The notes under the pieces were generated by a model. The model had not been told where the DNA came from. It saw nothing but the letters and a program-made list of their open reading frames with translations, and searched no databases. A stretch of 64,000 nt of DNA from Xanthomonas sp. NCPPB 1128 (GTDB taxonomy: Bacteria; Pseudomonadota; Gammaproteobacteria; Xanthomonadales; Xanthomonadaceae), in contig NZ_LFME01000018.1 in assembly GCF_001043115.1 (NCBI RefSeq), positions 1 through 64,000 of the forward strand, given 5' to 3'. Positions 1 to 64,000 of the stretch are shown one piece after another (position 1 is the first letter of the stretch; each line of letters begins with the position of its first letter). Position numbers and translations under genes: made by a program.

Positions 1-35
1 CCAATCCCCAATCCCCAATCCCCAATCCCCAATCC
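1..35. repeat. 7-bp tandem repeat, five CCAATCC units
   Basis: Five exact head-to-tail copies of CCAATCC fill the left edge and probably continue outside the window. The same unit, read as GGGATTG or GGGATTC on the other strand, recurs at 48995-49043 and in shorter form near 49320, 49585, 53720 and 53900, always just beyond the 3' end of a gene. It is a simple-sequence repeat of intergenic DNA, not a CRISPR, because there are no spacers. Confidence 0.85.
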
Positions 36-50
36 CGGCGCCGCAAGGCG

Positions 51-413
51 CTAATGCCTGCCGCGCTTCCCAGTCCGCACCGGCGTCGCCTCGACCGAAA
101 GCGTGAAGCTGCGCTCCTCGCCGTCGAGCATGGCGCCGACGCCGACCAACTGGCGTTTGATCTCCTCGCCGCGACCGTTGCGGATGCTCACCAGCACGGT
201 GTACTCCCAGGCACTGCCGTCGTCCGGATGGCGGATGCTGCCCTCCACGCGCAGCGGCACCAGCGCCGACGGCGCCGACTGCTGCAGCACCGCCGAATCG
301 AAGCGCAAATGGTGCTTGCACGCCGGGCACACGCTGGCGCTTTCGAGGATGGTGGCCTTGCAGTGCGGGCAGGTCCGGGTCGCCCCCGGACTGCCGGGAC
401 GCGGGCTGCTCAT
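51..413 (-). CDS. Small zinc-ribbon protein, partner of bactofilin
   Basis: 120 aa with no signal peptide. Near the N-terminus two CxxC pairs (CPHC about residues 15-18, CPAC about 29-32) form a treble-clef or zinc-ribbon knuckle that probably binds one zinc. The remaining 80 residues look like a small beta-rich domain I do not recognise. Its ATG lies inside the last codons of the bactofilin gene (4-bp overlap), so the two are translationally coupled and the protein probably works with, or is regulated together with, the bactofilin scaffold. Function is otherwise unknown. Confidence 0.75.
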   Translation of the reverse strand: MSSPRPGSPGATRTCPHCKATILESASVCPACKHHLRFDSAVLQQSAPSALVPLRVEGSIRHPDDGSAWEYTVLVSIRNGRGEEIKRQLVGVGAMLDGEERSFTLSVEATPVRTGKRGRH

Positions 414-955
414 GCGCCGGCGTCGGACTCCGCGGGCTTGCCGCCCTTGCGGGCATGTTTGTCGTCATCCCAGCCGAAGTCCGCCTGGCCGCGCATGCGC
501 GATCCGGCGGCCACGGTCAGCGAGCCGGCCTTGACGTCGCCGATCAGCGCGCCGGAGGCGAGCAGCTCCACCCGCGAGGCCGATTCGATGTTGCCCTCGA
601 GCTCGCCGGCGATCACCACCTTGTCGGCGCGCACGCCACCGCTGAGCTTGGCGCCGGTCTCGATGGTGAGATCGCCCTGCACGTTGACGTCACCCTTGAA
701 CTTGCCAGCGATGCGGATGTGACCGGTGCCCTCGATCTTGCCTTCGATGCTGATGTCGGCGGCGATCAGCGATTCCTTCGCGGCCGGGGCGGGCGCGGCG
801 GTGCGGGCGGCAGGAGCGGCGGCGGCGACCGCGGCGAGCGGTTCGCCCGCGGCGGCATCGCCCGGCGGGCGCGGCTCCGGCGGCAATGCGCCGTTGCCGG
901 GAACGGGCGGCAGGCCATCCTTGCGCGCGGGACCCTGGTCTTTCCAGATGGACAT
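410..955 (-). CDS. Bactofilin (polymer-forming cytoskeletal protein)
   Basis: 181 aa. An Ala/Pro-rich disordered N-terminus of about 60 residues is followed by a right-handed beta-helix domain with the spaced hydrophobic/Gly pattern of bactofilins (segments such as ISIEGKIEGTGHIRIAGKFK and VVIAGELEGNIESASRVELL), then a short charged C-terminal tail. Bactofilins polymerise without nucleotide and act as membrane-associated scaffolds for cell shape, stalks or cell-wall enzymes. The neighbouring coupled gene is a zinc-ribbon protein rather than the M23 peptidase often seen beside bactofilins, so the role here cannot be told from context. The start is an ATG without a strong ribosome site. Confidence 0.9.
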   Translation of the reverse strand: MSIWKDQGPARKDGLPPVPGNGALPPEPRPPGDAAAGEPLAAVAAAAPAARTAAPAPAAKESLIAADISIEGKIEGTGHIRIAGKFKGDVNVQGDLTIETGAKLSGGVRADKVVIAGELEGNIESASRVELLASGALIGDVKAGSLTVAAGSRMRGQADFGWDDDKHARKGGKPAESDAGA

Positions 956-1060
956 GGGCTGTCGTCTCCAGTCGGGGGAAGCGCGACTATCGCCGCTCTA
1001 TCGCGTCGGTTTTGTGACGCTTTCTTCAAAACAACGGCTCGGCCGGGTACCGCCGCCGAT

Positions 1061-2770
1061 TCAGCCCATGCCGTCCAGCGCCGGGTCGTAGGCCTGCACC
1101 TGGTTGCGGCCGCAGCGCTTGGCCCGGTACAGCGCCGCATCGGCCTTGCGCAGCAGGGTGGTGGCGACCACGCCGTCGCGCGCATAACTGGCCACGCCGA
1201 TCGACATGGTCACCGCCGGCAGCGCCTTGCCGTCCACGCTGGCGCTCAGTTGCTGGGCAGCGCCGCGGATCTGTTCGGCGATGGCCAGCGCTTGTTCCGG
1301 CCCGGTCTCCGGCAGGATCACCGTGAACTCCTCGCCGCCGTAGCGGCAGGCGATGTCCTCGCCGCGCAGCCGCGTCGACAGCATCTGCCCGAACGCGGCC
1401 AGCAGGCTGTCGCCGCCGCCATGGCCGTGCAGGTCGTTGAACTGCTTGAAGTGGTCCACGTCCAGCATCAGCAGCGACAGCGGCATCTGCCGGCGCCCGC
1501 AGCGGGCCAGTTCGTGGTTGAGCGATTCTTCCAGATAGCGCCGGTTGAACAGGCCGGTGAGTGGGTCGCGGATCGACTGCAGGCGCAGCGACTCGCGCAG
1601 GCGTAGGTTGCTCAAGGCCAGCGACAGCTGCTCGGCGGCGGCCTCGGCGATGGCGATGCGCGGCAGCGGGCCGCTGCCGCGCCCGGCCAGGAACACGAAG
1701 CCCAATTGCGTGCCCTGCGCGGAAAGGGGAATGCAGGCGGTGCTGGCCCCGGCGGCGTAGGGATCCTCGCGCAGATGCGCGCACGCCGAGTCGTGGCCCT
1801 GTGCGTGCACGAAATGGCTCTTGTCGCGACGCAGGGCCCAGCAGTCCTGCGGCGCCACCGCCGGCTCGCTGCCGACCGGCGGCTGGCCCCAGCTGACGAT
1901 CTCCTCGGCACGGCCGCGCGAGGCGCGCAGCAGGTAGACGCTGCCGCCGGTGTCCGGCATCAGCGCGGCGAGCAGGCGCGCGGTCACCGTCAGTGCCTCG
2001 GCCGGCTCCACGCAACTCTGCAGCAGGCCGGTATACCGGCTGAGCGCGTTGAGGTCCGCACTGGTGCGCTCTAGCTCGTTGATGCTGGCTTCCATCTTCT
2101 CGTTGGCGACCGAGGCGGCCTGTTCGGCGTTGCTGCGGTTGCGCAGTTCGCGCAACAGCAGCGCGTACACCACGACGACGCTGCCCAGGCCGAACGGGAT
2201 GCCGGCGAGGGCGAGCGCCAGCAGCATGTCGGCACTGCGCTGGTTGGACGTATCGCGGCTCTGCAGCAGTTGCAGTTCCACGTCGGTCATCTGCTGCACC
2301 TGGTCGCGGACCGCGCTGGAACTCTGGTACACGCTGGGCGCCATCGCCCGCTGCAGCGCTTCCAGACCGTCGCGCTGGTACACCGCCAACATCTGCCGCA
2401 TCTGCACCAGCCGCGTGTTCGCCAGTTGCTGCAGCATCTGGACATTGGCGATCTGCACGGGATTGTCGGAGACCAGCATGCGCAACTGTGCCAATTGCCG
2501 CGGCACGCGTTCGGCACTGTCGTAGTAGAGGCTCAGATAGGCCTGGTTGTTGGTCAACTCGTAGCCGCGCAGCGAGGATTCGGTCATCAGCAAGGTGGAC
2601 TGCACCTCGTCGATGTTGCGCAGCACTTCGTGGGTGTGGGCGACACGCGCGGCGTCGGAGATCGCGCGCTGCGCGCCGTAGAACACGCCGGCGCCGACCA
2701 GCACGAAGACCGCGGCGGAGAACAACAGGGCTAGGCGGGTCTTGGCCCGCACACGTTGGAGAATCGGCAT
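1061..2770 (-). CDS. Membrane diguanylate cyclase (CHASE3-GAF-GGDEF)
   Basis: 569 aa. A transmembrane helix at about 12-32 is followed by a helical periplasmic region of CHASE3 type (about 35-170), a second membrane helix (about 180-208), a short coiled linker, a GAF-like domain (about 245-385) and a GGDEF domain (about 405-560). The active-site loop is GGEEF starting at residue 478. It is preceded at the expected spacing by an RxxD motif (RGED, from 469), so both cyclase activity and product inhibition through the I-site are predicted. It should make c-di-GMP from two GTP in response to an envelope signal. No sensor partner is adjacent. An EAL phosphodiesterase gene lies at 32849-33643. Confidence 0.93.
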   Translation of the reverse strand: MPILQRVRAKTRLALLFSAAVFVLVGAGVFYGAQRAISDAARVAHTHEVLRNIDEVQSTLLMTESSLRGYELTNNQAYLSLYYDSAERVPRQLAQLRMLVSDNPVQIANVQMLQQLANTRLVQMRQMLAVYQRDGLEALQRAMAPSVYQSSSAVRDQVQQMTDVELQLLQSRDTSNQRSADMLLALALAGIPFGLGSVVVVYALLLRELRNRSNAEQAASVANEKMEASINELERTSADLNALSRYTGLLQSCVEPAEALTVTARLLAALMPDTGGSVYLLRASRGRAEEIVSWGQPPVGSEPAVAPQDCWALRRDKSHFVHAQGHDSACAHLREDPYAAGASTACIPLSAQGTQLGFVFLAGRGSGPLPRIAIAEAAAEQLSLALSNLRLRESLRLQSIRDPLTGLFNRRYLEESLNHELARCGRRQMPLSLLMLDVDHFKQFNDLHGHGGGDSLLAAFGQMLSTRLRGEDIACRYGGEEFTVILPETGPEQALAIAEQIRGAAQQLSASVDGKALPAVTMSIGVASYARDGVVATTLLRKADAALYRAKRCGRNQVQAYDPALDGMG

Positions 2771-2900
2771 CGCGAAAGTCTACTGTGACGCCGCAAAAGC
2801 CCTGGACCGGCGTCACAAAAATACCCGCCACGCCGGCACAGCGCGCGGCACGCGCTGCGCGACAGTGACCGCCCCCGCATGCGCGGGGACGGCCGATGAC

Positions 2901-3254
2901 TCAGTGCTGCTCGCGGTCGCCGTTGTGCGGATCTTCGTTGGCGTTCTCGCGGGCCTTGTCGGCGACTTTCTGCGCCGCATTCGCGGTGGCCTCGCTGGCA
3001 TCGGCCGCCATTTCCTTTGCCGCCGCCGAGGCATCCTGCACGGCCTCGGAATTGGCGGCGCGGTGTGCGGCGTCGCGCGCGTCGGCGGCGACCTCGCGTC
3101 CGGCCTGCGCGACCTGGCCCGCGGCTTCCTTGGCGGCCTCGCCGGTTTGTTCGGCGGCGACCTTGGCGTCGCGTTGCGCCTGCTGCGATTCGGGACCCTG
3201 GCAGCCGGCCAGTGCGAGGGCGCCCAGCAGGGCCACGATCGGGGTCTTGTTCAT
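2901..3254 (-). CDS. Ala-rich amphipathic lipoprotein
   Basis: 117 aa when started at the ATG at 3254, which places a signal peptide directly at the start. The open frame extends 18 codons upstream, but that extension does not look like protein. A lipobox LALAGC marks lipidation at about Cys18. The mature part is almost entirely Ala, Glu, Lys and Asp in short helical repeats (AKEAAGQVAQAG, AADARDAAHRAA), resembling apolipoprotein or LEA-like amphipathic helices, and ends in a charged His/Asp tail. It resembles the lipoprotein at 3875-4216 in design. Likely an outer-membrane or periplasmic anchored helix. Function unknown. Confidence 0.8.
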   Translation of the reverse strand: MNKTPIVALLGALALAGCQGPESQQAQRDAKVAAEQTGEAAKEAAGQVAQAGREVAADARDAAHRAANSEAVQDASAAAKEMAADASEATANAAQKVADKARENANEDPHNGDREQH

Positions 3255-3815
3255 GCGACTTCTCCGTCCACGGGTGGGTGACGCGGCGCAGCCTAGGCGG
3301 GGGCGCATGCAGCCTGCGTCAAGGCGGAGCCGTGGCGCGGGGCAATGTTCAGGAAGGCGCTATCGCCGGTGGGAAGGCGCCGCGGGTGTGGGCGCCCGAC
3401 ACTGCGAAGCGCGTGTCCGCGGGCGGGCGCCGGTCACGCGGGCAATGCTGATGTTCGGCTTGGGCTTGGGCTTCGGTTTCGGCGTGCACGCGCCTGCACT
3501 TGCGTGGCGCGCGGCGGTGATGCGCATCGAACGCGTCGCTCACCGCTGGCGTCCGGTAGGTCGCGTGGCCGCTGCCGGCAGTGCGATGCGTCGTCCAGTC
3601 ATGCGGAGGACTGCATGCGCGCAACGCGGTGGCGAGGCGATGGCGCGGGCGAAATCCTGCGCAGGCGCGCGTTGCGAGGCGGTGTCAGCGGCGGACGACG
3701 GCGCGGCATTCGCGCGAGGGGAGCATGGATGCGTCGTTGCCCACCCGCCGTTCGGAGACACGCTGCGCCGGTACGGTGGTGGCCCCGTTGCCGCGTTCCC
3801 TGACAAACGTCAGGC
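3255..3815. other. Intergenic region with no supported gene
   Basis: About 560 bases separate the two lipoprotein genes. Open frames exist on both strands because of the high GC content, but their translations are Arg-rich, lack recognisable domains and conflict with each other. No repeat or RNA gene is recognised. The promoter of the 2901-3254 lipoprotein should lie at the left end of this stretch. Confidence 0.5.
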
Positions 3816-3845
3816 AAAGAAAAAGCCGCTGGCGGACCAGCGGCT
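3816..3845 (-). terminator. Intrinsic terminator of the lipoprotein gene at 3875-4216
   Basis: Read on the minus strand, a perfect 9-bp stem AGCCGCTGG / CCAGCGGCT with a 4-nt loop is followed immediately by TTTTTCTTT. Stem and U-tract lie 30 nt downstream of the stop codon, which is the classical arrangement of a rho-independent terminator. Confidence 0.9.
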
Positions 3846-3874
3846 CTTTCAGGACTGCAAAAAGCAAGAAGTGA

Positions 3875-4216
3875 TTACTTCTTGGCTTCCTGAGCAGCGT
3901 CCTTCGCCTTGTCGGCGGTGTCTTCCGCAGCCTTGGCGGTGTCGGCAGCCTTGTCGGCAGCGGCATCGGTCGGGGCAGCGGCGGCAGCGGCCGAAGCGTC
4001 GGCAGCGGTGTTGGCGGCGGTCGCGGCGGTGTCGGCAGCGGCCTGAGCGGCGTCGGCGGTCGGGGCGCCGGCGGCAGCCGACTGGTCGGCAGCAGCCTGC
4101 GCGTCGGTGGCGGCTTCGTTAGCCGAAGCGGCGGCGTCCTGGGCCTGCTCCTGCTTCGAGCACGCGGCCAGGGCCAGGCCCAGGGCCATTGCGATCAGCA
4201 GCTTGTTGATGCTCAT
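3875..4216 (-). CDS. Ala-rich repeat lipoprotein
   Basis: 113 aa. The signal peptide ends in the lipobox LALAACS, with the lipidated Cys at about residue 19. About half of the mature protein is alanine, arranged with Asp, Thr, Lys and Glu in repeating units (AADTAATAANTAADASAA, KAADTAKAAEDTADKAKDAA). This gives a long amphipathic helix similar to the lipoprotein at 2901-3254. It has its own terminator (3816-3845) and a plausible sigma-70 promoter upstream, so it is probably monocistronic and well expressed. Function is unknown; an envelope spacer or stress protein is possible. Confidence 0.85.
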   Translation of the reverse strand: MSINKLLIAMALGLALAACSKQEQAQDAAASANEAATDAQAAADQSAAAGAPTADAAQAAADTAATAANTAADASAAAAAAPTDAAADKAADTAKAAEDTADKAKDAAQEAKK

Positions 4217-4272
4217 TGTGTCTATCCTCGTCGTTTAGTTAGGCAACGCGCGAATGCGCGCCCTCAACATGA

Positions 4273-4296
4273 TGACAAGCCAAAGTCGGCTGTCAA
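4273..4296 (-). promoter_or_regulatory. Probable -35 box overlapped by an inverted repeat
   Basis: On the minus strand a perfect -35 hexamer TTGACA (4296-4291) lies about 75 nt upstream of the lipoprotein ATG at 4216. No good -10 hexamer follows at 16-18 nt. The -35 lies inside an imperfect dyad, TGACAAGCC (4273-4281) and GGCTGTCA (4288-4295), which could be an operator. Inferred from sequence only. Confidence 0.35.
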
Positions 4297-4338
4297 GCGC
4301 ACGCGCATTCATTTTTGTGTTTCAGGGGTTAATCCCAA

Positions 4339-5514
4339 TCAAATCAATTCGATGGCGACTGCTGTCGCTTCGCCACCACCGATGCACAGCGTCGCGATTC
4401 CGCGGCGGCCGCCACGGCTGCGCAACGCATTTAGCAATGTCACCAGCAGCCGCGCACCGGAGGCGCCGATCGGATGGCCGAGCGCACAGGCGCCGCCGTG
4501 GACGTTGACCTTGGCGTGGTCCAGGCCCAGTTCCTTGATCGGCACCATCGCCACCACGGCGAAGGCTTCGTTGATCTCGAACAGGTCGACGTCGTCCAGA
4601 CTCCAGCCGACCTGATCGAGCAACTTGCGGATCGCGCCGACCGGCGCGGTGGTGAACCATTCCGGCGCCTGCGAGAAGGTCGCGTGGCCGACGATCCGCG
4701 CCAGCGGCGCGACGCCGCGGCGTGCGGCCTCGTCGGCGCCCAGCAGCACCAGCGCGGCGGCGCCGTCGGAGATGCTCGAGGAACTGGCCGCGGTGACCGT
4801 GCCGTCCTTCTTGAACGCCGGCTTCAGCGCCGGGATCTTGGTGACGTCGGACTTGCCCGGCTGCTCGTCGCTGTCGACGCGCACTTCGCCCTTGCGGGTG
4901 GCGACGGCGACCGGAACGATCTCGTCGGCGAAGGCGCCCTCGCGCTGTGCGGCCTGCGCACGGTTCACCGATGCGATCGCGAACGCGTCCTGATCCTGGC
5001 GGCTGAAGCCGAACTTCTCCGCGGTGGCCTCGCCGAACACGCCCATCGCCTGGCCGTCGTCGGGATTGGTCAGGCCGTCCCAGGCCATGTGGTCGACCGC
5101 CTGGAAGTTGCCGTAGCGGTTGCCGGTGCGCGAGTTCGGCAGCAGGTGCGGCGCGTTGCTCATCGATTCCATGCCGCCGGCGACGACGATGCTGGCCGAA
5201 CCGGCCTTGATCAGGTCGTGGCCCAGCATCACCGCCTTCATGCCCGAACCGCAGACCTTGTTGATGGTGGTCGCGCCGGTGCCGTCGGGCACGCCGGCCG
5301 CGCGCGCGGCCTGGCGCGCCGGGGCCTGGCCGAGGTTGGCCGGCAGCACGCAGCCCATGATGACTTCGGAGACGTCGGCGGCGGGGATGCCGGACTGCTC
5401 CAGCGCGGCGCGGATGGCCGCGGCGCCCAGCGTCGGCGTGGGCACGCCGTTGAACTGGCCCAGGAACGCGCCGATGGCGGTGCGCTTGGCCGCGGCGATG
5501 ACGATCTCGGTCAT
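4339..5514 (-). CDS. Acetyl-CoA C-acetyltransferase (thiolase II)
   Basis: 391 aa, the normal length for a biosynthetic-type thiolase. The acylated cysteine is Cys88 in NKVCGSGMKAV. The other catalytic residues are His347 in CALGHPIGASG and Cys377 in CIGGGEA. It condenses two acetyl-CoA to acetoacetyl-CoA, or runs in reverse, in the cytoplasm. No phaB, phaC, CoA-transferase or fad genes are adjacent, so whether it serves ketone-body, polyhydroxyalkanoate or degradative metabolism cannot be told. It is transcribed divergently from the autotransporter at 5705. Confidence 0.95.
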   Translation of the reverse strand: MTEIVIAAAKRTAIGAFLGQFNGVPTPTLGAAAIRAALEQSGIPAADVSEVIMGCVLPANLGQAPARQAARAAGVPDGTGATTINKVCGSGMKAVMLGHDLIKAGSASIVVAGGMESMSNAPHLLPNSRTGNRYGNFQAVDHMAWDGLTNPDDGQAMGVFGEATAEKFGFSRQDQDAFAIASVNRAQAAQREGAFADEIVPVAVATRKGEVRVDSDEQPGKSDVTKIPALKPAFKKDGTVTAASSSSISDGAAALVLLGADEAARRGVAPLARIVGHATFSQAPEWFTTAPVGAIRKLLDQVGWSLDDVDLFEINEAFAVVAMVPIKELGLDHAKVNVHGGACALGHPIGASGARLLVTLLNALRSRGGRRGIATLCIGGGEATAVAIELI

Positions 5515-5704
5515 GGCAAACCCTTACGAAAGAGGTGCGCCGATTATCGGCCGCGGCGCAGATTCTGCCAATCGCAGGGTCCTGGGCGGGCGTCCCGCGA
5601 ATGCGGTTTCGGTGTAGATTGGCTTCGGGTCATCGCCGTCGCCGACGGCCGATGAATGGGAATGGCACCGGCCGGTGCGGCAGATCAAGGCAGAGGGGAA
5701 GGAC

Positions 5705-8479
5705 ATGCGGGTATTGATGGCACGATCGCTGCTGGCGGCCGCGGTGGCGGTTGCGCTCACCTCGTGCGGTGGTGGCGGTGGCGGTGGCGGCAATCTGGTC
5801 CACGGCAGTCCGCCGCCGACCTCGCCGCCCCCGCCACAGCCGGCGTTCGACGCGCATCTGACCCTGACCAATACGCTGGCCGCGCACAGCGCCGGCTACG
5901 ACGGCAGCGGCTACCGCATCGGCGTGGTCGACACCGGCGTCAATCGCAACCATCCCGCGTTGGCCGGGCGGGTGGTGTCGAACCTGATCTACGTCGATCC
6001 CAGCCAGAACAACACCCAGGTCGACGACGTCGACGGCCACGGCACCACCGTGGCCCAGCTGGCGGCGGGCAAGTCGGTCGGGCAGTGGCCGGGCGGCATT
6101 GCGCCGGGCGCGCAGATCGTGTCGGCGCGCATCATTTCCGACACCCCGCCCAAGGACGACGGCAGCGGCAGCGGCAACCAGGTCAGTGGTGGACTGGGCC
6201 TGACCCAGGTGCACCAGGACCTGATCAATGCCGGGGTCAAGGTGATGAACAACTCCTGGGGCGGGATCTACTGGACCGACCTGAGCTCGACCAACGCCAT
6301 CGCCGCCGAGTACCGCCCGTTCGTGATCGGCAACGGCGGCCTGGTGGTGTTCGCCGCCGGCAACGAATCCAAGTCCACGCCCTCGGACATCGCCTCGCTG
6401 CCCAGCAAGTCCGGCCCCAACGGCACGCTGCCGGCGGCGGATCTGGAGCGCGGCTGGCTGGTGGTGGCGGCGACCGATTCGAGCACCGGCACGCAACTGG
6501 CCTCGTATTCCAACGCCTGCGGCGCGGCGATGCGCTATTGCCTGGTCGCACCCGGCACCGAGGTGTTCGTCGATCCCAAGGCGACCACCTCCACCAGCAA
6601 CCCCGACTACTACTACGGCAGCGGCACCTCGTTCGCGGCGCCGCTGGTGTCCGGCGCGGCGGCACTGGTCTGGCAGGCCTTCCCGTACTTCAGCAACGAC
6701 CTGGTTCGGCAGACCCTGCTCGGCACGGCCACCGACCTGGGCACGCCCGGCGTGGACGCGACCTTCGGCTACGGCCTGCTCAACGTCGGCAAGGCGGTGC
6801 AGGGACCGGGCCGCTTCGACTGGGGCGACGTGACGGTGGGGTTCACCGGCAGCTCGACCTGGGCCAACAACATCGCCGGCAGCGGCGGCCTGATCAAGCA
6901 GGGCAGCGGCACGCTGACCCTGAGCGGCACCCAGAACACCTACAGCGGCGACACCCAGGTGCAGGGCGGCACGCTCAGTGCGGCCAGCCTGGGCAGTTCG
7001 AACGTGGCGATCAGCAATGGCGCCACCTTCGTCGGCACCGGCGCGCTCGGCGGCAGCGTCGCCAACGCCGGCACCTTCCAGGTCGGCGTGGCCACCCTGA
7101 GCCTGAGCGGCAACTACGTGCAGAGCAGCAACGGCCGCCTGGCCCTGCTGGTCGGCGACAAGCTCTCGGTCGGCGGCAGCGCCGCTCTGCAGGGCGGTTC
7201 GCTGTACGTGCTGGGCAAGCGCGACTACGTGGTCAACAACACCGCCTACAAGGTGCTGGAGGCCAGCGGTGGACTCACCGGCACGTTCGCGTCGGTGACC
7301 ACGCCGTCGAACGTGTTCCTGACCTCGTTCCTGTCCTACGACGCCACCAGCGCCTCGATCACCGTGCAGTCGCTGAGCGTCACCGCCGCCGCGGCCAGCT
7401 TCGGCAACATCACCGCGGCCACCCTGGCGTCGGCGACGCGCGTGGATGCGGCGTTCGCGCAGCTCAACACGCAACTGAGCCACGACCCGGCCACGGTCGA
7501 CGGCGCCCTGCTCAAGGCGGCCGGCGCGGTGCAGCAGTCGCCGAGCGTGGCGGCGGCGTCGGCCACGCTGCGCAGCCTGTCCGGCGAGGCGCATGCCGCG
7601 GCCACCGCCATGACCTTCGACACCATGGACCTGCAGCGGCGCGCGCTGTCCAGCCGCTTCGACATATTGGTCGATCAACCGCGCGTGGTCGGCGCCTGGA
7701 GCCAGCGCCTGGGCGAGACCGGGCAGGGCAGTTTCGCCGGCAGCCAGTTCCAGCTCGATGGCTGGCTGATGGGCCAGGACCTGCGCCTGAGCGATCACCT
7801 CGTCGCTGGCGTCGCGTTCGGCGAGAGCCGTGCCAGCGACGCCGGCAGCCTGGACCGCAGCCGCAACCGCCAGGTACAGGGCCAGGCCTATCTGGGGGCG
7901 ATGGCCGGCAATGCCTATGCGCTGGCGCAACTGGGCAGCGGCCAGTACCAGCGCCAGCTCGACCGCAGTTTGCTGCTCGGCGACACCGTCGCCGACGCGT
8001 CCAGCCGTTATGCCGGTCGCTTCCTGTCCTCCAGCGTCGAGGTCGGCTATCGGTTCGGGCGTGGCCCGGCGTGGCTGACCCCGTATGCCGGTGCCGACTA
8101 CAGCCGCATCGACAGCGATGGCTTCCGCGAGCAGGGCGGCGACGGCTTCGGGCTGATGGCCGGCGCCGCCAGTTCCTCGCGCAGCCAGGCGCTGGCCGGC
8201 CTGCGGGGCGGGTTCGGCGGGCGCGGCTGGTCGCTGCAGGGGTATGCCGAGTGGCAGCAGACGTTGGCTGCACAGGGACTGGACCGGCAGGCCAGCTTCG
8301 TCGGCGTGAACGCCTGGGCGCCGCTGGTGGACCTGCAGCCGGCGCGCTCCGGCGGCCTGTTCGGCGCCAGCCTGCAGACGCGCTGGAACGGGGCGTTGCT
8401 GGGGCTGGGCTACGACCAGCGGTTCGGCCCGCGCGGCGACGACCGCGCGGTGTCGCTGCGCTATCGCCTGGGTTTCTGA
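5705..8479 (+). CDS. Subtilisin-type serine protease autotransporter
   Basis: 924 aa from the ATG at 5705, which follows GAGGGGAAGGAC; an in-frame start 10 codons upstream has no such site. The signal sequence ends in LTSC with a candidate lipidated Cys21, followed by eight glycines and a Pro-rich linker. The S8 peptidase domain (about 50-370) has the full triad: Asp76 (VVDTGV), His112 (GHGTT) and Ser309 (GTSFAAP). Next come an autotransporter-associated beta-strand repeat (GGLIKQGSGTLTLSG, about 395-430), a passenger stem, and a beta-barrel translocator of about 270 residues ending in the C-terminal Phe typical of BAM substrates. It is a surface or secreted protease, plausibly for nutrition or virulence. 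Confidence 0.95.
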   Translation: MRVLMARSLLAAAVAVALTSCGGGGGGGGNLVHGSPPPTSPPPPQPAFDAHLTLTNTLAAHSAGYDGSGYRIGVVDTGVNRNHPALAGRVVSNLIYVDPSQNNTQVDDVDGHGTTVAQLAAGKSVGQWPGGIAPGAQIVSARIISDTPPKDDGSGSGNQVSGGLGLTQVHQDLINAGVKVMNNSWGGIYWTDLSSTNAIAAEYRPFVIGNGGLVVFAAGNESKSTPSDIASLPSKSGPNGTLPAADLERGWLVVAATDSSTGTQLASYSNACGAAMRYCLVAPGTEVFVDPKATTSTSNPDYYYGSGTSFAAPLVSGAAALVWQAFPYFSNDLVRQTLLGTATDLGTPGVDATFGYGLLNVGKAVQGPGRFDWGDVTVGFTGSSTWANNIAGSGGLIKQGSGTLTLSGTQNTYSGDTQVQGGTLSAASLGSSNVAISNGATFVGTGALGGSVANAGTFQVGVATLSLSGNYVQSSNGRLALLVGDKLSVGGSAALQGGSLYVLGKRDYVVNNTAYKVLEASGGLTGTFASVTTPSNVFLTSFLSYDATSASITVQSLSVTAAAASFGNITAATLASATRVDAAFAQLNTQLSHDPATVDGALLKAAGAVQQSPSVAAASATLRSLSGEAHAAATAMTFDTMDLQRRALSSRFDILVDQPRVVGAWSQRLGETGQGSFAGSQFQLDGWLMGQDLRLSDHLVAGVAFGESRASDAGSLDRSRNRQVQGQAYLGAMAGNAYALAQLGSGQYQRQLDRSLLLGDTVADASSRYAGRFLSSSVEVGYRFGRGPAWLTPYAGADYSRIDSDGFREQGGDGFGLMAGAASSSRSQALAGLRGGFGGRGWSLQGYAEWQQTLAAQGLDRQASFVGVNAWAPLVDLQPARSGGLFGASLQTRWNGALLGLGYDQRFGPRGDDRAVSLRYRLGF

Positions 8480-8594
8480 GTCCGGGTACCCGGTCCGGCG
8501 CGTGCTGCGCCGGATCGGGGTCGATCGGTCACATAGGGCCAGGACATCTCAGGCCCTGCGGCATTCCGCCTGCGGCGCAGGCTGCGCGCGCGCG

Positions 8595-9695
8595 TCACTC
8601 GCCGCGCAGATGGCCCATCGAGCGCGGTGCGGTGCGGCCCAGCGGCAGCTTGAGCTTGCCGATCGCCTGCATCCGCGCCTCGGCGATGCGGTCGGCGGCC
8701 TGTTGCGGCGGAATGTTCTCGCGTTCGGACAGGTCGAAGATCTTGCCGAGGTTGTGGTACATGCTGCGGATCAGCCGCATCGCGCGTTCGCGGTTGTAGC
8801 CGTCGATTTCCAGCGACACGTTCATCACCCCGCCGGCGTTGACCGCGTAGTCGGGCGCGTAGAGGATGCCGCGGCGGTGCAGTTCCTCGCCGACCGCGGG
8901 ATTGGCCAGCTGGTTGTTGGCGGTACCGCAGACGATCTTGACCTTGAGCCGCGGCAGCTTGGCCTCGTCGAGCGCGCTCTCCATGGCGCATGGCGCCAGC
9001 ACGTCGGCGGCGACGTCGTAGATGTCGTCCGGGTCCACCGCTTCGGCGCCGTATTCGGCCACCGCGCGCGCGACCAGCGCCGGGTCCAGGTCGGTCACGT
9101 ACAGCTTGGCGCCGCGTTCCTTGAGCAGCTTCACCAACTCCATGCCGATATGGCCCAGGCCCTGCACGGCGATGCTGGTCTTGCCGATCTCCTCGTGGCC
9201 GAACTTGCGTTGCAGCGAGGCCATCAGCGCCTGCAGCGCGCCGTAGGCGGTGAACGGGGCCGGGTCGCCGGAGCCGCCGTGCACCTGGTGCACGCCGGTG
9301 ACGTACTCGGTCTCCAGGTAGATCTGTTCCATGTCGTTGACGTCGGTGCCGACGTCCTCGGCGGTGATGTAGCGGCCGCCCAGCGAATCCACGTAGCGGC
9401 CGAAGGCGCGGAACAGCGCTTCGGACTTGTCGCTCTTCGGGTCGCCGATGATCACCGCCTTGCCGCCGCCGATGTTGAGACCGGCCAGCGCGTTCTTGTA
9501 GGTCATGGTGCGGCTGAGCCGCAGCGCGTCCTGCAAGGCCGATTCGGTGTTGGCGTAGGGGCGCATGCGCACGCCGCCCAGCGCAGGGCCGAGCACGGTG
9601 TTGTGGATGGCGATGATCGCCTGCAGTCCGACGTCGCGGTTGTGGCAGAAGACGACCTGTTCGTGGCCGGTGTTGGCTAGCGTTTCGAAAAGCAT
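8595..9695 (-). CDS. Glu/Leu/Phe/Val dehydrogenase, leucine dehydrogenase type
   Basis: 366 aa from the ATG at 9695, which has GGAG six bases upstream; longer in-frame starts are unlikely. The N-terminal dimerisation/catalytic domain carries TYKNALAGLNIGGGKAV with the catalytic lysines and the glycine-rich substrate loop. The Rossmann domain has GLGHIGMELVKLL for NAD. Length and motifs match leucine/valine dehydrogenases rather than the longer glutamate enzymes. It would oxidatively deaminate branched-chain amino acids to 2-oxo acids plus ammonium. This fits with the acyl-CoA mutase IcmF at 11010, since isobutyryl-CoA comes from valine, but a direct link is inference. Confidence 0.92.
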   Translation of the reverse strand: MLFETLANTGHEQVVFCHNRDVGLQAIIAIHNTVLGPALGGVRMRPYANTESALQDALRLSRTMTYKNALAGLNIGGGKAVIIGDPKSDKSEALFRAFGRYVDSLGGRYITAEDVGTDVNDMEQIYLETEYVTGVHQVHGGSGDPAPFTAYGALQALMASLQRKFGHEEIGKTSIAVQGLGHIGMELVKLLKERGAKLYVTDLDPALVARAVAEYGAEAVDPDDIYDVAADVLAPCAMESALDEAKLPRLKVKIVCGTANNQLANPAVGEELHRRGILYAPDYAVNAGGVMNVSLEIDGYNRERAMRLIRSMYHNLGKIFDLSERENIPPQQAADRIAEARMQAIGKLKLPLGRTAPRSMGHLRGE

Positions 9696-10052
9696 GGGGG
9701 CTCCGCTGGCGTTGCAGGTGTCGGACACCATGGGTCCAGGAACGTGCCTGGGGGTGGCGCAAAACAAAAACGCGACGGTTCCGGAACAGGCCCTGAGCGT
9801 CGCGATGGCGGCATTTTAAAGCAATTGCCGGCCGCCCGCGCGCCGCCGTCGCGGCCCGCGGTATGGGCATCTCGCCGCTCCGTGCGACGCCAGGGGGCAG
9901 CAGCGCGCCCGTTTGCCCGGGCGATGCCTGAGATCGCGGAACAGGGTGGCCCTCGGCGGAGACGGCGGCCGCCACACGAGAACGAGCCGGGCGAACGGTG
10001 CCGGTCGGGACCTTGTCCACCCGTGGTGGTGGCCGACAAATGCGATCGCAGT

Positions 10053-10323
10053 GTGGGAGGGGCTTCAGCCCCGACGGCGTTCAGTCCCACGCGCCGGGAC
10101 TGAAGTCTCTAAGGAGCAGCGCAGCGGGAGTCAACTGTCATGCAGTCGCGACAGGCGAAGCAGAAAGCCGACTGACACCCTCCGTCGTCGGGACTGAAGT
10201 CCCTCCCACAGTGCAGTCCTCCAACAAGGCTGAAGCTGCATCTGTGGGAGCGGCTTCAGCCGCGACGAGCGATGTACAAAACCACCTGGCACCTTCATGC
10301 GTCGGGACTGAAGTCCCTCCCAC
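10053..10323. repeat. Array of REP-like palindromes in alternating orientation
   Basis: Four complete and one degenerate copy of a REP-like unit of about 24 bp lie within 270 bases: 10053-10077 (+, GGGAGGGGCTTCAGCCCCGA), 10092-10108 (partial, minus), 10186-10209 (minus), 10244-10268 (+, GGGAGCGGCTTCAGCCGCGA) and 10301-10323 (minus). Each is an imperfect palindrome that would form a hairpin, and the orientations alternate. The array fills most of the gap between the dehydrogenase and the gene at 10474. I found no transposase (TnpA-REP) in the window. Related copies occur at 38252, 49083 and 53781. Confidence 0.85.
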
Positions 10324-10473
10324 AACATGGCCCCCGACGAGCTGGCGCCGCACCTGCGGGAGCGGCGTGGATTTGGCGGCGCGCCGCGCGTGCCGGCGGC
10401 CATGCAGGTATTGGGAACGCCGCCGCGCGTGCCGCCAGCACGGCGATCGCGCGCGGCGCTGCGGGACGCTGAA

Positions 10474-10791
10474 TCAGCGGCGGACCCAGTACCCGGCGTG
10501 GAAGCGATAGGCGGGGCCGTGGTGCTCCCAGCGCGGACCGACGTAGACGTAGCCCGGCCGTTCCACCACGTAGCGGCCGGCGACCCAGACGTGGCGGCGC
10601 CCGTTCCACTGCCAGTAGCCGGGCATCCAGACATAGCCGGGCCGCACCACCACCCGTTCCACGCGCGGCGGCGGCGGCGCGGTGCGGACCGACAGTTCCA
10701 CCACCTCGCGCGCCTGCGCGGGTGCGGCCGCCATGCCGCCGGCGAGCGCGCCGCCGAGCAGGGTGGCCAGCAACAAGGGACGAGCGAACAT
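10474..10791 (-). CDS. Small secreted WxxGxW-repeat protein
   Basis: 105 aa from the ATG at 10791; a longer frame upstream lacks protein-like character. A signal peptide (LLLATLLGGALAGGMAAAP) ends with cleavage near AQA. The mature part holds repeated Trp/Tyr/Gly/Pro motifs, including YVWMPGYWQWNG, HVWVAGRYVVERPGYVYVGP and FHAGYWVRR. This spacing is that of the YXWXXGXW family of short periplasmic or outer-membrane-associated proteins with no established function. Confidence 0.8.
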   Translation of the reverse strand: MFARPLLLATLLGGALAGGMAAAPAQAREVVELSVRTAPPPPRVERVVVRPGYVWMPGYWQWNGRRHVWVAGRYVVERPGYVYVGPRWEHHGPAYRFHAGYWVRR

Positions 10792-11009
10792 GCGAGTTCT
10801 CCGAAGGCATCGGCGGGGTGCCGACGCGGGAGGAAACGTCGCGACCGGCTCGGGTGTTGACGCGCCCCCGAGCGCGCATTCATGCAATGGATAGCCAGGC
10901 ACGGCGGCACGTGCGCGGCCCGCGGCGCGGACGCGCATGCTGCAGCGCAACCTGCCCGCGTCGCGCTGCGCGCCTAGAATCGCGACATTCTCTTTTCGAT
11001 GTCCGTACG

Positions 11010-14000
11010 ATGAGCCTTCCCGCGTCCCGCGTTCCGTTGCCGCAGACGGACGCCAGTCCCTTGCGTTTCGTCACCGCCGCCAGCCTGTTCGACGGCCACG
11101 ATGCGGCGATCAACATCATGCGCCGCCTGATCCAGGCGCAGGGCGCCGAGGTGATCCATCTCGGCCACAACCGCAGCGTCGAGGACGTGGTGCGGGCGGC
11201 GCTGCACGAGGATGCCGACGCGATCGCGCTGTCCTCCTACCAGGGCGGCCACGTGGAGTACTTCAAGTACATGGTGGACATGCTGCGCGAGCGCGGCGCC
11301 GGCCATGTGCGGGTGTTCGGCGGCGGTGGCGGCACCATCACCCCCGAGGAGATCGCCGAGCTGCAGGCCTATGGGGTGGAGCGCATCTACCATCCCAACG
11401 ACGGCATGAAGATGGGCCTGGTGGAGATGATCGAGGACGTGGTGGCGCGAGCCGGGCGCGGGCGTGAGGCCGCAACCGACGCGCGCGGCGCGACGCCGGC
11501 CGGCTCGCCGCTGCCGGACATCGACGACGAGATCGGGATCGGCCGGATGCTGTCGGCGATCGAGGACGGGGCGTTCTCGGAGGCGGAACTGGCGCTGCTG
11601 CGCAAGCAGTGGCAATCCGGCGCGACGTCCGCAGCCGAGCCGCGTAGCCGGCGCACCGCACCGGTGCTCGGCCTCACCGGCACCGGCGGCGCCGGCAAGT
11701 CCTCGGTCACCGACGAACTGCTCAACCGCTTCCTGGCCAGCTTTCCGCAGATGCGCATCGCGGTGGTGTCGGTCGACCCCAGCCGGCGCCGCACCGGCGG
11801 TGCGCTGCTCGGCGACCGCATCCGCATGAACGCGCTGCGCAGCCCGCGCGTGTACATGCGTTCGATGGCCACGCGGCGCCAGCACGCCGCCACCAACCGG
11901 GTGCTGAAGGACTGCATCGCGCTGCTGAAGGGCATCGGCTACGACCTGGTGATCGTGGAAACCGCCGGCATCGGCCAGAGCGACTCGGAGATCGTCGACC
12001 TGGTCGATTTCCCGGTGTACGTGATGACCAGCGACTACGGTGCGCCGAGCCAGCTGGAGAAGATCGACATGCTCGACTTCGCCGAGCTGGTGGTGCTGAA
12101 CAAGTACGACCGGCGCGGCGCCGAGGACGCGCTGCGCGACGTGCGCAAGCAGTGGCGGCGCAACCGTGCGGCGTTCCAGTTGGAGGACGAGGCGGTGCCG
12201 GTGTATCCGACCATTGCCAGCCAGTTCAACGACCCGGGCGTGAGCTGGATGTTCGTCAATCTGTGCCGTCTGTTGCGCGAGAAGCTGGCGACGCACGCGG
12301 ACGCCGCGGCAAACGCGCCGGGTTCGCAGGCCAATTGCGATTTCCGTCCGCAACTCGACACCACGTTGAAGGAACCGCGCGCCACCGTGCTGATTCCCGG
12401 CGCGCGCGTGCGATACCTGGCCGAGATCGCCGAGCAGGGGCGGGCGATCAATGCCGGGGTGCTGCGCCAGGCCGAGGCCGCCGACCGCGCGCAGGCGTTC
12501 TGGCAGGCGCTGCACGAACTGCAGGATCCGCAGTTGCCGGCGCAACTGGAACTGTATGCGGCGCAGGACCTGCTGCCGGCGTCGCGCGCATCCACCGAGG
12601 CGTCCGATGCTGCCGTCGACGCCAGCCTGCTGTTGCTGCGCCAGCGCTACAACGATGCGCTGCAGTCGCTGTCCAGCGAATCGCTGAAGCTGCTGCGCGA
12701 GTGGCCGCAGCGGCTGAAGTCGATCACCGATCCGGTCACCGAATATGCGGTGCGCGGCAAGCCGATCCGGGTGGAGAACTACCGGGAGTCGCTGAGCCAC
12801 CAGTCCATTCCGAAGATCGCCGCGCCGCGCTACAAGAGCTGGGGCGAACTGCTGACCTTCCTCGGCAAGGAGAACCTGCCCGGCAGCTATCCCTATACCG
12901 GCGGCGTGTATCCGTACCGGCGCACCGGCGAGGATCCGATCCGCATGTTCGCCGGCGAAGGCACCCCCGAGCGCACCAACCGGCGCTTCCATTACCTGAG
13001 CGTCGGCCAGCCGGCCGCGCGCCTGTCCACCGCCTTCGACAGCGTCACCCTGTATGGCGAGGACCCGGCGCCACGCCCGGACATCTACGGCAAGATCGGC
13101 AACTCCGGGGTCAACATCCCGACCCTGGACGACATGAAGAAGCTGTACTCCGGCTTCGACCTGTGCGCGCCGACCACCAGCGTGTCGATGACCATCAACG
13201 GCCCGGCGCCGATGATCCTGGCGATGTTCATGAACACCGCCATCGATCAGCAGGTGGAGAAACATCTCAAGGCCGATGCGCAGCGCTGGGCGCAGGCCGA
13301 GCAGACGCTGGCACGGCTGTTCGAAGGCCGCGAACGCCCGCGCTATCACGGCGCGTTGCCGCCGAGCAACGACGGCCTCGGCCTGGCCCTGCTCGGAGTC
13401 AGCGGCGACCAGTTGGTGGACGCGGAGACCTATGCACAGATCAAGGCGCAGACCCTGTCCAGTGTGCGCGGTACGGTGCAGGCCGACATCCTCAAGGAGG
13501 ACCAGGCGCAGAACACCTGCATCTTCAGCACCGAGTTCGCACTGCGCATGATGGGCGACATCCAGCAGTATTTCGTCGAGCAGAAGGTGCGCAACTTCTA
13601 CTCGGTGTCGATCTCCGGCTACCACATCGCCGAGGCCGGGGCGAACCCGATCAGCCAGCTCGCCTTCACCCTCAGCAACGGCTTCACCATCGTCGAGTAC
13701 TACCTGGCGCGCGGCATGCACATCGACGACTTCGCGCCGAACCTGAGCTTCTTCTTCAGCAACGGCATGGACCCGGAGTACACGGTGATCGGCCGGGTGG
13801 CGCGGCGGATCTGGGCGCGGGCGATGCGCGAGCGCTACGGCGGCAACGAGCGCAGCCAGATGATGAAGTACCACATCCAGACCTCGGGCCGTTCGCTGCA
13901 CGCGCAGGAGATCCAGTTCAACGACATCCGCACCACGCTGCAGGCGCTGTACGCGCTGTTCGACAACTGCAACAGCCTGCACACCAACGCCTACGACGAG

Positions 14001-14582
14001 GCGATCACCACGCCCACCGAGGAGAGCGTGCGCCGCGCGGTGGCGATCCAGATGATCATCAACAAGGAGCTGGGGCTGAACTTCTGCGAGAACCCCTGGC
14101 AGGGCAGCTTCATCGTCGAGCAGCTCACCGACCTGGTTGAGGAGGCGGTGTACAAGGAGTTCGAGGCGATCAGCGAGCGAGGCGGCGTGCTCGGCGCGAT
14201 GGACACCATGTACCAGCGCGGCAAGATCCAGGAAGAGAGCCTGTACTACGAGCACAAGAAGCACGACGGCAGCCTGCCCCTGGTCGGGGTCAACACGTTC
14301 CTGCCCAAGGAGCACGCCGGCGAGACCGCGACCGAGATCGAGCTGATCCGCTCCACCGAGCAGGAAAAGGACCAGCAGATCGGCAACGTGCGCGACTGGC
14401 AGCAGCGTCGCAATGCCCTGGCGCTGGCCGCCGACGATGCCGGGCTGGGGACGCTGCAGCGCACCGCGCGCGAGCGCCGCAACGTGTTCGCGGCGCTGAT
14501 GGAGGCGGTCAAGACCCATAGCCTGGGCCAGATCAGCCATGCGCTGTACGAGGTGGGCGGCGAGTATCGGCGCAACATGTAG
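11010..14582 (+). CDS. icmF: Fused isobutyryl-CoA mutase (B12 domain, G-protein chaperone, mutase)
   Basis: 1190 aa from the ATG at 11010; upstream codons in the open frame are Arg-rich and not protein-like. Domains in order: an N-terminal adenosylcobalamin-binding Rossmann domain with DGHDAA (His30 would be the cobalt ligand) and VFGGGGGTI; a MeaB/ArgK-like GTPase with Walker A TGTGGAGKSS near residue 225; then a large mutase barrel (GNSGVNIPTLDDMKKLYSG, VSMTINGPAPMILAMFMN). This order is diagnostic of IcmF, which interconverts isobutyryl-CoA and n-butyryl-CoA using its own GTPase for cofactor loading. Some homologues prefer pivalyl- or isovaleryl-CoA, so the substrate is not certain. It stands alone as a single gene. 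Confidence 0.95.
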   Translation: MSLPASRVPLPQTDASPLRFVTAASLFDGHDAAINIMRRLIQAQGAEVIHLGHNRSVEDVVRAALHEDADAIALSSYQGGHVEYFKYMVDMLRERGAGHVRVFGGGGGTITPEEIAELQAYGVERIYHPNDGMKMGLVEMIEDVVARAGRGREAATDARGATPAGSPLPDIDDEIGIGRMLSAIEDGAFSEAELALLRKQWQSGATSAAEPRSRRTAPVLGLTGTGGAGKSSVTDELLNRFLASFPQMRIAVVSVDPSRRRTGGALLGDRIRMNALRSPRVYMRSMATRRQHAATNRVLKDCIALLKGIGYDLVIVETAGIGQSDSEIVDLVDFPVYVMTSDYGAPSQLEKIDMLDFAELVVLNKYDRRGAEDALRDVRKQWRRNRAAFQLEDEAVPVYPTIASQFNDPGVSWMFVNLCRLLREKLATHADAAANAPGSQANCDFRPQLDTTLKEPRATVLIPGARVRYLAEIAEQGRAINAGVLRQAEAADRAQAFWQALHELQDPQLPAQLELYAAQDLLPASRASTEASDAAVDASLLLLRQRYNDALQSLSSESLKLLREWPQRLKSITDPVTEYAVRGKPIRVENYRESLSHQSIPKIAAPRYKSWGELLTFLGKENLPGSYPYTGGVYPYRRTGEDPIRMFAGEGTPERTNRRFHYLSVGQPAARLSTAFDSVTLYGEDPAPRPDIYGKIGNSGVNIPTLDDMKKLYSGFDLCAPTTSVSMTINGPAPMILAMFMNTAIDQQVEKHLKADAQRWAQAEQTLARLFEGRERPRYHGALPPSNDGLGLALLGVSGDQLVDAETYAQIKAQTLSSVRGTVQADILKEDQAQNTCIFSTEFALRMMGDIQQYFVEQKVRNFYSVSISGYHIAEAGANPISQLAFTLSNGFTIVEYYLARGMHIDDFAPNLSFFFSNGMDPEYTVIGRVARRIWARAMRERYGGNERSQMMKYHIQTSGRSLHAQEIQFNDIRTTLQALYALFDNCNSLHTNAYDEAITTPTEESVRRAVAIQMIINKELGLNFCENPWQGSFIVEQLTDLVEEAVYKEFEAISERGGVLGAMDTMYQRGKIQEESLYYEHKKHDGSLPLVGVNTFLPKEHAGETATEIELIRSTEQEKDQQIGNVRDWQQRRNALALAADDAGLGTLQRTARERRNVFAALMEAVKTHSLGQISHALYEVGGEYRRNM

Positions 14583-14738
14583 GCGCCGACGGCGGTAGAT
14601 GCCGATGGCGGCGCGCCGGGGGCGGCGAGGGCGACTGCGGCGCCTGCCGCTGCGGCGACGCTCCAGCGCATGCGGCGATCTTGCGGCCGCTGCCTGGGCA
14701 GTCCCATAGTGTCCCATCGATTCACGCGGAGGGTGCCG

Positions 14739-15224
14739 ATGAAAGCCTGGGGAGTGTTGGCAATGTTGATGGCGTGCGCGGCGGCGACCCGCGCGGCGGA
14801 ACCGGCCGAGGACGGCGCGGCGGGACCGCTGTTCGACACCGTCGCGGCGCTGGACCAGCGCCTGTTCGATGCCTACAACCGCTGCGACCTGGCCGCGTTC
14901 GAGTCCTTGTTCGTGCCGGACGTGGAGTTCTACCACGACACCGGCGGCGTCACCTGGGACCGCGCGAGCGTCGTCGACAGCACGCGCAAATGGATCTGCG
15001 GCAAGGTTCGTCGCGAATTGCTGCCCGGCACCTTGCGGGTCTACCCGATCAAGGACTTCGGGGCGATCGAGGAGGGCGAGCACCGCTTCTGCGAGCTGGC
15101 CAGCGGCCGTTGCGATGGCATCGCCAAGTTCGTGATGGTGTGGCGCCAGGATCCGGACGGTTGGAAATTGACGCGGGTACTCAGCTACGGCCATCGCGCG
15201 GCGCCGACGCCAGCGCCGCACTGA
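14739..15224 (+). CDS. Secreted NTF2-like (SnoaL/DUF4440-type) protein
   Basis: 161 aa from the ATG at 14739, chosen because GGAGGG precedes it and a signal peptide (MKAWGVLAMLMACAAATRAA) begins there. The mature domain of about 130 residues has the cone-shaped NTF2 fold pattern: LDQRLFDAYNRCDLAAFESL, VEFYHDTGG, and a C-terminal strand pair ending VWRQDPDGWKLTRVLSYGH. Members bind small hydrophobic ligands or act as isomerases or lyases. No catalytic assignment is possible here. Confidence 0.8.
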   Translation: MKAWGVLAMLMACAAATRAAEPAEDGAAGPLFDTVAALDQRLFDAYNRCDLAAFESLFVPDVEFYHDTGGVTWDRASVVDSTRKWICGKVRRELLPGTLRVYPIKDFGAIEEGEHRFCELASGRCDGIAKFVMVWRQDPDGWKLTRVLSYGHRAAPTPAPH

Positions 15225-15545
15225 GCGTAGGGGGCGGTCGCCACCGAGAGGGCGGCGGTCAAGCCCCATCGCCTCGGCCAGATCGGCCACGCGTCGTACG
15301 CAGCGGGCAGCGGGCAGCGAGTGGCGGACGCGGCAGGCCCGCGGCGTGGTGAGGGGCGTTGTCGGCACGCCGCTTGCTTGCTGTTGAGTGGCGCGATCGC
15401 GCGTTGTCCATGACCGCCTCACGGAGGTCTGCGCTCGCATCACGTCGGCGTTGCGCAGAAACCTGCGCGGCGTGCTTGAATGACACGGCGTGCCGCGTGG
15501 GTGCGCACCGGTGGCCGGGCGCGGGGACCTGGCGATGTTTTGCGG
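15225..15545. other. Intergenic region with no supported gene
   Basis: About 320 bases between the NTF2-like gene and the HDOD gene. Its first part resembles the end of icmF (AGGCGGTCAAG, CTCGGCCAGATC-type words), which may be chance or a decayed fragment. No ORF on either strand has recognisable features. Confidence 0.35.
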
Positions 15546-16604
15546 ATGACGACGATCGTGCCGATCATGTGGATTGCCATCAGCGCGGGTGCGTTGGTGC
15601 TGGGGGCCGGACTGTGGTGGTGGCTGCGCCGTGGCAGCGGCGATGCGGCGGAGGCGCCGCAGGCGCGTGCCGTTGCCGAGGAGGCCGATCTGCCCGCGGC
15701 GCCGGCAACGCCTGCACGCACCGTTCCGGCCGCGCCTGCTGCCGCAGCGGAGCCGGGCCTCGACCCGTTCGCCGACCCCGCCCTGATCGACCTGGAACCG
15801 GTGCCGGATGCCGCGATCCTGGCGCACCTGTGTGAACTGGCATTCGCCGGCCGCCCGGTGAGCGCGTCGGCAGCGGCCGCGCCGGCGGTCATGGCCGATG
15901 CCGCCGCGGTGCTGGCGCGCATCGACGCGCATCCGCGCTACACGCCGCGGCGTCCGCACCTGTTGCCGCAGCTGACCCGTGCGATCAACGATCCGACCGC
16001 CGGCGCCCATTCCATCGCCACGATCCTGGGCCAGGATCCGGCGCTGGCCGGCAACCTGCTGCGCATCGCCAACAGCGTCGTCTACCGCCGCCATCCCGAG
16101 CCGATCGAGAACCTGGAGCGGGCGGTGGCCCTGCTCGGCACCGAGGGCCTGCGCCAGATCGTGCTGGCGGCGCTGCTGCAGCCGGTCATCGTCGACGACA
16201 GCAGCGTCTTCGGCCGCTGTGCGGCGGTCCTGTGGGAACACACCCTGCTGTCGGCGCACGCCGCCTCCCAGGTGCCCGACCGCGAGGATGCGAACGCCGC
16301 GCAACTGCTGGCACTGCTGTGCGGGCTGGGCGCGGTCTCGGTGGTGCAGGTGCTGCGCGATGTCCATGCACGCCACGCCGAAGCAGCGCCCACGCCGGCG
16401 GCCATCACCGAGATGCTCGAGGCCTGGTCGGCGCACTGCGCCAAGTCCATCTCTGCGGATTGGGGACTGTCGCCGCGCGTGCAGCGCGCCCTGGAGGAGC
16501 AGGCGGGCGACGCCGATGTGGCGAGCATGAGTCCGCTCGGCCTGGCCCTGCGCCGGCATCGTGCCGCCGCGGCCGCGCAGCTGGCGGTGCGCTATCGTCG
16601 CTGA
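15546..16604 (+). CDS. Membrane-anchored HDOD-domain protein
   Basis: 352 aa from the ATG at 15546; a later Met at residue 8 is also possible. One N-terminal transmembrane helix (MWIAISAGALVLGAGLWWWL) is followed by an Ala/Pro-rich linker, then an HDOD domain from about residue 120 (LPQLTRAINDPTAG, IATILGQDPALAGNLLRIAN, ALLGTEGLRQIVLAALL). HDOD domains are HD-like folds that usually lack the metal site and serve as signalling adaptors in c-di-GMP, stress and motility pathways. The domain sits at the C-terminus, without a partnered EAL or GGDEF module. Confidence 0.88.
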   Translation: MTTIVPIMWIAISAGALVLGAGLWWWLRRGSGDAAEAPQARAVAEEADLPAAPATPARTVPAAPAAAAEPGLDPFADPALIDLEPVPDAAILAHLCELAFAGRPVSASAAAAPAVMADAAAVLARIDAHPRYTPRRPHLLPQLTRAINDPTAGAHSIATILGQDPALAGNLLRIANSVVYRRHPEPIENLERAVALLGTEGLRQIVLAALLQPVIVDDSSVFGRCAAVLWEHTLLSAHAASQVPDREDANAAQLLALLCGLGAVSVVQVLRDVHARHAEAAPTPAAITEMLEAWSAHCAKSISADWGLSPRVQRALEEQAGDADVASMSPLGLALRRHRAAAAAQLAVRYRR

Positions 16605-16763
16605 TCGCGGCAGGTGGGCCATCGGACGGTACAGGCGAACCGTGCAAGCTCTCCGCAGATCGCGACGCAAGCGCTGCGGCGCAGGAGATGGGCGCGGCGA
16701 ACGTGATCGCAGTGAACCGCTGCGCGAGGCGGGGCCAGGCGCGCTCCACGAGGTCAGGCGCGG

Positions 16764-17924
16764 ATGACTGCCGTAGACCCGCCGGGCACGCCGCGGACCG
16801 CACGGTCCTGGCTCGACACCCTGCTCAAAGGCGTGCGCGGTGTGCTGATGATCGTCGGCAGCCTGACGATGCTCGCCGGCTGCCTTGCCCTGGCGCACGT
16901 GGTCACGTCCTCGCTGGCGCCTTTTCTGGCGATGTTGCTGATCTTCCCGCTGGCGGCGTTCGCCACGCTCGCCATCCACGAAGGCGGGCACGCATTGGCG
17001 GCGCGTGCGATGGGCATGACCGTGTGCCGGGTGCACATGGGGCCGCTGCAGTTGCTCGCGCGCCGTCGCGGCTGGCGGATCCGCTGGAAGCGCCTGCGTC
17101 CGGGCGGCAACGCGGGCAGCGTGATCGCGGTGCCGAATCCATACGCGGCGGTGCGCCGGCAGTACTTGGCGCTGATCGCCGGCGGTCCGCTGGCCAACCT
17201 GCTGGCAGCGGCGGGGTGCGGACTGCTGGCATGGCATCTGGGACTGGGCAGCAGCAGCGGCGCGTTCTGCACCGGCGCAGCCGCGTTCAATCTGGCAGTC
17301 GGGTTGTGCAACCTGGTGCCGTTGCAGAGCGCGCTGGGCGGCAGCGACGGTCTGAAGTTGCTCAAGCATGCGCGGCGGCGCGATCCGGACGCCCTGTCGG
17401 AGGTGCTGGCCGAACTCAATGGCCTCTCGCTTCGCGGCGTCACCGCGGACAAGCTGCCGGAACACCGCCTGGCGCTGCTCGCGGACGGTGAGGGATGGTT
17501 TTTCTATATCTGGTTCACACTGAAAGCCATGCAGATCCGTGGCGAGTGGGCACACGCCGCCGCCTTGCAGCCGGTTTTCGAAGCGCAGGTGGCGACCCTG
17601 CCTGGACCGGTCGCCGAATCCTGGCACAGCCTGATCGCGCTATTGCGCTGCGAACTCGCGTTCTCGCGGGTCATGGCCGGCGACGACGAAGCCGATCCCC
17701 TGGACGCGGCGCTGACGGCGGATCTCGACTGGTCGGTGCCGGCGTTGCGGCCGCGCTGCCCGGCGCTGATGGCGGCGCGGCGCGGCGACCACCGTGCCGC
17801 ACTGGCGGCATTGGCGCGCGCCGAAGCATTGGCAGAGAACGACGTGGACGCGGCGACGCGGCAGTGCGAACGCGGACTGCGCCAGACCATCCGTCAACGT
17901 CTGCAGATGCCCATGGAGGCTTGA
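16764..17924 (+). CDS. M50-family (site-2-protease-like) membrane protein
   Basis: 386 aa. Two or three N-terminal membrane helices include the zinc motif HEGGH (His72, Glu73, His76). A further membrane segment follows with GGPLANLL and a likely third ligand, Asp in GGSDG, within NLVPLQSALGGSDG, which replaces the usual NPxDG. The soluble C-terminal 190 residues are helical and TPR-like (RRGDHRAALAALARAEALAE). The arrangement suggests an intramembrane metalloprotease with a cytoplasmic substrate-binding or regulatory domain. The gene is co-oriented with the HDOD gene 160 bases upstream. The substrate is unknown. Confidence 0.8.
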   Translation: MTAVDPPGTPRTARSWLDTLLKGVRGVLMIVGSLTMLAGCLALAHVVTSSLAPFLAMLLIFPLAAFATLAIHEGGHALAARAMGMTVCRVHMGPLQLLARRRGWRIRWKRLRPGGNAGSVIAVPNPYAAVRRQYLALIAGGPLANLLAAAGCGLLAWHLGLGSSSGAFCTGAAAFNLAVGLCNLVPLQSALGGSDGLKLLKHARRRDPDALSEVLAELNGLSLRGVTADKLPEHRLALLADGEGWFFYIWFTLKAMQIRGEWAHAAALQPVFEAQVATLPGPVAESWHSLIALLRCELAFSRVMAGDDEADPLDAALTADLDWSVPALRPRCPALMAARRGDHRAALAALARAEALAENDVDAATRQCERGLRQTIRQRLQMPMEA

Positions 17925-17978
17925 TCGTGTCTGCCAGCCGGCGTGCGGCCGGCTGGCGTGCATTGCGCCGCGCGCCGC

Positions 17979-18467
17979 TCAGCGCAGCGGCACGTCGGCG
18001 ACCTTGTCCTGGTAGTCGCGCTTGGGGTCGATGCCGAACAACACCTTGATGCCGGCCATCAGGCTGGAGCCGTTGAGCCAGATCTGTGCGTGATCCGGAT
18101 CCAGGCGCAGCAATGCCAGCTTGGGATCTTCCTTGCCCTCTTCGTACCAGGCTGCGACATAGCCGTTCCACAGGCGCTCGATCACGGCCTGGTCGTTGTC
18201 CACGCTCAGCGTGCCGCTGATGCTGGCGAACAGATCGTGGCCCTTGGCGCTGAACGCCGCGATGACCCGCTGGCTCTGCGCCAGCTTCTGCACCAGCGCG
18301 TTGTCCTTGGAGGTGAAGAACCAGATCGGACCGCCGCGATCGCCCTCGAACTGCGCGGTCATCGGACGGGCGTGGCCGTCCTCGACGCCGTCCAGGCCCA
18401 GCATCACGGTGCGGTCGGACTTCAATGCCTTCCAGAATTTCTCTTCCAGTTCCTGCGGGCTGGCCAT
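17979..18467 (-). CDS. General stress protein, PNPOx-like FMN-binding split barrel
   Basis: 162 aa from the ATG at 18467, preceded by GGAG; the upstream open frame is not protein-like. The sequence has the split-barrel pattern of the general stress protein 26 / pyridoxamine-phosphate-oxidase-like family (GHARPMTAQFEG, GPIWFFTSKDNALV, VIAAFSAKGHDLFASISG, ending in a Trp-containing segment QIWLNGSSL). Such proteins bind FMN or FAD and are induced by stress; a plant-pathogen homologue binds FMN without oxidase activity. It converges on the M50 gene with 54 bases between stops. Confidence 0.85.
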   Translation of the reverse strand: MASPQELEEKFWKALKSDRTVMLGLDGVEDGHARPMTAQFEGDRGGPIWFFTSKDNALVQKLAQSQRVIAAFSAKGHDLFASISGTLSVDNDQAVIERLWNGYVAAWYEEGKEDPKLALLRLDPDHAQIWLNGSSLMAGIKVLFGIDPKRDYQDKVADVPLR

Positions 18468-18789
18468 GCGGATCTCCGAGCGGGCGACAGTGCCCGCCTG
18501 CACTGTGCCGGGAGGGGCGCGCGCGGTCCGTGATGGAAGGGTGCAAGCGGTGTGCACAGGGGGTGCGGGCTGCGCGCGGAGCGCCGTAGACAAACGCTGT
18601 GGTGCGACGTGCGCTGCGATACGCATCGAAGCATTACCGCGATCGGCAGTGCTATCAAGCGATACGCCTCGCCCGCTGCGTTCATCGCCCGATGGACGTG
18701 GCCGCGTGGCGGACGGAGCACGGTTCCGCAGGAAGGCGTGTGCCGACCCTTCGCGGCGCATGCCGCACCGTCTGACAGGACGTTCAACG

Positions 18790-19761
18790 ATGAGTGCGAT
18801 TCCCGCGACGCAACCGCTGTTGCCGCCGCAACTGACCCTGGCGATGGCCGCCGCCAGCATCGCCGCCTACGCGGCCTACGAAGGCAAGCCGGTCTCGGCG
18901 CCGTCCGACTATCGCCTGGTCGCCCGCTGGTCCGGCTGGGACGGCGATCCGTTGGGCGGCAGCGAGGAGTTGTTCGGCCTGCTGTTCCGGTCCACCGTCG
19001 CCGCCGGTACCTATCTGTTCGCGTTCCGCGGCACCGATTCGGACCTGGACATCTACGAGGACCTGGACTTCTCCACCACCGCCTTCGTGCCCAGCGCCGG
19101 TACCGTCACGCCGATGCCGCAGGTGTCGGCCGGGTTCTACGGCATCTACAACGCCAGGGGCGGCGCCATGCGCGCCTCGATGCGCGAGCAGTTGTTCGCG
19201 CTGCTGGAGCACTTCGCGCCGACCCAGGTCTATGTCACCGGACATAGCCTGGGCGGCGCGCTGAGCCAGTTGTTCTCGCTGGACCTGGCGCTGAGCCGGC
19301 CGGCGTTGCCCAGCCGCAACATCAACTTCTGCAGCCCGATGGTCGGCGACGCGAGTTGGCAACAGGCCTATGCGGCGCATATCGCCGCAGCCGACAGCAC
19401 GCGTTGCTACAACTACTGGGACTACGTGCCGTCGCTGCCGCCGTCCACCTTCGGCTATGCGCCGGTCGGGCAGGCGTTCCGGACCGCCTACGACGTCAAT
19501 GGCGCCTGGTTCCCGCATCTGCTGCCGCGGCACTCCATCGCCAACATGCAGGTGGTGCTGCAGCATGCGCTATGGCAGACGCCGCAGGCCTGGAGCGGCA
19601 CCTTCGCCGACCAGACCGATCCGCAGCGGCTGATGCGCAGCCAGACCCCGCCCACCACGCCGCATCCGGCCTGGGCGGACATGGCGTTGACCGCACGTGC
19701 GGCCGAGCAGGCGCTGGGCTTTCCGGAGGGCGCAGCGGCGCCGCCAGTGGTCGCGCCATGA
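18790..19761 (+). CDS. Class 3 lipase family protein
   Basis: 323 aa. The nucleophile elbow is GHSLGG with catalytic Ser153. The upstream segment LFAFRGTDSDLDIYEDLDF holds the oxyanion region typical of class 3 (Rhizomucor-type) lipases. Asp in a segment after NFCSPMVGD and His in LLPRHSIANMQ complete a plausible triad. No obvious Sec signal peptide is present, so it is either cytoplasmic or exported by another route. The next gene downstream encodes a GH108 muramidase of the family once called secretion activators of extracellular enzymes, which suggests a functional pair. Confidence 0.88.
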   Translation: MSAIPATQPLLPPQLTLAMAAASIAAYAAYEGKPVSAPSDYRLVARWSGWDGDPLGGSEELFGLLFRSTVAAGTYLFAFRGTDSDLDIYEDLDFSTTAFVPSAGTVTPMPQVSAGFYGIYNARGGAMRASMREQLFALLEHFAPTQVYVTGHSLGGALSQLFSLDLALSRPALPSRNINFCSPMVGDASWQQAYAAHIAAADSTRCYNYWDYVPSLPPSTFGYAPVGQAFRTAYDVNGAWFPHLLPRHSIANMQVVLQHALWQTPQAWSGTFADQTDPQRLMRSQTPPTTPHPAWADMALTARAAEQALGFPEGAAAPPVVAP

Positions 19762-19866
19762 CGGCCCGCGCGGCCGCGCCGGTGCAGCGTCATGCCCCGG
19801 AGCACTGCGCGGCGTCGCCGCCGGTGTCATCCTGCCGGGGTGCACATCGTTCCCAAGGAGGTCGCC

Positions 19867-20442
19867 ATGGCATCGTTCGATCTGTATCTCCCACAGCTGC
19901 TGCGGTTCGAGGGCGGCTTCGTCGATGACCCCAACGATCCGGGCGGCGCCACCAACTACGGCATCACCCTGGCCACCTTCCAGCGCTGCGCGCAGACCTT
20001 GCTCGGCGAAGCGCCGACCCTGCAGGCACTGCGCGCGCTGACGGTGCAACAGGCAGCGGCGATCTATAAGCAGGAATACTGGGAAAGACTCGGCGCCGAT
20101 CAGATCGCGTCGCAGACGCTGGCCGAGCTCGTGTTCGATTTCTACGTCAATGCCGGCGATGTCGCCATCTCGCTGCTGCAGCGTGTCCTGCAGCAGTTGG
20201 GCGCGAGCGGATTGGCGGTCGATGGCGAAATGGAGCCAGCGACGCTGGCGGCCCTGGCCAGCGCCGATGCGGCGCAGGTCTACGCGCTGTATCGGCAGCA
20301 ACGCATCGACTACTACCAGCGCCTGGTGGCGGAGCGTCCGGTCGATGCCGAGTTCCTGGCCGGCTGGCTGCGCCGCACCGAATGGTTCCCGGCGAGCCTG
20401 CCGGCCGATGCGTCGGCGCCGACGCAGACCGGCACCGCCTGA
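19867..20442 (+). CDS. GH108 family muramidase (N-acetylmuramidase)
   Basis: 191 aa from the ATG at 19867, preceded by a strong AAGGAGG site. The N-terminal glycoside hydrolase 108 motif RFEGGFVDDPNDPGGATNYG contains the proposed catalytic Glu15. The second half (DFYVNAGDVAISLLQRVLQQ onward) matches the peptidoglycan-binding C-terminal domain of these proteins. It should cut the glycan backbone of peptidoglycan. There is no signal peptide, as in phage endolysins and in the ZliS-type secretion helper of Zymomonas. It lies 105 bases downstream of a class 3 lipase gene. No holin or phage genes are nearby. Confidence 0.9.
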   Translation: MASFDLYLPQLLRFEGGFVDDPNDPGGATNYGITLATFQRCAQTLLGEAPTLQALRALTVQQAAAIYKQEYWERLGADQIASQTLAELVFDFYVNAGDVAISLLQRVLQQLGASGLAVDGEMEPATLAALASADAAQVYALYRQQRIDYYQRLVAERPVDAEFLAGWLRRTEWFPASLPADASAPTQTGTA

Positions 20443-20605
20443 GCGATCGGCCCTGCGCCGCGGCGTGCGTGCACGGCGTGTGCATCCGCGTTTCACCGCG
20501 TGCGCATGCGGCGCTGGCTAGTCTGCCCGGCGAGCGTCGGCCGTGTGCCGGCGCCATCGCATGCCGTCATGGCGTGCGCCTGTCCTCGTTTCGGGAAGAC
20601 CGCAC

Positions 20606-20779
20606 ATGATCAAGTGGGCCATCATCATCGCCATCATCGGACTCATCGCCGGCGCGCTCGGCTTCAGCGGCGTGGCGGGCGCGGCGATGGGCGTCGCCAA
20701 GTTCCTGTTCTGGGCCGGCCTGGCCATCGCCCTGCTGCTGTTCGTGCTGGGCACGATGCTGGCCAAGAAGGTCAGCTGA
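20606..20779 (+). CDS. Small DUF1328 membrane protein
   Basis: 57 aa from the ATG at 20606. Almost the whole chain is two hydrophobic helices (IIIAIIGLIAGALGFSGVAG and FLFWAGLAIALLLFVLGTML) with a short basic end (AKKVS). This is the YtjA/DUF1328 family of tiny inner-membrane proteins, often stress-linked and without a known activity. Confidence 0.88.
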   Translation: MIKWAIIIAIIGLIAGALGFSGVAGAAMGVAKFLFWAGLAIALLLFVLGTMLAKKVS

Positions 20780-20883
20780 GCGCAAGACCGGGCGTGTCGC
20801 GTCGACGCGGGTGCCTCGCGCGACAGGGTCCGCGGGCGGAAGCCCTACCGTGACCGAAAGGAGTCTGCTGTGCCGCCGACGGC

Positions 20884-21051
20884 CTAGGCGTCGCTGGCGG
20901 TGTCCGCGTCGTTCGTTGCCGCGCTGTCGTCGGAGGCAGGCTTGGCCGCCGCGGCGCGCGCCTCGCGCTTGCGTGCTTCTTTTTCTTCCTGCTGTTTCTT
21001 CTTGGCCAGCTCGCGCTGACGCTTTTCGAAGGAGTAGTTGGGCTTGGCCAA
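20884..21051 (-). CDS. Small highly charged conserved protein
   Basis: 55 aa if translation begins at the TTG at 21051 (LAKPNYSFEKRQRELAKKKQ); a longer frame reaches an ATG at 21102, but its extra residues look non-coding. The N-terminal half is strongly basic and helical (KKKQQEEKEARKREAR), and the C-terminus is acidic and disordered. Proteins beginning with this KPNYSFEKRQRELAKKKK-type signature are widespread in proteobacteria and unstudied. The start codon is uncertain and no clear ribosome site is seen. Confidence 0.65.
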   Translation of the reverse strand: MAKPNYSFEKRQRELAKKKQQEEKEARKREARAAAAKPASDDSAATNDADTASDA

Positions 21052-21186
21052 TGCGCATCTGCCGGTAAGGGGAATGCGTCGAGTGTAGCCGGTGTGCGCC
21101 ATCGGCGTGCGAAACGGACAGGCCGCCCGTGTGAGACGGCCTGTCCTAGGCGCAGGTGCGGGAGTACGGCCCTCCCGGACCTTGGC

Positions 21187-22587
21187 TTACGGGCTCAGAT
21201 ACTGCTGGATCGACGAATACACGTCGGCGAAGCGCGAGTAGTAGTCCGGATCGCTCGGCGCGCTGCAGTACGAGGTGCCGCCATACAGGCCACCGCGCAA
21301 CTGGTAGGTGCCGTTGCTGCTGACGGTGAAGAGGCCGGAGCCGGACGAGCCGCCTTCGGTGACGCCGGTGCTCCACTGCACGCGGTACAACGGCGACTTG
21401 CCGTCCGTGGAGGTGGACAGCGCAGTGACCTTGCCCAGCGAATACTTCTTCACGTCGCCGGCGGGGTGGTGGATGCCTTCGATCGCGGTGCCGGTCGAGC
21501 CGATCGCCGAGCTGCTCCAGCCCGCATAGAACGCGCCGCTGGGCGGAGCGCTCTTGAGCTCAAGCAGCGAAGTGTCGCGGGTGGTGTTGGCGTGGCGCAG
21601 GTAGGCGCCGCCACCGAGCGTGGTGTAGTTGGAATTGACCGTGGAGCCGCCGCAGGTGGTGGCGTCGTAGAACCAGTAGGTCTGCAGCGTGTTGGCCACG
21701 GTCTGGGTGCTGATGCAGTGCGCCGCGGTCCAGAACAGCGCCTTCTTCGGTGAGTTGCTGTTGTTGAGCAGGGTGCCGGTGCACAGGTAGGTGCCGCCGC
21801 TGGTGGTGAAGGTCATGCGTGCCACCGACTTGGCCGCCGAGGTGAAGCCGGAGGTCGGATTGGCGCGGCAGACGATGTCGCGCTCGCACGAATCGCTCTC
21901 GCCGATCATCGGCCGCATCATCGTGTCGCTCGCCACCGGGCTGATGTCCAGGTGCGAGAGCTGCGGGATCTTCAGCGCGAAGCCCTGCGGATACTGACCC
22001 GCCGGCAATTCGATCTCCACCACCATGCGTGCGCCGGCGATCACCGCCGACCAGCCGGGCTGGCTGCCGGCGAAATCGGCGCCGCTCTGCTGGAACACGC
22101 GGCCGTCCTCGCCGGCGAAGCGCAGCGTGGCCTTGCGCGGGTCGCCGGGCTGGGCGCCGCTGCCGCTGAGTTGCAGCGCCGCGCGCAGTGCCTGCGCATT
22201 GGTCGAGACGATTTCGAAACTGGTGACCTGCGCGCCGTTTGGCAGCGTCTGCCAGCGCAGGCGGCGCAGGTTGATGTCGGGCTTGGCGACGTCTCGGGAG
22301 AAGCCGATCTGCAGCGGCTGGCCGTTCTTGACCTGTTGTCCGCGCGTCTGCTTCATCGCTGCGGCCTTGCTGCTATCGGGCGCGGCCAATTCGATCAGGC
22401 GCGGTGCGTGCGCGCTGCCCGGGGGAAGGCTGCGCAGTTCCGCGCCACCGAGCGCGGCGGCATCCGGGCGTGCTTCGACCGGGGCGGAGTCCATCTCGGC
22501 TGCTGGGGGAATGGCAGCCATGGCGACGGGGGACATGCCGGCAATGCCGGCGAGCAACGCCACATACAACGCGTGCTTGCGATTCAT
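21187..22587 (-). CDS. Secreted lysyl-endopeptidase-like serine protease
   Basis: 466 aa from the ATG at 22587, preceded by AAGGAAG. Signal peptide of about 25 residues, a propeptide-like region to about 240, then a chymotrypsin-fold protease. The triad is His290 in TAAHC, Asp338 in TRDTSLLEL and Ser415 in EGGSSGSGL. The sequence resembles Achromobacter/Lysobacter protease I (Lys-C) with several cysteine pairs. Expected to pass the inner membrane by Sec, the outer by type II secretion, and mature by pro-region removal. Lys specificity itself is not proven by what I can see. Confidence 0.9.
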   Translation of the reverse strand: MNRKHALYVALLAGIAGMSPVAMAAIPPAAEMDSAPVEARPDAAALGGAELRSLPPGSAHAPRLIELAAPDSSKAAAMKQTRGQQVKNGQPLQIGFSRDVAKPDINLRRLRWQTLPNGAQVTSFEIVSTNAQALRAALQLSGSGAQPGDPRKATLRFAGEDGRVFQQSGADFAGSQPGWSAVIAGARMVVEIELPAGQYPQGFALKIPQLSHLDISPVASDTMMRPMIGESDSCERDIVCRANPTSGFTSAAKSVARMTFTTSGGTYLCTGTLLNNSNSPKKALFWTAAHCISTQTVANTLQTYWFYDATTCGGSTVNSNYTTLGGGAYLRHANTTRDTSLLELKSAPPSGAFYAGWSSSAIGSTGTAIEGIHHPAGDVKKYSLGKVTALSTSTDGKSPLYRVQWSTGVTEGGSSGSGLFTVSSNGTYQLRGGLYGGTSYCSAPSDPDYYSRFADVYSSIQQYLSP

Positions 22588-23091
22588 CGATCTTCCTTCT
22601 GTGAAGAGGGACGAGACCATCCGGCAGGGGACCGGATGCCATTGCACTCGAGTTCAGAGTGCCTGCCGAGGCTACGGGCGACGCCACGACGATTGCGTGC
22701 CAGGCGTCACGCTCAGGAGGCCGGTTTCGTAGACAGCTGCTCACATTGCGTGTGATGGCGCGAAAGAAGCGCGCGGCGTTGCCGATAAGTCGACGCGTTT
22801 CGGCATGTATCGCAAGTGGCTGCGGATCCTGTCCCTCTGCATCCGGAAAAGCCACAGCGGCGGCCTTGCGACGCGGGGCAGATCGATGCGACACGCGTTC
22901 GCCGGCGATATCGCTGCTTCGCAGCCACCTGGCGCGCATACGTCGAAGGGTACCCACTCCCCCGCCTGACGAACCTGTTGAGGGGGGCGGGTCAGGCAGC
23001 CGCGGACCGGCAGTGACCTTTCTGTAATCTTTCCGACAAATTTCAGTAGATTCAATTACTTAAATCGGACCGTGGCGTGCTGCGATGCAGC
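22588..23091. other. Intergenic region with no supported gene
   Basis: About 500 bases between divergent genes for the protease and the TonB receptor. Short open frames are present on both strands but none has a domain, signal peptide or ribosome site. The right end becomes AT-rich (23030-23120), as expected of a promoter region. Confidence 0.45.
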
Positions 23092-23119
23092 TTGCATCGA
23101 TTCAAATTCAGCCTATAAC
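23092..23119 (+). promoter_or_regulatory. Candidate sigma-70 promoter of the TonB receptor gene
   Basis: TTGCAT (23092-23097), a 16-nt spacer and TATAAC (23114-23119) lie in an AT-rich island 130 nt upstream of the GTG start. The -10 matches the consensus at five of six positions and the -35 at three. The long 5' leader could host regulation. Confidence 0.35.
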
Positions 23120-23247
23120 GCTGGCGTCACATATATGAACTTTTTGTTCGTGTATGCACCACCTTGCGGATGGCCCGCGCGAGGTCAGGGGAATCGGGCG
23201 GGCTCGGCATCACTTCGAACATCGATCGCTCCTGTGGGGGGAGACCA

Positions 23248-26232
23248 GTGAATAGAACCGCTTTCCGGCGTGGACTCATCGCCAGTTCCGTTGCGCTCGC
23301 GCTGTGGGCGCCTTCTCTCATGGCGCAATCCGCGCCCGACAGCGCGGCCCCACCCAGTGGCGCCGGCAAGGCCGACAAGCCGGTCGACCTCAAGGCGGTG
23401 ACGGTCACCGGCTCGATGATCCCGCGCGTGGAGGTCGAAGGCCCCGCACCGGTGGTCACCATCACCGGCGAGGAGATCAAGAAGCAGGGCTACACCACGC
23501 TGTGGGAGTTCCTCGACTCGGTGCCGCAGGTGGGCCAGCAGGTCTCCGACCCGGCGTCGTGGGGGTCCAGTTCGGTCAACGCGCGCTCGGTGAACCTGCG
23601 CGGGCTCGGCCCCGGTTTCAGCCTGCTGATGATCGACGGCCATCGCGTGGTCGACTACCCGCAGCCGCTCAACAAGCAGAGCAACTTCCAGAACTTCAAC
23701 AACATCCCCACCGGGATGATCGATCACATCGAAGTGCTCGCTTCCGGCGCCTCGTCGATCTACGGCTCGGACGCGGTCGCCGGCGTGGTGAACGTGATCC
23801 TGAAGAAGAACTACCAGGGTGACCAGCTGCAGGTCACCGCGGGCGGCGCGACGCGCGGTGGCCGCGACTACGGCGACATCAACTACTTCGGCGGCCGTGC
23901 GGGCAGCAACTGGCACGTGACCTACAACCTGGAGCACTCCAACCGCAGCGCGCTGTGGGGCATGGATCGGCCCTACCAGGATTCCGTGGCCGATGCGGGC
24001 TACGGCGCATGGGGACCGGCCTCGCGCATGTTCGGCTACCAGTACGACGCCGCCGGCGCGATCGCGCTGTCGGCCACGGACGCCAACGGCCGCTACATCA
24101 CGCCGCCCGCCGGCACCTGCGACAAGTTCACCAACTCGCGCCTGACCCAGTCGCACTCGGTGACCACCAATGGCACCCAGGTCACCGGCGTCACCGACAA
24201 CGGCTTCTACTGCGCGCAGCCGGCGCTGTTCCAGAACTGGGTGCTGACCCCGGGCAGCCGCAGCAACAACGGCTATGTGTCGGGCGAGTACGACTTCCAG
24301 AACGGCCTGCAGTTCTACGGCTCGGCTGCGCTGTACCAGACCGTGGGCATCTCCAACACGCAGCTCAATGTGTTCAGTGCCGGTCCGTTCTACGACCAGA
24401 CCACTGGGCAGACGGTCAACCAGGTGATCCGCCAGCTCACCCAGAAAGAGATCGGCGTCAGCGCCAATACCTACGACCGCGAACTCAACTGGAACCTGCA
24501 GGCCGGCCTGCGCGGCACCGGCTTCGATGGTCGCTTCAACTGGGACCTCAACCTCAACACCCAGAAGTACATCGTCCGCGAGGAGTTCACCGGCTACAAC
24601 GCCCAGGCCACCAACACCTTCTTCCTCGGCCAGCAGCAGGGCACCACCGCGAACGGCCTGCCGATCTACGCGTTCAACTGGCAGCAGTTCTGGAACCCGA
24701 TCACGCCGCAGCAGTACGACCAGTTCGCGGTGACTGGCGTGAACACGGCGTCGTCCTGGCTCGACCAGGCGCAGCTGCGCGTCAACGGCGACCTGTTCCA
24801 GCTGCCCTGGGCCGATCGGTCGGTGGGCTGGGCCGCGGTGCTCGAAGCCGCGCACAACGGCTTCAAGCTGTCGCCCGATCCACGCGCGGCGGATCCGTCC
24901 ACGTTCCAGAACCCGTTCGGCGCCTATCTCACCGGTGCCGGCACCCGCCAGCGCTTCTCGCTGGGCACGGAGTTCCGCGTGCCGGTGCTGGAGTCGGTGA
25001 CCTGGACGCTCTCCGGTCGCCTGGACAAGTACAACGACGCCAGCCGTGCCGACATCGCCCGTACCTGGGGCTCGGGGCTGGAGTGGCGCCCCTACGACGG
25101 CCTGCTGCTGCGCGGCAGCTACGGCACCAACTTCAAGGCGCCGGACATGCAGGCGATCTACCTGACCGGTTCGACCTCGCCGGTGGGCTTCTATGCCGAT
25201 CCGCTGCAGTGCGTGAACGCGATCAAGGCCGGGCAGAACAACAACACCTGGTGCAACAGCGTGCAGCGCCCCGGGTCGCAGTACTACACGCTCTACACCA
25301 ATGGCAGCCGTCTGCTGCTGCCGCAGACGGGACACTCCTGGACCTACGGCTTCGTCTGGCAGGTGCCGGGCGTGCAAGGGCTTTCGGTGTCGGCCGACTA
25401 CTGGAACATGGGCGTGGACAACGCCATCCAGTACCTCGGCCAGGACACCGTGCTCGCCGACGAGGCAGGCTGCCTGACCGGCCTGAAGCCGAACGGCACC
25501 TCGGGCCTGTCGCCGTACACGGCGCACGTGGCCGGATCGGAGTATTGCCAGATGGTCACCCAAATGGTGAAGCGCGACGCCAACGGCCAGATCGTCTCGG
25601 TGCAATCGGGCCCGATCAACGAAGCCTCGCTGTACGTGGCCGGCGTCGACGCGACGCTGGACTACAAGTTCCACACCGACGGCTACGGCGACTTCCGCGC
25701 CGGCATCAACTACACCAACAACCTGTCGTACAAGCAGCGCGTGCTGGCGTCCGATCCGTTGCAGAACACCCGCTACCAGAACGTGGCCAGCCGCATGACC
25801 TGGATCGCCGACTGGACCAAGGGCCGCTGGAACGTGTCGAACTCCGGCGTGCGCAACGGCCGCATGCGCGCCCCCAACTACGCCGGCTGCGACGTGCTGC
25901 CCAACGGCATCCAGCCCGGCATGGTCACGGTGGCCAATGGCGGCGAGACGGTCTCCACCGGTGTCTGTCAGGTCACCCAGGACGGCAACCAGGTCACCGT
26001 GCCGGACACCACCTATCGGGGCCATGCGCCGGCCTGGATCACCTGGAACGGCTCGGTCGGCCTGCAGATCACCCCGGATCTGCACGCAAAACTGGCCGTG
26101 TCGAACATCTTCGACAAGGTCGGCGCGATTCCTTACTACGCCGGCGGCTTCGAGTTCGTCACCACCGGGCAGACCGCGAGCGAATACAACGGCCGGGAAA
26201 TGTTCCTGACGCTGGACTACACGTTCGACTGA
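23248..26232 (+). CDS. TonB-dependent outer-membrane receptor
   Basis: 994 aa from the GTG at 23248, which is preceded by GGGGGGAGA and directly followed by a signal peptide (NRTAFRRGLIASSVALALWA). A TonB-box-like stretch (DLKAVTVTGSMI) precedes the plug domain (ITGEEIKKQGYTTLWEFLDS, VNLRGLGPGFSLLMIDGHR, VLASGASSIYGSDAVAGVVN). The long barrel ends in LTLDYTFD. The overall style matches oligosaccharide or peptide importers of the OMR family common in Xanthomonas. The following genes encode a PQQ-type beta-propeller and an SGNH esterase, but the next gene is convergent, so no operon can be claimed. Substrate unknown. Confidence 0.93.
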   Translation: MNRTAFRRGLIASSVALALWAPSLMAQSAPDSAAPPSGAGKADKPVDLKAVTVTGSMIPRVEVEGPAPVVTITGEEIKKQGYTTLWEFLDSVPQVGQQVSDPASWGSSSVNARSVNLRGLGPGFSLLMIDGHRVVDYPQPLNKQSNFQNFNNIPTGMIDHIEVLASGASSIYGSDAVAGVVNVILKKNYQGDQLQVTAGGATRGGRDYGDINYFGGRAGSNWHVTYNLEHSNRSALWGMDRPYQDSVADAGYGAWGPASRMFGYQYDAAGAIALSATDANGRYITPPAGTCDKFTNSRLTQSHSVTTNGTQVTGVTDNGFYCAQPALFQNWVLTPGSRSNNGYVSGEYDFQNGLQFYGSAALYQTVGISNTQLNVFSAGPFYDQTTGQTVNQVIRQLTQKEIGVSANTYDRELNWNLQAGLRGTGFDGRFNWDLNLNTQKYIVREEFTGYNAQATNTFFLGQQQGTTANGLPIYAFNWQQFWNPITPQQYDQFAVTGVNTASSWLDQAQLRVNGDLFQLPWADRSVGWAAVLEAAHNGFKLSPDPRAADPSTFQNPFGAYLTGAGTRQRFSLGTEFRVPVLESVTWTLSGRLDKYNDASRADIARTWGSGLEWRPYDGLLLRGSYGTNFKAPDMQAIYLTGSTSPVGFYADPLQCVNAIKAGQNNNTWCNSVQRPGSQYYTLYTNGSRLLLPQTGHSWTYGFVWQVPGVQGLSVSADYWNMGVDNAIQYLGQDTVLADEAGCLTGLKPNGTSGLSPYTAHVAGSEYCQMVTQMVKRDANGQIVSVQSGPINEASLYVAGVDATLDYKFHTDGYGDFRAGINYTNNLSYKQRVLASDPLQNTRYQNVASRMTWIADWTKGRWNVSNSGVRNGRMRAPNYAGCDVLPNGIQPGMVTVANGGETVSTGVCQVTQDGNQVTVPDTTYRGHAPAWITWNGSVGLQITPDLHAKLAVSNIFDKVGAIPYYAGGFEFVTTGQTASEYNGREMFLTLDYTFD

Positions 26233-26250
26233 GCGATCGGCTGATAGGCC

Positions 26251-26279
26251 GGCGGGTTCCGCGAGAAACGGAACCCGCC
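26251..26279 (+). terminator. Intrinsic terminator of the TonB receptor gene
   Basis: An 11-bp perfect stem, GGCGGGTTCCG and CGGAACCCGCC, with a 7-nt loop begins 18 nt after the stop codon and is followed by AGGGTTTT. The U-tract is short but the stem is very stable. Confidence 0.75.
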
Positions 26280-26472
26280 AGGGTTTTCATGGGCCTGGCG
26301 TGCGTCTTGCCATCTCTCATCGCAGCGCGTGCCGTGCGAAGCGTGCGGACGTCGGGTGATTCTCGCCGGACGTTGGCGCTTCGCGAGGCGATACGCTCTA
26401 GCACGATGCGACAACGCCTCTCCCGCTTGCGCAGGAGAGGCGATGCCACCGCGGAGACGACGCCGTGTGCGC

Positions 26473-28149
26473 TCAGCGGCGCCGGTTCGACGGCACGAAC
26501 TTGTACAGCTTGTTGACGCCGGTGCCGAAGTTGAAGCGGCTGTAGCCGGCGCCCCAGTACACCGCACCATCGACGATCGCCGGTGCGCTGGACACCGAGC
26601 CGCCGGCGTCGAAGCTCCACAGCGTGGCGCCGGTCTTGGCATCGAGCACGGTCATCGCGCCGGACATCGAGCCGGCATAGACCAGGCCTGGCGACGAGGC
26701 CAGCGGGCCTCGGCCGCCGGCGCCGAACGCGGTCTGCACCGGGTCGGTACCCGGCACCTTGACCTGCCAGAGGATCTTGCCGCTGATCGCATCCAGCGCG
26801 GCCCAGGAGCCGGCGTTCCAGGTTTCGGTGTTGCCCGGCGCCAGCGTGTACGGCTTATGCTCGTTGTTGTTGATGGCCACGTACACGCGCGCGGAGAACG
26901 GATCCACCGACGAACCCCATTCGATGCCGCCGGCGGTACCGCCCGGGCCGACCTGGGTCGACCACACGGTCTGCCCGGTGTCGGCATCGAACGCCCAGTA
27001 GACGCCACTCTTCTGGCCGGCGCCGACCAGCGCCTGCGGCTTGCCGTTGCGGATCGCCGTGAACAGGTTGGCGCCGCCGCCGCTGAAGTCGTAGTCCGGG
27101 CCCTGCGGGTCCTGGCACAGGCCGTTGGTCGGCGCGACCAGGCACGACAGCGACCAGGCGTCGGCGCCCTGCAGGCGGCGCGTCCACACCGGCTTGCCGC
27201 TGCGCATGTCCAGCGCCAGTACCGAATCGACGTAGTTGTCCGGCGCCATGCAGGCCAGTTGCGCGGTCTTGTCGCCGTTGGCGTTCTTGACGCAGCTGGC
27301 CACCTCGGTCGGCACCGAGTAGTTGTTGCCGGTGGTGGCGTAGACGCGCTGGCGCAGCGGATCGATCGCCAGCGTGCCCCACACCGACGCACCGGTGTAG
27401 CCCTCCGGCGTGGTGCGGAAGCTCCACAGCAGCTTGCCGGTCTTCAGGTCCAGCGCGGCGACGCTGCCACGGAAGGAGTACTTGTAGCCCGGCGTCAGGC
27501 CGCCCCAGTCGCCGGAGGACACGCCGACGTACACGCGGTCGCCGTAGATCACCGGCGAGGCGGTGATGCGCGCCTGTGGGTTGGACTCGACCAGGGTCTT
27601 CCACAACAGCTTGCCGGTGGCCTTGTCGATCGCCAGCACGGTGCCGCTGGCCTGGTCGCCGACCAGCACGCTGTCGCGCGCGATCGCCGGGCTGTTGCGC
27701 GACAGCGAACCGGCGATGCCGGTGTAGTCGGCCAGCTTCACCTGCCACACCGCCTTGCCCAGGTCGGTGTCGATGCGATAGAGCTGGCCGCCCCAGTCCG
27801 GCACGTACAGCGCCGTGCCCTGCACGGTCGGCGTGGCCGAGACGTCGCCTTGCGTGGTGAAGGTCCACGCGGTCTTCAGGCGCGCGGCGTTGAACGGGGT
27901 GATCTGCCATTCGCCAGGCGCGAAGCGGGTGTTGAGGAAGCCGCCGCCGGCGCTGTCCCAGAGGCTGTGCGTGGCGAACGGCGTGCCGCCGGAGAAGGTG
28001 CTGCGCCATTGCGCGCTTGCGGCGCTGCTGTCGGTCGTCGCCGCTGCGGTGCCTGCGGACTGCGCCATCGCCATTGCGCTGAACATCAAGCCGGGAATCA
28101 ACGCCAGCCGCAGGCGGGAGTGGTTCTGGTGTGCATCACGCGTTTTCAT
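26473..28149 (-). CDS. Periplasmic PQQ-type beta-propeller protein (quinoprotein-like)
   Basis: 558 aa. Signal peptide, then repeated blade motifs of the PQQ/BamB superfamily: ALYVPDWGGQLYRIDTDLGK, VLAIDKATGKLLWKT, VAALDLKTGKLLWSF, VLALDMRSGKPVWTRR, YWAFDADTGQTVWSTQ and TVLDAKTGATLWSFDAGG. This makes about eight blades. Two close relatives are polyvinyl-alcohol dehydrogenase-type quinoproteins and BamB; length and blade wording favour the former, but the cytochrome c module is absent. It may bind PQQ and oxidise alcohols in the periplasm. The start at 28149 has AAGGAC upstream. A stem-loop at 26415-26442 lies just beyond the stop codon. Confidence 0.82.
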   Translation of the reverse strand: MKTRDAHQNHSRLRLALIPGLMFSAMAMAQSAGTAAATTDSSAASAQWRSTFSGGTPFATHSLWDSAGGGFLNTRFAPGEWQITPFNAARLKTAWTFTTQGDVSATPTVQGTALYVPDWGGQLYRIDTDLGKAVWQVKLADYTGIAGSLSRNSPAIARDSVLVGDQASGTVLAIDKATGKLLWKTLVESNPQARITASPVIYGDRVYVGVSSGDWGGLTPGYKYSFRGSVAALDLKTGKLLWSFRTTPEGYTGASVWGTLAIDPLRQRVYATTGNNYSVPTEVASCVKNANGDKTAQLACMAPDNYVDSVLALDMRSGKPVWTRRLQGADAWSLSCLVAPTNGLCQDPQGPDYDFSGGGANLFTAIRNGKPQALVGAGQKSGVYWAFDADTGQTVWSTQVGPGGTAGGIEWGSSVDPFSARVYVAINNNEHKPYTLAPGNTETWNAGSWAALDAISGKILWQVKVPGTDPVQTAFGAGGRGPLASSPGLVYAGSMSGAMTVLDAKTGATLWSFDAGGSVSSAPAIVDGAVYWGAGYSRFNFGTGVNKLYKFVPSNRRR

Positions 28150-28578
28150 GGATGTCCTTCGGGCTTGGGTGAGGATCCCCCCGTCACGTCCGCGGCCATC
28201 CTAGAAGTGGAAATCCTTGTGTGTCATGTACTTACGAAAAAGTTAGGGCGTTCGCAAAAGGTTGCGGCGATAGCAAGAAACGATGGCGGTGGCATCGCCC
28301 GGTCATCGTGCCGGCATGTGCGTGACGCACGCCGAGGGTTGCTGCGATCGCCGTCGCAGCAGTGTGTTGCTGCGCATCCAGCGGGTGCTGCGACGCATGC
28401 CTCGCTGGCGCCTAGCGATATGCGGGATCGATGCTGCGCGCAGGATCCGTGGCGTGAGCGCTGGCTGAATCGCGATGCGAAGCAGGCGATGTCGGCACCG
28501 CTCCGGCGACGCCGCATGGGCGACGCGAGCGGTTGGTTACACTGTGCGATCACCGTTGTCCGCACAAGGAATGCCTCG
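28150..28578. other. Divergent promoter region, no gene recognised
   Basis: About 430 bases between the divergently transcribed beta-propeller and SGNH hydrolase genes. It should carry both promoters. An AT-richer patch (about 28215-28260) precedes the beta-propeller gene. No hairpin, repeat or protein-like ORF is evident. Confidence 0.45.
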
Positions 28579-29385
28579 ATGAACTGTCCCTCGCTGTTGT
28601 CCCTCGCCATCGCACTGTGCGCCACTGCCGCCGGCGCCGCGCAGGCGGCGACGCCCGCGTCCACCGCGGCGCTGGAGGGCAAGGTCGATGCGCTGTACAC
28701 GCGGGCGCCGGACACGCTCAAGCCCGACGAAGTGAAGGCCATGCAGCAGCGCCTGCTGGACTGGGCGCAATTGCAGCGCTATCGCGCCGACAACGCGTCG
28801 CTGCCGGCACCGACTGCGGACGCACCGCGCGTGGTGTTCTACGGCGACTCCATCACCGATGCCTGGGGCCGTCGCGAAGGCACCACGTTCTTCCCCGGCA
28901 AGTCGGCCTACGTCAACCGCGGCATTTCCGGGCAGACCACCGCGCAGATGCTGGTGCGCTTTCGCCAGGACGTGATCGAGCTGAAGCCGGCGGTGGTGGT
29001 GATCCTGGCCGGCACCAACGATCTGGCCGGCAACACCGGCCTGTCCACGCTGGAGATGATCGAGGACAACCTGCGTTCGATGACCGAGCTGGCCCAGGCC
29101 CACCACATCAAGGTGGTGCTGGCCTCGGTGCTGCCGGTCACCGACTATCCGTGGCGCCCGGGCCTGCAACCGGCGCAGAAGGTGCGTGCGCTCAATGCCT
29201 GGATGCAGCAGTACGCGCAGCAGCACGACGCGGTGTACCTGGACTACTACAGCAAGCTGAGCAACCGCGATGGCGGCATGGACAAGACCGTGGCCATCGA
29301 TGGCGTGCACCCCAACAACGCCGGCTATGCGGTGATGGCGCCACTGGCCGAGCAGGCGATCCAACGCGCGCTGGCAAAGCCCTGA
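28579..29385 (+). CDS. Secreted SGNH/GDSL-family hydrolase
   Basis: 268 aa from the ATG at 28579, preceded by AAGGA; the frame is open far upstream but only this part is a gene. After a signal peptide (LLSLAIALCATAAGAAQAA) comes a complete SGNH domain: block I VVFYGDSIT with the nucleophile Ser, a Gly in NRGISGQTT, block III GTNDLAG with Asn, and block V DGVHPN with catalytic Asp and His. It resembles acetylhydrolases and rhamnogalacturonan/xylan acetylesterases. It probably removes acetyl groups from a carbohydrate in the periplasm or outside; the substrate is inferred only. Confidence 0.9.
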   Translation: MNCPSLLSLAIALCATAAGAAQAATPASTAALEGKVDALYTRAPDTLKPDEVKAMQQRLLDWAQLQRYRADNASLPAPTADAPRVVFYGDSITDAWGRREGTTFFPGKSAYVNRGISGQTTAQMLVRFRQDVIELKPAVVVILAGTNDLAGNTGLSTLEMIEDNLRSMTELAQAHHIKVVLASVLPVTDYPWRPGLQPAQKVRALNAWMQQYAQQHDAVYLDYYSKLSNRDGGMDKTVAIDGVHPNNAGYAVMAPLAEQAIQRALAKP

Positions 29386-29404
29386 GTCACCGCGCGCACT
29401 CTAG

Positions 29405-29441
29405 CCCCTCTCCCCCCGGGAGAGGGGTTGGGGTGAGGGTA
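29405..29441. repeat. Dispersed hairpin repeat (CCCCTCTCCC type)
   Basis: A 10-bp perfect stem, CCCCTCTCCC and GGGAGAGGGG, with a CCC loop is followed by TTGGGGTGAGGGTACGG. The same module occurs in the elements at 49175, 49441 and 61056. It lies 20 bases after the SGNH hydrolase gene and could help terminate transcription, though there is no U-tract. Confidence 0.8.
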
Positions 29442-29479
29442 CGGCTGCCGGTAAAGATTGTCGTCGAGCGCTCGCAACC

Positions 29480-30190
29480 TCAGAACCGCTCGCCGCTCGG
29501 CAGATAACGCCACTCGCCCGGCGCCAGCTTGCCCAGTGGGATCCGACCGATGCGCAGGCGGCGCAGGCCGATCGCCTCCAGTCCCACCTCGGCGCACATG
29601 GCCTGCAACTGGCCGGGCTGCACATGCTTGATCGCAAAGCGCAGGCGGTCCTCGTTCTGCCAACTGACCTTGCACGGCGGCAGGCTGCGCTGCTGGTAGA
29701 CCAGGCCATGCGCCAGCCGCAGCATGCCGTAGGGGCGCAATTCGCCGCGCACTTCGACCACGAATTCCTGTTCGATCGCACTCGCGTCCTCGGTCAGGCG
29801 GCGCAGCACGCGGCCGTCCTGACTCAGCACCAGCAGGCCGCTGGCCGCCGGCTCCAACGGCAGCGGCGCGTTCAGACGCAGGAAGTGGCGTTTCAGGACG
29901 CGCACCTCGCTCGTGTCCAGGGCGCTGCGCGTGTCCGGCCTGACCAGCGCCAGCGTCGCGTCGAGCTCCAGGCCGGCCGGCTTGTGCAGCAGCAGGGTGG
30001 CCGGTTCGACCGCGCCCAGTTCCGCGTCGGCGGCCAGGGTCACCTGCTGCGTGGTCACCGCGGCTTGCGGCTCCTCGACCACCACGCCGTCCACGCTGAC
30101 CCAGCCGCCCTCGATGTATTGCTGCGCTTCGCTGCGCGAGCACGGCAGCATGGCGGCCACGTATTTGTCGAGGCGGGTGGGGGCGGACAT
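29480..30190 (-). CDS. RsuA/RluF-type pseudouridine synthase homologue with altered active site
   Basis: 236 aa. An N-terminal S4 RNA-binding domain (TRLDKYVAAMLPCSRSEAQQ) is followed by the synthase domain (LLLHKPAGLELD). At the active-site loop, where the family has R-L-D followed by S/T-G-L-L, this protein reads LPLEPAASGLLVLSQDG, so the catalytic Asp is Glu113 and the preceding Arg is missing. The rest of the fold is present (EQEFVVEVRG, LRRLRIGRIPLGKLAPGEWR). It may be a weakly active or RNA-binding-only paralogue of a 23S/16S rRNA pseudouridine synthase. Confidence 0.85.
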   Translation of the reverse strand: MSAPTRLDKYVAAMLPCSRSEAQQYIEGGWVSVDGVVVEEPQAAVTTQQVTLAADAELGAVEPATLLLHKPAGLELDATLALVRPDTRSALDTSEVRVLKRHFLRLNAPLPLEPAASGLLVLSQDGRVLRRLTEDASAIEQEFVVEVRGELRPYGMLRLAHGLVYQQRSLPPCKVSWQNEDRLRFAIKHVQPGQLQAMCAEVGLEAIGLRRLRIGRIPLGKLAPGEWRYLPSGERF

Positions 30191-30261
30191 CGAAACGCTC
30201 GGCGATCAGGGCAGCGCAGTGTACGTGCTGCTGCCGCTGCGCTGCCACGCGCGGCGCCGCC

Positions 30262-30768
30262 TCAGCGGTCGGCGCCGCCGACCAGCTCCAACTGCGTCAG
30301 GTACAGGCGCAGGTCGAATTCCAGCCGGTGGTAGTCCGGCACCATGTGCGCGCACAGCTGGTAGAAGGCCTTGTTGTGCGCGCTTTCCTTCAGGTGCGCC
30401 AGTTCGTGGGCGACGATCATCGGCAGGAACGCCGCCGGCGCATCGCGGAACACGCCGGCGATGCGGATCTCGCGGCTGGCCTTGAGCTTGCCGCCCTGCA
30501 CCCGCGACACCGTGGTGTGGGTGCCCAGCGCGTGCTTCACCGCCTGCAGGCGGTTGTCGTAGATAACCTTGTGCAGCGGCTCGGCGCTGCGCATGCAGCG
30601 GTCCTTCAGCGCCTGCGTGTAGTCGTACAGCTGGCGATCGGTGCGCACCGCATTGGCCTCGGGGTAGCGGCTGCGCAGCCAGTCGCCCAGGCGCTGGCGC
30701 GCGATCAACTCACGCACCTGGTCCAGGACCTGGGGCGGGTAGCCGACGAGATAGCGCAGAGTGTCCAT
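30262..30768 (-). CDS. YgjP/SprT-like M48-type metallopeptidase
   Basis: 168 aa. The zinc motif HELAHLKESAHNKAF has His121, Glu122, His125 and a downstream His131, in the arrangement of YgjP-like (DUF45) metallopeptidases. The N-terminal half is a helical or beta scaffold without further motifs. There is no signal peptide, so the enzyme is cytoplasmic. Relatives include UTP-pyrophosphatase-associated YgjP and SprT. Its substrate is unknown. Confidence 0.85.
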   Translation of the reverse strand: MDTLRYLVGYPPQVLDQVRELIARQRLGDWLRSRYPEANAVRTDRQLYDYTQALKDRCMRSAEPLHKVIYDNRLQAVKHALGTHTTVSRVQGGKLKASREIRIAGVFRDAPAAFLPMIVAHELAHLKESAHNKAFYQLCAHMVPDYHRLEFDLRLYLTQLELVGGADR

Positions 30769-30883
30769 GCCGCTACCTTAGCGTGCCACGCGGCGTGGCA
30801 CCCGCCGTGGGCGGCCTTCGCGGGCGTGCGCCGGCGCTGCGGGTATCATGCGCCTCCCGATTCCGAGTCCGTGGACGCTTCCG

Positions 30884-31417
30884 ATGCGCAATCCCCTGCA
30901 GGAGCAATTGCTCAAGGCCGGCCTGGTGAAGAAGAGCCAGGTGGCGCAGGTCGCGCGCGAGCAGGCCAAGGCGCGCCAGCGCAAGACCCCGCCGCCGCCC
31001 AGCGCCGAGCAGATCGAGAGCGAGCGGCTGCGGCAGGAGAGGGTGGAGCGCGACCGGGCGCTGTCCGCCGAGCGCAACGCGCAGGCCCGCGCGCAGGAGC
31101 AGCGTGTGCAGGCACGGCAACTGGTCGAGAGCCACAAGCTCAAGGCCGACGGCGAGATCGACTACCACTTCACCGACGCCGGCAAGATCCAGCGGCTGCG
31201 GGTAGATGCGGCTTTGCGCGCGCACCTGATCGCCGGCAGCGTGGTGATCGCGCGGCTGGATGCCGGCTACGTGCCGGTGCCGCGTGCGGTGGTGGAAAAG
31301 ATTGTCGCGCGTGACCCGGCGACCATCGTGTTCGATGCGCTGGCGGCAGCGCCGGCCAGCGGCGAGGACGATCCGTACTACAGCCAGTTCCAGGTGCCGG
31401 ACGATCTGATCTGGTGA
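30884..31417 (+). CDS. DUF2058 family protein (YaiL-like)
   Basis: 177 aa from the ATG at 30884. The N-terminal third is basic and coiled (LLKAGLVKKSQVAQVAREQA, then charged Lys/Arg/Glu runs). The C-terminal domain holds IDYHFTDAGKIQRLRVD and ends in DPYYSQFQVPDDLIW. This pattern is the YaiL/DUF2058 family, thought to be nucleoid or nucleic-acid associated, with no defined role. Confidence 0.88.
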   Translation: MRNPLQEQLLKAGLVKKSQVAQVAREQAKARQRKTPPPPSAEQIESERLRQERVERDRALSAERNAQARAQEQRVQARQLVESHKLKADGEIDYHFTDAGKIQRLRVDAALRAHLIAGSVVIARLDAGYVPVPRAVVEKIVARDPATIVFDALAAAPASGEDDPYYSQFQVPDDLIW

Positions 31418-31532
31418 GGTCTGGCGCGCCGAGTGGCGCGCCATGAACGTCTTGGAAAGGTGAAGCCGGCGTGCATTGCATTCGCCGGTGCTGGCCGCAT
31501 CATCCAGGCAAGGCAACAGTGCGGAGACGACC

Positions 31533-31799
31533 ATGGCCACTGGGTGGGCAGGCGACGGCGCGGTGCAGGACCAGATCGATGCGACCGTGGAAGATGCGAT
31601 CAAGCGGGCGCGCAGCCAGTTGCCGCAGGGCCCGGGATTGAGCCACTGCGAAGATTGCGATGCGCCGATCCCCGAAGCGCGGCGCAAGGCGGTGCCGGGC
31701 GTACGTCTGTGCGTGGCCTGCCAGGAGGCGCAGGACCGCGCGCAACACGAGCACAGCGGCTACAACCGCCGCGGCAGCAAGGACAGCCAGCTGCGCTGA
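31533..31799 (+). CDS. DksA/TraR-type C4 zinc finger protein
   Basis: 88 aa from the ATG at 31533 (GGAGA upstream). Short DksA-like protein with a C4 finger, CEDC (about 46-49) and CVAC (about 67-70), preceded by a helical segment with RARSQLPQG. The coiled-coil that lets full DksA enter the RNA polymerase secondary channel is mostly absent, so this is of the short TraR/YbiI class, which may still bind polymerase. Confidence 0.88.
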   Translation: MATGWAGDGAVQDQIDATVEDAIKRARSQLPQGPGLSHCEDCDAPIPEARRKAVPGVRLCVACQEAQDRAQHEHSGYNRRGSKDSQLR

Positions 31800-31802
31800 G
31801 GC

Positions 31803-32066
31803 TCAGCCGGCGCGATCGGTATCCAGCGCTGGCTTTGCGTGCAGCGCGATGTTGAGCTGATCGACCACGATCGCCCAGTCGGCGTCTTCCAGGCGTTCCT
31901 CGCGCAGCAGCTGCGCCTGCGCCGGGGTCCAGAACGGTGCTTCTTCCAGGCGCATGGCATCGGGCAGTGGCGCGTGCCGGGCGATGAACTGGCGGATCTC
32001 GCTTTCGCTGTTGGGCAGGCCGAGCTGGGCGAAGAGATCGGCGAACGGGGGAATGACGGGTTCCAT
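31803..32066 (-). CDS. DUF2789 family protein
   Basis: 87 aa from the ATG at 32066. Contains PPFADLFAQLGLPNSESEI and ADWAIVVDQLN, the signature of DUF2789, a small acidic helical family of proteobacteria with a solved but functionally blank fold. Its stop lies 4 bases from that of the convergent zinc-finger gene. Confidence 0.85.
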   Translation of the reverse strand: MEPVIPPFADLFAQLGLPNSESEIRQFIARHAPLPDAMRLEEAPFWTPAQAQLLREERLEDADWAIVVDQLNIALHAKPALDTDRAG

Positions 32067-32175
32067 GCAGTACCTGGTCGGGAAGAGAGGAGTGCCGCAC
32101 GAGGCGGCTGGCGTCGACCATAGCGGCTGCGCCATGTGCATGGCGTCAGCATCGGCGTGGGACGCGTGGCGGCGA

Positions 32176-32754
32176 TCAACCCAGTCCGGATGGAACCGGA
32201 TGACCGCGCCAGCGGCGCGTGCTGCGCTGGAAGAACAGGCTGTTGGGGATCTGCAGCACGCTCCCGCCGTCGCCGTCGCGTTCCTCGCGCAGCGTGGTGT
32301 AGATCAGGTTGATGTCGATCACCTGGCCCTTCAGACCGGGTTTCTCGCCATTCTCCAGCAGCTCGATGTGGTCGTGCAGACGGAACGGACGCGTGGTGAA
32401 GATCAGCAGCGTGCAGAAGATGTTGGACAACACGCTCCAGGCGGCGAAGAACGCCACCGCCGCGACCGCGGCGAAGCCGGTGAAGGCGGTCCACAGCACC
32501 GTGCCGGACACGCCGAAGCGGTCCAGGATCAGTAGCAGCGCCGCGGCGTAGATCACGAAGCCGCTGCCGCGGCGCGCCATCAGCACCAGTTCCGGCGGCA
32601 GCGCATGGTGCTCGCCCAGGCGCCGGATCAGCCGCCGCAGCAAGGTCCGCAGCAGCCACGCGCCAAGCACGATCAGCACGATCTGCGCGCCGGGCACGAT
32701 CACGTCGAGCCAGCGGTGCGTCCATGGCGGCAGCAGGGTATGGAGCGGGGGCAT
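32176..32754 (-). CDS. Short MscS-family mechanosensitive channel
   Basis: 192 aa from the ATG at 32754. Two membrane helices precede the MscS core: the pore helix region (TAFTGFAAVAAVAFFAAWSV) and the beta domain (FRLHDHIELLENGEKPGLKG, INLIYTTLREERDGDGG), ending at IPNSLFFQRSTRRW. Compared with E. coli MscS (about 286 aa) the C-terminal alpha/beta cage is missing. This short form is a known variant. It would act in the inner membrane as a low-threshold osmotic valve, with gating uncertain. Confidence 0.85.
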   Translation of the reverse strand: MPPLHTLLPPWTHRWLDVIVPGAQIVLIVLGAWLLRTLLRRLIRRLGEHHALPPELVLMARRGSGFVIYAAALLLILDRFGVSGTVLWTAFTGFAAVAAVAFFAAWSVLSNIFCTLLIFTTRPFRLHDHIELLENGEKPGLKGQVIDINLIYTTLREERDGDGGSVLQIPNSLFFQRSTRRWRGHPVPSGLG

Positions 32755-32848
32755 CGCACATCGGAAAACGCAGGGGGAATGCGATGGTCGCAAGCGTGGC
32801 GGCCGTGGGCAAGTCGCGCTGATGCCGCGCGCTGCGGCAGCACATCGC

Positions 32849-33643
32849 TCAGCCGGCGTGCTCCAGCGCGTCCCACTGCGCCTCGGTGATCTCCGGCAGC
32901 GCCTCCAGCGCCGGCCTGGCGAACAGATAGCCCTGGTAGAGATCGATGCCCAGCGCGCGCAGTGCGCGGTACTCGGCGGGCGTCTCCACGCCCTCGGCGA
33001 GGATGCGGCAGCCCAGTGGCGCGGCCATCGCGACGATGCCGCCGACGATGTGGCGGCGCGCGGCGCTGCCGTCGATGCCGCGGATCAGTGCCATGTCCAG
33101 CTTGATCAGGTGCGGCTGGAAATCGGCGAGCAGGTTCAGGCCGGAGTGGCCGGCGCCGAAGTCGTCGATCGCGGTGAGGAAGCCGCGCTGCGCGTAGTCG
33201 CGCAGGATGCGCACGACCTTGGGCAGGTCGGCTATGCGTTCGGATTCGCTCAACTCGAAGATCAGGTCGCCGGTGGGCACACCGAAGTGCTCGGCCGCCC
33301 TCAGGGTCAGGCGGATGCAGGTCGCCGGCTCGTACACCGCATTGGGAATGAAGTTGATCGACAGGCGCGTACGCAGGTCCAGGCGCGCGGCGGTGGCGAT
33401 CGCCTGCACCCGGCAGGTCTGGTCGAAGCGATACAACTGCTGCGGGCGTACCCGCGCCAGCACCGCCGCGGCGCCGCTGCCGTCCTCGCCGCGCACCAGC
33501 GCTTCGTAGGCGTAGATCGAGCGGGTGGCCGCATCGACGATCGGCTGGAACGCCATGCGCACGGCGAAATCCAGCGGCTCGCCATCGCGACAGTTGCCGC
33601 AGGCGGGCTGGCCGAGTTCGGCGGACAGGGAGCGCAGGAGCAT
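32849..33643 (-). CDS. EAL-domain c-di-GMP phosphodiesterase
   Basis: 264 aa, a stand-alone EAL domain. Catalytic residues are present: EALVRG, Asn in NFIPNAV, Glu in FELSES, the Asp pair in IDDFGAGHS, Lys in LIKLD, and EGVET, followed by QGYLFARP. Hydrolysis of c-di-GMP to pGpG is therefore predicted. The first 25 residues hold CGNC and could bind a metal. It is probably cytoplasmic. Together with the GGDEF protein at 1061-2770 it belongs to the c-di-GMP network, though the genes are 30 kb apart. Confidence 0.93.
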   Translation of the reverse strand: MLLRSLSAELGQPACGNCRDGEPLDFAVRMAFQPIVDAATRSIYAYEALVRGEDGSGAAAVLARVRPQQLYRFDQTCRVQAIATAARLDLRTRLSINFIPNAVYEPATCIRLTLRAAEHFGVPTGDLIFELSESERIADLPKVVRILRDYAQRGFLTAIDDFGAGHSGLNLLADFQPHLIKLDMALIRGIDGSAARRHIVGGIVAMAAPLGCRILAEGVETPAEYRALRALGIDLYQGYLFARPALEALPEITEAQWDALEHAG

Positions 33644-33864
33644 GCCGAGGCGAGACCGTGGACGAGATCGCAGTATGCGCTTTCGCCGTGAAGACGGTGC
33701 CGTGCTTCCGGGCCGGCGCTGGCATCCCGGGGACGCCGTAATGGGTGTGGTCGGTGCGGCGGCCCGAAACGCCGACGTTGCGCCCGGCGCCGCGTCGTCG
33801 CAGGGCGCGCGTGGTTGCGTGCCGCGGGCGCCCGCGCTGGCCGCGCGGGAAGCCGCGGTGGGCG

Positions 33865-34065
33865 TCAGCCCGCGTCGGCGACGTCGACCTTTTTCAGCAC
33901 GCGGGTGGTGCCGAGTACCTCGACGCGGCCGCCGGCCTGGTGGAAGGCGGCCAGGTCGGCCTCGATGCGCTCGCGGCTGAGGCCCTTTTGCGCCTTGTCG
34001 GCGGCGCTGGCGCCGCGTGCGTTCCTGGCGTTGGGCGAAGCGGTGTTGCCGGTGGGTCGTGCCAT
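33865..34065 (-). CDS. Small conserved protein of unknown function
   Basis: 66 aa. The N-terminal half is disordered (Thr, Ala, Asn, Arg-rich); the C-terminal half has LSRERIEADLAAFHQAGGRV followed by EVLGTTRVLKK. This short helix plus strand pattern occurs in several gammaproteobacterial small proteins that I recognise only as conserved hypotheticals. It ends 17 bases upstream of the next minus-strand gene's neighbour and sits in a run of minus-strand genes. Confidence 0.65.
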   Translation of the reverse strand: MARPTGNTASPNARNARGASAADKAQKGLSRERIEADLAAFHQAGGRVEVLGTTRVLKKVDVADAG

Positions 34066-34081
34066 GCTGGAACTCCTGCAG

Positions 34082-34408
34082 TCAGTACATCGTCAGGGGA
34101 ATGCCACGGGTCAGTTGCTCGTGGTGGGTGCGGCGGATCTCGCGGCAGTACGGGCCGGCCATCGCGAACTTGCGGCAGACCGCCGGGCGCTGCGCATAGA
34201 TCGAACAGCACATGCGTGCGCCGTCCACCGCCACGCACCAGCCGTCCTCGTCGCGCGCCATCACGTGCAGGCCCTCGCGGGTGTACTCGGTGAGATGTTC
34301 GGGGACGTGGTCGTCCGGCATCACCAGCACGGTCAGGCGGCAGCAGATCGCGTCGCAACGGTCGCAGGCGATGCCTGGGTCGGCCGTTTCCCGCGTGGTC
34401 TCGCTCAT
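34082..34408 (-). CDS. YkgJ-family cysteine-cluster protein
   Basis: 108 aa with eight cysteines: CDRCDAICCR near the N-terminus and WCVAVDGARMCCSIYAQRPA followed by VCRKF and YCRE. This is the CxxCxxCC/CxIYxxRPxxC pattern of the YkgJ/Fe-S or zinc cluster family (UPF0153). It probably coordinates a metal cluster. The function is unknown. Confidence 0.88.
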   Translation of the reverse strand: MSETTRETADPGIACDRCDAICCRLTVLVMPDDHVPEHLTEYTREGLHVMARDEDGWCVAVDGARMCCSIYAQRPAVCRKFAMAGPYCREIRRTHHEQLTRGIPLTMY

Positions 34409-34735
34409 GCGTCGCTACCGCGATCGCGACCTGTCGGCCGGCACGGCAACTGAAGCGGCGACGCCAGGCGCTCGAGCTGGAGCGTGGCAGGGGCGGGGGA
34501 CATGGCGCTCCGAAGGAGCCGGCCTGTAGCAGGACGGAGGTTGGCGCGAGAAGGAAGCGAGTCGGGCGCCAGGAACGGCCGGACGAGACGCGCGTAGCGA
34601 CGTGACGCTGAAGCGTGCACCCATGCTACGCCAGTCGCGCGCCCGCTGCATGAACAATGCTGGCCGCAGGCGCTGCGCCGGCCTGGAGCGGCCAGGCGGG
34701 TGCGTGGCACCGGCGCCTGGGCTGCCCGTGCTGCG
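34409..34735. other. Intergenic region with no supported gene
   Basis: About 325 bases upstream of the YkgJ gene. Frames on the minus strand are open but Arg/Ala-rich and featureless. No repeat, hairpin or RNA gene recognised. Confidence 0.45.
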
Positions 34736-36094
34736 CTAATCCTGCGCGGCGGCCAGCGCCAGGCCCTGCACCACGCCGAACGAGGGGTCGCCGTGGACCA
34801 GGCGCGCCTGCGGGAAGGCCGCGGCGACCAGGCGCTGCAGGTAGCCGGCGCGCGACATGCCGCCGGTCAGGAACACCGCGGCCGGATCGCCGCCGATGTC
34901 CTGGCGCACCTGCGCCAGCAGCTCCTGCAGCGCCTCCAGGTAACTGCGTGCGGCCTGCACCAGTTCCTCGGCCTGCACCTGCACCTGCAGCCCGGCCTCG
35001 ATGTAGTCCAGCGTCTCGGCGTGCCGCTCGGCGTCGCTGAGGCGGATCTTGCTGCGCTCCACCGCGCGGTACAGGCGCGCGGTGTTGCCGGGTTCCTGCA
35101 ACGCCTGCAGGCGCGCCTCGTACGGCGCGGGGACGGCGTCGTAGCGGTGCTGGCGGAAATCGCGCTGGCGGGTGGTGTCCTGCACCATCGCCGCTTCGAC
35201 GTAGTGGTGCGAAGGCACGCGGGTGATGCCGCGGCCGAACTGCGGCATGAACCCGGCCAGGCTCAGCGCCAGGTCGATGTCGGTGCCGCCGCGCGGGATG
35301 CCCCAGGCGCGGTGCACCTGCGGTGCGGCGTCGCCGCCGACGCTGGCGTGGGCGATGTCGGTGGTGCCGCCGCCGATGTCCACCACCACCGCGGCGTGTC
35401 GCTCGCGGCTGACCGCGTGGTAGTGCATCGCCGCGGCGGCCGGTTCCTCCAGGAAGGCGACGTCGTCGAAGCCGGCGGTGATCGCGGCGCTGTGCAGGAT
35501 CTCCAGCGCCTGCGCGTTGCCGGCCTCGCCGATCGAGCTGCGGAACTGCACCGGACGGCCGAGCAGCGCGCGGCGCACCTGCATGCCCAGTTGCTGCGAG
35601 GCGGTCAAACGGATGTGTTCGAGGATATGCGCGGCGATGCCGGTGATGGTCTGGCGCGCGCGCGGATGCAGGTTGTAGCCCAGCATCGATTTGGGGCTCT
35701 GCACGAGGTTGCCTTCGCCCTCGACGAAGTAGGCGTCCAGCGCGTCATCGCCGTAGACGGCGTTCTGCAGCAGCGCCGCGGAACTGCGCGGCTCGCGCAT
35801 CTGCGCTTCCATCCATTGCCGGCGCACCACCCGGATCGCATCGCGGCGCAACGCCTCGGGACTGCGTTCGCGCCCGGCGGCGAGCGCATCGCGGCGGCCG
35901 GATTCGATCAGCTCGTCCACCTGCCGTTCCAGCGCCGGGGTCAGGTCGAACTCGGCGGGGTCGCGCATCACCTCGGGGAAGTACACCGTGGTGCGGAACT
36001 GCTGCTGCGCGCCGAAATCGATCGGCACCACGCGGCCGTCGATCACCGCGGCGACGGCGGAATTGCTGGTGCCGAAGTCGATACCGAGGCGCAT
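34736..36094 (-). CDS. yegD: Hsp70-like chaperone/ATPase (YegD type)
   Basis: 452 aa from the ATG at 36094, where LGIDFGTSNSAVA starts the actin-fold phosphate-1 motif; an in-frame extension of 29 codons upstream is not protein-like. Phosphate-2 motif VVVDIGGGTTDIAHA and adenosine motif VFLTGGMSRAGYLQRL are present. The substrate-binding domain of DnaK is missing, as in YegD. It should bind and hydrolyse ATP. Its client is unknown. It is followed by SlyD on the same strand, another folding helper. Confidence 0.9.
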   Translation of the reverse strand: MRLGIDFGTSNSAVAAVIDGRVVPIDFGAQQQFRTTVYFPEVMRDPAEFDLTPALERQVDELIESGRRDALAAGRERSPEALRRDAIRVVRRQWMEAQMREPRSSAALLQNAVYGDDALDAYFVEGEGNLVQSPKSMLGYNLHPRARQTITGIAAHILEHIRLTASQQLGMQVRRALLGRPVQFRSSIGEAGNAQALEILHSAAITAGFDDVAFLEEPAAAAMHYHAVSRERHAAVVVDIGGGTTDIAHASVGGDAAPQVHRAWGIPRGGTDIDLALSLAGFMPQFGRGITRVPSHHYVEAAMVQDTTRQRDFRQHRYDAVPAPYEARLQALQEPGNTARLYRAVERSKIRLSDAERHAETLDYIEAGLQVQVQAEELVQAARSYLEALQELLAQVRQDIGGDPAAVFLTGGMSRAGYLQRLVAAAFPQARLVHGDPSFGVVQGLALAAAQD

Positions 36095-36169
36095 GACGGG
36101 GGCGGGCGGCGGAAGGGCCGCGCACTGTGGGGCAAGCCGCGGCGCGACGCAAGCGCGGCCCAGAACGCA

Positions 36170-36193
36170 CGAGGCCCGCATCGGCGGGCCTCG
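36170..36193 (-). terminator. Stem-loop after slyD
   Basis: A 10-bp perfect stem, CGAGGCCCGC and GCGGGCCTCG, with a 4-nt loop lies 23 bases after the slyD stop on the minus strand. There is no U-tract, so it may pause or stabilise the transcript rather than terminate it. Confidence 0.5.
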
Positions 36194-36215
36194 TCGGAAC
36201 AGGAAACCGGGCCGC

Positions 36216-36686
36216 TTACAGTGCGGCGCCGGCGTGGCCCTGGTTCTTTTCCTGCTCGGTGGCCTCGCGCACGCCGGCCACTTCCACCGCGAAATGCAGC
36301 ACCTGCCCGGCCAGCGGGTGGTTGCCGTCGATGGTCACCAGTTCTTCGCCGACCTCGGTGACCGTGACCAGCAGCGGACCCTGGTCGGTCTGCGCCTGGA
36401 ACTGCATGCCCGGCGCCAGCGACCCGGCATCCGGGAACGAACCGCGCGGCACCTGCTGCACCAGCTGTTCGTGACGCGGGCCGTAGCCCTCGGCCGGGAT
36501 CACGTCGGCGGTGACCGACTCGCCGGTGCGCTTGCCGGTCAGCGCCTTCTCCAGGCCCGGCACGATGTTGCCGGCGCCGTGCAGGTAGCTCAGCGGATTG
36601 TCCGGCGAGGACTGGTCGATCACTTCACCGGCGTCGTCGGTGAGGGTGTAGTGGATGGTGGCGACAAGCCCGTTGGCGATCTCCAT
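36216..36686 (-). CDS. slyD: FKBP-type peptidyl-prolyl isomerase SlyD
   Basis: 156 aa. The FKBP core (VATIHYTLTDDAGEVIDQSS, LSYLHGAGNIVPGLEKALTG) is split by the IF chaperone insert, ending in GNHPLAGQVLHFAVEVAGVR. It lacks the long His/Cys metal-binding tail of E. coli SlyD, so nickel delivery is less likely. Cytoplasmic prolyl isomerase and chaperone. Confidence 0.93.
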   Translation of the reverse strand: MEIANGLVATIHYTLTDDAGEVIDQSSPDNPLSYLHGAGNIVPGLEKALTGKRTGESVTADVIPAEGYGPRHEQLVQQVPRGSFPDAGSLAPGMQFQAQTDQGPLLVTVTEVGEELVTIDGNHPLAGQVLHFAVEVAGVREATEQEKNQGHAGAAL

Positions 36687-36811
36687 GGGAAACCTCGTTC
36701 AGTGAGTAAGGGGGATACGCCGGCACAGTCACAGCGCGATGAGAGGGGTGCTACCCGGCTACCCTAACGAAAAGCGGCGCAGGGCCGCAAGTCGCGCCGG
36801 CGCGCCGCCAT

Positions 36812-37768
36812 TCAGGGCGCCGGCGGCTGGCGCAGCGCGGTGCGCCGGGCCAGCCAGGTCTCCGGGGTCTGCGGCTTGACGAACAGCGCCTGCAGTTCCG
36901 GGTGCTCGGCGCGCGCGGCGGCCTCGATGCGTTCGATGCACGCTTCGATCTGCGCGGTGCTGCGCTGGTCCTCGAACTCGGCGCTGAGCGCAGCGACCAC
37001 CTGGTCCGGCCCCATCTGCACGCTCAGCACGCCGTTGACCGCGCGCACGTCCGGATCGGCGGCGGCGATGCGCCGCAGTGCGTCGCCGAGCGGGCGCGCC
37101 GCCGGCTCGCCGATCAGCAGGCCCTTGGTCTCGCGTGCCAGCACGAACGCCGAGCAGGCCAGCACCGCGGCGATGCCGATGGAAGCGACGCCGTCCAGTT
37201 CGGGCGTGTCCAGCCACTGCGCGGCGAGCAGCCCGGCCAGCGCGATCAACAGGCCGATCAACGCCGCGCTGTCTTCCACCAGCACGGTGAACAAGCTCGG
37301 GTCCTTGCTCTCGCGGAACGCCTGCACGTAGCTCAGGCGGCCCTTGCGCGCGCGGAACTCGCGCAGCGAGATCCACCACGAGCCGCCCTCGAACAGCAGC
37401 GACAGTCCCAGCACGATGTAGTTGAGGGTGTGGTCGCTGGCCGGCTGCGGATCGCGGATGTGGGCGATGCCCTCGTACAGCGACACCCCCGCGCCGAGCG
37501 CGAACACCAGCAGGGCGACGATGAAGCTCCAGAAGTACAGCTCGCGCCCATGGCCGAACGGATGGGTGGCGTCGGCCGGGCGCGCGGCGCGGCGCAGGCC
37601 GTACAGCAGCAACAGCTCGTTGACCGTGTCCACCAGCGAATGCACGCCTTCGCTGAGCATCGCCGAACTGCCCGAGATCGCCGCGGCGACGAACTTGGCG
37701 ATGGCGATGGCCAGATTGCCGGCAAGCGCGGCGTAGATCGCGAGGCGCGACCCGGACGAAGCGGACAT
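36812..37768 (-). CDS. Cation diffusion facilitator transporter, ZnT9-like
   Basis: 318 aa with six predicted membrane helices. The first metal-site motif in TM2 is SEGVHSLVDTVNE (HxxxD), followed by the loop THPFGHGRELYFWSF. In TM5 the usual HxxxD is replaced by VEDSAALIG, as in the SLC30A9/ZnT9 branch of the family. The C-terminal dimerisation domain covers about 210-300. It would exchange divalent cations for protons at the inner membrane, but the altered site makes the metal uncertain. Confidence 0.9.
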   Translation of the reverse strand: MSASSGSRLAIYAALAGNLAIAIAKFVAAAISGSSAMLSEGVHSLVDTVNELLLLYGLRRAARPADATHPFGHGRELYFWSFIVALLVFALGAGVSLYEGIAHIRDPQPASDHTLNYIVLGLSLLFEGGSWWISLREFRARKGRLSYVQAFRESKDPSLFTVLVEDSAALIGLLIALAGLLAAQWLDTPELDGVASIGIAAVLACSAFVLARETKGLLIGEPAARPLGDALRRIAAADPDVRAVNGVLSVQMGPDQVVAALSAEFEDQRSTAQIEACIERIEAAARAEHPELQALFVKPQTPETWLARRTALRQPPAP

Positions 37769-37850
37769 GAGATTCCTGCGGCTGGCACGGCGGCACGGGG
37801 CGGGCGGCTACAATAGGCGGCTCGCCGTCGTCGCCGTATCAAGGACTCCC

Positions 37851-38192
37851 ATGCCCGCCGCACCCGCCTGCCCGCAATGCACCCTGGAAAACACCTATGT
37901 CGACGGCGCCAACTGGGTGTGCGCGGACTGCGGCCACGAGTGGCCGGCCGCGGCCGAAGCCGCCAACGACGCGGCGACGGTGGTGCGCGACAGCAACGGC
38001 AACGTGCTGCAGGCCGGCGATACGGTGGTCGTGATCAAGGACCTGAAGGTCAAGGGCTCGTCGATCCCGCTGAAGCAGGGCACGGTGATCCGCGGCATCC
38101 GCCTGGTCGAGGACGATGCCGAACACATCGAAGGCAACTCGGACAAGATCAAGGGCCTGGTGCTGAAGACCTGCTTCCTGCGCAAGGCCTGA
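37851..38192 (+). CDS. yjdM: YjdM/PhnA family zinc-ribbon protein
   Basis: 113 aa from the ATG at 37851. N-terminal zinc ribbon CPQC ... CADCGHEW, followed by the all-beta PhnA domain with SNGNVLQAGDTVVVIKDLKV and KGSSIPLKQGTVIRGIRLV. The family is misnamed alkylphosphonate utilisation protein; it has no proven role in phosphonate use. There are no phosphonate genes nearby. Confidence 0.92.
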   Translation: MPAAPACPQCTLENTYVDGANWVCADCGHEWPAAAEAANDAATVVRDSNGNVLQAGDTVVVIKDLKVKGSSIPLKQGTVIRGIRLVEDDAEHIEGNSDKIKGLVLKTCFLRKA

Positions 38193-38251
38193 GGCTGGCG
38201 CGACGGTGCCGCGCGCCGGCGGCGTTCGGCGCCTGTAGGGAGGCAGGTGAC

Positions 38252-38320
38252 CCGTAGGGCGGCTTCAGTCGCGACTGACGTCATCAGGACCGCCCTTCGC
38301 GGCTGAAGCCGCTCCTGCAC
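38252..38320. repeat. Inverted pair of REP-like palindromes
   Basis: Two degenerate REP units face each other: GTAGGGCGGCTTCAGTCGCG (about 38254-38273) and the reverse-oriented TTCGCGGCTGAAGCCGCTCC (38296-38315). This is the same family as at 10053-10323 and 53781-53850. It lies between yjdM and the S9 peptidase gene. The whole gap 38193-38523 otherwise shows no gene. Confidence 0.75.
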
Positions 38321-38523
38321 GCGCTGCTTCCGTTAGCCGATGGAGGCCGCCGTCCGGGCGCCAGCCGCGCACGGCGTGCGTCCTGCCCGCGAAGGGAGAG
38401 ATGCGATCACCCGCGGCGTGGCGTCGTCGCCCCCGACGCCCAGCGTGCGCGGTGCGGCGGCTATCATGTGCCACGGCGCCGGGGGGCGTCGCCGGCCGGA
38501 CCGGCGCAGATACGGAACAGGGG

Positions 38524-41064
38524 ATGCACATGCACACGTACACAGGGGCGACGGCTGCCGGCCGTCTGGCGCGCACGTTGATCCTGGGCTGGGCGCTATG
38601 CCTGCTGGCGCTGCCGGCCTGGGCGCGGATGCAGGAAGTCAAGCCGGGACAGACGCCGGAGCTGGCGCCGGGCGAAGGCCTGGTGGTGGTGGCGGTGGAC
38701 ACCGACGTCGCATTGAGCGGCGTGGAGTTGAACAAGGACGGCAAGGTCTTCGGCGGCGGCACCCTGTCCGGTCTCAAGCCGGGCATCAGCTACCGGCTGT
38801 ACATTGCGCCGGCCGGCGACTACGCCTGGCGCCGGGTGCTGCTGATCTCGCAGTTCGGCTACAACCTGCGCGACAACGACGAGTTCCGCTTCCGGCTCGA
38901 GCCGGGGCAGATCACCTACCCGGGCGACCTGCTGTTCCGGCCATCCTCGTTCTTCAGTGGCGACATGGGCATGGTCAATCGCGCCTTGGCGGCGATGGAC
39001 TGGTTGCAGCAGACCCATCCGGTGCTGTCGGCGCGCTACGCCCTGCGTTACGCCGGGCACTACCCGGATCCGTTCCCGGAGTTCTACCGCAAGGCGCTGG
39101 CGCAGCACCCCGACGCACGTCCCGCGGCGCAGGTGGCGCTGCGCGCACCGCCGGCGCCGGGCGCCCTGCCGATCGCGCCGGCCACGCTGTTCCGCGATAG
39201 CCGCATCACCGACCTCAGCCTGAATCCGCGCGGCGATCTGCTGGCGTTGCAGGTGCACGAGCGCAAGGACGAATGGCGCATCGAACTGCTGGACCTGACC
39301 AGCGATCAGCAGCGCCTGCTCGCCACCAGTGTCGATCCGATCAAGCAGATGCTGTGGGCCGGCAACGACGCGTTGCTGTTCACCGTGCCGGTGAAGAACG
39401 GGCGCGACGTGGTGCGCGGCATCCGCGCCGATGTGGCGGCAGACGGCAAGCGCAAGTGGAGTCCGCTGACCTTGCCCGACGGCGGGTTCCTGGTCGATGC
39501 CCTGCCGCAACGCCCCAACCAGGTGCTGTACGCCACCACCTTGAGCAACGGCGACAACGCCGTGCAGGTCCTGGACGTGTCCAGCCAGGCGGCGATCGAT
39601 CGCTGGCGGCCGCGCCTGCGCGACCGGGTCAACGTCGGCCTGGAGCGGGACGTCGGCTGGCTGACCGACGGGGAAGGGCGGCTGCGCCTGGCCATCGTGC
39701 GCCGCGACGACGGCTACGTGCTGCGCTACCGCGACGGCGAAGGAACCACCTATCGCGACGTGATGACGCTCGACCACCTGCGCGATTTCCAGCCGGTGGG
39801 CCTGTCCTATGCGGCGGACCAGATCTATGCGGTGACCGACGACGGACGCGCGCAGCGGGACCTGATCGCCTACGACGTGGCCACGCGCAAGATCGTGCGC
39901 ACGCTGTTCAGCCGCAGCGGGGTCGACGTGGTCGACATGATCCAGGGCCCGCAGCGCACTCCGATCGGCGTCACCTACTACGAGAGTGGACGCCTGGTCA
40001 GCCACTACTTCGAGAGCGCCGACGAGCGCCTGGGCCGCGCGCTCAGCGCGGCCTTGCCGGGGCGCAACCTGCAGATCGCCGCGCGCAATGCGGACGGCAA
40101 GCAGATGGTGCTCTGGGCCGACGCCGCCGACCAGCCGCCGCAGCTCTACCATCTCGACCTGGACAAGCGCGTGGCGCGGTCGATCGGCGAGACCATGCCG
40201 TGGCTGCACGGCATGGCCTTCGCCCCCAGCGAGGTGTTCCGATTCAAGGGCCGCGACGGACTGCCGCTGGAAGCCTTTCTGACCCTGCCACCTGGTGCCG
40301 GACGCAAACCGCTGGTGGTGTTCCCGCACGGCGGGCCGATCGGCGTCGCCGATGCGCTGGGCTTCGACCCGGAGACGCAGTTCCTCGCCTCGTTGGGCTA
40401 CGCGGTGCTGCGGGTCAACTTCCGCGGGTCGGACGGTTACGGTCGCGCGTTTCGCGAAGCCGGACGCGGCAGCTTCGGCACGTTGATCGAGGACGATATC
40501 GATGCGGCGATCGTGCAGGCGCAGGCGCGCTATCCGCTGGATCCGCAGCGCATGTGCGTGGTCGGCGCCAGCTACGGCGGTTACTCGGCGCTGGTGATGA
40601 CGATCCGCTGGCCGCAACGCTTCCGCTGCGCCGTCTCCATCGCCGGCGTGGCCGATCGCATCCTGTTCTATACCGCCAGCGACGGCGCGCGCAGCGCCGA
40701 GGGACGCGCGAACCTGGAAAAGCACCTGGGCGATCCCAAGGCGGAGCTGGCGCAGATGATCGACACCTCGCCGCTGTACCACTACGACGCGATCAAGGTG
40801 CCGGTGATGCTGGCGCACGGCCTGGAGGACCGGCGGGTGGACTACGAGCACACCCGGCGCATGCTGCGCATGCTGGACATGGCCGGCAATCCACCGGTGG
40901 GATTGAGCTTCCAGGGCGAGGGCCACGGTTTCGCCGACGTCGAGCATCGCGTCGCGTTGTGGAGCGGCGTGGCCGGCTTCCTGCAGGCCCATCTCTCGGG
41001 CCCGGAAGGCAGTCCAGCGCCGACACCAGCGCCGACACCGGGCGCTGTCGCGACGGCGCCCTGA
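38524..41064 (+). CDS. S9 family (prolyl oligopeptidase-type) peptidase with an extra N-terminal domain
   Basis: 846 aa from the ATG at 38524; a second ATG two codons later is equally plausible. A signal-like helix (LILGWALCLLALPAWARM) is followed by about 190 residues of an unrecognised domain, a beta-propeller (about 230-540), then the alpha/beta hydrolase domain. Catalytic residues: Ser683 in GASYGG, Asp769 in HGLEDRR, His801 in GHGF. It is a periplasmic or secreted dipeptidyl/oligopeptidase. The N-terminal region, rich in YRLYIAPAGDYAWRRV-type sequence, is not part of the standard S9 architecture. Confidence 0.9.
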   Translation: MHMHTYTGATAAGRLARTLILGWALCLLALPAWARMQEVKPGQTPELAPGEGLVVVAVDTDVALSGVELNKDGKVFGGGTLSGLKPGISYRLYIAPAGDYAWRRVLLISQFGYNLRDNDEFRFRLEPGQITYPGDLLFRPSSFFSGDMGMVNRALAAMDWLQQTHPVLSARYALRYAGHYPDPFPEFYRKALAQHPDARPAAQVALRAPPAPGALPIAPATLFRDSRITDLSLNPRGDLLALQVHERKDEWRIELLDLTSDQQRLLATSVDPIKQMLWAGNDALLFTVPVKNGRDVVRGIRADVAADGKRKWSPLTLPDGGFLVDALPQRPNQVLYATTLSNGDNAVQVLDVSSQAAIDRWRPRLRDRVNVGLERDVGWLTDGEGRLRLAIVRRDDGYVLRYRDGEGTTYRDVMTLDHLRDFQPVGLSYAADQIYAVTDDGRAQRDLIAYDVATRKIVRTLFSRSGVDVVDMIQGPQRTPIGVTYYESGRLVSHYFESADERLGRALSAALPGRNLQIAARNADGKQMVLWADAADQPPQLYHLDLDKRVARSIGETMPWLHGMAFAPSEVFRFKGRDGLPLEAFLTLPPGAGRKPLVVFPHGGPIGVADALGFDPETQFLASLGYAVLRVNFRGSDGYGRAFREAGRGSFGTLIEDDIDAAIVQAQARYPLDPQRMCVVGASYGGYSALVMTIRWPQRFRCAVSIAGVADRILFYTASDGARSAEGRANLEKHLGDPKAELAQMIDTSPLYHYDAIKVPVMLAHGLEDRRVDYEHTRRMLRMLDMAGNPPVGLSFQGEGHGFADVEHRVALWSGVAGFLQAHLSGPEGSPAPTPAPTPGAVATAP

Positions 41065-41105
41065 CCGCGGCGGCGGCACCATGGCGGTGCCGCCGCAGGA
41101 CGCGA

Positions 41106-42194
41106 TCACTCCAGGGTCGGGTAGTCGGTGTAACCCTTGGCACCGCCGCCGTACAGCGTGTCGGCGTCCACCTGGTTCAAGGGTGCGTCGCGGCGCAGCC
41201 GTTCCACCAGGTCCGGGTTGGCGATGAACGGGCGGCCGAACGCCACTGCGTCGGCGCGGCCGGAGGCCACGGTCTCTTCGGCCAGCGCCTTGTCGTAGCC
41301 GTTGTTGACCAGCCACGGGCCATGGAACTTGGCGCGCAGCGCGGCATAGTCGAAGGCGATGTTGTCGCGCGGGCCGCCGGTGGCGCCCTCGATCACGTGC
41401 ACGAAGGCCAGGCCCAGCGGATCCAGCCGTTCCACCGCGCGCTCGAACAGCGGCTGCGGGTCGCTGTCGCGCGCATCGTTGGCCGGGGTCACCGGCGACA
41501 GACGCACGCCGGTACGGTCGGCGCCGATCTCCTGCGCCACCGCCTGCACCACTTCGAACAGCAGGCGCGTACGGTTCTCGATGCTGCCGCCGTAGGCGTC
41601 GTCGCGGTGGTTGCTGCCGTCGCGCAGGAACTGGTCGATCAGGTAGCCGTTGGCGGCATGCACTTCCACGCCATCGAAGCCGGCGGCGATGGCGTTGCGG
41701 GCGGCACGACGGAAGTCCTCGATCAGCCCAGGGATTTCGTCCAGGCGCAGCGCGCGCGGCGCGGAGACATCGGTGAAGCCCTCGGCGGTGAAGGTTTTGG
41801 CGTCGGCGCGCAGCGCGCTCGGCGCGACCGGCGCCGCGCCGTCCGGCAGCAGGCTGACGTGCGAGATGCGGCCGACGTGCCACAGCTGCAGCACGATCTT
41901 GCCGCCGCGGCGATGCACTTCGTCGGTGACCGTCTTCCACGCCGCGACCTGCGCGTCGCTGTAGATCCCCGGGGTGTCCTTGTAGCCCTGGCCCATCGGG
42001 CTGATCTGGGTCGCCTCGGCGATGAGCAGGCCGGCGCTGGCGCGCTGGCCGTAGTACTCGGCGGCCAGCGGCGAGGGGATGCGACCTTCGCCTTCGGCGC
42101 GGTTGCGGGTCAGCGGCGCCATCACGATGCGGTTGGCCAATGCGATCGCGCCCAGGCGCAGCGGCGTGAACAGCGGGGAAGCGGTGTCGGTCAT
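41106..42194 (-). CDS. Old yellow enzyme family NADH:flavin oxidoreductase (NemA-like)
   Basis: 362 aa. TIM barrel with FMN. The substrate-binding His/Asn pair is seen in VEVHAANGYLID, the FMN site in NRIVMAPLTRNRA and LQLWHVGR, and the phosphate-binding region in VAFGRPFIANPDL. It reduces activated C=C bonds, nitro-esters or N-ethylmaleimide-type electrophiles with NAD(P)H. It diverges from the MFS transporter at 42459, and a shared regulator is not visible. Confidence 0.92.
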   Translation of the reverse strand: MTDTASPLFTPLRLGAIALANRIVMAPLTRNRAEGEGRIPSPLAAEYYGQRASAGLLIAEATQISPMGQGYKDTPGIYSDAQVAAWKTVTDEVHRRGGKIVLQLWHVGRISHVSLLPDGAAPVAPSALRADAKTFTAEGFTDVSAPRALRLDEIPGLIEDFRRAARNAIAAGFDGVEVHAANGYLIDQFLRDGSNHRDDAYGGSIENRTRLLFEVVQAVAQEIGADRTGVRLSPVTPANDARDSDPQPLFERAVERLDPLGLAFVHVIEGATGGPRDNIAFDYAALRAKFHGPWLVNNGYDKALAEETVASGRADAVAFGRPFIANPDLVERLRRDAPLNQVDADTLYGGGAKGYTDYPTLE

Positions 42195-42458
42195 CGGTGG
42201 GTCTCTCGGTGGTGGAGTGGGGCGGGCGACCCTACAGCGTGGCGCTGCAAGGCGGCGTGCGTGCAGGACATGGGGACGCACGCGGCGGTTTCGCGGTGGT
42301 GCGATGGGACAGTGCGTTGCTGCCGCGGCGTGTTCGCGAGGGCATCGCCGCGCCAGGTGCCGCCAGCGGCCCACGCAACGCGGCGTTGCGCGCGCGGTGG
42401 CTGCAGGATGTGCTGCAATGCACAATAATGGGCGGCCCTTACTTTTCGGGACGTGCGC

Positions 42459-43661
42459 ATGACCTCATCCGCCACGGCGCCGCTGTCGCGGCGCGGCTAC
42501 GTGCTGATCCTGTTCGCGCTGGCGATGGGCGGTTTCGCGATCGGCACCAGCGAGTTCTCCACCATGGGCCTGATGCCGTACATCGGCCGTGGCCTGGTCA
42601 TCGATGCGCCGCAGGTCGGGCATCTGATCAGCGCCTACGCGCTGGGCGTGGTGGTCGGCGCGCCGCTGCTGGCGATCCTCGGCGCACGCTGGTCGCGGCG
42701 GGATCTGCTGCTGGCGCTGATGGGCTTCTATGCATTCGGCAACCTCGCCAGCGCAGTGGCGCCGGACTATCACAGCATGCTGCTGGCGCGGTTCGTCGCC
42801 GGCCTGCCGCACGGCGCCTACTTCGGCGTGGCGACCCTGGTGGCCGCGTCGATCGGTCCGCCCGACCAGCGCGGCGCGGCGGTCAGTCGGGTGCTGCTCG
42901 GCCTCAACCTGGCAGTGCTGGTCGGCAACCCGTTGGCGACCTGGCTCGGTCAGGTGGCGCAATGGCGCTACGCCTACGCCCTGGTCGCGGTGATCGCGGT
43001 GCTGACGGTGGTGCTGGTGTGGCGCCTGCTGCCGGCCGATCCGCAGGAGTCGCGGCCCTCGCCGTTGCGCGAGCTGCGCGCCTTCAACCGCACGCAGGTG
43101 TGGCTGGCGCTGGGCATCGGGTCGATCGGTTTCGCCGGCATGTTCTGCGTCTTCAGCTATCTGGCGCCGACCCTGATGGAGGTCACCGGCGTGTCCGAAC
43201 ACTGGATCCCGGTGGCGATGGGCGCGTTCGGGCTGGGCGGCTTGCTCGGCAACCTGGCCGGCGGCTGGCTGTTCGACCGCATGCAGTTCCGCGCGGTGCC
43301 GCTGGTGCTGCTGTGGTCGCTGGCGGTGCTGCTGGCGTTCCCGCTGGCGGCGACCTCGCCGTGGGCGGTGCTGCCGGCGGTGGTCGCGGTCGGCAGCATG
43401 GGCGCGCTGGCGCCGGTGTTGCAGACCCGCTTGATGGATGTGGCCAGCGATGCGCAGACTCTGGCGGCGGCTTCCAACCATGCGGCGTTCAACCTGGCCA
43501 ACGCGCTGGGACCGTGGCTTGGCGGCATCGCGATCGGCGCCGGCCTGGGCTGGACCTCCACCGGCTATGTGGGCGCGGCGATGGCCGTGGGCGGCCTGCT
43601 GATCTACCTGTGGGCGCGCCAGGCGGCACGGCGTGCTGCCTGCGCGCACGCGGCCGGCTAG
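42459..43661 (+). CDS. MFS transporter, DHA1 (AraJ/sugar-efflux-like)
   Basis: 400 aa from the ATG at 42459; an in-frame GTG lies two codons upstream. Twelve predicted membrane helices with the TM1 signature SEFSTMGLMPYI and the loop 2-3 motif ILGARWSRRDLLL, both typical of the DHA1 efflux group (EmrD/AraJ/YdhP-like). It expels sugars, purines or drugs by proton antiport; the substrate cannot be told from the sequence. The divergent neighbour is an old yellow enzyme. Confidence 0.9.
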   Translation: MTSSATAPLSRRGYVLILFALAMGGFAIGTSEFSTMGLMPYIGRGLVIDAPQVGHLISAYALGVVVGAPLLAILGARWSRRDLLLALMGFYAFGNLASAVAPDYHSMLLARFVAGLPHGAYFGVATLVAASIGPPDQRGAAVSRVLLGLNLAVLVGNPLATWLGQVAQWRYAYALVAVIAVLTVVLVWRLLPADPQESRPSPLRELRAFNRTQVWLALGIGSIGFAGMFCVFSYLAPTLMEVTGVSEHWIPVAMGAFGLGGLLGNLAGGWLFDRMQFRAVPLVLLWSLAVLLAFPLAATSPWAVLPAVVAVGSMGALAPVLQTRLMDVASDAQTLAAASNHAAFNLANALGPWLGGIAIGAGLGWTSTGYVGAAMAVGGLLIYLWARQAARRAACAHAAG

Positions 43662-43740
43662 GGCGTGCCCAAACTCACTGAGCGCGCCTGCCAGACCCAA
43701 CGCGGCGCATTCGGGCAGTGAGGACTTGCCCTAGGCTGCG

Positions 43741-44913
43741 CTAGCGCGGCGGCCGCACGGTCGAGGACAACCGCCGCAGCGCGTCCAGCTTGCCCTGGTA
43801 ACGTGGTTGGCTGGCCGGATCGGCGTGCGCCATGGCCTCGCGCAGCGCCGCGGTGGCGCGGCGGGTGTCGCCGTTGTGCAGGTAGGCGCGGGCCAGGGCG
43901 AAGTACAGCAGGTGGGCGCCGTCGTACAGGTGCAGCGCATGCCGGTAATAGGCGATCGCCGCGGCGTAATCCTGGCGCCGCTCCGCCTCGTTGCCGAGCA
44001 GGTATTGCTGGAACGGATCGCGCTGGCGCACGCGTTCCATCTGCCGCTGCAGGGCGGCCTCGCGCGCGCTGTCGCCCACACGCCGGGCCAGGCCCACGGC
44101 ATTGGATAGCGCCGGCAGATGCTCCGGATCGATCTCCAGCGCCTTGGCGTAGTCGCGTACGGCGGCGGTGCTGTCGCCATCGCGCATCGCCAGTACGCCC
44201 TGGTTGTTCCAGGCCCCGGCGAAGCGCGGATCCATCTGCAGGGCCATCGCCAGATGCGCGCGCGCGCCGTCGAGGTCGCCGTCGACCATCAGTTCGGCGC
44301 CGCGGTTGTTGTAGTAGTGGGCGAGGGCGCGGCGGTCGGAGATCGGCTGCGGCCCACGCCGGTCCATCAGCACGCTGCGGTCCAGGTCGATGCTGCCGCG
44401 GCCGCTGTCCACGCGCACGCCGGCGTTGACGTGGCCGACGTTGTACAACGCATTGCCGTCTTCGTACCAACTCAGGACGCGGCGCACTTCCTGGACCTGC
44501 GCCTGCAGCCCGACGTCGCGTGCCATCGCCACGAACAGCAGGGTGAAGGACAGGCAATTGACGCGACGGCTGGCGTAGCTCTCGGCGACGCTGTGGGTGG
44601 CCTTGGGGTCGTACTGCAGGTTCAGGCCCTTGGCGTCGAAGGCCAGCGCCACCAGTTGCTGCAGGCGGTGTTCGGCATCGGCGCCGCGGTCGATGCGTTG
44701 CTGCAGCAGCGCGTGCAGGGCCGCTGGCAGCTGCATGATCTGTTCCGGCGTCGGCGTCGGCGTGGCGGCTGCCGCGACGGTCATTGCAGGCGCTGGCGGT
44801 GCCGTCTCCTGCTGTGCCGCCGCTGCCAAGCGCGATGACGACATGGACGGGGAAGGGGACGATGGGACGGCCATAGCGGCGGCGAGCAGGGCGAACGCAG
44901 TCCAGGCGAACAT
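43741..44913 (-). CDS. Transglutaminase-like plus TPR protein
   Basis: 390 aa from the ATG at 44913 (GAGG upstream). After a signal peptide and a low-complexity stretch, a transglutaminase-like/bacterial Cys-protease core appears: Cys120 in SRRVNCLSF, a His in YNVGHVNAGV and an Asp in IDLDRSV. The C-terminal half contains at least five TPR-like repeats (YYNNRGAELMVDGDLDGAR, AWNNQGVLAMRDGDSTAAV, ALEIDPEHLPAL). It is probably periplasmic and involved in protein interaction or cross-linking; catalysis is inferred from the triad. Confidence 0.83.
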   Translation of the reverse strand: MFAWTAFALLAAAMAVPSSPSPSMSSSRLAAAAQQETAPPAPAMTVAAAATPTPTPEQIMQLPAALHALLQQRIDRGADAEHRLQQLVALAFDAKGLNLQYDPKATHSVAESYASRRVNCLSFTLLFVAMARDVGLQAQVQEVRRVLSWYEDGNALYNVGHVNAGVRVDSGRGSIDLDRSVLMDRRGPQPISDRRALAHYYNNRGAELMVDGDLDGARAHLAMALQMDPRFAGAWNNQGVLAMRDGDSTAAVRDYAKALEIDPEHLPALSNAVGLARRVGDSAREAALQRQMERVRQRDPFQQYLLGNEAERRQDYAAAIAYYRHALHLYDGAHLLYFALARAYLHNGDTRRATAALREAMAHADPASQPRYQGKLDALRRLSSTVRPPR

Positions 44914-45040
44914 GACGCACCTCGCGGTGCCCTGCAGTGGCGAGGGCTCGCCTGCACTATAGGCCCTCGCTGGCGATATGGGACGGTCATCGTAGTGGTG
45001 CCGACAAGCGGTCTCCGGCCGATGCGATCGATGGCGGCGG

Positions 45041-45086
45041 TGATCCACAGCCGCTGTGGACGAACGTGGGACAAGCGTGTGGATAA
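45041..45086. promoter_or_regulatory. Cluster of DnaA-box-like sites
   Basis: A perfect DnaA-box match TGTGGATAA (reverse complement of TTATCCACA) lies at 45078-45086. Two further sites with one and two mismatches, TGATCCACA (45041-45049) and TGTGGACGA (about 45055-45063), lie within 40 bases. The 6-bp dyad CCACAG-CCG-CTGTGG links them. The region 44914-45361 contains no gene. The cluster might bind DnaA without being the origin. Confidence 0.45.
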
Positions 45087-45361
45087 GTCCCTGCCGGCCA
45101 GGCGCCGCAATGCGCACAGACAGGATGGTGAAAACTTCACCACATGTCTGACTGCGCAGTGCTGCCCATGAACGCGTGTTCACCGCTGGCAATGCGGCGT
45201 GACGAGCGAGCGCCGATGGCTCACGTGCGCTTTATGCCGTTCTGCCCAGCATCGCCAACACCACGCAACGCGGCAATCCTCTCGACCGCGCCGTGCTATA
45301 TCCAGGTTCACCCCCGTGTGCCCGTTGCGCGATATCGCCGGCCTCGCTACAGGAGTTTTCC

Positions 45362-45817
45362 ATGAGCATCCAGAGCAAGACCACGCACAGCCTCAACGAC
45401 CTCATCGCCATTTCCCGCGACGGCAAGGACTTCTACGAAGAAGCCGCGAAGAAGGTGGGCGACGCCGAGTTGTCCGCGCTGTTCCTGCGCATCGCCGGCG
45501 TCAAGTCGGACATCGTCAGCAGCCTGAGCGCGGTGGTGCAGTCGGTCGGCGGCAAGCCGGAAGAGCACGGCACCATGGTTGGCAGCATGCAGCAGATGTA
45601 TGGCAAGGTCCGCGCCGCGCTGGGCGACACCAAGTACGGCTACGTCGCCGAACTGGAAGAATCCGAAGATCGCCTGCTGAAGGCCTTCAACGAGACCATC
45701 GCCGACGCCGATACCCCCGTCGCCGCGCGCGATGCCGCCACCCGCCTGCTGCCGGAAGTGCGCGCCTGCCACGACGTGATGCGCACCCGCAAGCACGCGA
45801 TGAAGAACGCGGCGTAA
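45362..45817 (+). CDS. PA2169 family (DUF2383) four-helix-bundle protein
   Basis: 151 aa from the ATG at 45362, preceded by ACAGGAGTTTTCC. Sequence LNDLIAISRDGKDFYEEAAK, Glu and His residues spaced along four helices (ELEESEDRLLKAFNETIAD, LLPEVRACHDVMRTRKHAM). The fold is ferritin-like; the family often accompanies stress genes, with no defined activity. The acidic residues on helices 1-4 may bind a metal. Confidence 0.85.
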   Translation: MSIQSKTTHSLNDLIAISRDGKDFYEEAAKKVGDAELSALFLRIAGVKSDIVSSLSAVVQSVGGKPEEHGTMVGSMQQMYGKVRAALGDTKYGYVAELEESEDRLLKAFNETIADADTPVAARDAATRLLPEVRACHDVMRTRKHAMKNAA

Positions 45818-45960
45818 TCGCTGCCTGCCGCCGGCCCGGCGCGCCGCCATCGCGGCGATGGCCGGGTCGGCGTGCCGATGGTCTGCAGCGGGACAGTGCG
45901 CTTGCTACCATGCGTGCTCGACCGTTGCCCGACCCGATTGCGGCGTTTGCCGCTTCTGCC

Positions 45961-46581
45961 ATGTCTCCCGATACTGCGCCTGCTGGCGCCCAGTTTTCGC
46001 TCGGCTTCGACGCGCCCGCCGCGCGCGAAAGCCTGTTCTTCGCCTTGTTGCCGGACGCGCAGACGGCGCAGGCAGTGCACCATCTCGGCCAGCAAATTTG
46101 CCATGACCATGGATTGCACGGACGCGCGCTGCCGCCCGAGCGGCTGCATGTGACCTTGCACTATCTCGGCGAGTACGCCGGCATCCCGCCACGCTTGTTG
46201 CAGCAGGCCTGCGCCGCTGGACAGGCGCTGGCGGCCGCGCCGTTCGCTCTGGCGTTCGACCGGGCGGCGACCTTCGACAGCCGCGCGCGCAGCCGGCCGC
46301 TGGTGCTGCGCGGCGACGGCGAGCCTGCGCCGCTGCTTGCGCTACGTCAGGCGCTGCAGCAGCAGTTGGCCCGACACGGCGTGGCGCCGCGCGCCGACGG
46401 TGCCTATCTGCCGCACATGACCCTGGCCTATGTCGATCAGGCGCTGGCACCGCAGCACGTGCCGGCGCTGCATTGGCAGGCGACATCGCTGAGCCTGATC
46501 CGCAGCGTACAGGGCCAGGGCCGTTACCTGCACGAAGCGCGTTGGCCGTTGCGCGCCGATCCTGCGCAGCGCGGCGCATGA
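45961..46581 (+). CDS. thpR: RNA 2',3'-cyclic phosphodiesterase (2'-5' RNA ligase family)
   Basis: 206 aa from the ATG at 45961; a start at 45910 would add 17 residues. Both catalytic HxTx motifs are present: HVTLHYLG and HMTLAYVD. The enzyme opens 2',3'-cyclic phosphates to 2'-phosphates. Its stop codon overlaps the start of the next gene (ATGA), implying coupling with the HD protein. Confidence 0.92.
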   Translation: MSPDTAPAGAQFSLGFDAPAARESLFFALLPDAQTAQAVHHLGQQICHDHGLHGRALPPERLHVTLHYLGEYAGIPPRLLQQACAAGQALAAAPFALAFDRAATFDSRARSRPLVLRGDGEPAPLLALRQALQQQLARHGVAPRADGAYLPHMTLAYVDQALAPQHVPALHWQATSLSLIRSVQGQGRYLHEARWPLRADPAQRGA

Positions 46582-47177
46582 ACGCGGCGCCGCTGACCCT
46601 GCCCGACGCGCAATGGGCGCAATTGCGCGCGGCCTACGCCGAGCCGCCGCGGGCGTATCACCATTTCGGCCATGTCGAAGCGGTGCTGGCGCACTACGCC
46701 GAGGTCGCCGCCGACACCGGCTGGCAGCAGCCGCGCGAGGTCTACCTCGCCGTGCTCTATCACGATGCGGTGTACCGCGCCGGCCGCGGCGACAACGAAG
46801 CACAGTCGGCGCGCCTGGCCGAGGCGGCGATCGCGCAGTGGCTGCCGGACGCCGCGGTGGATGCGGCACGGGTGGCCGCGCTGATCGAACTCACCGCGCG
46901 CCACGGGCAACTCACCGTCGACTCGGTGGATGCGGACGCGGCGCTGTTCCTGGATTGCGACATGGCCATCCTCGGCGCCGCGCCGGAGGCCTTTGCCGCC
47001 TACGATCGTGCCATCGCCGAGGAGTACCGCGGGGTGGTGCCGGGCTGGTTGTACCGGCGCAAGCGCCGCGCTTTCCTGCGCACTGTGCTGGCGCAGCCGC
47101 GCATCTTTCTCAGCGAGCGGTTCCACGCGCGCTACGACGCGGCGGCGCGCGCCAACCTGCGCCAGGCCATCGGCTGA
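46578..47177 (+). CDS. HD-domain-type predicted metal-dependent hydrolase
   Basis: 199 aa. Metal-ligand motifs YHHFGHVEAVL and AVLYHDAVY (His-Asp pair) and a third in LDCDMAIL match the HD superfamily. Such proteins hydrolyse phosphoesters or nucleotides. Translation is coupled to the thpR-like gene by a 4-bp overlap. The substrate is unknown. Confidence 0.88.
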   Translation: MNAAPLTLPDAQWAQLRAAYAEPPRAYHHFGHVEAVLAHYAEVAADTGWQQPREVYLAVLYHDAVYRAGRGDNEAQSARLAEAAIAQWLPDAAVDAARVAALIELTARHGQLTVDSVDADAALFLDCDMAILGAAPEAFAAYDRAIAEEYRGVVPGWLYRRKRRAFLRTVLAQPRIFLSERFHARYDAAARANLRQAIG

Positions 47178-47255
47178 CGGAGCAGTGACCGCGGCCGGCA
47201 CCGCCTTCTTCCACACTGCCGCGCCGGTCTGCCCCGGCCGCTGCCACGGAGCCTC

Positions 47256-47441
47256 ATGTCCGACCCTGCCGCCAATGCCGATCCCCGCCCGCAGGCGCCG
47301 CTACCCCCCGGCCCCAGCGACTGTTGCGACAGCGGCTGCCCGCTGTGCGTCTACGACCTCTACCACGAGGAACTGGCGCGCTATCGGCAGGCGCTGGCCG
47401 CCTGGCGGCTGCGCCATCCCGGCGCCGACGCAGACGTCTGA
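47256..47441 (+). CDS. Small oxidoreductase-like domain protein
   Basis: 61 aa. The conserved block CCDSGCPLCVYDLYHEELARY (counted from the first Cys, one residue over a full motif quoted in parts: CCDSGCPLC then VYDLYHEELARY) is the oxidoreductase-like N-terminal domain (PF09791 type) also found in eukaryotic mitochondrial proteins. Four closely spaced cysteines may bind a metal. Function unknown. Confidence 0.85.
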   Translation: MSDPAANADPRPQAPLPPGPSDCCDSGCPLCVYDLYHEELARYRQALAAWRLRHPGADADV

Positions 47442-47564
47442 TGGGCCTCTCCAACGCAGGTGATGGCCCAGGTCCGGCGTACCCGGCATGAACCGCGGCG
47501 CGCGTCGCGCTTCGCGCCGCCGCCGTTCGGGATTATCTTTAACGCGCCTTTTCAGGATGGCTGG

Positions 47565-48989
47565 ATGATGCAGAAGCGTGGCGGTTGGATGTGGGGATGT
47601 GCATTGGGCGGACTGCTCGCGGCCGGCGTCGCCGGTGCGGCACCGGGGGCTACGACCGCCGCCGCGCCGCGTGCCGGCGCACCGGCAGCGGTGCCGGAAA
47701 AGCTCAACCATGGCCGCTTCGAGCAAGTGCCGGTGCTGCTGCCCAAGGGCAATGCGCAGCGCGTGGTGCTGTGGTTCGCCGGCGGCAAGCACGCCGATGT
47801 CGAGCGCATGCGCCAGATCGAGGCGCTGCGCGACGACGGCGCCATGGTCGCGGTGATCGACAGCGCACACCTGCAGGCGGTGCTGGCCAAGATCGACGGC
47901 ACCTGTGGCTTTTCCGCCGGCGACGTGGAGAACTTCTCGCGCTACGTCCAGGCCTATTTCCACGTGCCGACCTACCACCTGCCGTTGCTGGTCGGCGACG
48001 GCGATGGTGCCGCGCTGGCCTACGCGGTCGCCGCGCAGGCACCCAAGCATCTGCTGGCGGGCCTGCTGACCGAGGATTTCTGCCCGGTGCAGGTGCTCGA
48101 CGACCAGATCTGCGGCGCCGGCATCACCGCGCCGGCGCGTGCGTTGAAGCCGACCGCGCTGCCGGTGCCGTGGCTGGCCGCGCTCGACGCCAAGACCCGC
48201 CGCGATCGCTGCAGCCAGCAGAGCGATGCGTTCCTGCAGAAGGTGGCCCAGGCACGGCAGTTCCGCCGTAGCGCCAGCGGCGATGCGCTGCCCGGCCTGC
48301 GCGCGGCAGTGCGTTCGCTGGGCGACCGGCCCGGCGTCAGCCTGCCGCCGACCCCGGCCGACCTGGCCGGCCTGCCGGTGGTCGAAGTGCCGGCCGCCGC
48401 GGGTGCGGGCGATGCCGACAACGGCAATGTGTTCGCGATCTTCGTCTCCGGCGACGGCGGCTGGGCCGGGCTCGACCAGCAGGTCGCCGGCGCCCTGGCC
48501 AAGGCCGGCATCCCGGTGGTGGGCGTGGATTCGCTGCGCTACTTCTGGAGCGAGCGCACGCCGCAGGGCTTCGCCACCGACCTGGATCGGATCTACCGCC
48601 ACTACAGCCACCTGTGGCAGCGCGGACGGGTGGTGCTGATCGGCTTCTCGCAGGGCGCCGACGTGTTGCCGGCGGCCTACAACCAGTTGCCGGAGGCGAT
48701 GCGCGACCAGGTGCAACTCACCGCCCTGCTGTCGGTGGGCAAGACCGCCGACTACGAATTCCACGTGTCCAACTGGATCAGTTCCGGCGACGACGGCCTG
48801 CCGATCGCCCCGGAAGTGGCGAAGATGCCGCCGGCGCAGACCCTGTGCCTCTACGGCGAGGACGACGACGACGCGCTGTGCCCGGACCTGCCCAAGGGCG
48901 GTGTGCAACTTGTCAAGCTGCCTGGCGACCATCATTTCCAGGGCGATTACGCGACCCTGGCCAAGCAGATCCTGCAGCGCATTGATTGA
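47565..48989 (+). CDS. acvB: AcvB/VirJ family lysyl-phosphatidylglycerol hydrolase
   Basis: 474 aa from the ATG at 47565 (AGGA seven bases upstream; a second ATG follows immediately). Signal peptide (WGCALGGLLAAGVAGAAP), then two alpha/beta-hydrolase-like halves. The C-terminal half carries IFVSGDGGWAGLDQQVAGAL and the nucleophile elbow GFSQGAD, with a final His in PGDHHFQGDY. AcvB and AtvA relatives in rhizobia and agrobacteria hydrolyse lysyl-phosphatidylglycerol in the periplasm and are needed for virulence or acid tolerance. The convergent neighbour mprF makes that lipid, supporting the assignment. Confidence 0.92.
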   Translation: MMQKRGGWMWGCALGGLLAAGVAGAAPGATTAAAPRAGAPAAVPEKLNHGRFEQVPVLLPKGNAQRVVLWFAGGKHADVERMRQIEALRDDGAMVAVIDSAHLQAVLAKIDGTCGFSAGDVENFSRYVQAYFHVPTYHLPLLVGDGDGAALAYAVAAQAPKHLLAGLLTEDFCPVQVLDDQICGAGITAPARALKPTALPVPWLAALDAKTRRDRCSQQSDAFLQKVAQARQFRRSASGDALPGLRAAVRSLGDRPGVSLPPTPADLAGLPVVEVPAAAGAGDADNGNVFAIFVSGDGGWAGLDQQVAGALAKAGIPVVGVDSLRYFWSERTPQGFATDLDRIYRHYSHLWQRGRVVLIGFSQGADVLPAAYNQLPEAMRDQVQLTALLSVGKTADYEFHVSNWISSGDDGLPIAPEVAKMPPAQTLCLYGEDDDDALCPDLPKGGVQLVKLPGDHHFQGDYATLAKQILQRID

Positions 48990-48994
48990 CGGCT

Positions 48995-49043
48995 GGGATT
49001 GGGGATTGGGGATTGGGGATTCGGGATTCGGGATTCGGGATTG
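48995..49043. repeat. Seven copies of a 7-bp repeat (GGGATTG / GGGATTC)
   Basis: Starting six bases after the acvB stop, units run GGGATTG x3, GGGATTC x3 and GGGATTG x1 without interruption. Same family as the repeat at 1-35. The two variants are grouped, which suggests growth by slippage from two founder units. Confidence 0.9.
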
Positions 49044-49082
49044 GCGGACTGGTCGCGTGACCTGGCTTGTCCGCTCGCGTCG

Positions 49083-49108
49083 TCGTAGGAGCGGCTTCAG
49101 CCGCGACG
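49083..49108. repeat. Single REP-like palindrome
   Basis: The unit reads GTAGGAGCGGCTTCAGCCGC followed by GACG and folds on itself through GCGGCTTCAGCCGC. Same family as 10053-10323 and 53781-53850, here as a lone copy between acvB and mprF. Confidence 0.8.
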
Positions 49109-49174
49109 CCGATCGCTGAAACGTCGGTCCCGCGAGGGGGCACGCATCGCTCGCTTTCGCTGACTCCATGGCGG

Positions 49175-49274
49175 CCGTACCCTCACCCCAACCCCTCTCC
49201 CGGGGGGAGAGGGGCTAGCGCTCTCCCTTCTCCCATCGGGAGAAGGTGCCCCGAAGGGGCGGATGAGGGTACGG
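49175..49274. mobile_element. 100-bp hairpin element with 11-bp terminal inverted repeats, copy 1
   Basis: Bounded by CCGTACCCTCA (49175-49185) and TGAGGGTACGG (49264-49274). Inside are two hairpins: ACCCCTCTCCC/GGGAGAGGGG-like and CTTCTCCC-ATC-GGGAGAAG followed by GGTGCCCCGAAGGGGCGGA. It is non-coding and MITE-like; no flanking target duplication is visible. Copies of its halves occur at 29405 and 61056. Confidence 0.65.
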
Positions 49275-49347
49275 CGCGAAGCCGCGAAATGCTCCAGCAA
49301 ACGCGGGGTGACCGGGGCGAATCCCCAATCCCGACCCCCCATCCCCG

Positions 49348-49422
49348 CCTCACTCCGCCTTGCGCGGATCCAGCGAGATCAACCGGGTCACGTCCAGCAG
49401 GGCCGCAGACAGGTGCATGCCG
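49348..49422 (-). pseudogene. Duplicated 3' end of mprF
   Basis: The minus strand encodes GMHLSAALLDVTRLISLDPR then KAE and a stop, almost identical to the real MprF C-terminus (GMHLPAALLDVTRLISLDPR, KPE). It comprises only the last 24 or so codons, without promoter or start, and arose by the tandem duplication 49166-49689. Confidence 0.85.
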
Positions 49423-49440
49423 CCGGGCGAGCCATGGCGG

Positions 49441-49540
49441 CCGTATCCTCACCCCAACCCCTCTCCCGGGGGGAGAGGGGCTAACGCTCTTCCTTCTCCC
49501 ACCGGGAGAAGGTGCCCCGAAGGGGCGGATGAGGGTACGG
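49441..49540. mobile_element. 100-bp hairpin element, copy 2
   Basis: Bounded by CCGTATCCTCA (one mismatch to copy 1) and TGAGGGTACGG at 49530-49540. It differs from copy 1 at a few positions (CTAACG for CTAGCG, TTCCTT for TCCCTT), so the duplication is not brand-new. Confidence 0.65.
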
Positions 49541-49613
49541 CGCGAAGCCGCGAAATGCCCAAGCAAACGGGGTAGCCGGGGCGAATCCCCAATCCCGACT
49601 CCCCATCCCCGCC

Positions 49614-52178
49614 TCACTCCGGTTTGCGCGGATCCAGCGAGATCAGCCGCGTCACGTCCAGCAGGGCGGCGGGCAGGTGCATGCCGCCGGGGGCGGCGAG
49701 GTAGCGGGTGCGCCAGGTGGGGGCGAACTTGGACTTGAAGCGGCGCAGGCCGGTGAAGCCGTAGAAGCGTTCGCCGTGGCGCACGATCAGGTTGCCGAAG
49801 CGGTTCCAGCGGCCGGCCAGGCGGTGCTGAGCCAGGCCCGACAGCGGCGCCATGCCCAGCGAGAAGCGCTTGTAGCCCTGGTCGCGGCCCCACAGGAACA
49901 GCTCGATGAACAGGAAGTCCATGGTGCCCTTCGGCGCGTCGGCGATGTGCCGCATCAGGTCCACCGACAGCCCGTGGCCGGCCGGGGCCTGCCACAGGTT
50001 GGCGAAGGCCACGACCTTGCCTTCGAACTCCACCACCGCGATCGGGAAGCGGCGCAGGTAGGCCGGGTCGAAGCTGCCCAGCGAGAAACCCTTCTCGGCA
50101 CCGGCCTTGTCTTCCAGCCACTGCTGCGAGACCTCGGCCAGCACCGGCATCAGCGCGTCCACCGCGTCGGGTTCGACGATGCGGAAGCTCAGCCCGCTAC
50201 GCTTGCCGCGGTTCCAGGCCTGGCGCAGGTCGGCGCGGTCGCGGCCCTCCAGGTGAAAGCCCTCCAGCGACACCATCGCTTCCTCGCCGAGCTTGACCAG
50301 GGTCAGGCCCAGGTCCAGGTAGGTCTGCCAGTGCTGCTCGCCGACCTGGTAGAACACCGGGCGCAGGCCCATGCGGTCGGCTTCCTCGCGGAAGCGCCAG
50401 ATCAGCGCGCGCGCCACCTCCGGCGCGCCGACCGGGTCGCCCATCGCCACCAGCGAGCCGCCGTAGCGCTGCATCATCACGAAACCCGGGCCGTCCTCGG
50501 CCTGCAGCAGCGCCTTGTCGCCGGTCAGCACCAGGCAGGCCTGGGTGTCGGTGGCCTGCGCCAGCACCGGCGCCAGCGCGTCCAGTTGCGCGCCATCGGC
50601 CGGCGGCAACGGCGAGCGGGTGCTGTGCAGCAACCGCGCCAGCCCGAACACCACCACCGCCACGCTGACCAGCAGCACCGCGCGCAGCGCACGCGGCGCG
50701 TTGGCCGAGGTGGCGAATTCCCACCACAGCTCGTTCTGGTATTCGACGTGGCTGTAGACGAAGAACAGCAGCCAGATCGTGGCGATCAACACCAGGCCGA
50801 GGTTGCGCAGCCAGGGCCACGACCAGGCCTCGTCGAGCAGGGCGCCCTCGCGGTAGAACTCGCGGCGCGCGCCCCACAGGCCGACCGCCACCACCAGCGA
50901 GGACAGCGCCACCGAGACATGGCCGCCGCGCAGCCAGGCCGGCAGCGGCAGCAGTACGCAGATGCCGATCGCCAGCACCCAGGCGGCATGGCTGCGCCGC
51001 TGCAGGCCCTGGCCGATCAGCAGCAGCACCACGCCGCCGAGGCTGGCCAGCAGGTGCGAGGTCTCCATGATCGACAGCGGCGCCATGTCCTGGCGGCGCT
51101 TGGGGGTGGGCAGGGTGCCGTCGATGACCAGCGCCGCGCCGACCGCGAACACCGCCAGGGCGATGATCTGCGGCAGCCACGGGCGCAGCGTGCGCCAGGC
51201 CACGCGCACGCCGCCGGCACCGGCGACCAGCGGCCGGCGCAGGCCGGACAGCGAGGCCATCAGCACCGACAGCAGCAGTGGCACCACGTAGTAGGTGATG
51301 CGGTAGATCAGCGCCGCCGCCAGCACCGCCGCCGGCGCCACGCCGGGCAACAGCTTGAGCAGGCTCCATTCGAACACGCCCAGGCCGGCCGGTACGGTCG
51401 AGACCAGGCCCGCCACCACCGCGACCAGATACAGGCCGACGAAGCCGATGTACTCGATGCCCGATTCGTTGGGCAGCAGCACGTAGAACGCGGCACTGGC
51501 CAGGCCCAGTTCGACCACGCTCAGCGCGGTCACGCCCAGGGTGGTGCGCCGGTCCGGCAGCCACAGCTCATGGCTGCGCCAGCGCAGGGTGCGGCCGTCG
51601 CGGCCGGCCAGCAGCAGCATCGTCGCGAAGCCGACCAGCAGCGCGATGCCGATCGCGCGTACCGCGGTCGCGCCGACCGGCAGCGCCAGCGCCGCCGCGG
51701 CCGGCTCCAGGGTCAGGGCCAGCGCCAGCAGCAGCCAGGCGCCGAACACGAAGCCCAGCGTGCTCATCAGCACCACCTGGCCGATCTCGGCCAGGCTCAG
51801 CCCGACCCGGCCGTAGCCGCGCAGGCGTACCGCGCCGCCGGTCAGCGCGGCGAAGCCCAGGGTCTGTCCGACCGCATGCGCCAGGAACGCGGTGATGCTG
51901 ATCCGCATCGGATGCAGCTTGCGGCCGCTGCGGCGCAGGCCGACGGCATCGAAGCCGATCAGGCAGGCGTAGCTGCTCAGGCCCAGCAGCAGGGTCAGCA
52001 CGATCTGGCTGAGGCTCAGTTGGTTGAAGGCGTGACGGATCGCGCTGTAGCCGTGGGTACTGAACTCCGTGGCCAGCGCATGCAGCGCCAGGGCCAGGAT
52101 CGCCAGGCTGGCCAGCACCGGCAGCGCACGGCGCCAGCCGGGAATGGGTGCGGGAGCGGAGGGCGCGGTGTCGGTCAT
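49614..52178 (-). CDS. mprF: Bifunctional lysylphosphatidylglycerol synthetase/flippase
   Basis: 854 aa. The N-terminal part has about 14 membrane helices (flippase type, with ITAFLAHAVGQTLGFAALTG and VPAGLGVFEWSLLKLLPG). From about 540 the soluble DUF2156 aminoacyltransferase domain follows (VLTGDKALLQAEDGPGFVMM, GDPVGAPEVARALIWRFREE, ending ISLDPRKPE). It transfers Lys or Ala from aminoacyl-tRNA to phosphatidylglycerol and flips the lipid, reducing surface negative charge and giving resistance to cationic peptides. The amino acid specificity is not decided. It is convergent with acvB. Confidence 0.95.
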   Translation of the reverse strand: MTDTAPSAPAPIPGWRRALPVLASLAILALALHALATEFSTHGYSAIRHAFNQLSLSQIVLTLLLGLSSYACLIGFDAVGLRRSGRKLHPMRISITAFLAHAVGQTLGFAALTGGAVRLRGYGRVGLSLAEIGQVVLMSTLGFVFGAWLLLALALTLEPAAAALALPVGATAVRAIGIALLVGFATMLLLAGRDGRTLRWRSHELWLPDRRTTLGVTALSVVELGLASAAFYVLLPNESGIEYIGFVGLYLVAVVAGLVSTVPAGLGVFEWSLLKLLPGVAPAAVLAAALIYRITYYVVPLLLSVLMASLSGLRRPLVAGAGGVRVAWRTLRPWLPQIIALAVFAVGAALVIDGTLPTPKRRQDMAPLSIMETSHLLASLGGVVLLLIGQGLQRRSHAAWVLAIGICVLLPLPAWLRGGHVSVALSSLVVAVGLWGARREFYREGALLDEAWSWPWLRNLGLVLIATIWLLFFVYSHVEYQNELWWEFATSANAPRALRAVLLVSVAVVVFGLARLLHSTRSPLPPADGAQLDALAPVLAQATDTQACLVLTGDKALLQAEDGPGFVMMQRYGGSLVAMGDPVGAPEVARALIWRFREEADRMGLRPVFYQVGEQHWQTYLDLGLTLVKLGEEAMVSLEGFHLEGRDRADLRQAWNRGKRSGLSFRIVEPDAVDALMPVLAEVSQQWLEDKAGAEKGFSLGSFDPAYLRRFPIAVVEFEGKVVAFANLWQAPAGHGLSVDLMRHIADAPKGTMDFLFIELFLWGRDQGYKRFSLGMAPLSGLAQHRLAGRWNRFGNLIVRHGERFYGFTGLRRFKSKFAPTWRTRYLAAPGGMHLPAALLDVTRLISLDPRKPE

Positions 52179-52679
52179 TGTGGGCGGGCGGCGGCGAGGC
52201 GCGACGGCGCGCGGCGCGCGGTGCGCGGCGGGGCCAGAGCGGAACTGCAGGTGGAACGAAGACGGGCCATCGCGATACCGGTTGGATGAAAGCGTGTTAC
52301 GAACATTGAGAAGGCGACGAACAGGTGGCTACGACGTGGTGTGTGGGCGCCGGGGCGAGGCAGGTTGCCCTGGCACGCCGCGCAGCGCCCTTGCTGGGAC
52401 GCCACGCGCCACGTCCCGGCAGGGGAACGATCAGCGGCGCGAAGGCGATCCTGCGCGGGCGGGCTTGGCGCCATCCCGGGCTGCACCACGCAGCGCACGC
52501 ACCGGATCCTTCCTTACCCATGCCGCTCCTCCCGCCGTGCATCGCCCGCTCCAGGCTATACCGGCCACGCCGGCGACGCGCATGATAGTGGAATCGTACG
52601 TCGCCACGGCGTCGGGACCGCGGCAGGGGCCGTGGCCGGTGCATGCGACGACGGTCTGTGTCGGTTCCGGAGCCTGTCG
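52179..52679. other. Divergent intergenic region, no gene recognised
   Basis: About 500 bases between the mprF start and the DUF998 gene. It should contain both promoters. Open frames here give Arg/Ala/His-rich translations without domains. Confidence 0.45.
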
Positions 52680-53372
52680 ATGGCGTTGTCCGCATCTCCC
52701 TTTCCCGCGCCGCCGCGCTGGACGCGCCTGGCCGGTGCCGCGGCGCTGCTGTTGGCGCTGTCGTTCCTTGGCGTGGCCATCGTCTTGCAGGGCCTGCGCG
52801 CCGATCTGCACTGGCAGCAGGCCACGCTCAGCCAGTACCTGCATGGCCCCGGCGGCCTGCTGCTGCGCACCGTCTACGTCTTGCTGGCCGCCGGGGTGGT
52901 GGCGCTGGCGGCCGGGCTGTATGCGCAAGCACCGCCACGCGCACGCAGCGGCGCGCCGGTGTTGCTGTTCGGCTGCGCTGCGGTTGGCCTGTGCGGCGTG
53001 GCGATCGGCGACAGCTATTTGCCGCAGCGCGCACCACTGCTGGCCCCTCTGGTGCACGGGCTATCCGCGCAGACCGCGTTCCTGTGCGTGACCACGGCGA
53101 TGCTGCTGCAAAGTGCGTGGCTGCGCCGGCAGGCAGCGTGGCGGGGCCGCGCCGGGCCGTTGCTGCTGCTGGCGGTGCTGGCGTTCGTCGCCTTGTGGGT
53201 GCATGTGCTGTGGCGCGCGCCGCCGCGCGGCCTGACCCAGAAGTTGGCGATCGTGCTGATCCTGGCCTGGCTGGTGCCGGTGGCGTACCGCGTGTGGCGC
53301 CCGGCGCCTGCAGCCGCGGCGCAATCGCGCGACAATGGCGCGGTCTTCCCACTACAGGACAGCGCATCATGA
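52680..53372 (+). CDS. DUF998 family membrane protein
   Basis: 230 aa from the ATG at 52680. Six predicted membrane helices. The characteristic loop LHWQQATLSQYLHGPGG after helix 1 and IGDSYLPQRAPLLAPLVHG in the middle match DUF998. It overlaps the RidA gene by 4 bases. The function is unknown, and topology suggests a channel or enzyme core. Confidence 0.85.
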   Translation: MALSASPFPAPPRWTRLAGAAALLLALSFLGVAIVLQGLRADLHWQQATLSQYLHGPGGLLLRTVYVLLAAGVVALAAGLYAQAPPRARSGAPVLLFGCAAVGLCGVAIGDSYLPQRAPLLAPLVHGLSAQTAFLCVTTAMLLQSAWLRRQAAWRGRAGPLLLLAVLAFVALWVHVLWRAPPRGLTQKLAIVLILAWLVPVAYRVWRPAPAAAAQSRDNGAVFPLQDSAS

Positions 53373-53713
53373 TCCAGCGTTTCGATACCGGCCCACGCAT
53401 GTCGGAGATGACCGTGCACAACGGCGTGGCCTATCTGGCCGGCCAGATCGCCGAGGACACCAGCGCCGACATCGCCGGCCAGACCCGCGAAGTGCTCGCT
53501 GCGATCGACCGGCTGCTGGCGCTCGCCGCCACCGACAAGAGCCGGATCCTGCGCGCCGAGATCTACATGACCGACCTGGCCGAGTTCGCCGAGATGAACA
53601 AGGTCTGGGAAGAATGGGTCAGCCCGGGCAACACCCCGGCCCGCGCCACCGTGCAGGCCAAGCTGGCCGACCCGGCCTGGAAGATCGAGATCGTGATTAC
53701 GGCGGCCGCTTGA
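53369..53713 (+). CDS. RidA family protein
   Basis: 114 aa, translationally coupled to the DUF998 gene (ATGA). Conserved core VAYLAGQIAEDTSADIAGQT, ILRAEIYMTDLAEFAEMNKV and the motif PARATVQAKLADPAWKIEIV. RidA proteins deaminate reactive enamine/imine intermediates. In the archetype an Arg (here in PARATV) binds the carboxylate, and it is conserved. Confidence 0.92.
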   Translation: MIQRFDTGPRMSEMTVHNGVAYLAGQIAEDTSADIAGQTREVLAAIDRLLALAATDKSRILRAEIYMTDLAEFAEMNKVWEEWVSPGNTPARATVQAKLADPAWKIEIVITAAA

Positions 53714-53780
53714 GCGGTCGGGATTCGTGATTGGGGATTCGTCTTGCCCGTCACGACGTCGCTTGCGTATCCCCTGATCT

Positions 53781-53850
53781 TCGTAGGAGCGGCTTCAGCC
53801 GCGACAGGCACTACCGGTAACGCCCGTCGCGGCTGAAGCCGCTCCTACGA
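53781..53850. repeat. Perfect inverted pair of REP palindromes
   Basis: Two 25-bp arms (53781-53805 and 53826-53850, core GGAGCGGCTTCAGCCGCGAC and its reverse complement) are exactly complementary around a 20-nt loop. They lie between the convergent RidA and methyltransferase genes and could act as a bidirectional transcription barrier. Confidence 0.9.
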
Positions 53851-53898
53851 CAAGCGACAGGGTCAGAACGCCACCAATCGTTCAGGCGGCAGCACGCC

Positions 53899-53936
53899 GC
53901 CTTTGCCAATCCCCAATCCCGACTCCCCAATCCCAG
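53899..53936. repeat. 7-bp repeat remnant
   Basis: CCAATCCCCAATCCCGACTC followed by CCCAATCCCAGCGC: three to four imperfect copies of the 7-bp unit, five bases beyond the stop codon of the methyltransferase gene. A reverse-orientation remnant (GGGATTCGTGATTGGGGATT) lies at about 53722-53741. Confidence 0.7.
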
Positions 53937-53940
53937 CGCG

Positions 53941-55017
53941 TCAGCGCCTGACGAACCGGTAATGCGCCACGCCCCACTGCTGGCCCTGTTCGTAGCCGAA
54001 CAGTTCCGCGCAGGCCATCCAGAACATGCGCCAGCGTTGCCACCAGATCTTGGCGTCGGCGCCGTAGGTGGCCTGCAGCACCGGCATCAGTGTGTCGCGG
54101 TGGCGGTCCTGGTTGTGCAGCCAGGCGTTGGCGGTCTTCTCGTAGTGCTGGCCGGACAGCAGCCAGCGGCGTTCGATCGCCAGGTCGTCCTGGAACTGCA
54201 GCAGGGTGTCGGCGGCCGGCATCAGGCCGCCGGTGAAGAAGTGCCGGCCCATCCAGTTGTCCTCGCCCTGCACCTCGAACGGGTAGGCCAGGTCGCGATG
54301 GCAGAAGATGTGCACGAACAGCCGTCCGCCCGGCACCAGCCAGTGGCTGACGCGCTTGAGCAGTTCGCGGTAGTTGCGCATGTGCTCGAACATCTCGATC
54401 GAGACCACGCGGTCGTAGCTCTCGGTCGGCAGGGTCAGGGTGTTGGCGTCGTGGGTGATCACCTTGACGTTGCTCAGCCCGCGCGCGCGGCATTGCGCTT
54501 CGATGTGCTCGCGCTGCGGCCGTGAGTTGGACACCGCGGTGATGCGCGCGCCGGGGAACTGCTCGGCCATCCACAGCGTCAGCGAGCCCCAGCCGCAACC
54601 CAGCTCGAGGATGCGCTGGCGGTCGCGCAACTGTGCGCGTTCGGCGTAGAGCTGCAGCATGCGTTCTTCGGCCGCGTCCAGGTCGGGCGTGCTCGCGTCC
54701 CAGTAGCAGCTGCTGTACTTCAGGCGCTTGCCCAGGCACAGCTCGAAGAAGCGTGGCGGTACTTCGTAGTGCTGGCGGTTGGCCGCATCCGTCTCGATCG
54801 CGATGGCGCTCTCGCGCAACGATTCGATCAGCAGGCGCTGGCGTTCCCAGGCTGCATCGGCGCCGCCGTCGCGCTCCTCGCGCAGGCGCTGTGCGCACAG
54901 CCGGCGCATCGCCGCGCGCAGCACGGCGTCGGGCAGCAGGCCGGATTCGGCCAGGCGCGTGCTCAGCGGCTCGGCCGGCGCGGCGGGCGGGGAAGAGGTG
55001 GCGAAGGTGCTGGACAT
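53941..55017 (-). CDS. Cfa/coclaurine-N-methyltransferase-like SAM methyltransferase
   Basis: 358 aa. SAM motif ILELGCGWGSLTLWMAEQF, then SNSRPQREHI, SIEMFEHMRNYRELLKR with Glu211, and FVHIFCHRDLAYPFE with His236. The segment EDNWMGRHFFTGGLMP is typical of the coclaurine N-methyltransferase branch of the cyclopropane-fatty-acid synthase superfamily. The position of the E. coli Cfa Cys139 is Ser103. It is the last gene of the lipid operon (22 bases after the DUF1295 gene). It may methylate an unsaturated lipid or an amine. Confidence 0.9.
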   Translation of the reverse strand: MSSTFATSSPPAAPAEPLSTRLAESGLLPDAVLRAAMRRLCAQRLREERDGGADAAWERQRLLIESLRESAIAIETDAANRQHYEVPPRFFELCLGKRLKYSSCYWDASTPDLDAAEERMLQLYAERAQLRDRQRILELGCGWGSLTLWMAEQFPGARITAVSNSRPQREHIEAQCRARGLSNVKVITHDANTLTLPTESYDRVVSIEMFEHMRNYRELLKRVSHWLVPGGRLFVHIFCHRDLAYPFEVQGEDNWMGRHFFTGGLMPAADTLLQFQDDLAIERRWLLSGQHYEKTANAWLHNQDRHRDTLMPVLQATYGADAKIWWQRWRMFWMACAELFGYEQGQQWGVAHYRFVRR

Positions 55018-55038
55018 GGCGGATCTCCTCGCGCGGGT

Positions 55039-55821
55039 TCAGTGCCGCGGCGGCATGGGGAAGAAGGCGCTGGTGCTGCGCTGGTAGTCGGCGTAGTCGC
55101 GGCCGCGCGAGCGCAGGGCTTGCTTTTCGGTGTAGGGAATGCCGGTGACGCGATAGAGGAAGGCGAACATCAGCAGCGGGCCCAGCGCGGCCACGCCGAC
55201 CCACAGCGCGCCGCTGCCCACCGCCAGGAACACGTAGGCGAACCAGTGCACGAATTCGAAGAAGTAGTTCGGATGCCGCGAATAGCGCCACAGGCCTTGG
55301 CGACAGGTCTTGCCCTTGTTCGATGGATCGGCGCGGAACGCGGCCAGTTGCCGGTCGGCCAGGCTTTCCCCGCCCACCGCGACCAGCCAGGTCGCCACCG
55401 CCAGCGTGGTCCACACGCTCCACTGCGGTTGCGGATTGTGCGCGGCCACCGACAGCGGCACCGCGAATGCCAGCACCACCAGCGCCTGGCCGAGGAAGAA
55501 CGCCAGGAACTTGCGCTGGTCGCCGTGCCAGTGCTCGCGCAGGGCGCGATAGCGGCCGTCCTCGTGCGTATCGCCGAACACGCGCACGCCCAGGTGCCAG
55601 GCCAGGCGCGCGCCCCACAGCCCGCCCAACGCGGCGGTCAGCACGCGCGGCAGCAGCGCGCCGTCGGCGCGCCAGGCGCAGTACACCGCGGTCAGCGCCA
55701 TGCACGCCGACCACAGCACATCGACCACGCCGGCATTGCGGGTCTGCCGCTGCCAGGCCCAGCCGGCGAGCATGACCAGCACGGTGAACACGCCCACGTG
55801 CAGCAGCGGCCAGGCGTTCAT
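55039..55821 (-). CDS. DUF1295 (steroid-5-alpha-reductase-like) membrane protein
   Basis: 260 aa from the ATG at 55821, overlapping the DUF2878 gene by 4 bases. Six or seven membrane helices with the signature GLWRYSRHPNYFFEFVHWFA near the C-terminus, in the style of isoprenylcysteine-methyltransferase and steroid-reductase-like enzymes, ending IPYTEKQALRSRGRDYADYQ. The conserved RHPNY segment binds a nucleotide cofactor in relatives. In this operon it may reduce a double bond in the modified fatty acid (inference). Confidence 0.88.
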   Translation of the reverse strand: MNAWPLLHVGVFTVLVMLAGWAWQRQTRNAGVVDVLWSACMALTAVYCAWRADGALLPRVLTAALGGLWGARLAWHLGVRVFGDTHEDGRYRALREHWHGDQRKFLAFFLGQALVVLAFAVPLSVAAHNPQPQWSVWTTLAVATWLVAVGGESLADRQLAAFRADPSNKGKTCRQGLWRYSRHPNYFFEFVHWFAYVFLAVGSGALWVGVAALGPLLMFAFLYRVTGIPYTEKQALRSRGRDYADYQRSTSAFFPMPPRH

Positions 55822-56363
55822 CGCGCTGCTCCGGTTGCGGGCAGTGCCGGCGTGGCGGCGATCACGCGGCGCGTCGCCAGGCTCAGCAGGGTCAGCGCCG
55901 CGGCCCAGCCGACGGCCAGCGCCAGCAGCGCCTGCGGCAAGGGCTGCGTCAGCGTCACCGCCTGCCAGCCGCGCGCGGCCAGCACATAGCCCAGCGGGCC
56001 GGCGGTGGCACCGAACAGCGCCGCACGCCAGGGATGGCGCATCACCCAGGCCAGCGAATGCTGGAAGGTCAGGGCGAAGCCGGCCCACAGCGCCAGGATC
56101 CACAACGGCGGCCACGGCGCCGGCGGCGCGGCGGCGTAGCGCACCCAGTCGCCGGCGCGCATGGCGGCATCCACGCCGGCGCCCAGTGGCAACGCCAGGG
56201 CGATCAGTGCGGCGTCGCCGCGGGCGCGGCGGCGCGGCCACAACTGGTACAGCGCGAACAGCGCCAGCGCCGCCGGGCCGGCCCAGGCCAGCCCGTGCGC
56301 GGCGCCGACCACCGCGGCCAGCCACAGCCCCTGCAGGGCCAGGTAGTTGATCAGGTTGCTCAT
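55818..56363 (-). CDS. DUF2878 family membrane protein
   Basis: 181 aa with about five membrane helices (WLAAVVGAAHGLAWAGPAAL, ALALPLGAGVDAAMRAGDWV, PPLWILALWAGFALTFQHSL, WRAALFGATAGPLGYVLAAR). It overlaps the genes on both sides by 4 bases. The family is known only from clusters of this kind, next to Cfa-like methyltransferases and DUF1295 proteins. No catalytic motif recognised. Confidence 0.85.
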   Translation of the reverse strand: MSNLINYLALQGLWLAAVVGAAHGLAWAGPAALALFALYQLWPRRRARGDAALIALALPLGAGVDAAMRAGDWVRYAAAPPAPWPPLWILALWAGFALTFQHSLAWVMRHPWRAALFGATAGPLGYVLAARGWQAVTLTQPLPQALLALAVGWAAALTLLSLATRRVIAATPALPATGAAR

Positions 56364-57673
56364 GCGTCACCTGCCAGCGCCGGCGCGAACTGCGCCGGCC
56401 GTGCGCGCGGCTTGCTCAGCCACAGGTGCACGTCGCCGATCGAGCGCTCCAGGAAGCCGCCTTCGCAGTAGGCCAGGTAGAACTCCCACATGCGGATGAA
56501 GCGTTCGTCGTAGCCGAGCGCGCGCACCTGCGGCAGTTTGGCCATGAAGCGCTCGCGCCAGGCGCGCAGGGTCAGCGCGTAGCTGGGGCCGATGTCCTCC
56601 AGATTGAACAGGCGCAGGTCGCTGGCGCGGGCGATCGCCCCGGTCATCGCCGCCACCGAGGGGATGAAGCTGCCCGGGAAGATGTGGCGCTTGATGAAGT
56701 CCACCGACGTGAGCGCCTGCGCGTAGCGGTGATCCTCGATGGTGATGGCCTGGATCAGCGCCTGGCCGTCGTCCTTGAGCAGGCTGCCGACCTTGCCGAA
56801 GTAGGTATCCAGGTACTGGTGGCCGATCGCCTCGATCATCTCGATCGACACCAGGCGGTCGTAGCGGCCGTCGAGATCGCGGTAGTCGCGCAGCAGCACC
56901 TCGACCCGGTCCGACAGCCCGGCGGCGGCGATGCGCTGCCGCGCCAGTTCGTACTGCTCGCGCGAGATGGTGGTGGTGGTGACGCGGCAGCCGTGGTGCT
57001 TGGCGGCATACAGTGCGAAGCCGCCCCAGCCGGTGCCGATCTCGACCAGGTGATGGTGCGGCTGCAGGTCGAGCTTGGCGCAGATGCGCTGCAGCTTGCG
57101 TTCGGCGGCGCGTTCCAGCGCGGCCTCGCCCAACGCGGCGTCGGCATCGCGGAAGATCGCCGAGGAGTACATCAGGTTGCGATCCAGGAACAGTTCGAAC
57201 AACTGGTTGCCCAGGTCGTAGTGCGCGGCGATGTTGCGGCGGCTGCCGGCGCGGGTATTGCGCGCGAACGCGTGCAGGCCGCGCATCGCCAGGCCGCCGA
57301 ATCGGGCCAGGCCGGTCTCCATCGCGTCCAGGCGGTCGCGGTTGCGCACCAGCAGGCGCACCAGCGCGACCAGGTCGTCGCAGTCCCACAGCCCGTCCAT
57401 GTACGCCTCGCCGACGCCGACGCTGCCGTTGAGCGCGGCCTGGCGATAGAAGCGCGGGTCGTGGATGCGCAGATGCGCCTGCAGCGTGTCGGCGCCAGCA
57501 GCGGCATCGCCCAGCGTGGTCAGCGTGCCGGCCTCCTCGATGCGCAACTGGCCCTCGCGCAGGCCGTCCAGCGTGGCGAGCAGGCGTTGCCGCAGCAGGC
57601 GGTCGAGCCCGCGCAGCGGCGGTGCGGCAGGGGTCAGCGCGGCGGCGGAAGAGGGCGCGTGCGGAGCGTTCAT
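56360..57673 (-). CDS. Cfa-like fatty-acid methyltransferase lacking bicarbonate ligands
   Basis: 437 aa from the ATG at 57673. An N-terminal lipid-binding domain (about 1-145) is followed by the SAM-binding core with AAHYDLGNQLFELFLDRN, EIGTGWGGFALYAAKH and SIEMIEAIGHQYLDTYF. Compared with E. coli Cfa by eye, Cys139 is Ser171 (LMYSSAIF) and His266 is Gln308 (ALIQAIT), while Glu239 (Glu281) and Tyr317 (Tyr365) are kept. The protein can likely transfer a methyl group to a double bond, but may not form a cyclopropane. Methyl-branched or furan-precursor products are possible. Confidence 0.93.
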   Translation of the reverse strand: MNAPHAPSSAAALTPAAPPLRGLDRLLRQRLLATLDGLREGQLRIEEAGTLTTLGDAAAGADTLQAHLRIHDPRFYRQAALNGSVGVGEAYMDGLWDCDDLVALVRLLVRNRDRLDAMETGLARFGGLAMRGLHAFARNTRAGSRRNIAAHYDLGNQLFELFLDRNLMYSSAIFRDADAALGEAALERAAERKLQRICAKLDLQPHHHLVEIGTGWGGFALYAAKHHGCRVTTTTISREQYELARQRIAAAGLSDRVEVLLRDYRDLDGRYDRLVSIEMIEAIGHQYLDTYFGKVGSLLKDDGQALIQAITIEDHRYAQALTSVDFIKRHIFPGSFIPSVAAMTGAIARASDLRLFNLEDIGPSYALTLRAWRERFMAKLPQVRALGYDERFIRMWEFYLAYCEGGFLERSIGDVHLWLSKPRARPAQFAPALAGDA

Positions 57674-58539
57674 CGGCGTTCTCGCGGAAGGGAATGGTCG
57701 GGGTGGTCGTGCACCGGGTTGCCGCGCAGCCACAGCCGCAGGGCCTGCCAGTGGATCTTGGCCATGACCTGCAGGGTCATCGCCGGATAGCGCAGCAACG
57801 CCTGCGCCAGGCTGGCGCCGTCGAGGGCGCTGCGCTGCAGCACCAGGGTGGCGTCGAAGCGCCTCCGCGTGGCTGCGGGCGCGGGATCGAGCACGTCCAT
57901 GTGCACGCGCAGGTGCGCGCCGGGTTCGCTGAAGCGCCAGGCGTAGGTGTGCGCCATCGCCATGAACGGCGACACATGGAAGCGCTTGGCGAAGCGCCAT
58001 GCATGCGTGATGCCGTGGCTGCGCGCCTCCGCCATCGGCAGCACGTAGGCGTGGCGCTGCCGCCACGGCGTGTTGGTGATCTCGGCGACGATGCTGTGCA
58101 GGCGCTGCTGCGCGTCGTGGCAGTAGTAGAACGTGACCGGATTGAAGCAGTGGCCGAAGTAGCGCAGGTGGGTGAGCATGCGCACCGGGCCGAGCGGGCG
58201 CTCGCCGGTGTGCTGCTGCACGCGGTCGCGCACTGCCTCGTCCAGTGGTTGCGTAGGGTCGCCCAGGTAATCGCTGCGGCGGAACTCGGCCACGTTGCGC
58301 CGGTTCACCGACCACAGCCAGCGCCGCGCGAACACCTGCTCCAGCTCGCCCAGGTCCAGGTACAGCAGGAACAGCGGATAGCGGAACGCCAGCGCCTTGG
58401 GCGCGTAGCGGCGATGCCGCACCCAGCCGGTGTACATGGCGCTGTGCAGGCCATGCAAGGTCGTGCCCGCCGCCGCCGACGTTGTCGAGACGGCGCCAGC
58501 CGGCGGGGCGGGCACGGCAGCACGGTGCATCGAGGTCAT
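57670..58539 (-). CDS. DUF1365 family protein
   Basis: 289 aa from the ATG at 58539. Contains LRYFGHCFNPVTFYYCHDAQ, YVLPMAEARSHGITHAWRF and a C-terminal stretch with LRVHMDVLDPAPAATRRRFD. DUF1365 proteins almost always sit between an FAD oxidoreductase gene and a Cfa-like gene. They are beta-rich, probably lipid-related. Both ends overlap the neighbours by 4 bases, so it is part of one translation-coupled unit. Confidence 0.92.
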   Translation of the reverse strand: MTSMHRAAVPAPPAGAVSTTSAAAGTTLHGLHSAMYTGWVRHRRYAPKALAFRYPLFLLYLDLGELEQVFARRWLWSVNRRNVAEFRRSDYLGDPTQPLDEAVRDRVQQHTGERPLGPVRMLTHLRYFGHCFNPVTFYYCHDAQQRLHSIVAEITNTPWRQRHAYVLPMAEARSHGITHAWRFAKRFHVSPFMAMAHTYAWRFSEPGAHLRVHMDVLDPAPAATRRRFDATLVLQRSALDGASLAQALLRYPAMTLQVMAKIHWQALRLWLRGNPVHDHPDHSLPRERR

Positions 58540-59789
58540 GACCAGGGTACCCCCAGCGCGGCGGCCACGTCGACCGCGCTGCGCAGGCCGTCTTCGTGGA
58601 AGCCGAAGCCCCAGCCGGCACCGGCGAACCAGGTGTTGCGCTGGCCCTGGATCTCGTCCTTGCGCGCCTGTGCCGCCACCGACGCCTGGGTCTGCAGCGG
58701 ATGCCGGTAGCGCATGCGCCGCAGCACCTTGGCCGGATCGATCGCATCGCTGCGGTTGAGGCTGACGATGAACGGCTGCGGCGCCTGCAGCGACTGCAGT
58801 GCGTTCATCCAGTAGCTGACCGTGCACGGCGCGTCCGGATCGGCCGGCACGTGCGCGTTCCACGCGGCCCAGGCGCGGCGGTCGCGCGGCAGCACGCGCG
58901 CGTCGGTGTGCAGTACGGTCTCGTTGTCCTGGTAGCCGATCGCGCCGAGGATCGCGGTTTCGGCGTCGCTGGGATCGGTCAGCAGGCGCAGCGCGTCATC
59001 GGCGTGGCAGGCCAGCACCGCATGGTCGTATTGCTGGGTGTCGGCATCGCAGGCGATCGCGACGCTGCCGTGCGCGGTGCGCTGCACCGCGCGCACCGGC
59101 GTGCCCAGCCGCTCGCGCACGCGCCAGCGGCTGCGCAGCGCGCGCACGTAGCTGTTGGAGCCGCCGCGCACCACCTGCCACTGCGGGCGGCCGCTGACCT
59201 GCAGCATGTGGTGGTTGGCCATGAAGCCGATCAACTGGCGCATCGGGAAGTCGAGGATCTGCCGCGAGGGCGAGGACCACAGCGCCGAGGCCATCGGCAC
59301 CAGGTGCGCGTCGCGGAATACCTGGGAGTAGCGGTGGCGCTGCAGGAATTCGCCGAGGGTCAGTTGCGCCAGGGTGGCGTCGTGCAGCGCCTGTGGCGCC
59401 TCCCGGTAGAACCGCCGCAGGTCGCGCAGCATGCGCCAGAAGCGCGGTGACAGCAGGTTGCGGCGCTGGCAGAACAGGCCGTCTAGGGTGCCGGCGTTGT
59501 ACTCCAGCCCGGTGCGTTCCTCATGCACCGAGAAGCTCATCGTGGTCGGCTGCGACTCGACCCCGAGCCGCGCGAACAACGCGCTCAGCAGCGGGTAGTG
59601 CTGCGGATTGAACACGATGAAGCCGCTGTCCACCGCGTATTCCACGCCCTCCAGTTCGATCGCATGGGTATGGGTATGGCCGCCGAGATAGTCGGCCGCT
59701 TCGTACAGCGTCACCTCGTGACGCTGCGACAGCAGCCACGCCGCGCCGAGGCCGGCGATCCCCGAGCCAACCACCGCGATCCGGCTCAT
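58536..59789 (-). CDS. FAD-dependent oxidoreductase (lipid operon, UfaO-like context)
   Basis: 417 aa. N-terminal dinucleotide fold VVGSGIAGLGAAWLLSQRHE, then EAADYLGGHTHTHAIELEG in the amine-oxidase/NAD(P)-binding family, and a C-terminal FAD motif WFAGAGWGFGFHEDGLRSAV. The Rhodobacter homologue in the sigma-E regulon takes part in oxidising methylated fatty acids to furan fatty acids. The same gene order here suggests an equivalent role, but no activity has been shown for this protein. It follows the desaturase with a 4-bp overlap. Confidence 0.9.
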   Translation of the reverse strand: MSRIAVVGSGIAGLGAAWLLSQRHEVTLYEAADYLGGHTHTHAIELEGVEYAVDSGFIVFNPQHYPLLSALFARLGVESQPTTMSFSVHEERTGLEYNAGTLDGLFCQRRNLLSPRFWRMLRDLRRFYREAPQALHDATLAQLTLGEFLQRHRYSQVFRDAHLVPMASALWSSPSRQILDFPMRQLIGFMANHHMLQVSGRPQWQVVRGGSNSYVRALRSRWRVRERLGTPVRAVQRTAHGSVAIACDADTQQYDHAVLACHADDALRLLTDPSDAETAILGAIGYQDNETVLHTDARVLPRDRRAWAAWNAHVPADPDAPCTVSYWMNALQSLQAPQPFIVSLNRSDAIDPAKVLRRMRYRHPLQTQASVAAQARKDEIQGQRNTWFAGAGWGFGFHEDGLRSAVDVAAALGVPWS

Positions 59790-60727
59790 CGGGCACGCGC
59801 CTGTGCACGTACCAGCCCGGCCGGCACCGGCTTGAGCTCACGGATCATGCGGGTCCACGACAGCGCCTTCAGTCCATACCAGGTCAGGTCCAGTTCCCAC
59901 CAGCGGAAGCCCTGGCGCGCGGCGCCGGGGAAGAAATGGTGGTTGTTGTGCCAGCCTTCGCCGAAGGTCAGCAGCGCCAGCCACAGGTTGTTGCGGCTGT
60001 CGTCGCGGGTGTCGAAGCGGCGGCTGCCGAAGCGGTGCGCCAGCGAGTTGATGGTGAAGGTGGCATGGAACAGCGCCACGGTGGAGACGAAGAAACCCCA
60101 CACCAGCAACTGCGGGCCATCGGTGCCGAGCTGCGGCACGTGCTGCTGCAGCCACTCGCCGAGCAGGAACAGCGCCAGCGCCAGCAGCACCGGCAGCAGC
60201 AGGTCGAAACGATCGAGGAAGCGCAGTTCGGGAAAGCGGCGCAGATCCGGGATCGCCTCCCAATCGGTGCGGAAGCCGCGCGGAGTCAGGAACCAGCCGC
60301 TATGGCTCCACCAGAAACCGTGCTGGCGCGGCGAATGCGGATCGGCCGGGGTGTCGGTGTGGCGATGATGGTTGCGGTGGTGCGCGGCCCACCACAGCGG
60401 CCCGCGCTGCACGCAGGTGGCGCCGATCGCGGCGAACAGGAACTGCACCGGGCGCGAGGTCTTGAATGCGCGGTGGGCGAAATAGCGGTGGTAGAAGCCG
60501 GTGAGCGCGAACATGCGCACCGCGTACATCGCCACGGCCATGCCAACGGCGAACCACGATACACCGACCCAGAACACGCCCAGGCAGGCCAGGTGCAGGC
60601 CGATGTAGGGCGCGGCGCGCAGCCAGTCGATGCGGTCGGCGCGTGCCGGATCGAGTTCGATCTCGGCGCTTGTGTCGAACCAGCGCCGCAGGGTGCGCAG
60701 GATGCGGCTGCGCTGCGCAGGCGGCAT
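59786..60727 (-). CDS. Membrane acyl-lipid/acyl-CoA delta-9-type desaturase
   Basis: 313 aa from the ATG at 60727; a GTG 12 codons upstream (60763) is an alternative. Four membrane helices and three histidine boxes: HRYFAH (80-85), HHRNHH (116-121) and HNNHH (about 265). These bind the di-iron centre of the stearoyl-CoA-desaturase family. It makes a cis double bond in acyl chains using O2. As the first gene of the operon it may supply the unsaturated substrate for the downstream methyltransferases. Ribosome site unclear. Confidence 0.92.
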   Translation of the reverse strand: MPPAQRSRILRTLRRWFDTSAEIELDPARADRIDWLRAAPYIGLHLACLGVFWVGVSWFAVGMAVAMYAVRMFALTGFYHRYFAHRAFKTSRPVQFLFAAIGATCVQRGPLWWAAHHRNHHRHTDTPADPHSPRQHGFWWSHSGWFLTPRGFRTDWEAIPDLRRFPELRFLDRFDLLLPVLLALALFLLGEWLQQHVPQLGTDGPQLLVWGFFVSTVALFHATFTINSLAHRFGSRRFDTRDDSRNNLWLALLTFGEGWHNNHHFFPGAARQGFRWWELDLTWYGLKALSWTRMIRELKPVPAGLVRAQARAR

Positions 60728-60812
60728 TGTGGAATGGGAGCGTTCCGGAACGGGACTCGGCACAAGCGCGTCTCATTGGGGGACTTGGGGAGCGATACGG
60801 GCGAAACCGGAA

Positions 60813-60838
60813 GACGGATGCACCCGCGTCGCATTTCC
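60813..60838 (-). promoter_or_regulatory. Candidate ECF-type promoter for the lipid operon
   Basis: On the minus strand GGAAAT (60838-60833), a 16-nt spacer and CGTC (60816-60813) lie about 50-85 nt upstream of the first gene. The two blocks resemble ECF sigma-factor promoters (GGAAC type and CGTC). The local sigma gene at 61997-62554 is the obvious candidate to recognise it. This is a motif match by eye. Confidence 0.3.
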
Positions 60839-61055
60839 CCTGCACGGCTGCGGGCGCGGCATGGCGGCCACGACGGCGCAGCGCAGGCGTCGCACGAATC
60901 GGAAGATCTGGCTGTCGTGCGGATGCGCGATGGCGGCGGCGATGTTGCCTGCGCACGAGTGGTGGGCGGGTGAATGCGCGCCGGGTTCTTGCAGATGAGA
61001 GCGGCACAGCCTGCGTGCGGCACGTGCAAGGCACCTGGAGCGCCAGGCGTTATCG

Positions 61056-61205
61056 CCCCTCTCCCATCGGGAGAGGGGTTGGGGTGAGGGTACGGCGCGA
61101 AGCGCCTCGCGGAATCAGGTCCACGAGGCTTCGCCCGTACCCTCATCCGCCCCTGCGGGGCACCTTCCCCCGAAAAGGGGGCCATGGTCCGCATGGGAGA
61201 AGGGG
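61056..61205. repeat. Outward-facing pair of hairpin repeats
   Basis: CCCCTCTCCC-ATC-GGGAGAGGGG (61056-61078) leads into TTGGGGTGAGGGTACGG (to 61095). After 39 bases comes the opposite-oriented CCGTACCCTCA (61135-61145), followed by GCCCCTGCGGGGC and CCCCCGAAAAGGGGG hairpins. The two half-elements are the same as those in the 100-bp elements at 49175/49441, but joined the other way round. The gap 60728-61211 holds no gene. Confidence 0.75.
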
Positions 61206-61211
61206 AATTGT

Positions 61212-62000
61212 CTACGGCGCCAGTTGCAGCGTGCTGATGCCGCCCTTGGCCACGACCGGGCCGGTGGCGACGCCGCCGGGCGCGCCGCCGGGCGGTTCCA
61301 TGGTCACCGCCAGCACCGCGCCGTCGCTGAGCAAGGGCATCAGCGCATCGGGGATGCGCGACACGCGCGCCTTGGCCTCGTCGAACACGCCCATCGAGCG
61401 CGCCTTGCCGTCGGCCGGGATTAGCCACAGTTCGGGCACGCGCGCGCTATCGCGATTGTCGCCCAGCGGGGTGAGGGTGATGCTGCGCTTGTCGGCATCC
61501 ATCAGCGCCACGTAGCCGGGCTTGCCGTCGTCCTGCATCAGCGTGGAGGTCATCGCGATGCCGCTGGGCTTGGGCGTGGTGGTGGCCACCGGCGGCGGCT
61601 GCGCGGCCGGCGGCGGCACCGGCGCACGCGCCAGCAGCAGTGCCAGCAGGCAGGCGGTGGCGGTGGCGAAGCCGCCGGCGCTGAGCCAGCGCCAGGTCCG
61701 CACGCTGTCCCAGAATCCGGGCGCGGCGGGCCGCGCGCGCGGCGCCGGCGCATCCAGGCCCAGCGAGGCGCGGATGCGCACCCACACGCGCTCGGGCACC
61801 GCCACCGGGGCGATCTCGTCGGCCAGCGGCATCAGGTGCTGCTGCCACTGCAGCACCGCTGCGGCGAACTCGTGGTCGCTGTCGATGCGCGCCTCGGCAG
61901 CGCGGCGCTCCTGCGCGTCGAGCACGCCGAGCACGTATTCGCCGGCCAGCACGTCGCGCGGCGGCGGGGTTTCCTGCGGATCGGGCACGGAGGCGTTCAT
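61212..62000 (-). CDS. Membrane anti-sigma factor, RskA-like
   Basis: 262 aa from the ATG at 62000, which overlaps the sigma gene stop (ATGA); an upstream start at 62012 is possible. The N-terminal anti-sigma domain (about 1-75: EYVLGVLDAQERRAAEARID) lacks the HxxxCxxC zinc motif of ChrR. One membrane helix (about 103-124) is followed by a periplasmic C-terminal RskA-type domain (YVALMDADKRSITLTPLGDN, LWLIPADGKARSMGVFDEAK). The signal is probably periplasmic, acting by regulated proteolysis. Confidence 0.9.
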   Translation of the reverse strand: MNASVPDPQETPPPRDVLAGEYVLGVLDAQERRAAEARIDSDHEFAAAVLQWQQHLMPLADEIAPVAVPERVWVRIRASLGLDAPAPRARPAAPGFWDSVRTWRWLSAGGFATATACLLALLLARAPVPPPAAQPPPVATTTPKPSGIAMTSTLMQDDGKPGYVALMDADKRSITLTPLGDNRDSARVPELWLIPADGKARSMGVFDEAKARVSRIPDALMPLLSDGAVLAVTMEPPGGAPGGVATGPVVAKGGISTLQLAP

Positions 62001-62554
62001 CGTTCCAGGCACGCTTTCAGTTTGGCCAGACCGCGGCGGATCCAGCTCTTGACCGTGCCCAGCGGCGTGCCGCTGCGGTGCGCCAGTTCCTCATAGGTGA
62101 TGCCTTCGAAGAACGCGGTGCGGATCAGCTCGCCGCGCGGCGGCTCCAGTTCGCCCATGCACACGTCCAGGCGCCGGCCGGCCACCCGCCACTCGGTGTC
62201 GGCGAGCGGATCGCGGCCTTCGTCCTGCAGCTCGCCGGCGTCGTCCAGCGCCACCGATTGCCGCGCCGGGGCGCGTGCGCGCAGATGATCGATGGCCTTG
62301 TTGCGCGCGATCATGGTCAGCCAGGTCAGGCCGCGCGCGCGCTGCGGGTCGAACTGCCCGGCCTTGCGCCAGACCGACGAGAACACGTCCTGCAGCACGT
62401 CCTCGGCCTCGCCACGCTGCGGCACGATGCGCAGGCACACGCCGAACAGGCGCGAGGCGGTGGCGCGGTACAGGCGTTCGAACGCGGCGCTGTCGCCGGC
62501 GGCGGTGGCGACCAGCAATTGTCCTGCTTCGTCGTGATCGGGCGACTCGGTCAT
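61997..62554 (-). CDS. ECF (RpoE-like) sigma factor
   Basis: 185 aa from the ATG at 62554. Region 2 has DVLQDVFSSVWRKAGQFD and LTWLTMIARNKAIDHLR; region 4 has YEELAHRSGTPLGTVKSWIR. There is no region 3 beyond a short linker (DDAGELQDEGRDPLADTE). It is translationally coupled to the anti-sigma gene, so the pair is one regulatory unit. Expected to drive its own promoter and, by analogy with Rhodobacter sigma-E, the lipid operon downstream. Confidence 0.93.
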   Translation of the reverse strand: MTESPDHDEAGQLLVATAAGDSAAFERLYRATASRLFGVCLRIVPQRGEAEDVLQDVFSSVWRKAGQFDPQRARGLTWLTMIARNKAIDHLRARAPARQSVALDDAGELQDEGRDPLADTEWRVAGRRLDVCMGELEPPRGELIRTAFFEGITYEELAHRSGTPLGTVKSWIRRGLAKLKACLER

Positions 62555-62612
62555 GCCGGGAGACGGTGGCGAAGGTCGGCGCGATGCTACAGGCTTTCGC
62601 CGCGGCCGTCGC

Positions 62613-62984
62613 TCAGGCGCGCTGGCGCCGCCACAGCACGAGGGCGATGAGCAGCAGGACGATCTCGAACGCGGCCAGGCCGCTCGTGCTCGGGCCCACC
62701 GGCCACAGCCGCAGCAGGCTGGCGCTGCGGTAGAGCACGATGGGCACGTAGAACGCCAGCGCCAGGAGCAGGCCGGTGCGCAGTTGCCCGGTGCGGGCGA
62801 AGTAGCCGAACAGGAAGGCCATGCCCAACTGCAGGCCGCCGTAGATGACCAGGTATTCGGACTGGCCGGAGCGGTCCAGGCCGACATAGCCCACCGCTGC
62901 GGCGGTCTGCGCCGGCAGCAGCGTGCACCAGACGGCCAGGAGCGCGTACAGCGCGGCGTTGAACCACAGGTAGGCCTTGGCCAT
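62613..62984 (-). CDS. Small four-helix membrane protein, DUF4345-like
   Basis: 123 aa from the ATG at 62984. Four membrane helices (YLWFNAALYALLAVWCTLLP, YLVIYGGLQLGMAFLFGYF, GLLLALAFYVPIVLYRSASL, AAFEIVLLLIALVLW). The pattern fits DUF4345. It lies 58 bases upstream of the sigma gene in the same orientation and may belong to the same transcript. The function is unknown. Confidence 0.8.
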   Translation of the reverse strand: MAKAYLWFNAALYALLAVWCTLLPAQTAAAVGYVGLDRSGQSEYLVIYGGLQLGMAFLFGYFARTGQLRTGLLLALAFYVPIVLYRSASLLRLWPVGPSTSGLAAFEIVLLLIALVLWRRQRA

Positions 62985-63072
62985 GAGGTGTCCTCGTCGA
63001 TGCGCGAGCGGTGCGCAGGCATGGTTGTAGCGGGTGCGGCGCAGGCCGGCGTGAATGCGCTGGCGGCGTGGC

Positions 63073-63861
63073 TCAGCGCGCGCTGCATTGCGCGACCAGC
63101 GGTTGCTGCAACGCCTGTTGCCAGGCGCCATCGTCGGCCTGGCCGCGCAAGCGTTCGGGAAACTCGATGCGCACGTTCGGGTAGCGGCCGCGCGCATCGC
63201 GGATATTGCCGACGCCGCGGAATTCGAGCAGACGCCGGTCCTTGCGTGCGTAGGCGACGCTGAGGTCGGGCAGCAGCGTGCCGTACCAGGCGGCCAGGCT
63301 CAGGGTGTAGCGCTGCACCTCGGCAGCGGCCGGGCCAGGGGTGATGCGAAAGTCGAGCGTGCGCAGTTCGCTGGGCAGTACGAAGGCGATCTGCTGCGGT
63401 GCGCCGTTGCCCAGGCTGTCCCAGCGCTGGCGCAGGTAGGCGTCGAAGCCGGCGTCGATCACCTGTGCCTCGGCGCTCTTCGGCAGCGGCGCGCGGCGTT
63501 CGGCCTGGCCCCTGGCCTGGCTGAACATCTCGCGCCCGCTGCCGTTGCGGCGCACGCCTTCGCGGTAGCCGCTGCGCGCATCGACCAGTTCGAAGGCCGG
63601 CGCGGCGCTGCCGTCGTCCACGCGCTTGCGCGCGAACGCGGCGCCATCGGCGCACTGGTACAGCACCAAGCGTGCGCCATCCTCGCGCACCCAGTGGCTT
63701 TCGCGGTACAGCACTTGCTTACTATCGGCGGCATAGGCGATGCCCTCGTAGTGCAGCATCGCCTTGGCCGGCGCGGCGGCGACGAGCGCGGCGGCGCCCA
63801 GAGCCAGGGCCAGCGGCAGGGACGGTCGGGTGAGCGGGAAGGCGGCGGTCGACGTCGGCAT
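63073..63861 (-). CDS. Secreted protein of unknown function
   Basis: 262 aa from the ATG at 63861, which has GGAGCG upstream; a longer frame begins at 63894. Signal peptide LPLALALGAAALVAAAPAKA, then a beta-rich domain: MLHYEGIAYAADSKQVLYRE, ESHWVREDGARLVLYQCADG, IAFVLPSELRTLDFRI. I do not recognise the family. It lies 88 bases upstream of the DUF4345-like gene. Confidence 0.75.
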   Translation of the reverse strand: MPTSTAAFPLTRPSLPLALALGAAALVAAAPAKAMLHYEGIAYAADSKQVLYRESHWVREDGARLVLYQCADGAAFARKRVDDGSAAPAFELVDARSGYREGVRRNGSGREMFSQARGQAERRAPLPKSAEAQVIDAGFDAYLRQRWDSLGNGAPQQIAFVLPSELRTLDFRITPGPAAAEVQRYTLSLAAWYGTLLPDLSVAYARKDRRLLEFRGVGNIRDARGRYPNVRIEFPERLRGQADDGAWQQALQQPLVAQCSAR

Positions 63862-63951
63862 GCACGGCGCTCCGGTGGGATGACACCAGGACATACGCGG
63901 CCGGCGCCGATCCGGATGCGCCCGCGGTGGCGGCCGCGCTGCGCGGGCGTC

Positions 63952-64000
63952 TCAGCGCAGCACGATGCAGTCCACCGGGCAGGCCGGCAGGCACAGCGCG
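63952..64000 (-). CDS. Partial ferredoxin-like protein (C-terminus)
   Basis: The minus strand encodes, from the window edge, ALCLPACPVDCIVLR then a stop. The CxxxCPVDCI arrangement matches the second half of a bacterial 4Fe-4S motif, as in RnfB or YfhL-type ferredoxins. The rest of the gene lies outside the window, so its type cannot be named. Confidence 0.75.
   Translation of the reverse strand, partial: ALCLPACPVDCIVLR

What the first reader, a model, noticed from the sequence alone, without database searches (positions are those of the whole stretch)
53941..60763. Seven-gene lipid-modification operon with coupled reading frames
Desaturase, FAD oxidoreductase, DUF1365, Cfa-like, DUF2878, DUF1295 and a second Cfa/CNMT-like methyltransferase follow each other on one strand. 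Five of six junctions are 4-bp overlaps and one is a 22-base gap, so they are almost certainly co-expressed. Desaturase plus methyltransferase plus oxidoreductase is the logic of a route to methylated or furan fatty acids, as in the Rhodobacter sigma-E genes. The DUF2878 and DUF1295 members have no known step and are the new part.
Basis: partly seen in the sequence, partly recalled or inferred. Interest (0 to 1): 0.85.

Follow-up and report, generated by a model that had tools for sequence, protein, structure and literature searches.

The report
Furan fatty acid operon with two extras
Seven linked bacterial genes most likely build light-protective furan fatty acids in the cell membrane; four match enzymes already known, and two unexplained membrane proteins turn out to keep company with those enzymes in many other bacteria.

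Summary
The seven genes are real, collinear and minus-strand; five junctions are ATGA overlaps, the sixth gap is 21 bases, not 22. The furan idea holds, but roles change. By homology, order and an active-site signature, gene 2 (FAD) is UfaD, gene 3 (DUF1365) UfaO, gene 4 UfaM, and gene 7 the FufM type, the methylase that makes dimethyl-furan fatty acid. The diiron desaturase (gene 1) is not the published furan-pathway desaturase. DUF1295 lies within 500 bp of FufM in 62 of 80 named loci (chosen by FufM likeness), 22 of them in a row ufaD, sigma, DUF1295, fufM. It folds like sterol reductases rather than methyltransferases, and a DUF1295 gene is listed with singlet-oxygen genes of Chlamydomonas. 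DUF2878 directly follows UfaM or FufM in 34 of 40 class-sampled loci. Regulation differs from Rhodobacter: a SigK-like sigma and RskA-type anti-sigma lie upstream, and one ECF-type promoter pattern precedes both operons in 8 of 8 genomes searched. No chemistry exists for this strain. New variant of a known kind.

The parts
59786..60763 (-). Gene 1: membrane fatty-acid desaturase (three His boxes), probably supplies or adds a cis double bond; not UfaD
   Evidence: Pfam FA_desaturase; His boxes HRYFAH, HHRNHH, HNNHH in the sequence; these His are conserved at 97% or more in 32 rows
58536..59789 (-). Gene 2: UfaD homologue (FAD-dependent methyl-fatty-acyl desaturase)
   Evidence: Amino_oxidase/NAD_binding_8; 45-46% identity to the Rhodopseudomonas gene beside DUF1365 and Cfa
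57670..58539 (-). Gene 3: UfaO homologue (DUF1365; furan-ring oxygen insertion)
   Evidence: DUF1365 283 bits; 34-38% identity to Rhodopseudomonas; UfaO described as DUF1365
56360..57673 (-). Gene 4: UfaM homologue (SAM-dependent methylase of the monoene chain)
   Evidence: CMAS; tree with Rhodopseudomonas UfaM; H266 to Q and C139 to S against E. coli Cfa
55818..56363 (-). Gene 5: DUF2878 small membrane protein that follows the pathway's methylases
   Evidence: DUF2878 139.5 bits; neighbour counts; model pLDDT 94.7
55039..55821 (-). Gene 6: DUF1295 membrane protein with steroid-reductase-like fold, HPNYFFE subtype, companion of FufM
   Evidence: DUF1295 249 bits and Steroid_dh 34.8 bits; fold; linkage
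53941..55017 (-). Gene 7: FufM-type methylase (second methyl, furan ring), related to plant coclaurine N-methyltransferases
   Evidence: 50-51% identity to Rhodopseudomonas copies; PDB best hit 6gkv
60795..60821 (-). Predicted ECF-type promoter GCATCC-N16-CGTAT of the seven-gene operon
   Evidence: present in 12 of 12 aligned upstream regions and in 8 of 8 genomes searched
61212..62000 (-). RskA-type anti-sigma factor
   Evidence: Pfam RskA_C 71 bits over cut-off 29.4
61997..62554 (-). ECF sigma factor, SigK-like, with counterparts of both SigK redox cysteines (C132, C182)
   Evidence: PDB best hit SigK 4nqw, R. sphaeroides RpoE close behind; cysteine positions
62613..62984 (-). DUF4345-like membrane protein in the sigma operon
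   Evidence: 22.6 bits, below Pfam cut-off 26.5
63073..63861 (-). Exported-looking protein of unknown family, first gene of the sigma operon (start codon chosen by me)
   Evidence: ORF; no Pfam match at E 0.1
63893..63919 (-). Second copy of the ECF-type promoter pattern, ahead of the sigma operon (suggests autoregulation)
   Evidence: same pattern with alike downstream sequence in 8 of 8 genomes searched

Best explanation
The operon encodes a complete route to membrane furan fatty acids (FuFA), including the dimethyl form. Inferred sequence: the gene-1 desaturase supplies or adds a cis double bond; UfaM (gene 4) methylates the monoene chain on phospholipid; UfaD (gene 2) adds a conjugated double bond; UfaO (gene 3) inserts O2-derived oxygen to close the furan; FufM (gene 7) adds the second ring methyl. 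The UfaM, UfaD, UfaO and FufM steps were shown by others in Rhodobacter and Rhodopseudomonas; here they rest on homology, order and an active-site signature. DUF1295 (gene 6) is probably an NADPH-dependent double-bond reductase that serves the same product, and DUF2878 (gene 5) a membrane partner of the two methylases; both are inference. Expression is probably switched by the upstream SigK-like sigma and RskA-type pair, which probably also controls itself.
For: Known chemistry: PMC7380195, passages. Window proteins against four genomes of the genus that holds R. palustris JSC-3b: UfaD 45-46%, UfaO 34-38%, UfaM 42%, gene 7 50-51%, DUF1295 40-43%. Gene 4 groups with ufaO-linked Cfa, SH-aLRT 99, apart from plain Cfa. 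The place of H266 of E. coli Cfa is Q in 73 of 73 ufaO-linked proteins and H in 4 of 4 others. In those four genomes the CMAS members above 50 bits are UfaM, at most one plain Cfa, and one gene-7 type. Of 16 genomes searched for DUF1365, 9 of 10 with gene 7 have it and 0 of 6 without gene 7. In 23 of 80 named loci ufaD diverges from sigma and fufM, 22 with DUF1295; the anti-sigma there is ChrR in 3 of 3 scanned. Acinetobacter plasmid pYH12138-1 carries desaturase-FAD-DUF1365-Cfa-DUF1295-methyltransferase in this order. Conserved promoter pattern.
Against: No lipid data for this organism; a search for furan fatty acid with Xanthomonas listed two papers whose titles do not concern it (listing only). 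RPA0924 itself was not fetched; its identity with the gene-7 type is by exclusion in other Rhodopseudomonas genomes. FufM alone made the dimethyl product in R. sphaeroides and in vitro, so DUF1295 is not needed for that step. DUF1295 is missing within 500 bp in 18 of 80 named and 6 of 18 phylum-sampled FufM loci. One gene-7 genome (G321) has no DUF1365. Nine of 40 class-sampled DUF2878 loci have UfaD-UfaO-UfaM without FufM or DUF1295, and 5 of 40 hold none of the pathway genes. DUF2878 is absent from all 80 named stretches.
Confidence: 0.8

Rival explanations
1. The operon makes saturated methyl-branched fatty acids (as in mycobacterial 10-methylstearate), with the FAD protein or DUF1295 reducing a methylene intermediate; no furan is formed.
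For: DUF1295 has a reductase-like fold. The mycobacterial SigK locus holds UfaA1 with SigK and RskA (PMC10540498, passages).
Against: DUF1365 (UfaO) is present, and the role published for UfaO is furan formation. The FAD protein is of the UfaD type; that the 10-methyl reductases belong to another FAD family is recalled, not tested.
Confidence: 0.1
2. It is an ordinary cyclopropane fatty-acid operon under stress control.
For: Two CMAS-family members.
Against: The bicarbonate ligands of Cfa (C139, H266; numbering and role recalled) are S and Q in gene 4; Q is found in 73 of 73 ufaO-linked proteins, S in 61 of 73 (5 keep C). The UfaD/UfaO set is not explained.
Confidence: 0.04
3. DUF1295 is an ICMT-like methyltransferase that methylates the acyl chain or its carboxylate.
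For: Weak ICMT similarity in Pfam (22.1 bits, below cut-off 24) and one PDB sequence match to ICMT at E 0.19.
Against: Fold search ranks delta14-sterol reductase (4quv) and two steroid 5-alpha-reductase entries first (probability 1.00); ICMT 5vg9 reaches 0.28. Steroid_dh is over its Pfam cut-off. No match reached E 0.001 in the fold search.
Confidence: 0.12
4. DUF1295 and DUF2878 are unrelated passengers of the operon.
For: Neither is named in the published reconstructions (0 occurrences in PMC7380195), which made FuFA from UfaM, UfaD, UfaO and FufM.
Against: DUF1295 lies next to FufM in alpha- and gammaproteobacteria and on one Burkholderia and one Acinetobacter plasmid looked at; two DUF1295 subtypes are paired with FufM, and a single clade of linked DUF1295 is rejected; DUF2878 directly follows a pathway methylase in 34 of 40 class-sampled loci.
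Confidence: 0.1

Closest known systems
Rhodopseudomonas palustris RPA2571-2570-2569 (ufaD-ufaO-ufaM) and RPA0924 (fufM); PMC7380195, passages
   Same: Same four enzymes and the same D-O-M order; in 4 of 4 Rhodopseudomonas genomes searched the fufM-type gene follows a DUF1295 gene
   Different: There the genes lie at two places, and no desaturase or DUF2878 was seen in the stretches fetched; here all are in one seven-gene operon
Rhodobacter sphaeroides RSP1091-1087 plus RSP2144 under sigma-E/ChrR; PMC7380195, passages
   Same: UfaD and UfaO in a stress-controlled operon
   Different: UfaM lies elsewhere, no FufM is reported in the passages seen, ChrR instead of an RskA-type anti-sigma; its sequences were not fetched
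Mycobacterial sigK locus (PMC10540498 and PMC7509140, passages only)
   Same: SigK/RskA-type pair next to UfaA1 and genes of unknown function; the detailed gene families there are recalled, not tested
   Different: No FufM, desaturase or DUF2878 recalled there; no fasciclin-like Pfam match among the 11 window proteins of the two operons scanned
Aeromonas salmonicida cluster (PMC10012899, passages) and Vibrio cholerae VC1123 (PMC12971978, one passage)
   Same: Aeromonas: SDR-FAD-DUF1365-cfa-DUF2878 in a row; Vibrio: a DUF2878 gene
   Different: No FufM or DUF1295 in the passages seen; the Vibrio gene is placed in the MerR-type PhrR regulon
Acinetobacter plasmid pYH12138-1 cluster
   Same: Desaturase-FAD-DUF1365-Cfa-DUF1295-methyltransferase in this order
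   Different: No DUF2878 annotated; plasmid-borne, with a photolyase-family gene about 2 kb upstream

Membership tests
FuFA pathway (UfaD/UfaO/UfaM/FufM) | UfaD-type FAD protein directly followed by DUF1365 (UfaO) and a Cfa-family gene (UfaM) | tested here: met
   order; identities 45-46, 34-38 and 42% to four Rhodopseudomonas genomes
FuFA pathway (UfaD/UfaO/UfaM/FufM) | gene 4 is UfaM, not plain Cfa | tested here: met
   tree (few plain Cfa in it) and H-to-Q signature, Q in 73 of 73 ufaO-linked against 0 of 4 others
FuFA pathway (UfaD/UfaO/UfaM/FufM) | gene 7 is orthologous to FufM (RPA0924) | tested here: met
   50-51% to the single gene-7 type in 4 of 4 Rhodopseudomonas genomes; RPA0924 itself not fetched, so by exclusion
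FuFA pathway (UfaD/UfaO/UfaM/FufM) | methyl monoene, methyl diene and furan chains in phospholipid | not testable with these tools
   needs GC-MS
FuFA pathway (UfaD/UfaO/UfaM/FufM) | control by RpoE with ChrR (as in Rhodobacter) | tested here: not met
   adjacent anti-sigma is RskA-type; ChrR is found in alphaproteobacterial loci, 3 of 3 scanned
Cyclopropane fatty acid synthase (gene 4) | C139 and H266 bicarbonate ligands (roles recalled) | tested here: not met
   S and Q in the window protein
SigK/RskA (ECF18/19) | the two cysteines 133 and 183 of SigK | tested here: met
   C132 aligns with a SigK cysteine in the 4nqw alignment that I take for C133; C182 lies 50 residues on, as C183 does, beyond the end of that alignment
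SigK/RskA (ECF18/19) | adjacent RskA-family anti-sigma factor | tested here: met
   RskA_C 71 bits; no PDB sequence match at E 1
SigK/RskA (ECF18/19) | NCBIfam SigK cut-off | tested here: not met
   125 bits against 226; the only specific model passed is PRK12534, a sigma factor of no stated role (331.9 against 267)
Steroid 5-alpha-reductase / sterol reductase fold (gene 6) | fold and family profile | tested here: met
   Foldseek probability 1.00, TM about 0.5, E 0.003-0.03; Steroid_dh 34.8 bits over 22.6
Steroid 5-alpha-reductase / sterol reductase fold (gene 6) | NADPH-dependent reductase activity | not testable with these tools
   needs enzyme assay

The most novel reading that the evidence does not exclude
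DUF1295 is a missing component of the furan-fatty-acid system in bacteria and algae: when the furan traps singlet oxygen it opens to a reactive ene-dione (chemistry recalled), and DUF1295, a membrane reductase of the 5-alpha-reductase fold, reduces that conjugated double bond with NADPH, disarming the spent lipid. DUF2878 would dock the methylases to the membrane.
Probability: 0.2. Interest if true: 0.8.

Novelty: new variant of a known kind. Interest (0 to 1): 0.58.

Why it matters
Furan fatty acids are thought to protect membranes from damaging agents such as singlet oxygen and occur in plants and fish as well as bacteria; what becomes of them after they react is, as far as I know, open. A conserved reductase-like companion of FufM gives that question a gene to test. 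A DUF1295 gene is listed with CFA1, DUF1365 and CFA2 (labelled coclaurine N-methyltransferase in another table) among SAK1-dependent singlet-oxygen genes of a green alga (PMC4067076, table passages). FufM relatives also occur on plasmids, and the genes stand beside at least two kinds of ECF switch, so the same chemistry appears to have been recruited repeatedly.

Tried and rejected
Rejected: reading gene 1 as the furan-pathway desaturase (UfaD is the FAD protein). Rejected: gene 4 as plain Cfa. Rejected as the likelier reading: DUF1295 as ICMT-like. Not settled: whether DUF1295 was recruited to FufM twice. The linked DUF1295s do not form one clade (AU p 0.0015, 48 rows against 8, two long rows left out beforehand), but ancient linkage with later loss would also give that; the FF-type clade has weak support in that tree (56/58), while in the larger tree a starred branch (96/99) parts the FF type plus two unlinked FAE rows from the rest. 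L131 is a true exception in arrangement; L114 was labelled DOWN only because the script used the open frame's start (it is upstream). DUF2878 fold search gave nothing significant; best were UreF (E 1.2) and a mycobacterial Insig homologue (E 1.3, probability 0.54). In the DUF1295 fold search a chain of a chloroplast motor complex (8xku_G) also had probability 0.99 at E 0.35; not pursued. A third recurring promoter-pattern hit (G000 C1:104586) lies within a long frame on the other strand and was not pursued. The named scan kept the best 80 of 582 relatives by likeness to a Rhodopseudomonas gene, so its proportions are not a random sample; two of the named loci duplicate unnamed ones. In one search the sigma profile matches both sigma kinds, so its sigma count is not type-specific. 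Close congeners inflate the 73. The DUF2878 stretches fetched were the better-scoring ones, and several are cut at contig ends. Instead I looked for DUF1295 in four papers's list: 0 occurrences in PMC7380195, PMC10940516, PMC12089945 and PMC12712439.
Full report
Observation. Seven ORFs lie head to tail on the minus strand at 53941-60763. From the sequence and a script, five junctions are ATGA overlaps and the gap before gene 7 is 21 bases. Pfam confirms each family. The order is the same in 11 relatives of the same genus; in 10 of them genes 1-5 all end in ATGA, in one (L018) three do. Another congener, G008, has neither a gene-7 orthologue nor DUF1365. The genus is not named by a tool; I take it to be Xanthomonas-like from recall, with one Xanthomonas record among 25 plasmid records with partial matches.

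Gene roles. PMC7380195 (passages; outline) shows that UfaM methylates cis-vaccenate, UfaD (an FAD/NAD protein) desaturates the methylated chain, UfaO (a DUF1365 protein) is needed for O2-dependent furan formation, and FufM (RPA0924) adds the second methyl. In R. palustris the first three are RPA2571-2570-2569. In all four I find FAD-DUF1365-Cfa in a row and a DUF1295-gene-7 pair elsewhere. Window proteins are 45-46% (FAD), 34-38% (DUF1365), 42% (Cfa), 50-51% (gene 7) and 40-43% (DUF1295) identical to these. The paper reports 26% identity of RPA0924 and 38% of RPA3082 to R. sphaeroides UfaM; against Rhodopseudomonas UfaM the gene-7 type is 28-32% over short local alignments and the plain Cfa 31-35% over long ones. 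The CMAS members above 50 bits are UfaM, the gene-7 type and, in two of four genomes, a plain Cfa; one weak hit per genome (42-45 bits) is left aside. So gene 7 is FufM by exclusion. Of 16 genomes searched for DUF1365, 9 of 10 with gene 7 have it and 0 of 6 without.

UfaM versus Cfa. Gene 4 lies with the ufaO-linked proteins, Rhodopseudomonas UfaM included, on one side of a branch with SH-aLRT 99, against plain Cfa (the root is unknown, and the other side holds only two plain Cfa and the second Cfa of one locus). Aligned to E. coli Cfa (6bqc), the positions of C139 and H266 (numbers and roles recalled) are S and Q. Q stands at the second position in 73 of 73 ufaO-linked proteins and H in 4 of 4 others; at the first, S 61, A 7, C 5 of 73, and C in 4 of 4 others. 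Close relatives are among the 73.

DUF1295. Of 80 named loci kept, 62 have DUF1295 within 500 bp of the FufM type, 61 of these upstream on the same strand; 48 of 80 have UfaD or UfaO within 8 kb. In the phylum sample the counts are 12 of 18 and 10 of 18. Eighteen of 80 and 6 of 18 lack it within 500 bp. In 23 of 80 named loci ufaD on one strand is followed by a sigma gene and fufM on the other, 22 of them with DUF1295; the anti-sigma gene between passes the ChrR cut-off in 3 of 3 loci scanned. Over all profiled loci with both genes within 3 kb, upstream copies carry HPNYFF(E/Q) in 98 of 101 and downstream copies HPNYFG(E/N/D) in 17 of 18 (close relatives and two duplicates included). In a class sample of 114 genomes with 23 DUF1295 matches, the FF motif appears in four of the 19 loci that the script printed, all four beside the FufM type, the window's own among them. 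A single clade of all FufM-linked DUF1295 is rejected, AU p 0.0015; this suits two separate pairings but could also reflect ancient linkage with loss. The model (pLDDT 96.8) matches delta14-sterol reductase 4quv and steroid 5-alpha-reductases 7bw1 and 7c83 with probability 1.00, E 0.003-0.03 and TM about 0.5; ICMT reaches 0.28. A DUF1295 gene, a DUF1365 gene, CFA1 and CFA2 (the latter labelled coclaurine N-methyltransferase in another table) are listed as SAK1-dependent singlet-oxygen genes in Chlamydomonas (PMC4067076, table passages); I could not test that these algal genes are orthologues. In the held library the terms DUF1295 and singlet oxygen meet only in that paper. No search joined DUF1295 with furan fatty acid, but four furan papers's list do not contain the word. 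PMC7380195 made an RPA0923 deletion; its main text names that gene only in the strain and plasmid tables.

DUF2878. In 40 class-sampled stretches its immediate upstream same-strand neighbour among the profiled genes is UfaM in 20 and FufM in 14; 5 have none and 1 is a split match. With the other sets, 11 close congeners included, the count is 52 of 61. Nine of the 40 stretches hold UfaD-UfaO-UfaM without FufM or DUF1295, and 5 hold none of the other pathway genes. It is absent from all 80 named stretches. In the class it occurs in 46 of 274 genomes; the 40 stretches cover 41 of 48 match rows, the better-scoring ones. The model is a confident helical protein (pLDDT 94.7) with no significant fold match. 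I infer a membrane partner of the methylases.

Regulation. Upstream lie a sigma gene with SigK as best PDB match (84.7 bits, closely followed by R. sphaeroides RpoE, 80.7) and an RskA-type gene. Both SigK redox cysteines have counterparts, C132 and C182, the second by position beyond the alignment's end; PMC7509140 (passages) describes their role. NCBIfam's SigK cut-off is not reached. GCATCC-N16-CGTAT lies upstream of gene 1 in 12 of 12 aligned regions. In eight genomes (own and seven congeners) the pattern has 32 hits, 16 of them being this site and a second one ahead of the sigma operon in each genome; the backward control gave 4. In the window both sites end 32 bases before the start codon, the one at 63861 being my choice. 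Sigma and RskA genes were seen in 10 of 11 fetched congeners; in the eleventh the stretch began too late to tell.

Mobility. Relatives of gene 7 occur in 44 plasmid records at E 1e-60; two were looked at. An Acinetobacter plasmid carries counterparts of six of the seven genes in the same order, and a conjugative Burkholderia plasmid carries sigma, anti-sigma, DUF1295, methyltransferase, lipocalin, FAD protein, DUF1365 and Cfa.

Verdict. The operon is a new variant of the known furan-fatty-acid system, complete for the dimethyl product by homology, with DUF1295 and DUF2878 as specific companions and a different sigma switch. The roles of the companions, and the product in this organism, remain to be shown.

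Noticed in passing
63073-63861 (-): Exported-looking 262-residue protein without Pfam match at E 0.1, first gene of the sigma operon behind the second promoter copy
   Followed up: partly
L266 (pYH12138-1) and L267 (Burkholderia anthina plasmid): Furan fatty acid gene clusters on a mobilizable and a conjugative plasmid, the first with a photolyase-family gene nearby
   Followed up: partly
alignment: H266 to Q as a possible general marker that separates UfaM from cyclopropane synthases
   Followed up: partly
49614-52178 (-): Large MprF-like membrane protein beyond the operon's far end (sequence impression only, not scanned)
   Followed up: no
53375-53713 (+): RidA-family gene (PF01042) converging on the operon end
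   Followed up: no
L144, L153, L161, L169, L181: RskA-type anti-sigma genes also lie near FufM in these five named loci; L153 has two sigma matches
   Followed up: no
G000 C1:104586: Third promoter-like pattern hit, with alike hits in five of the seven congeners searched, within a long frame on the other strand in the own genome
   Followed up: partly
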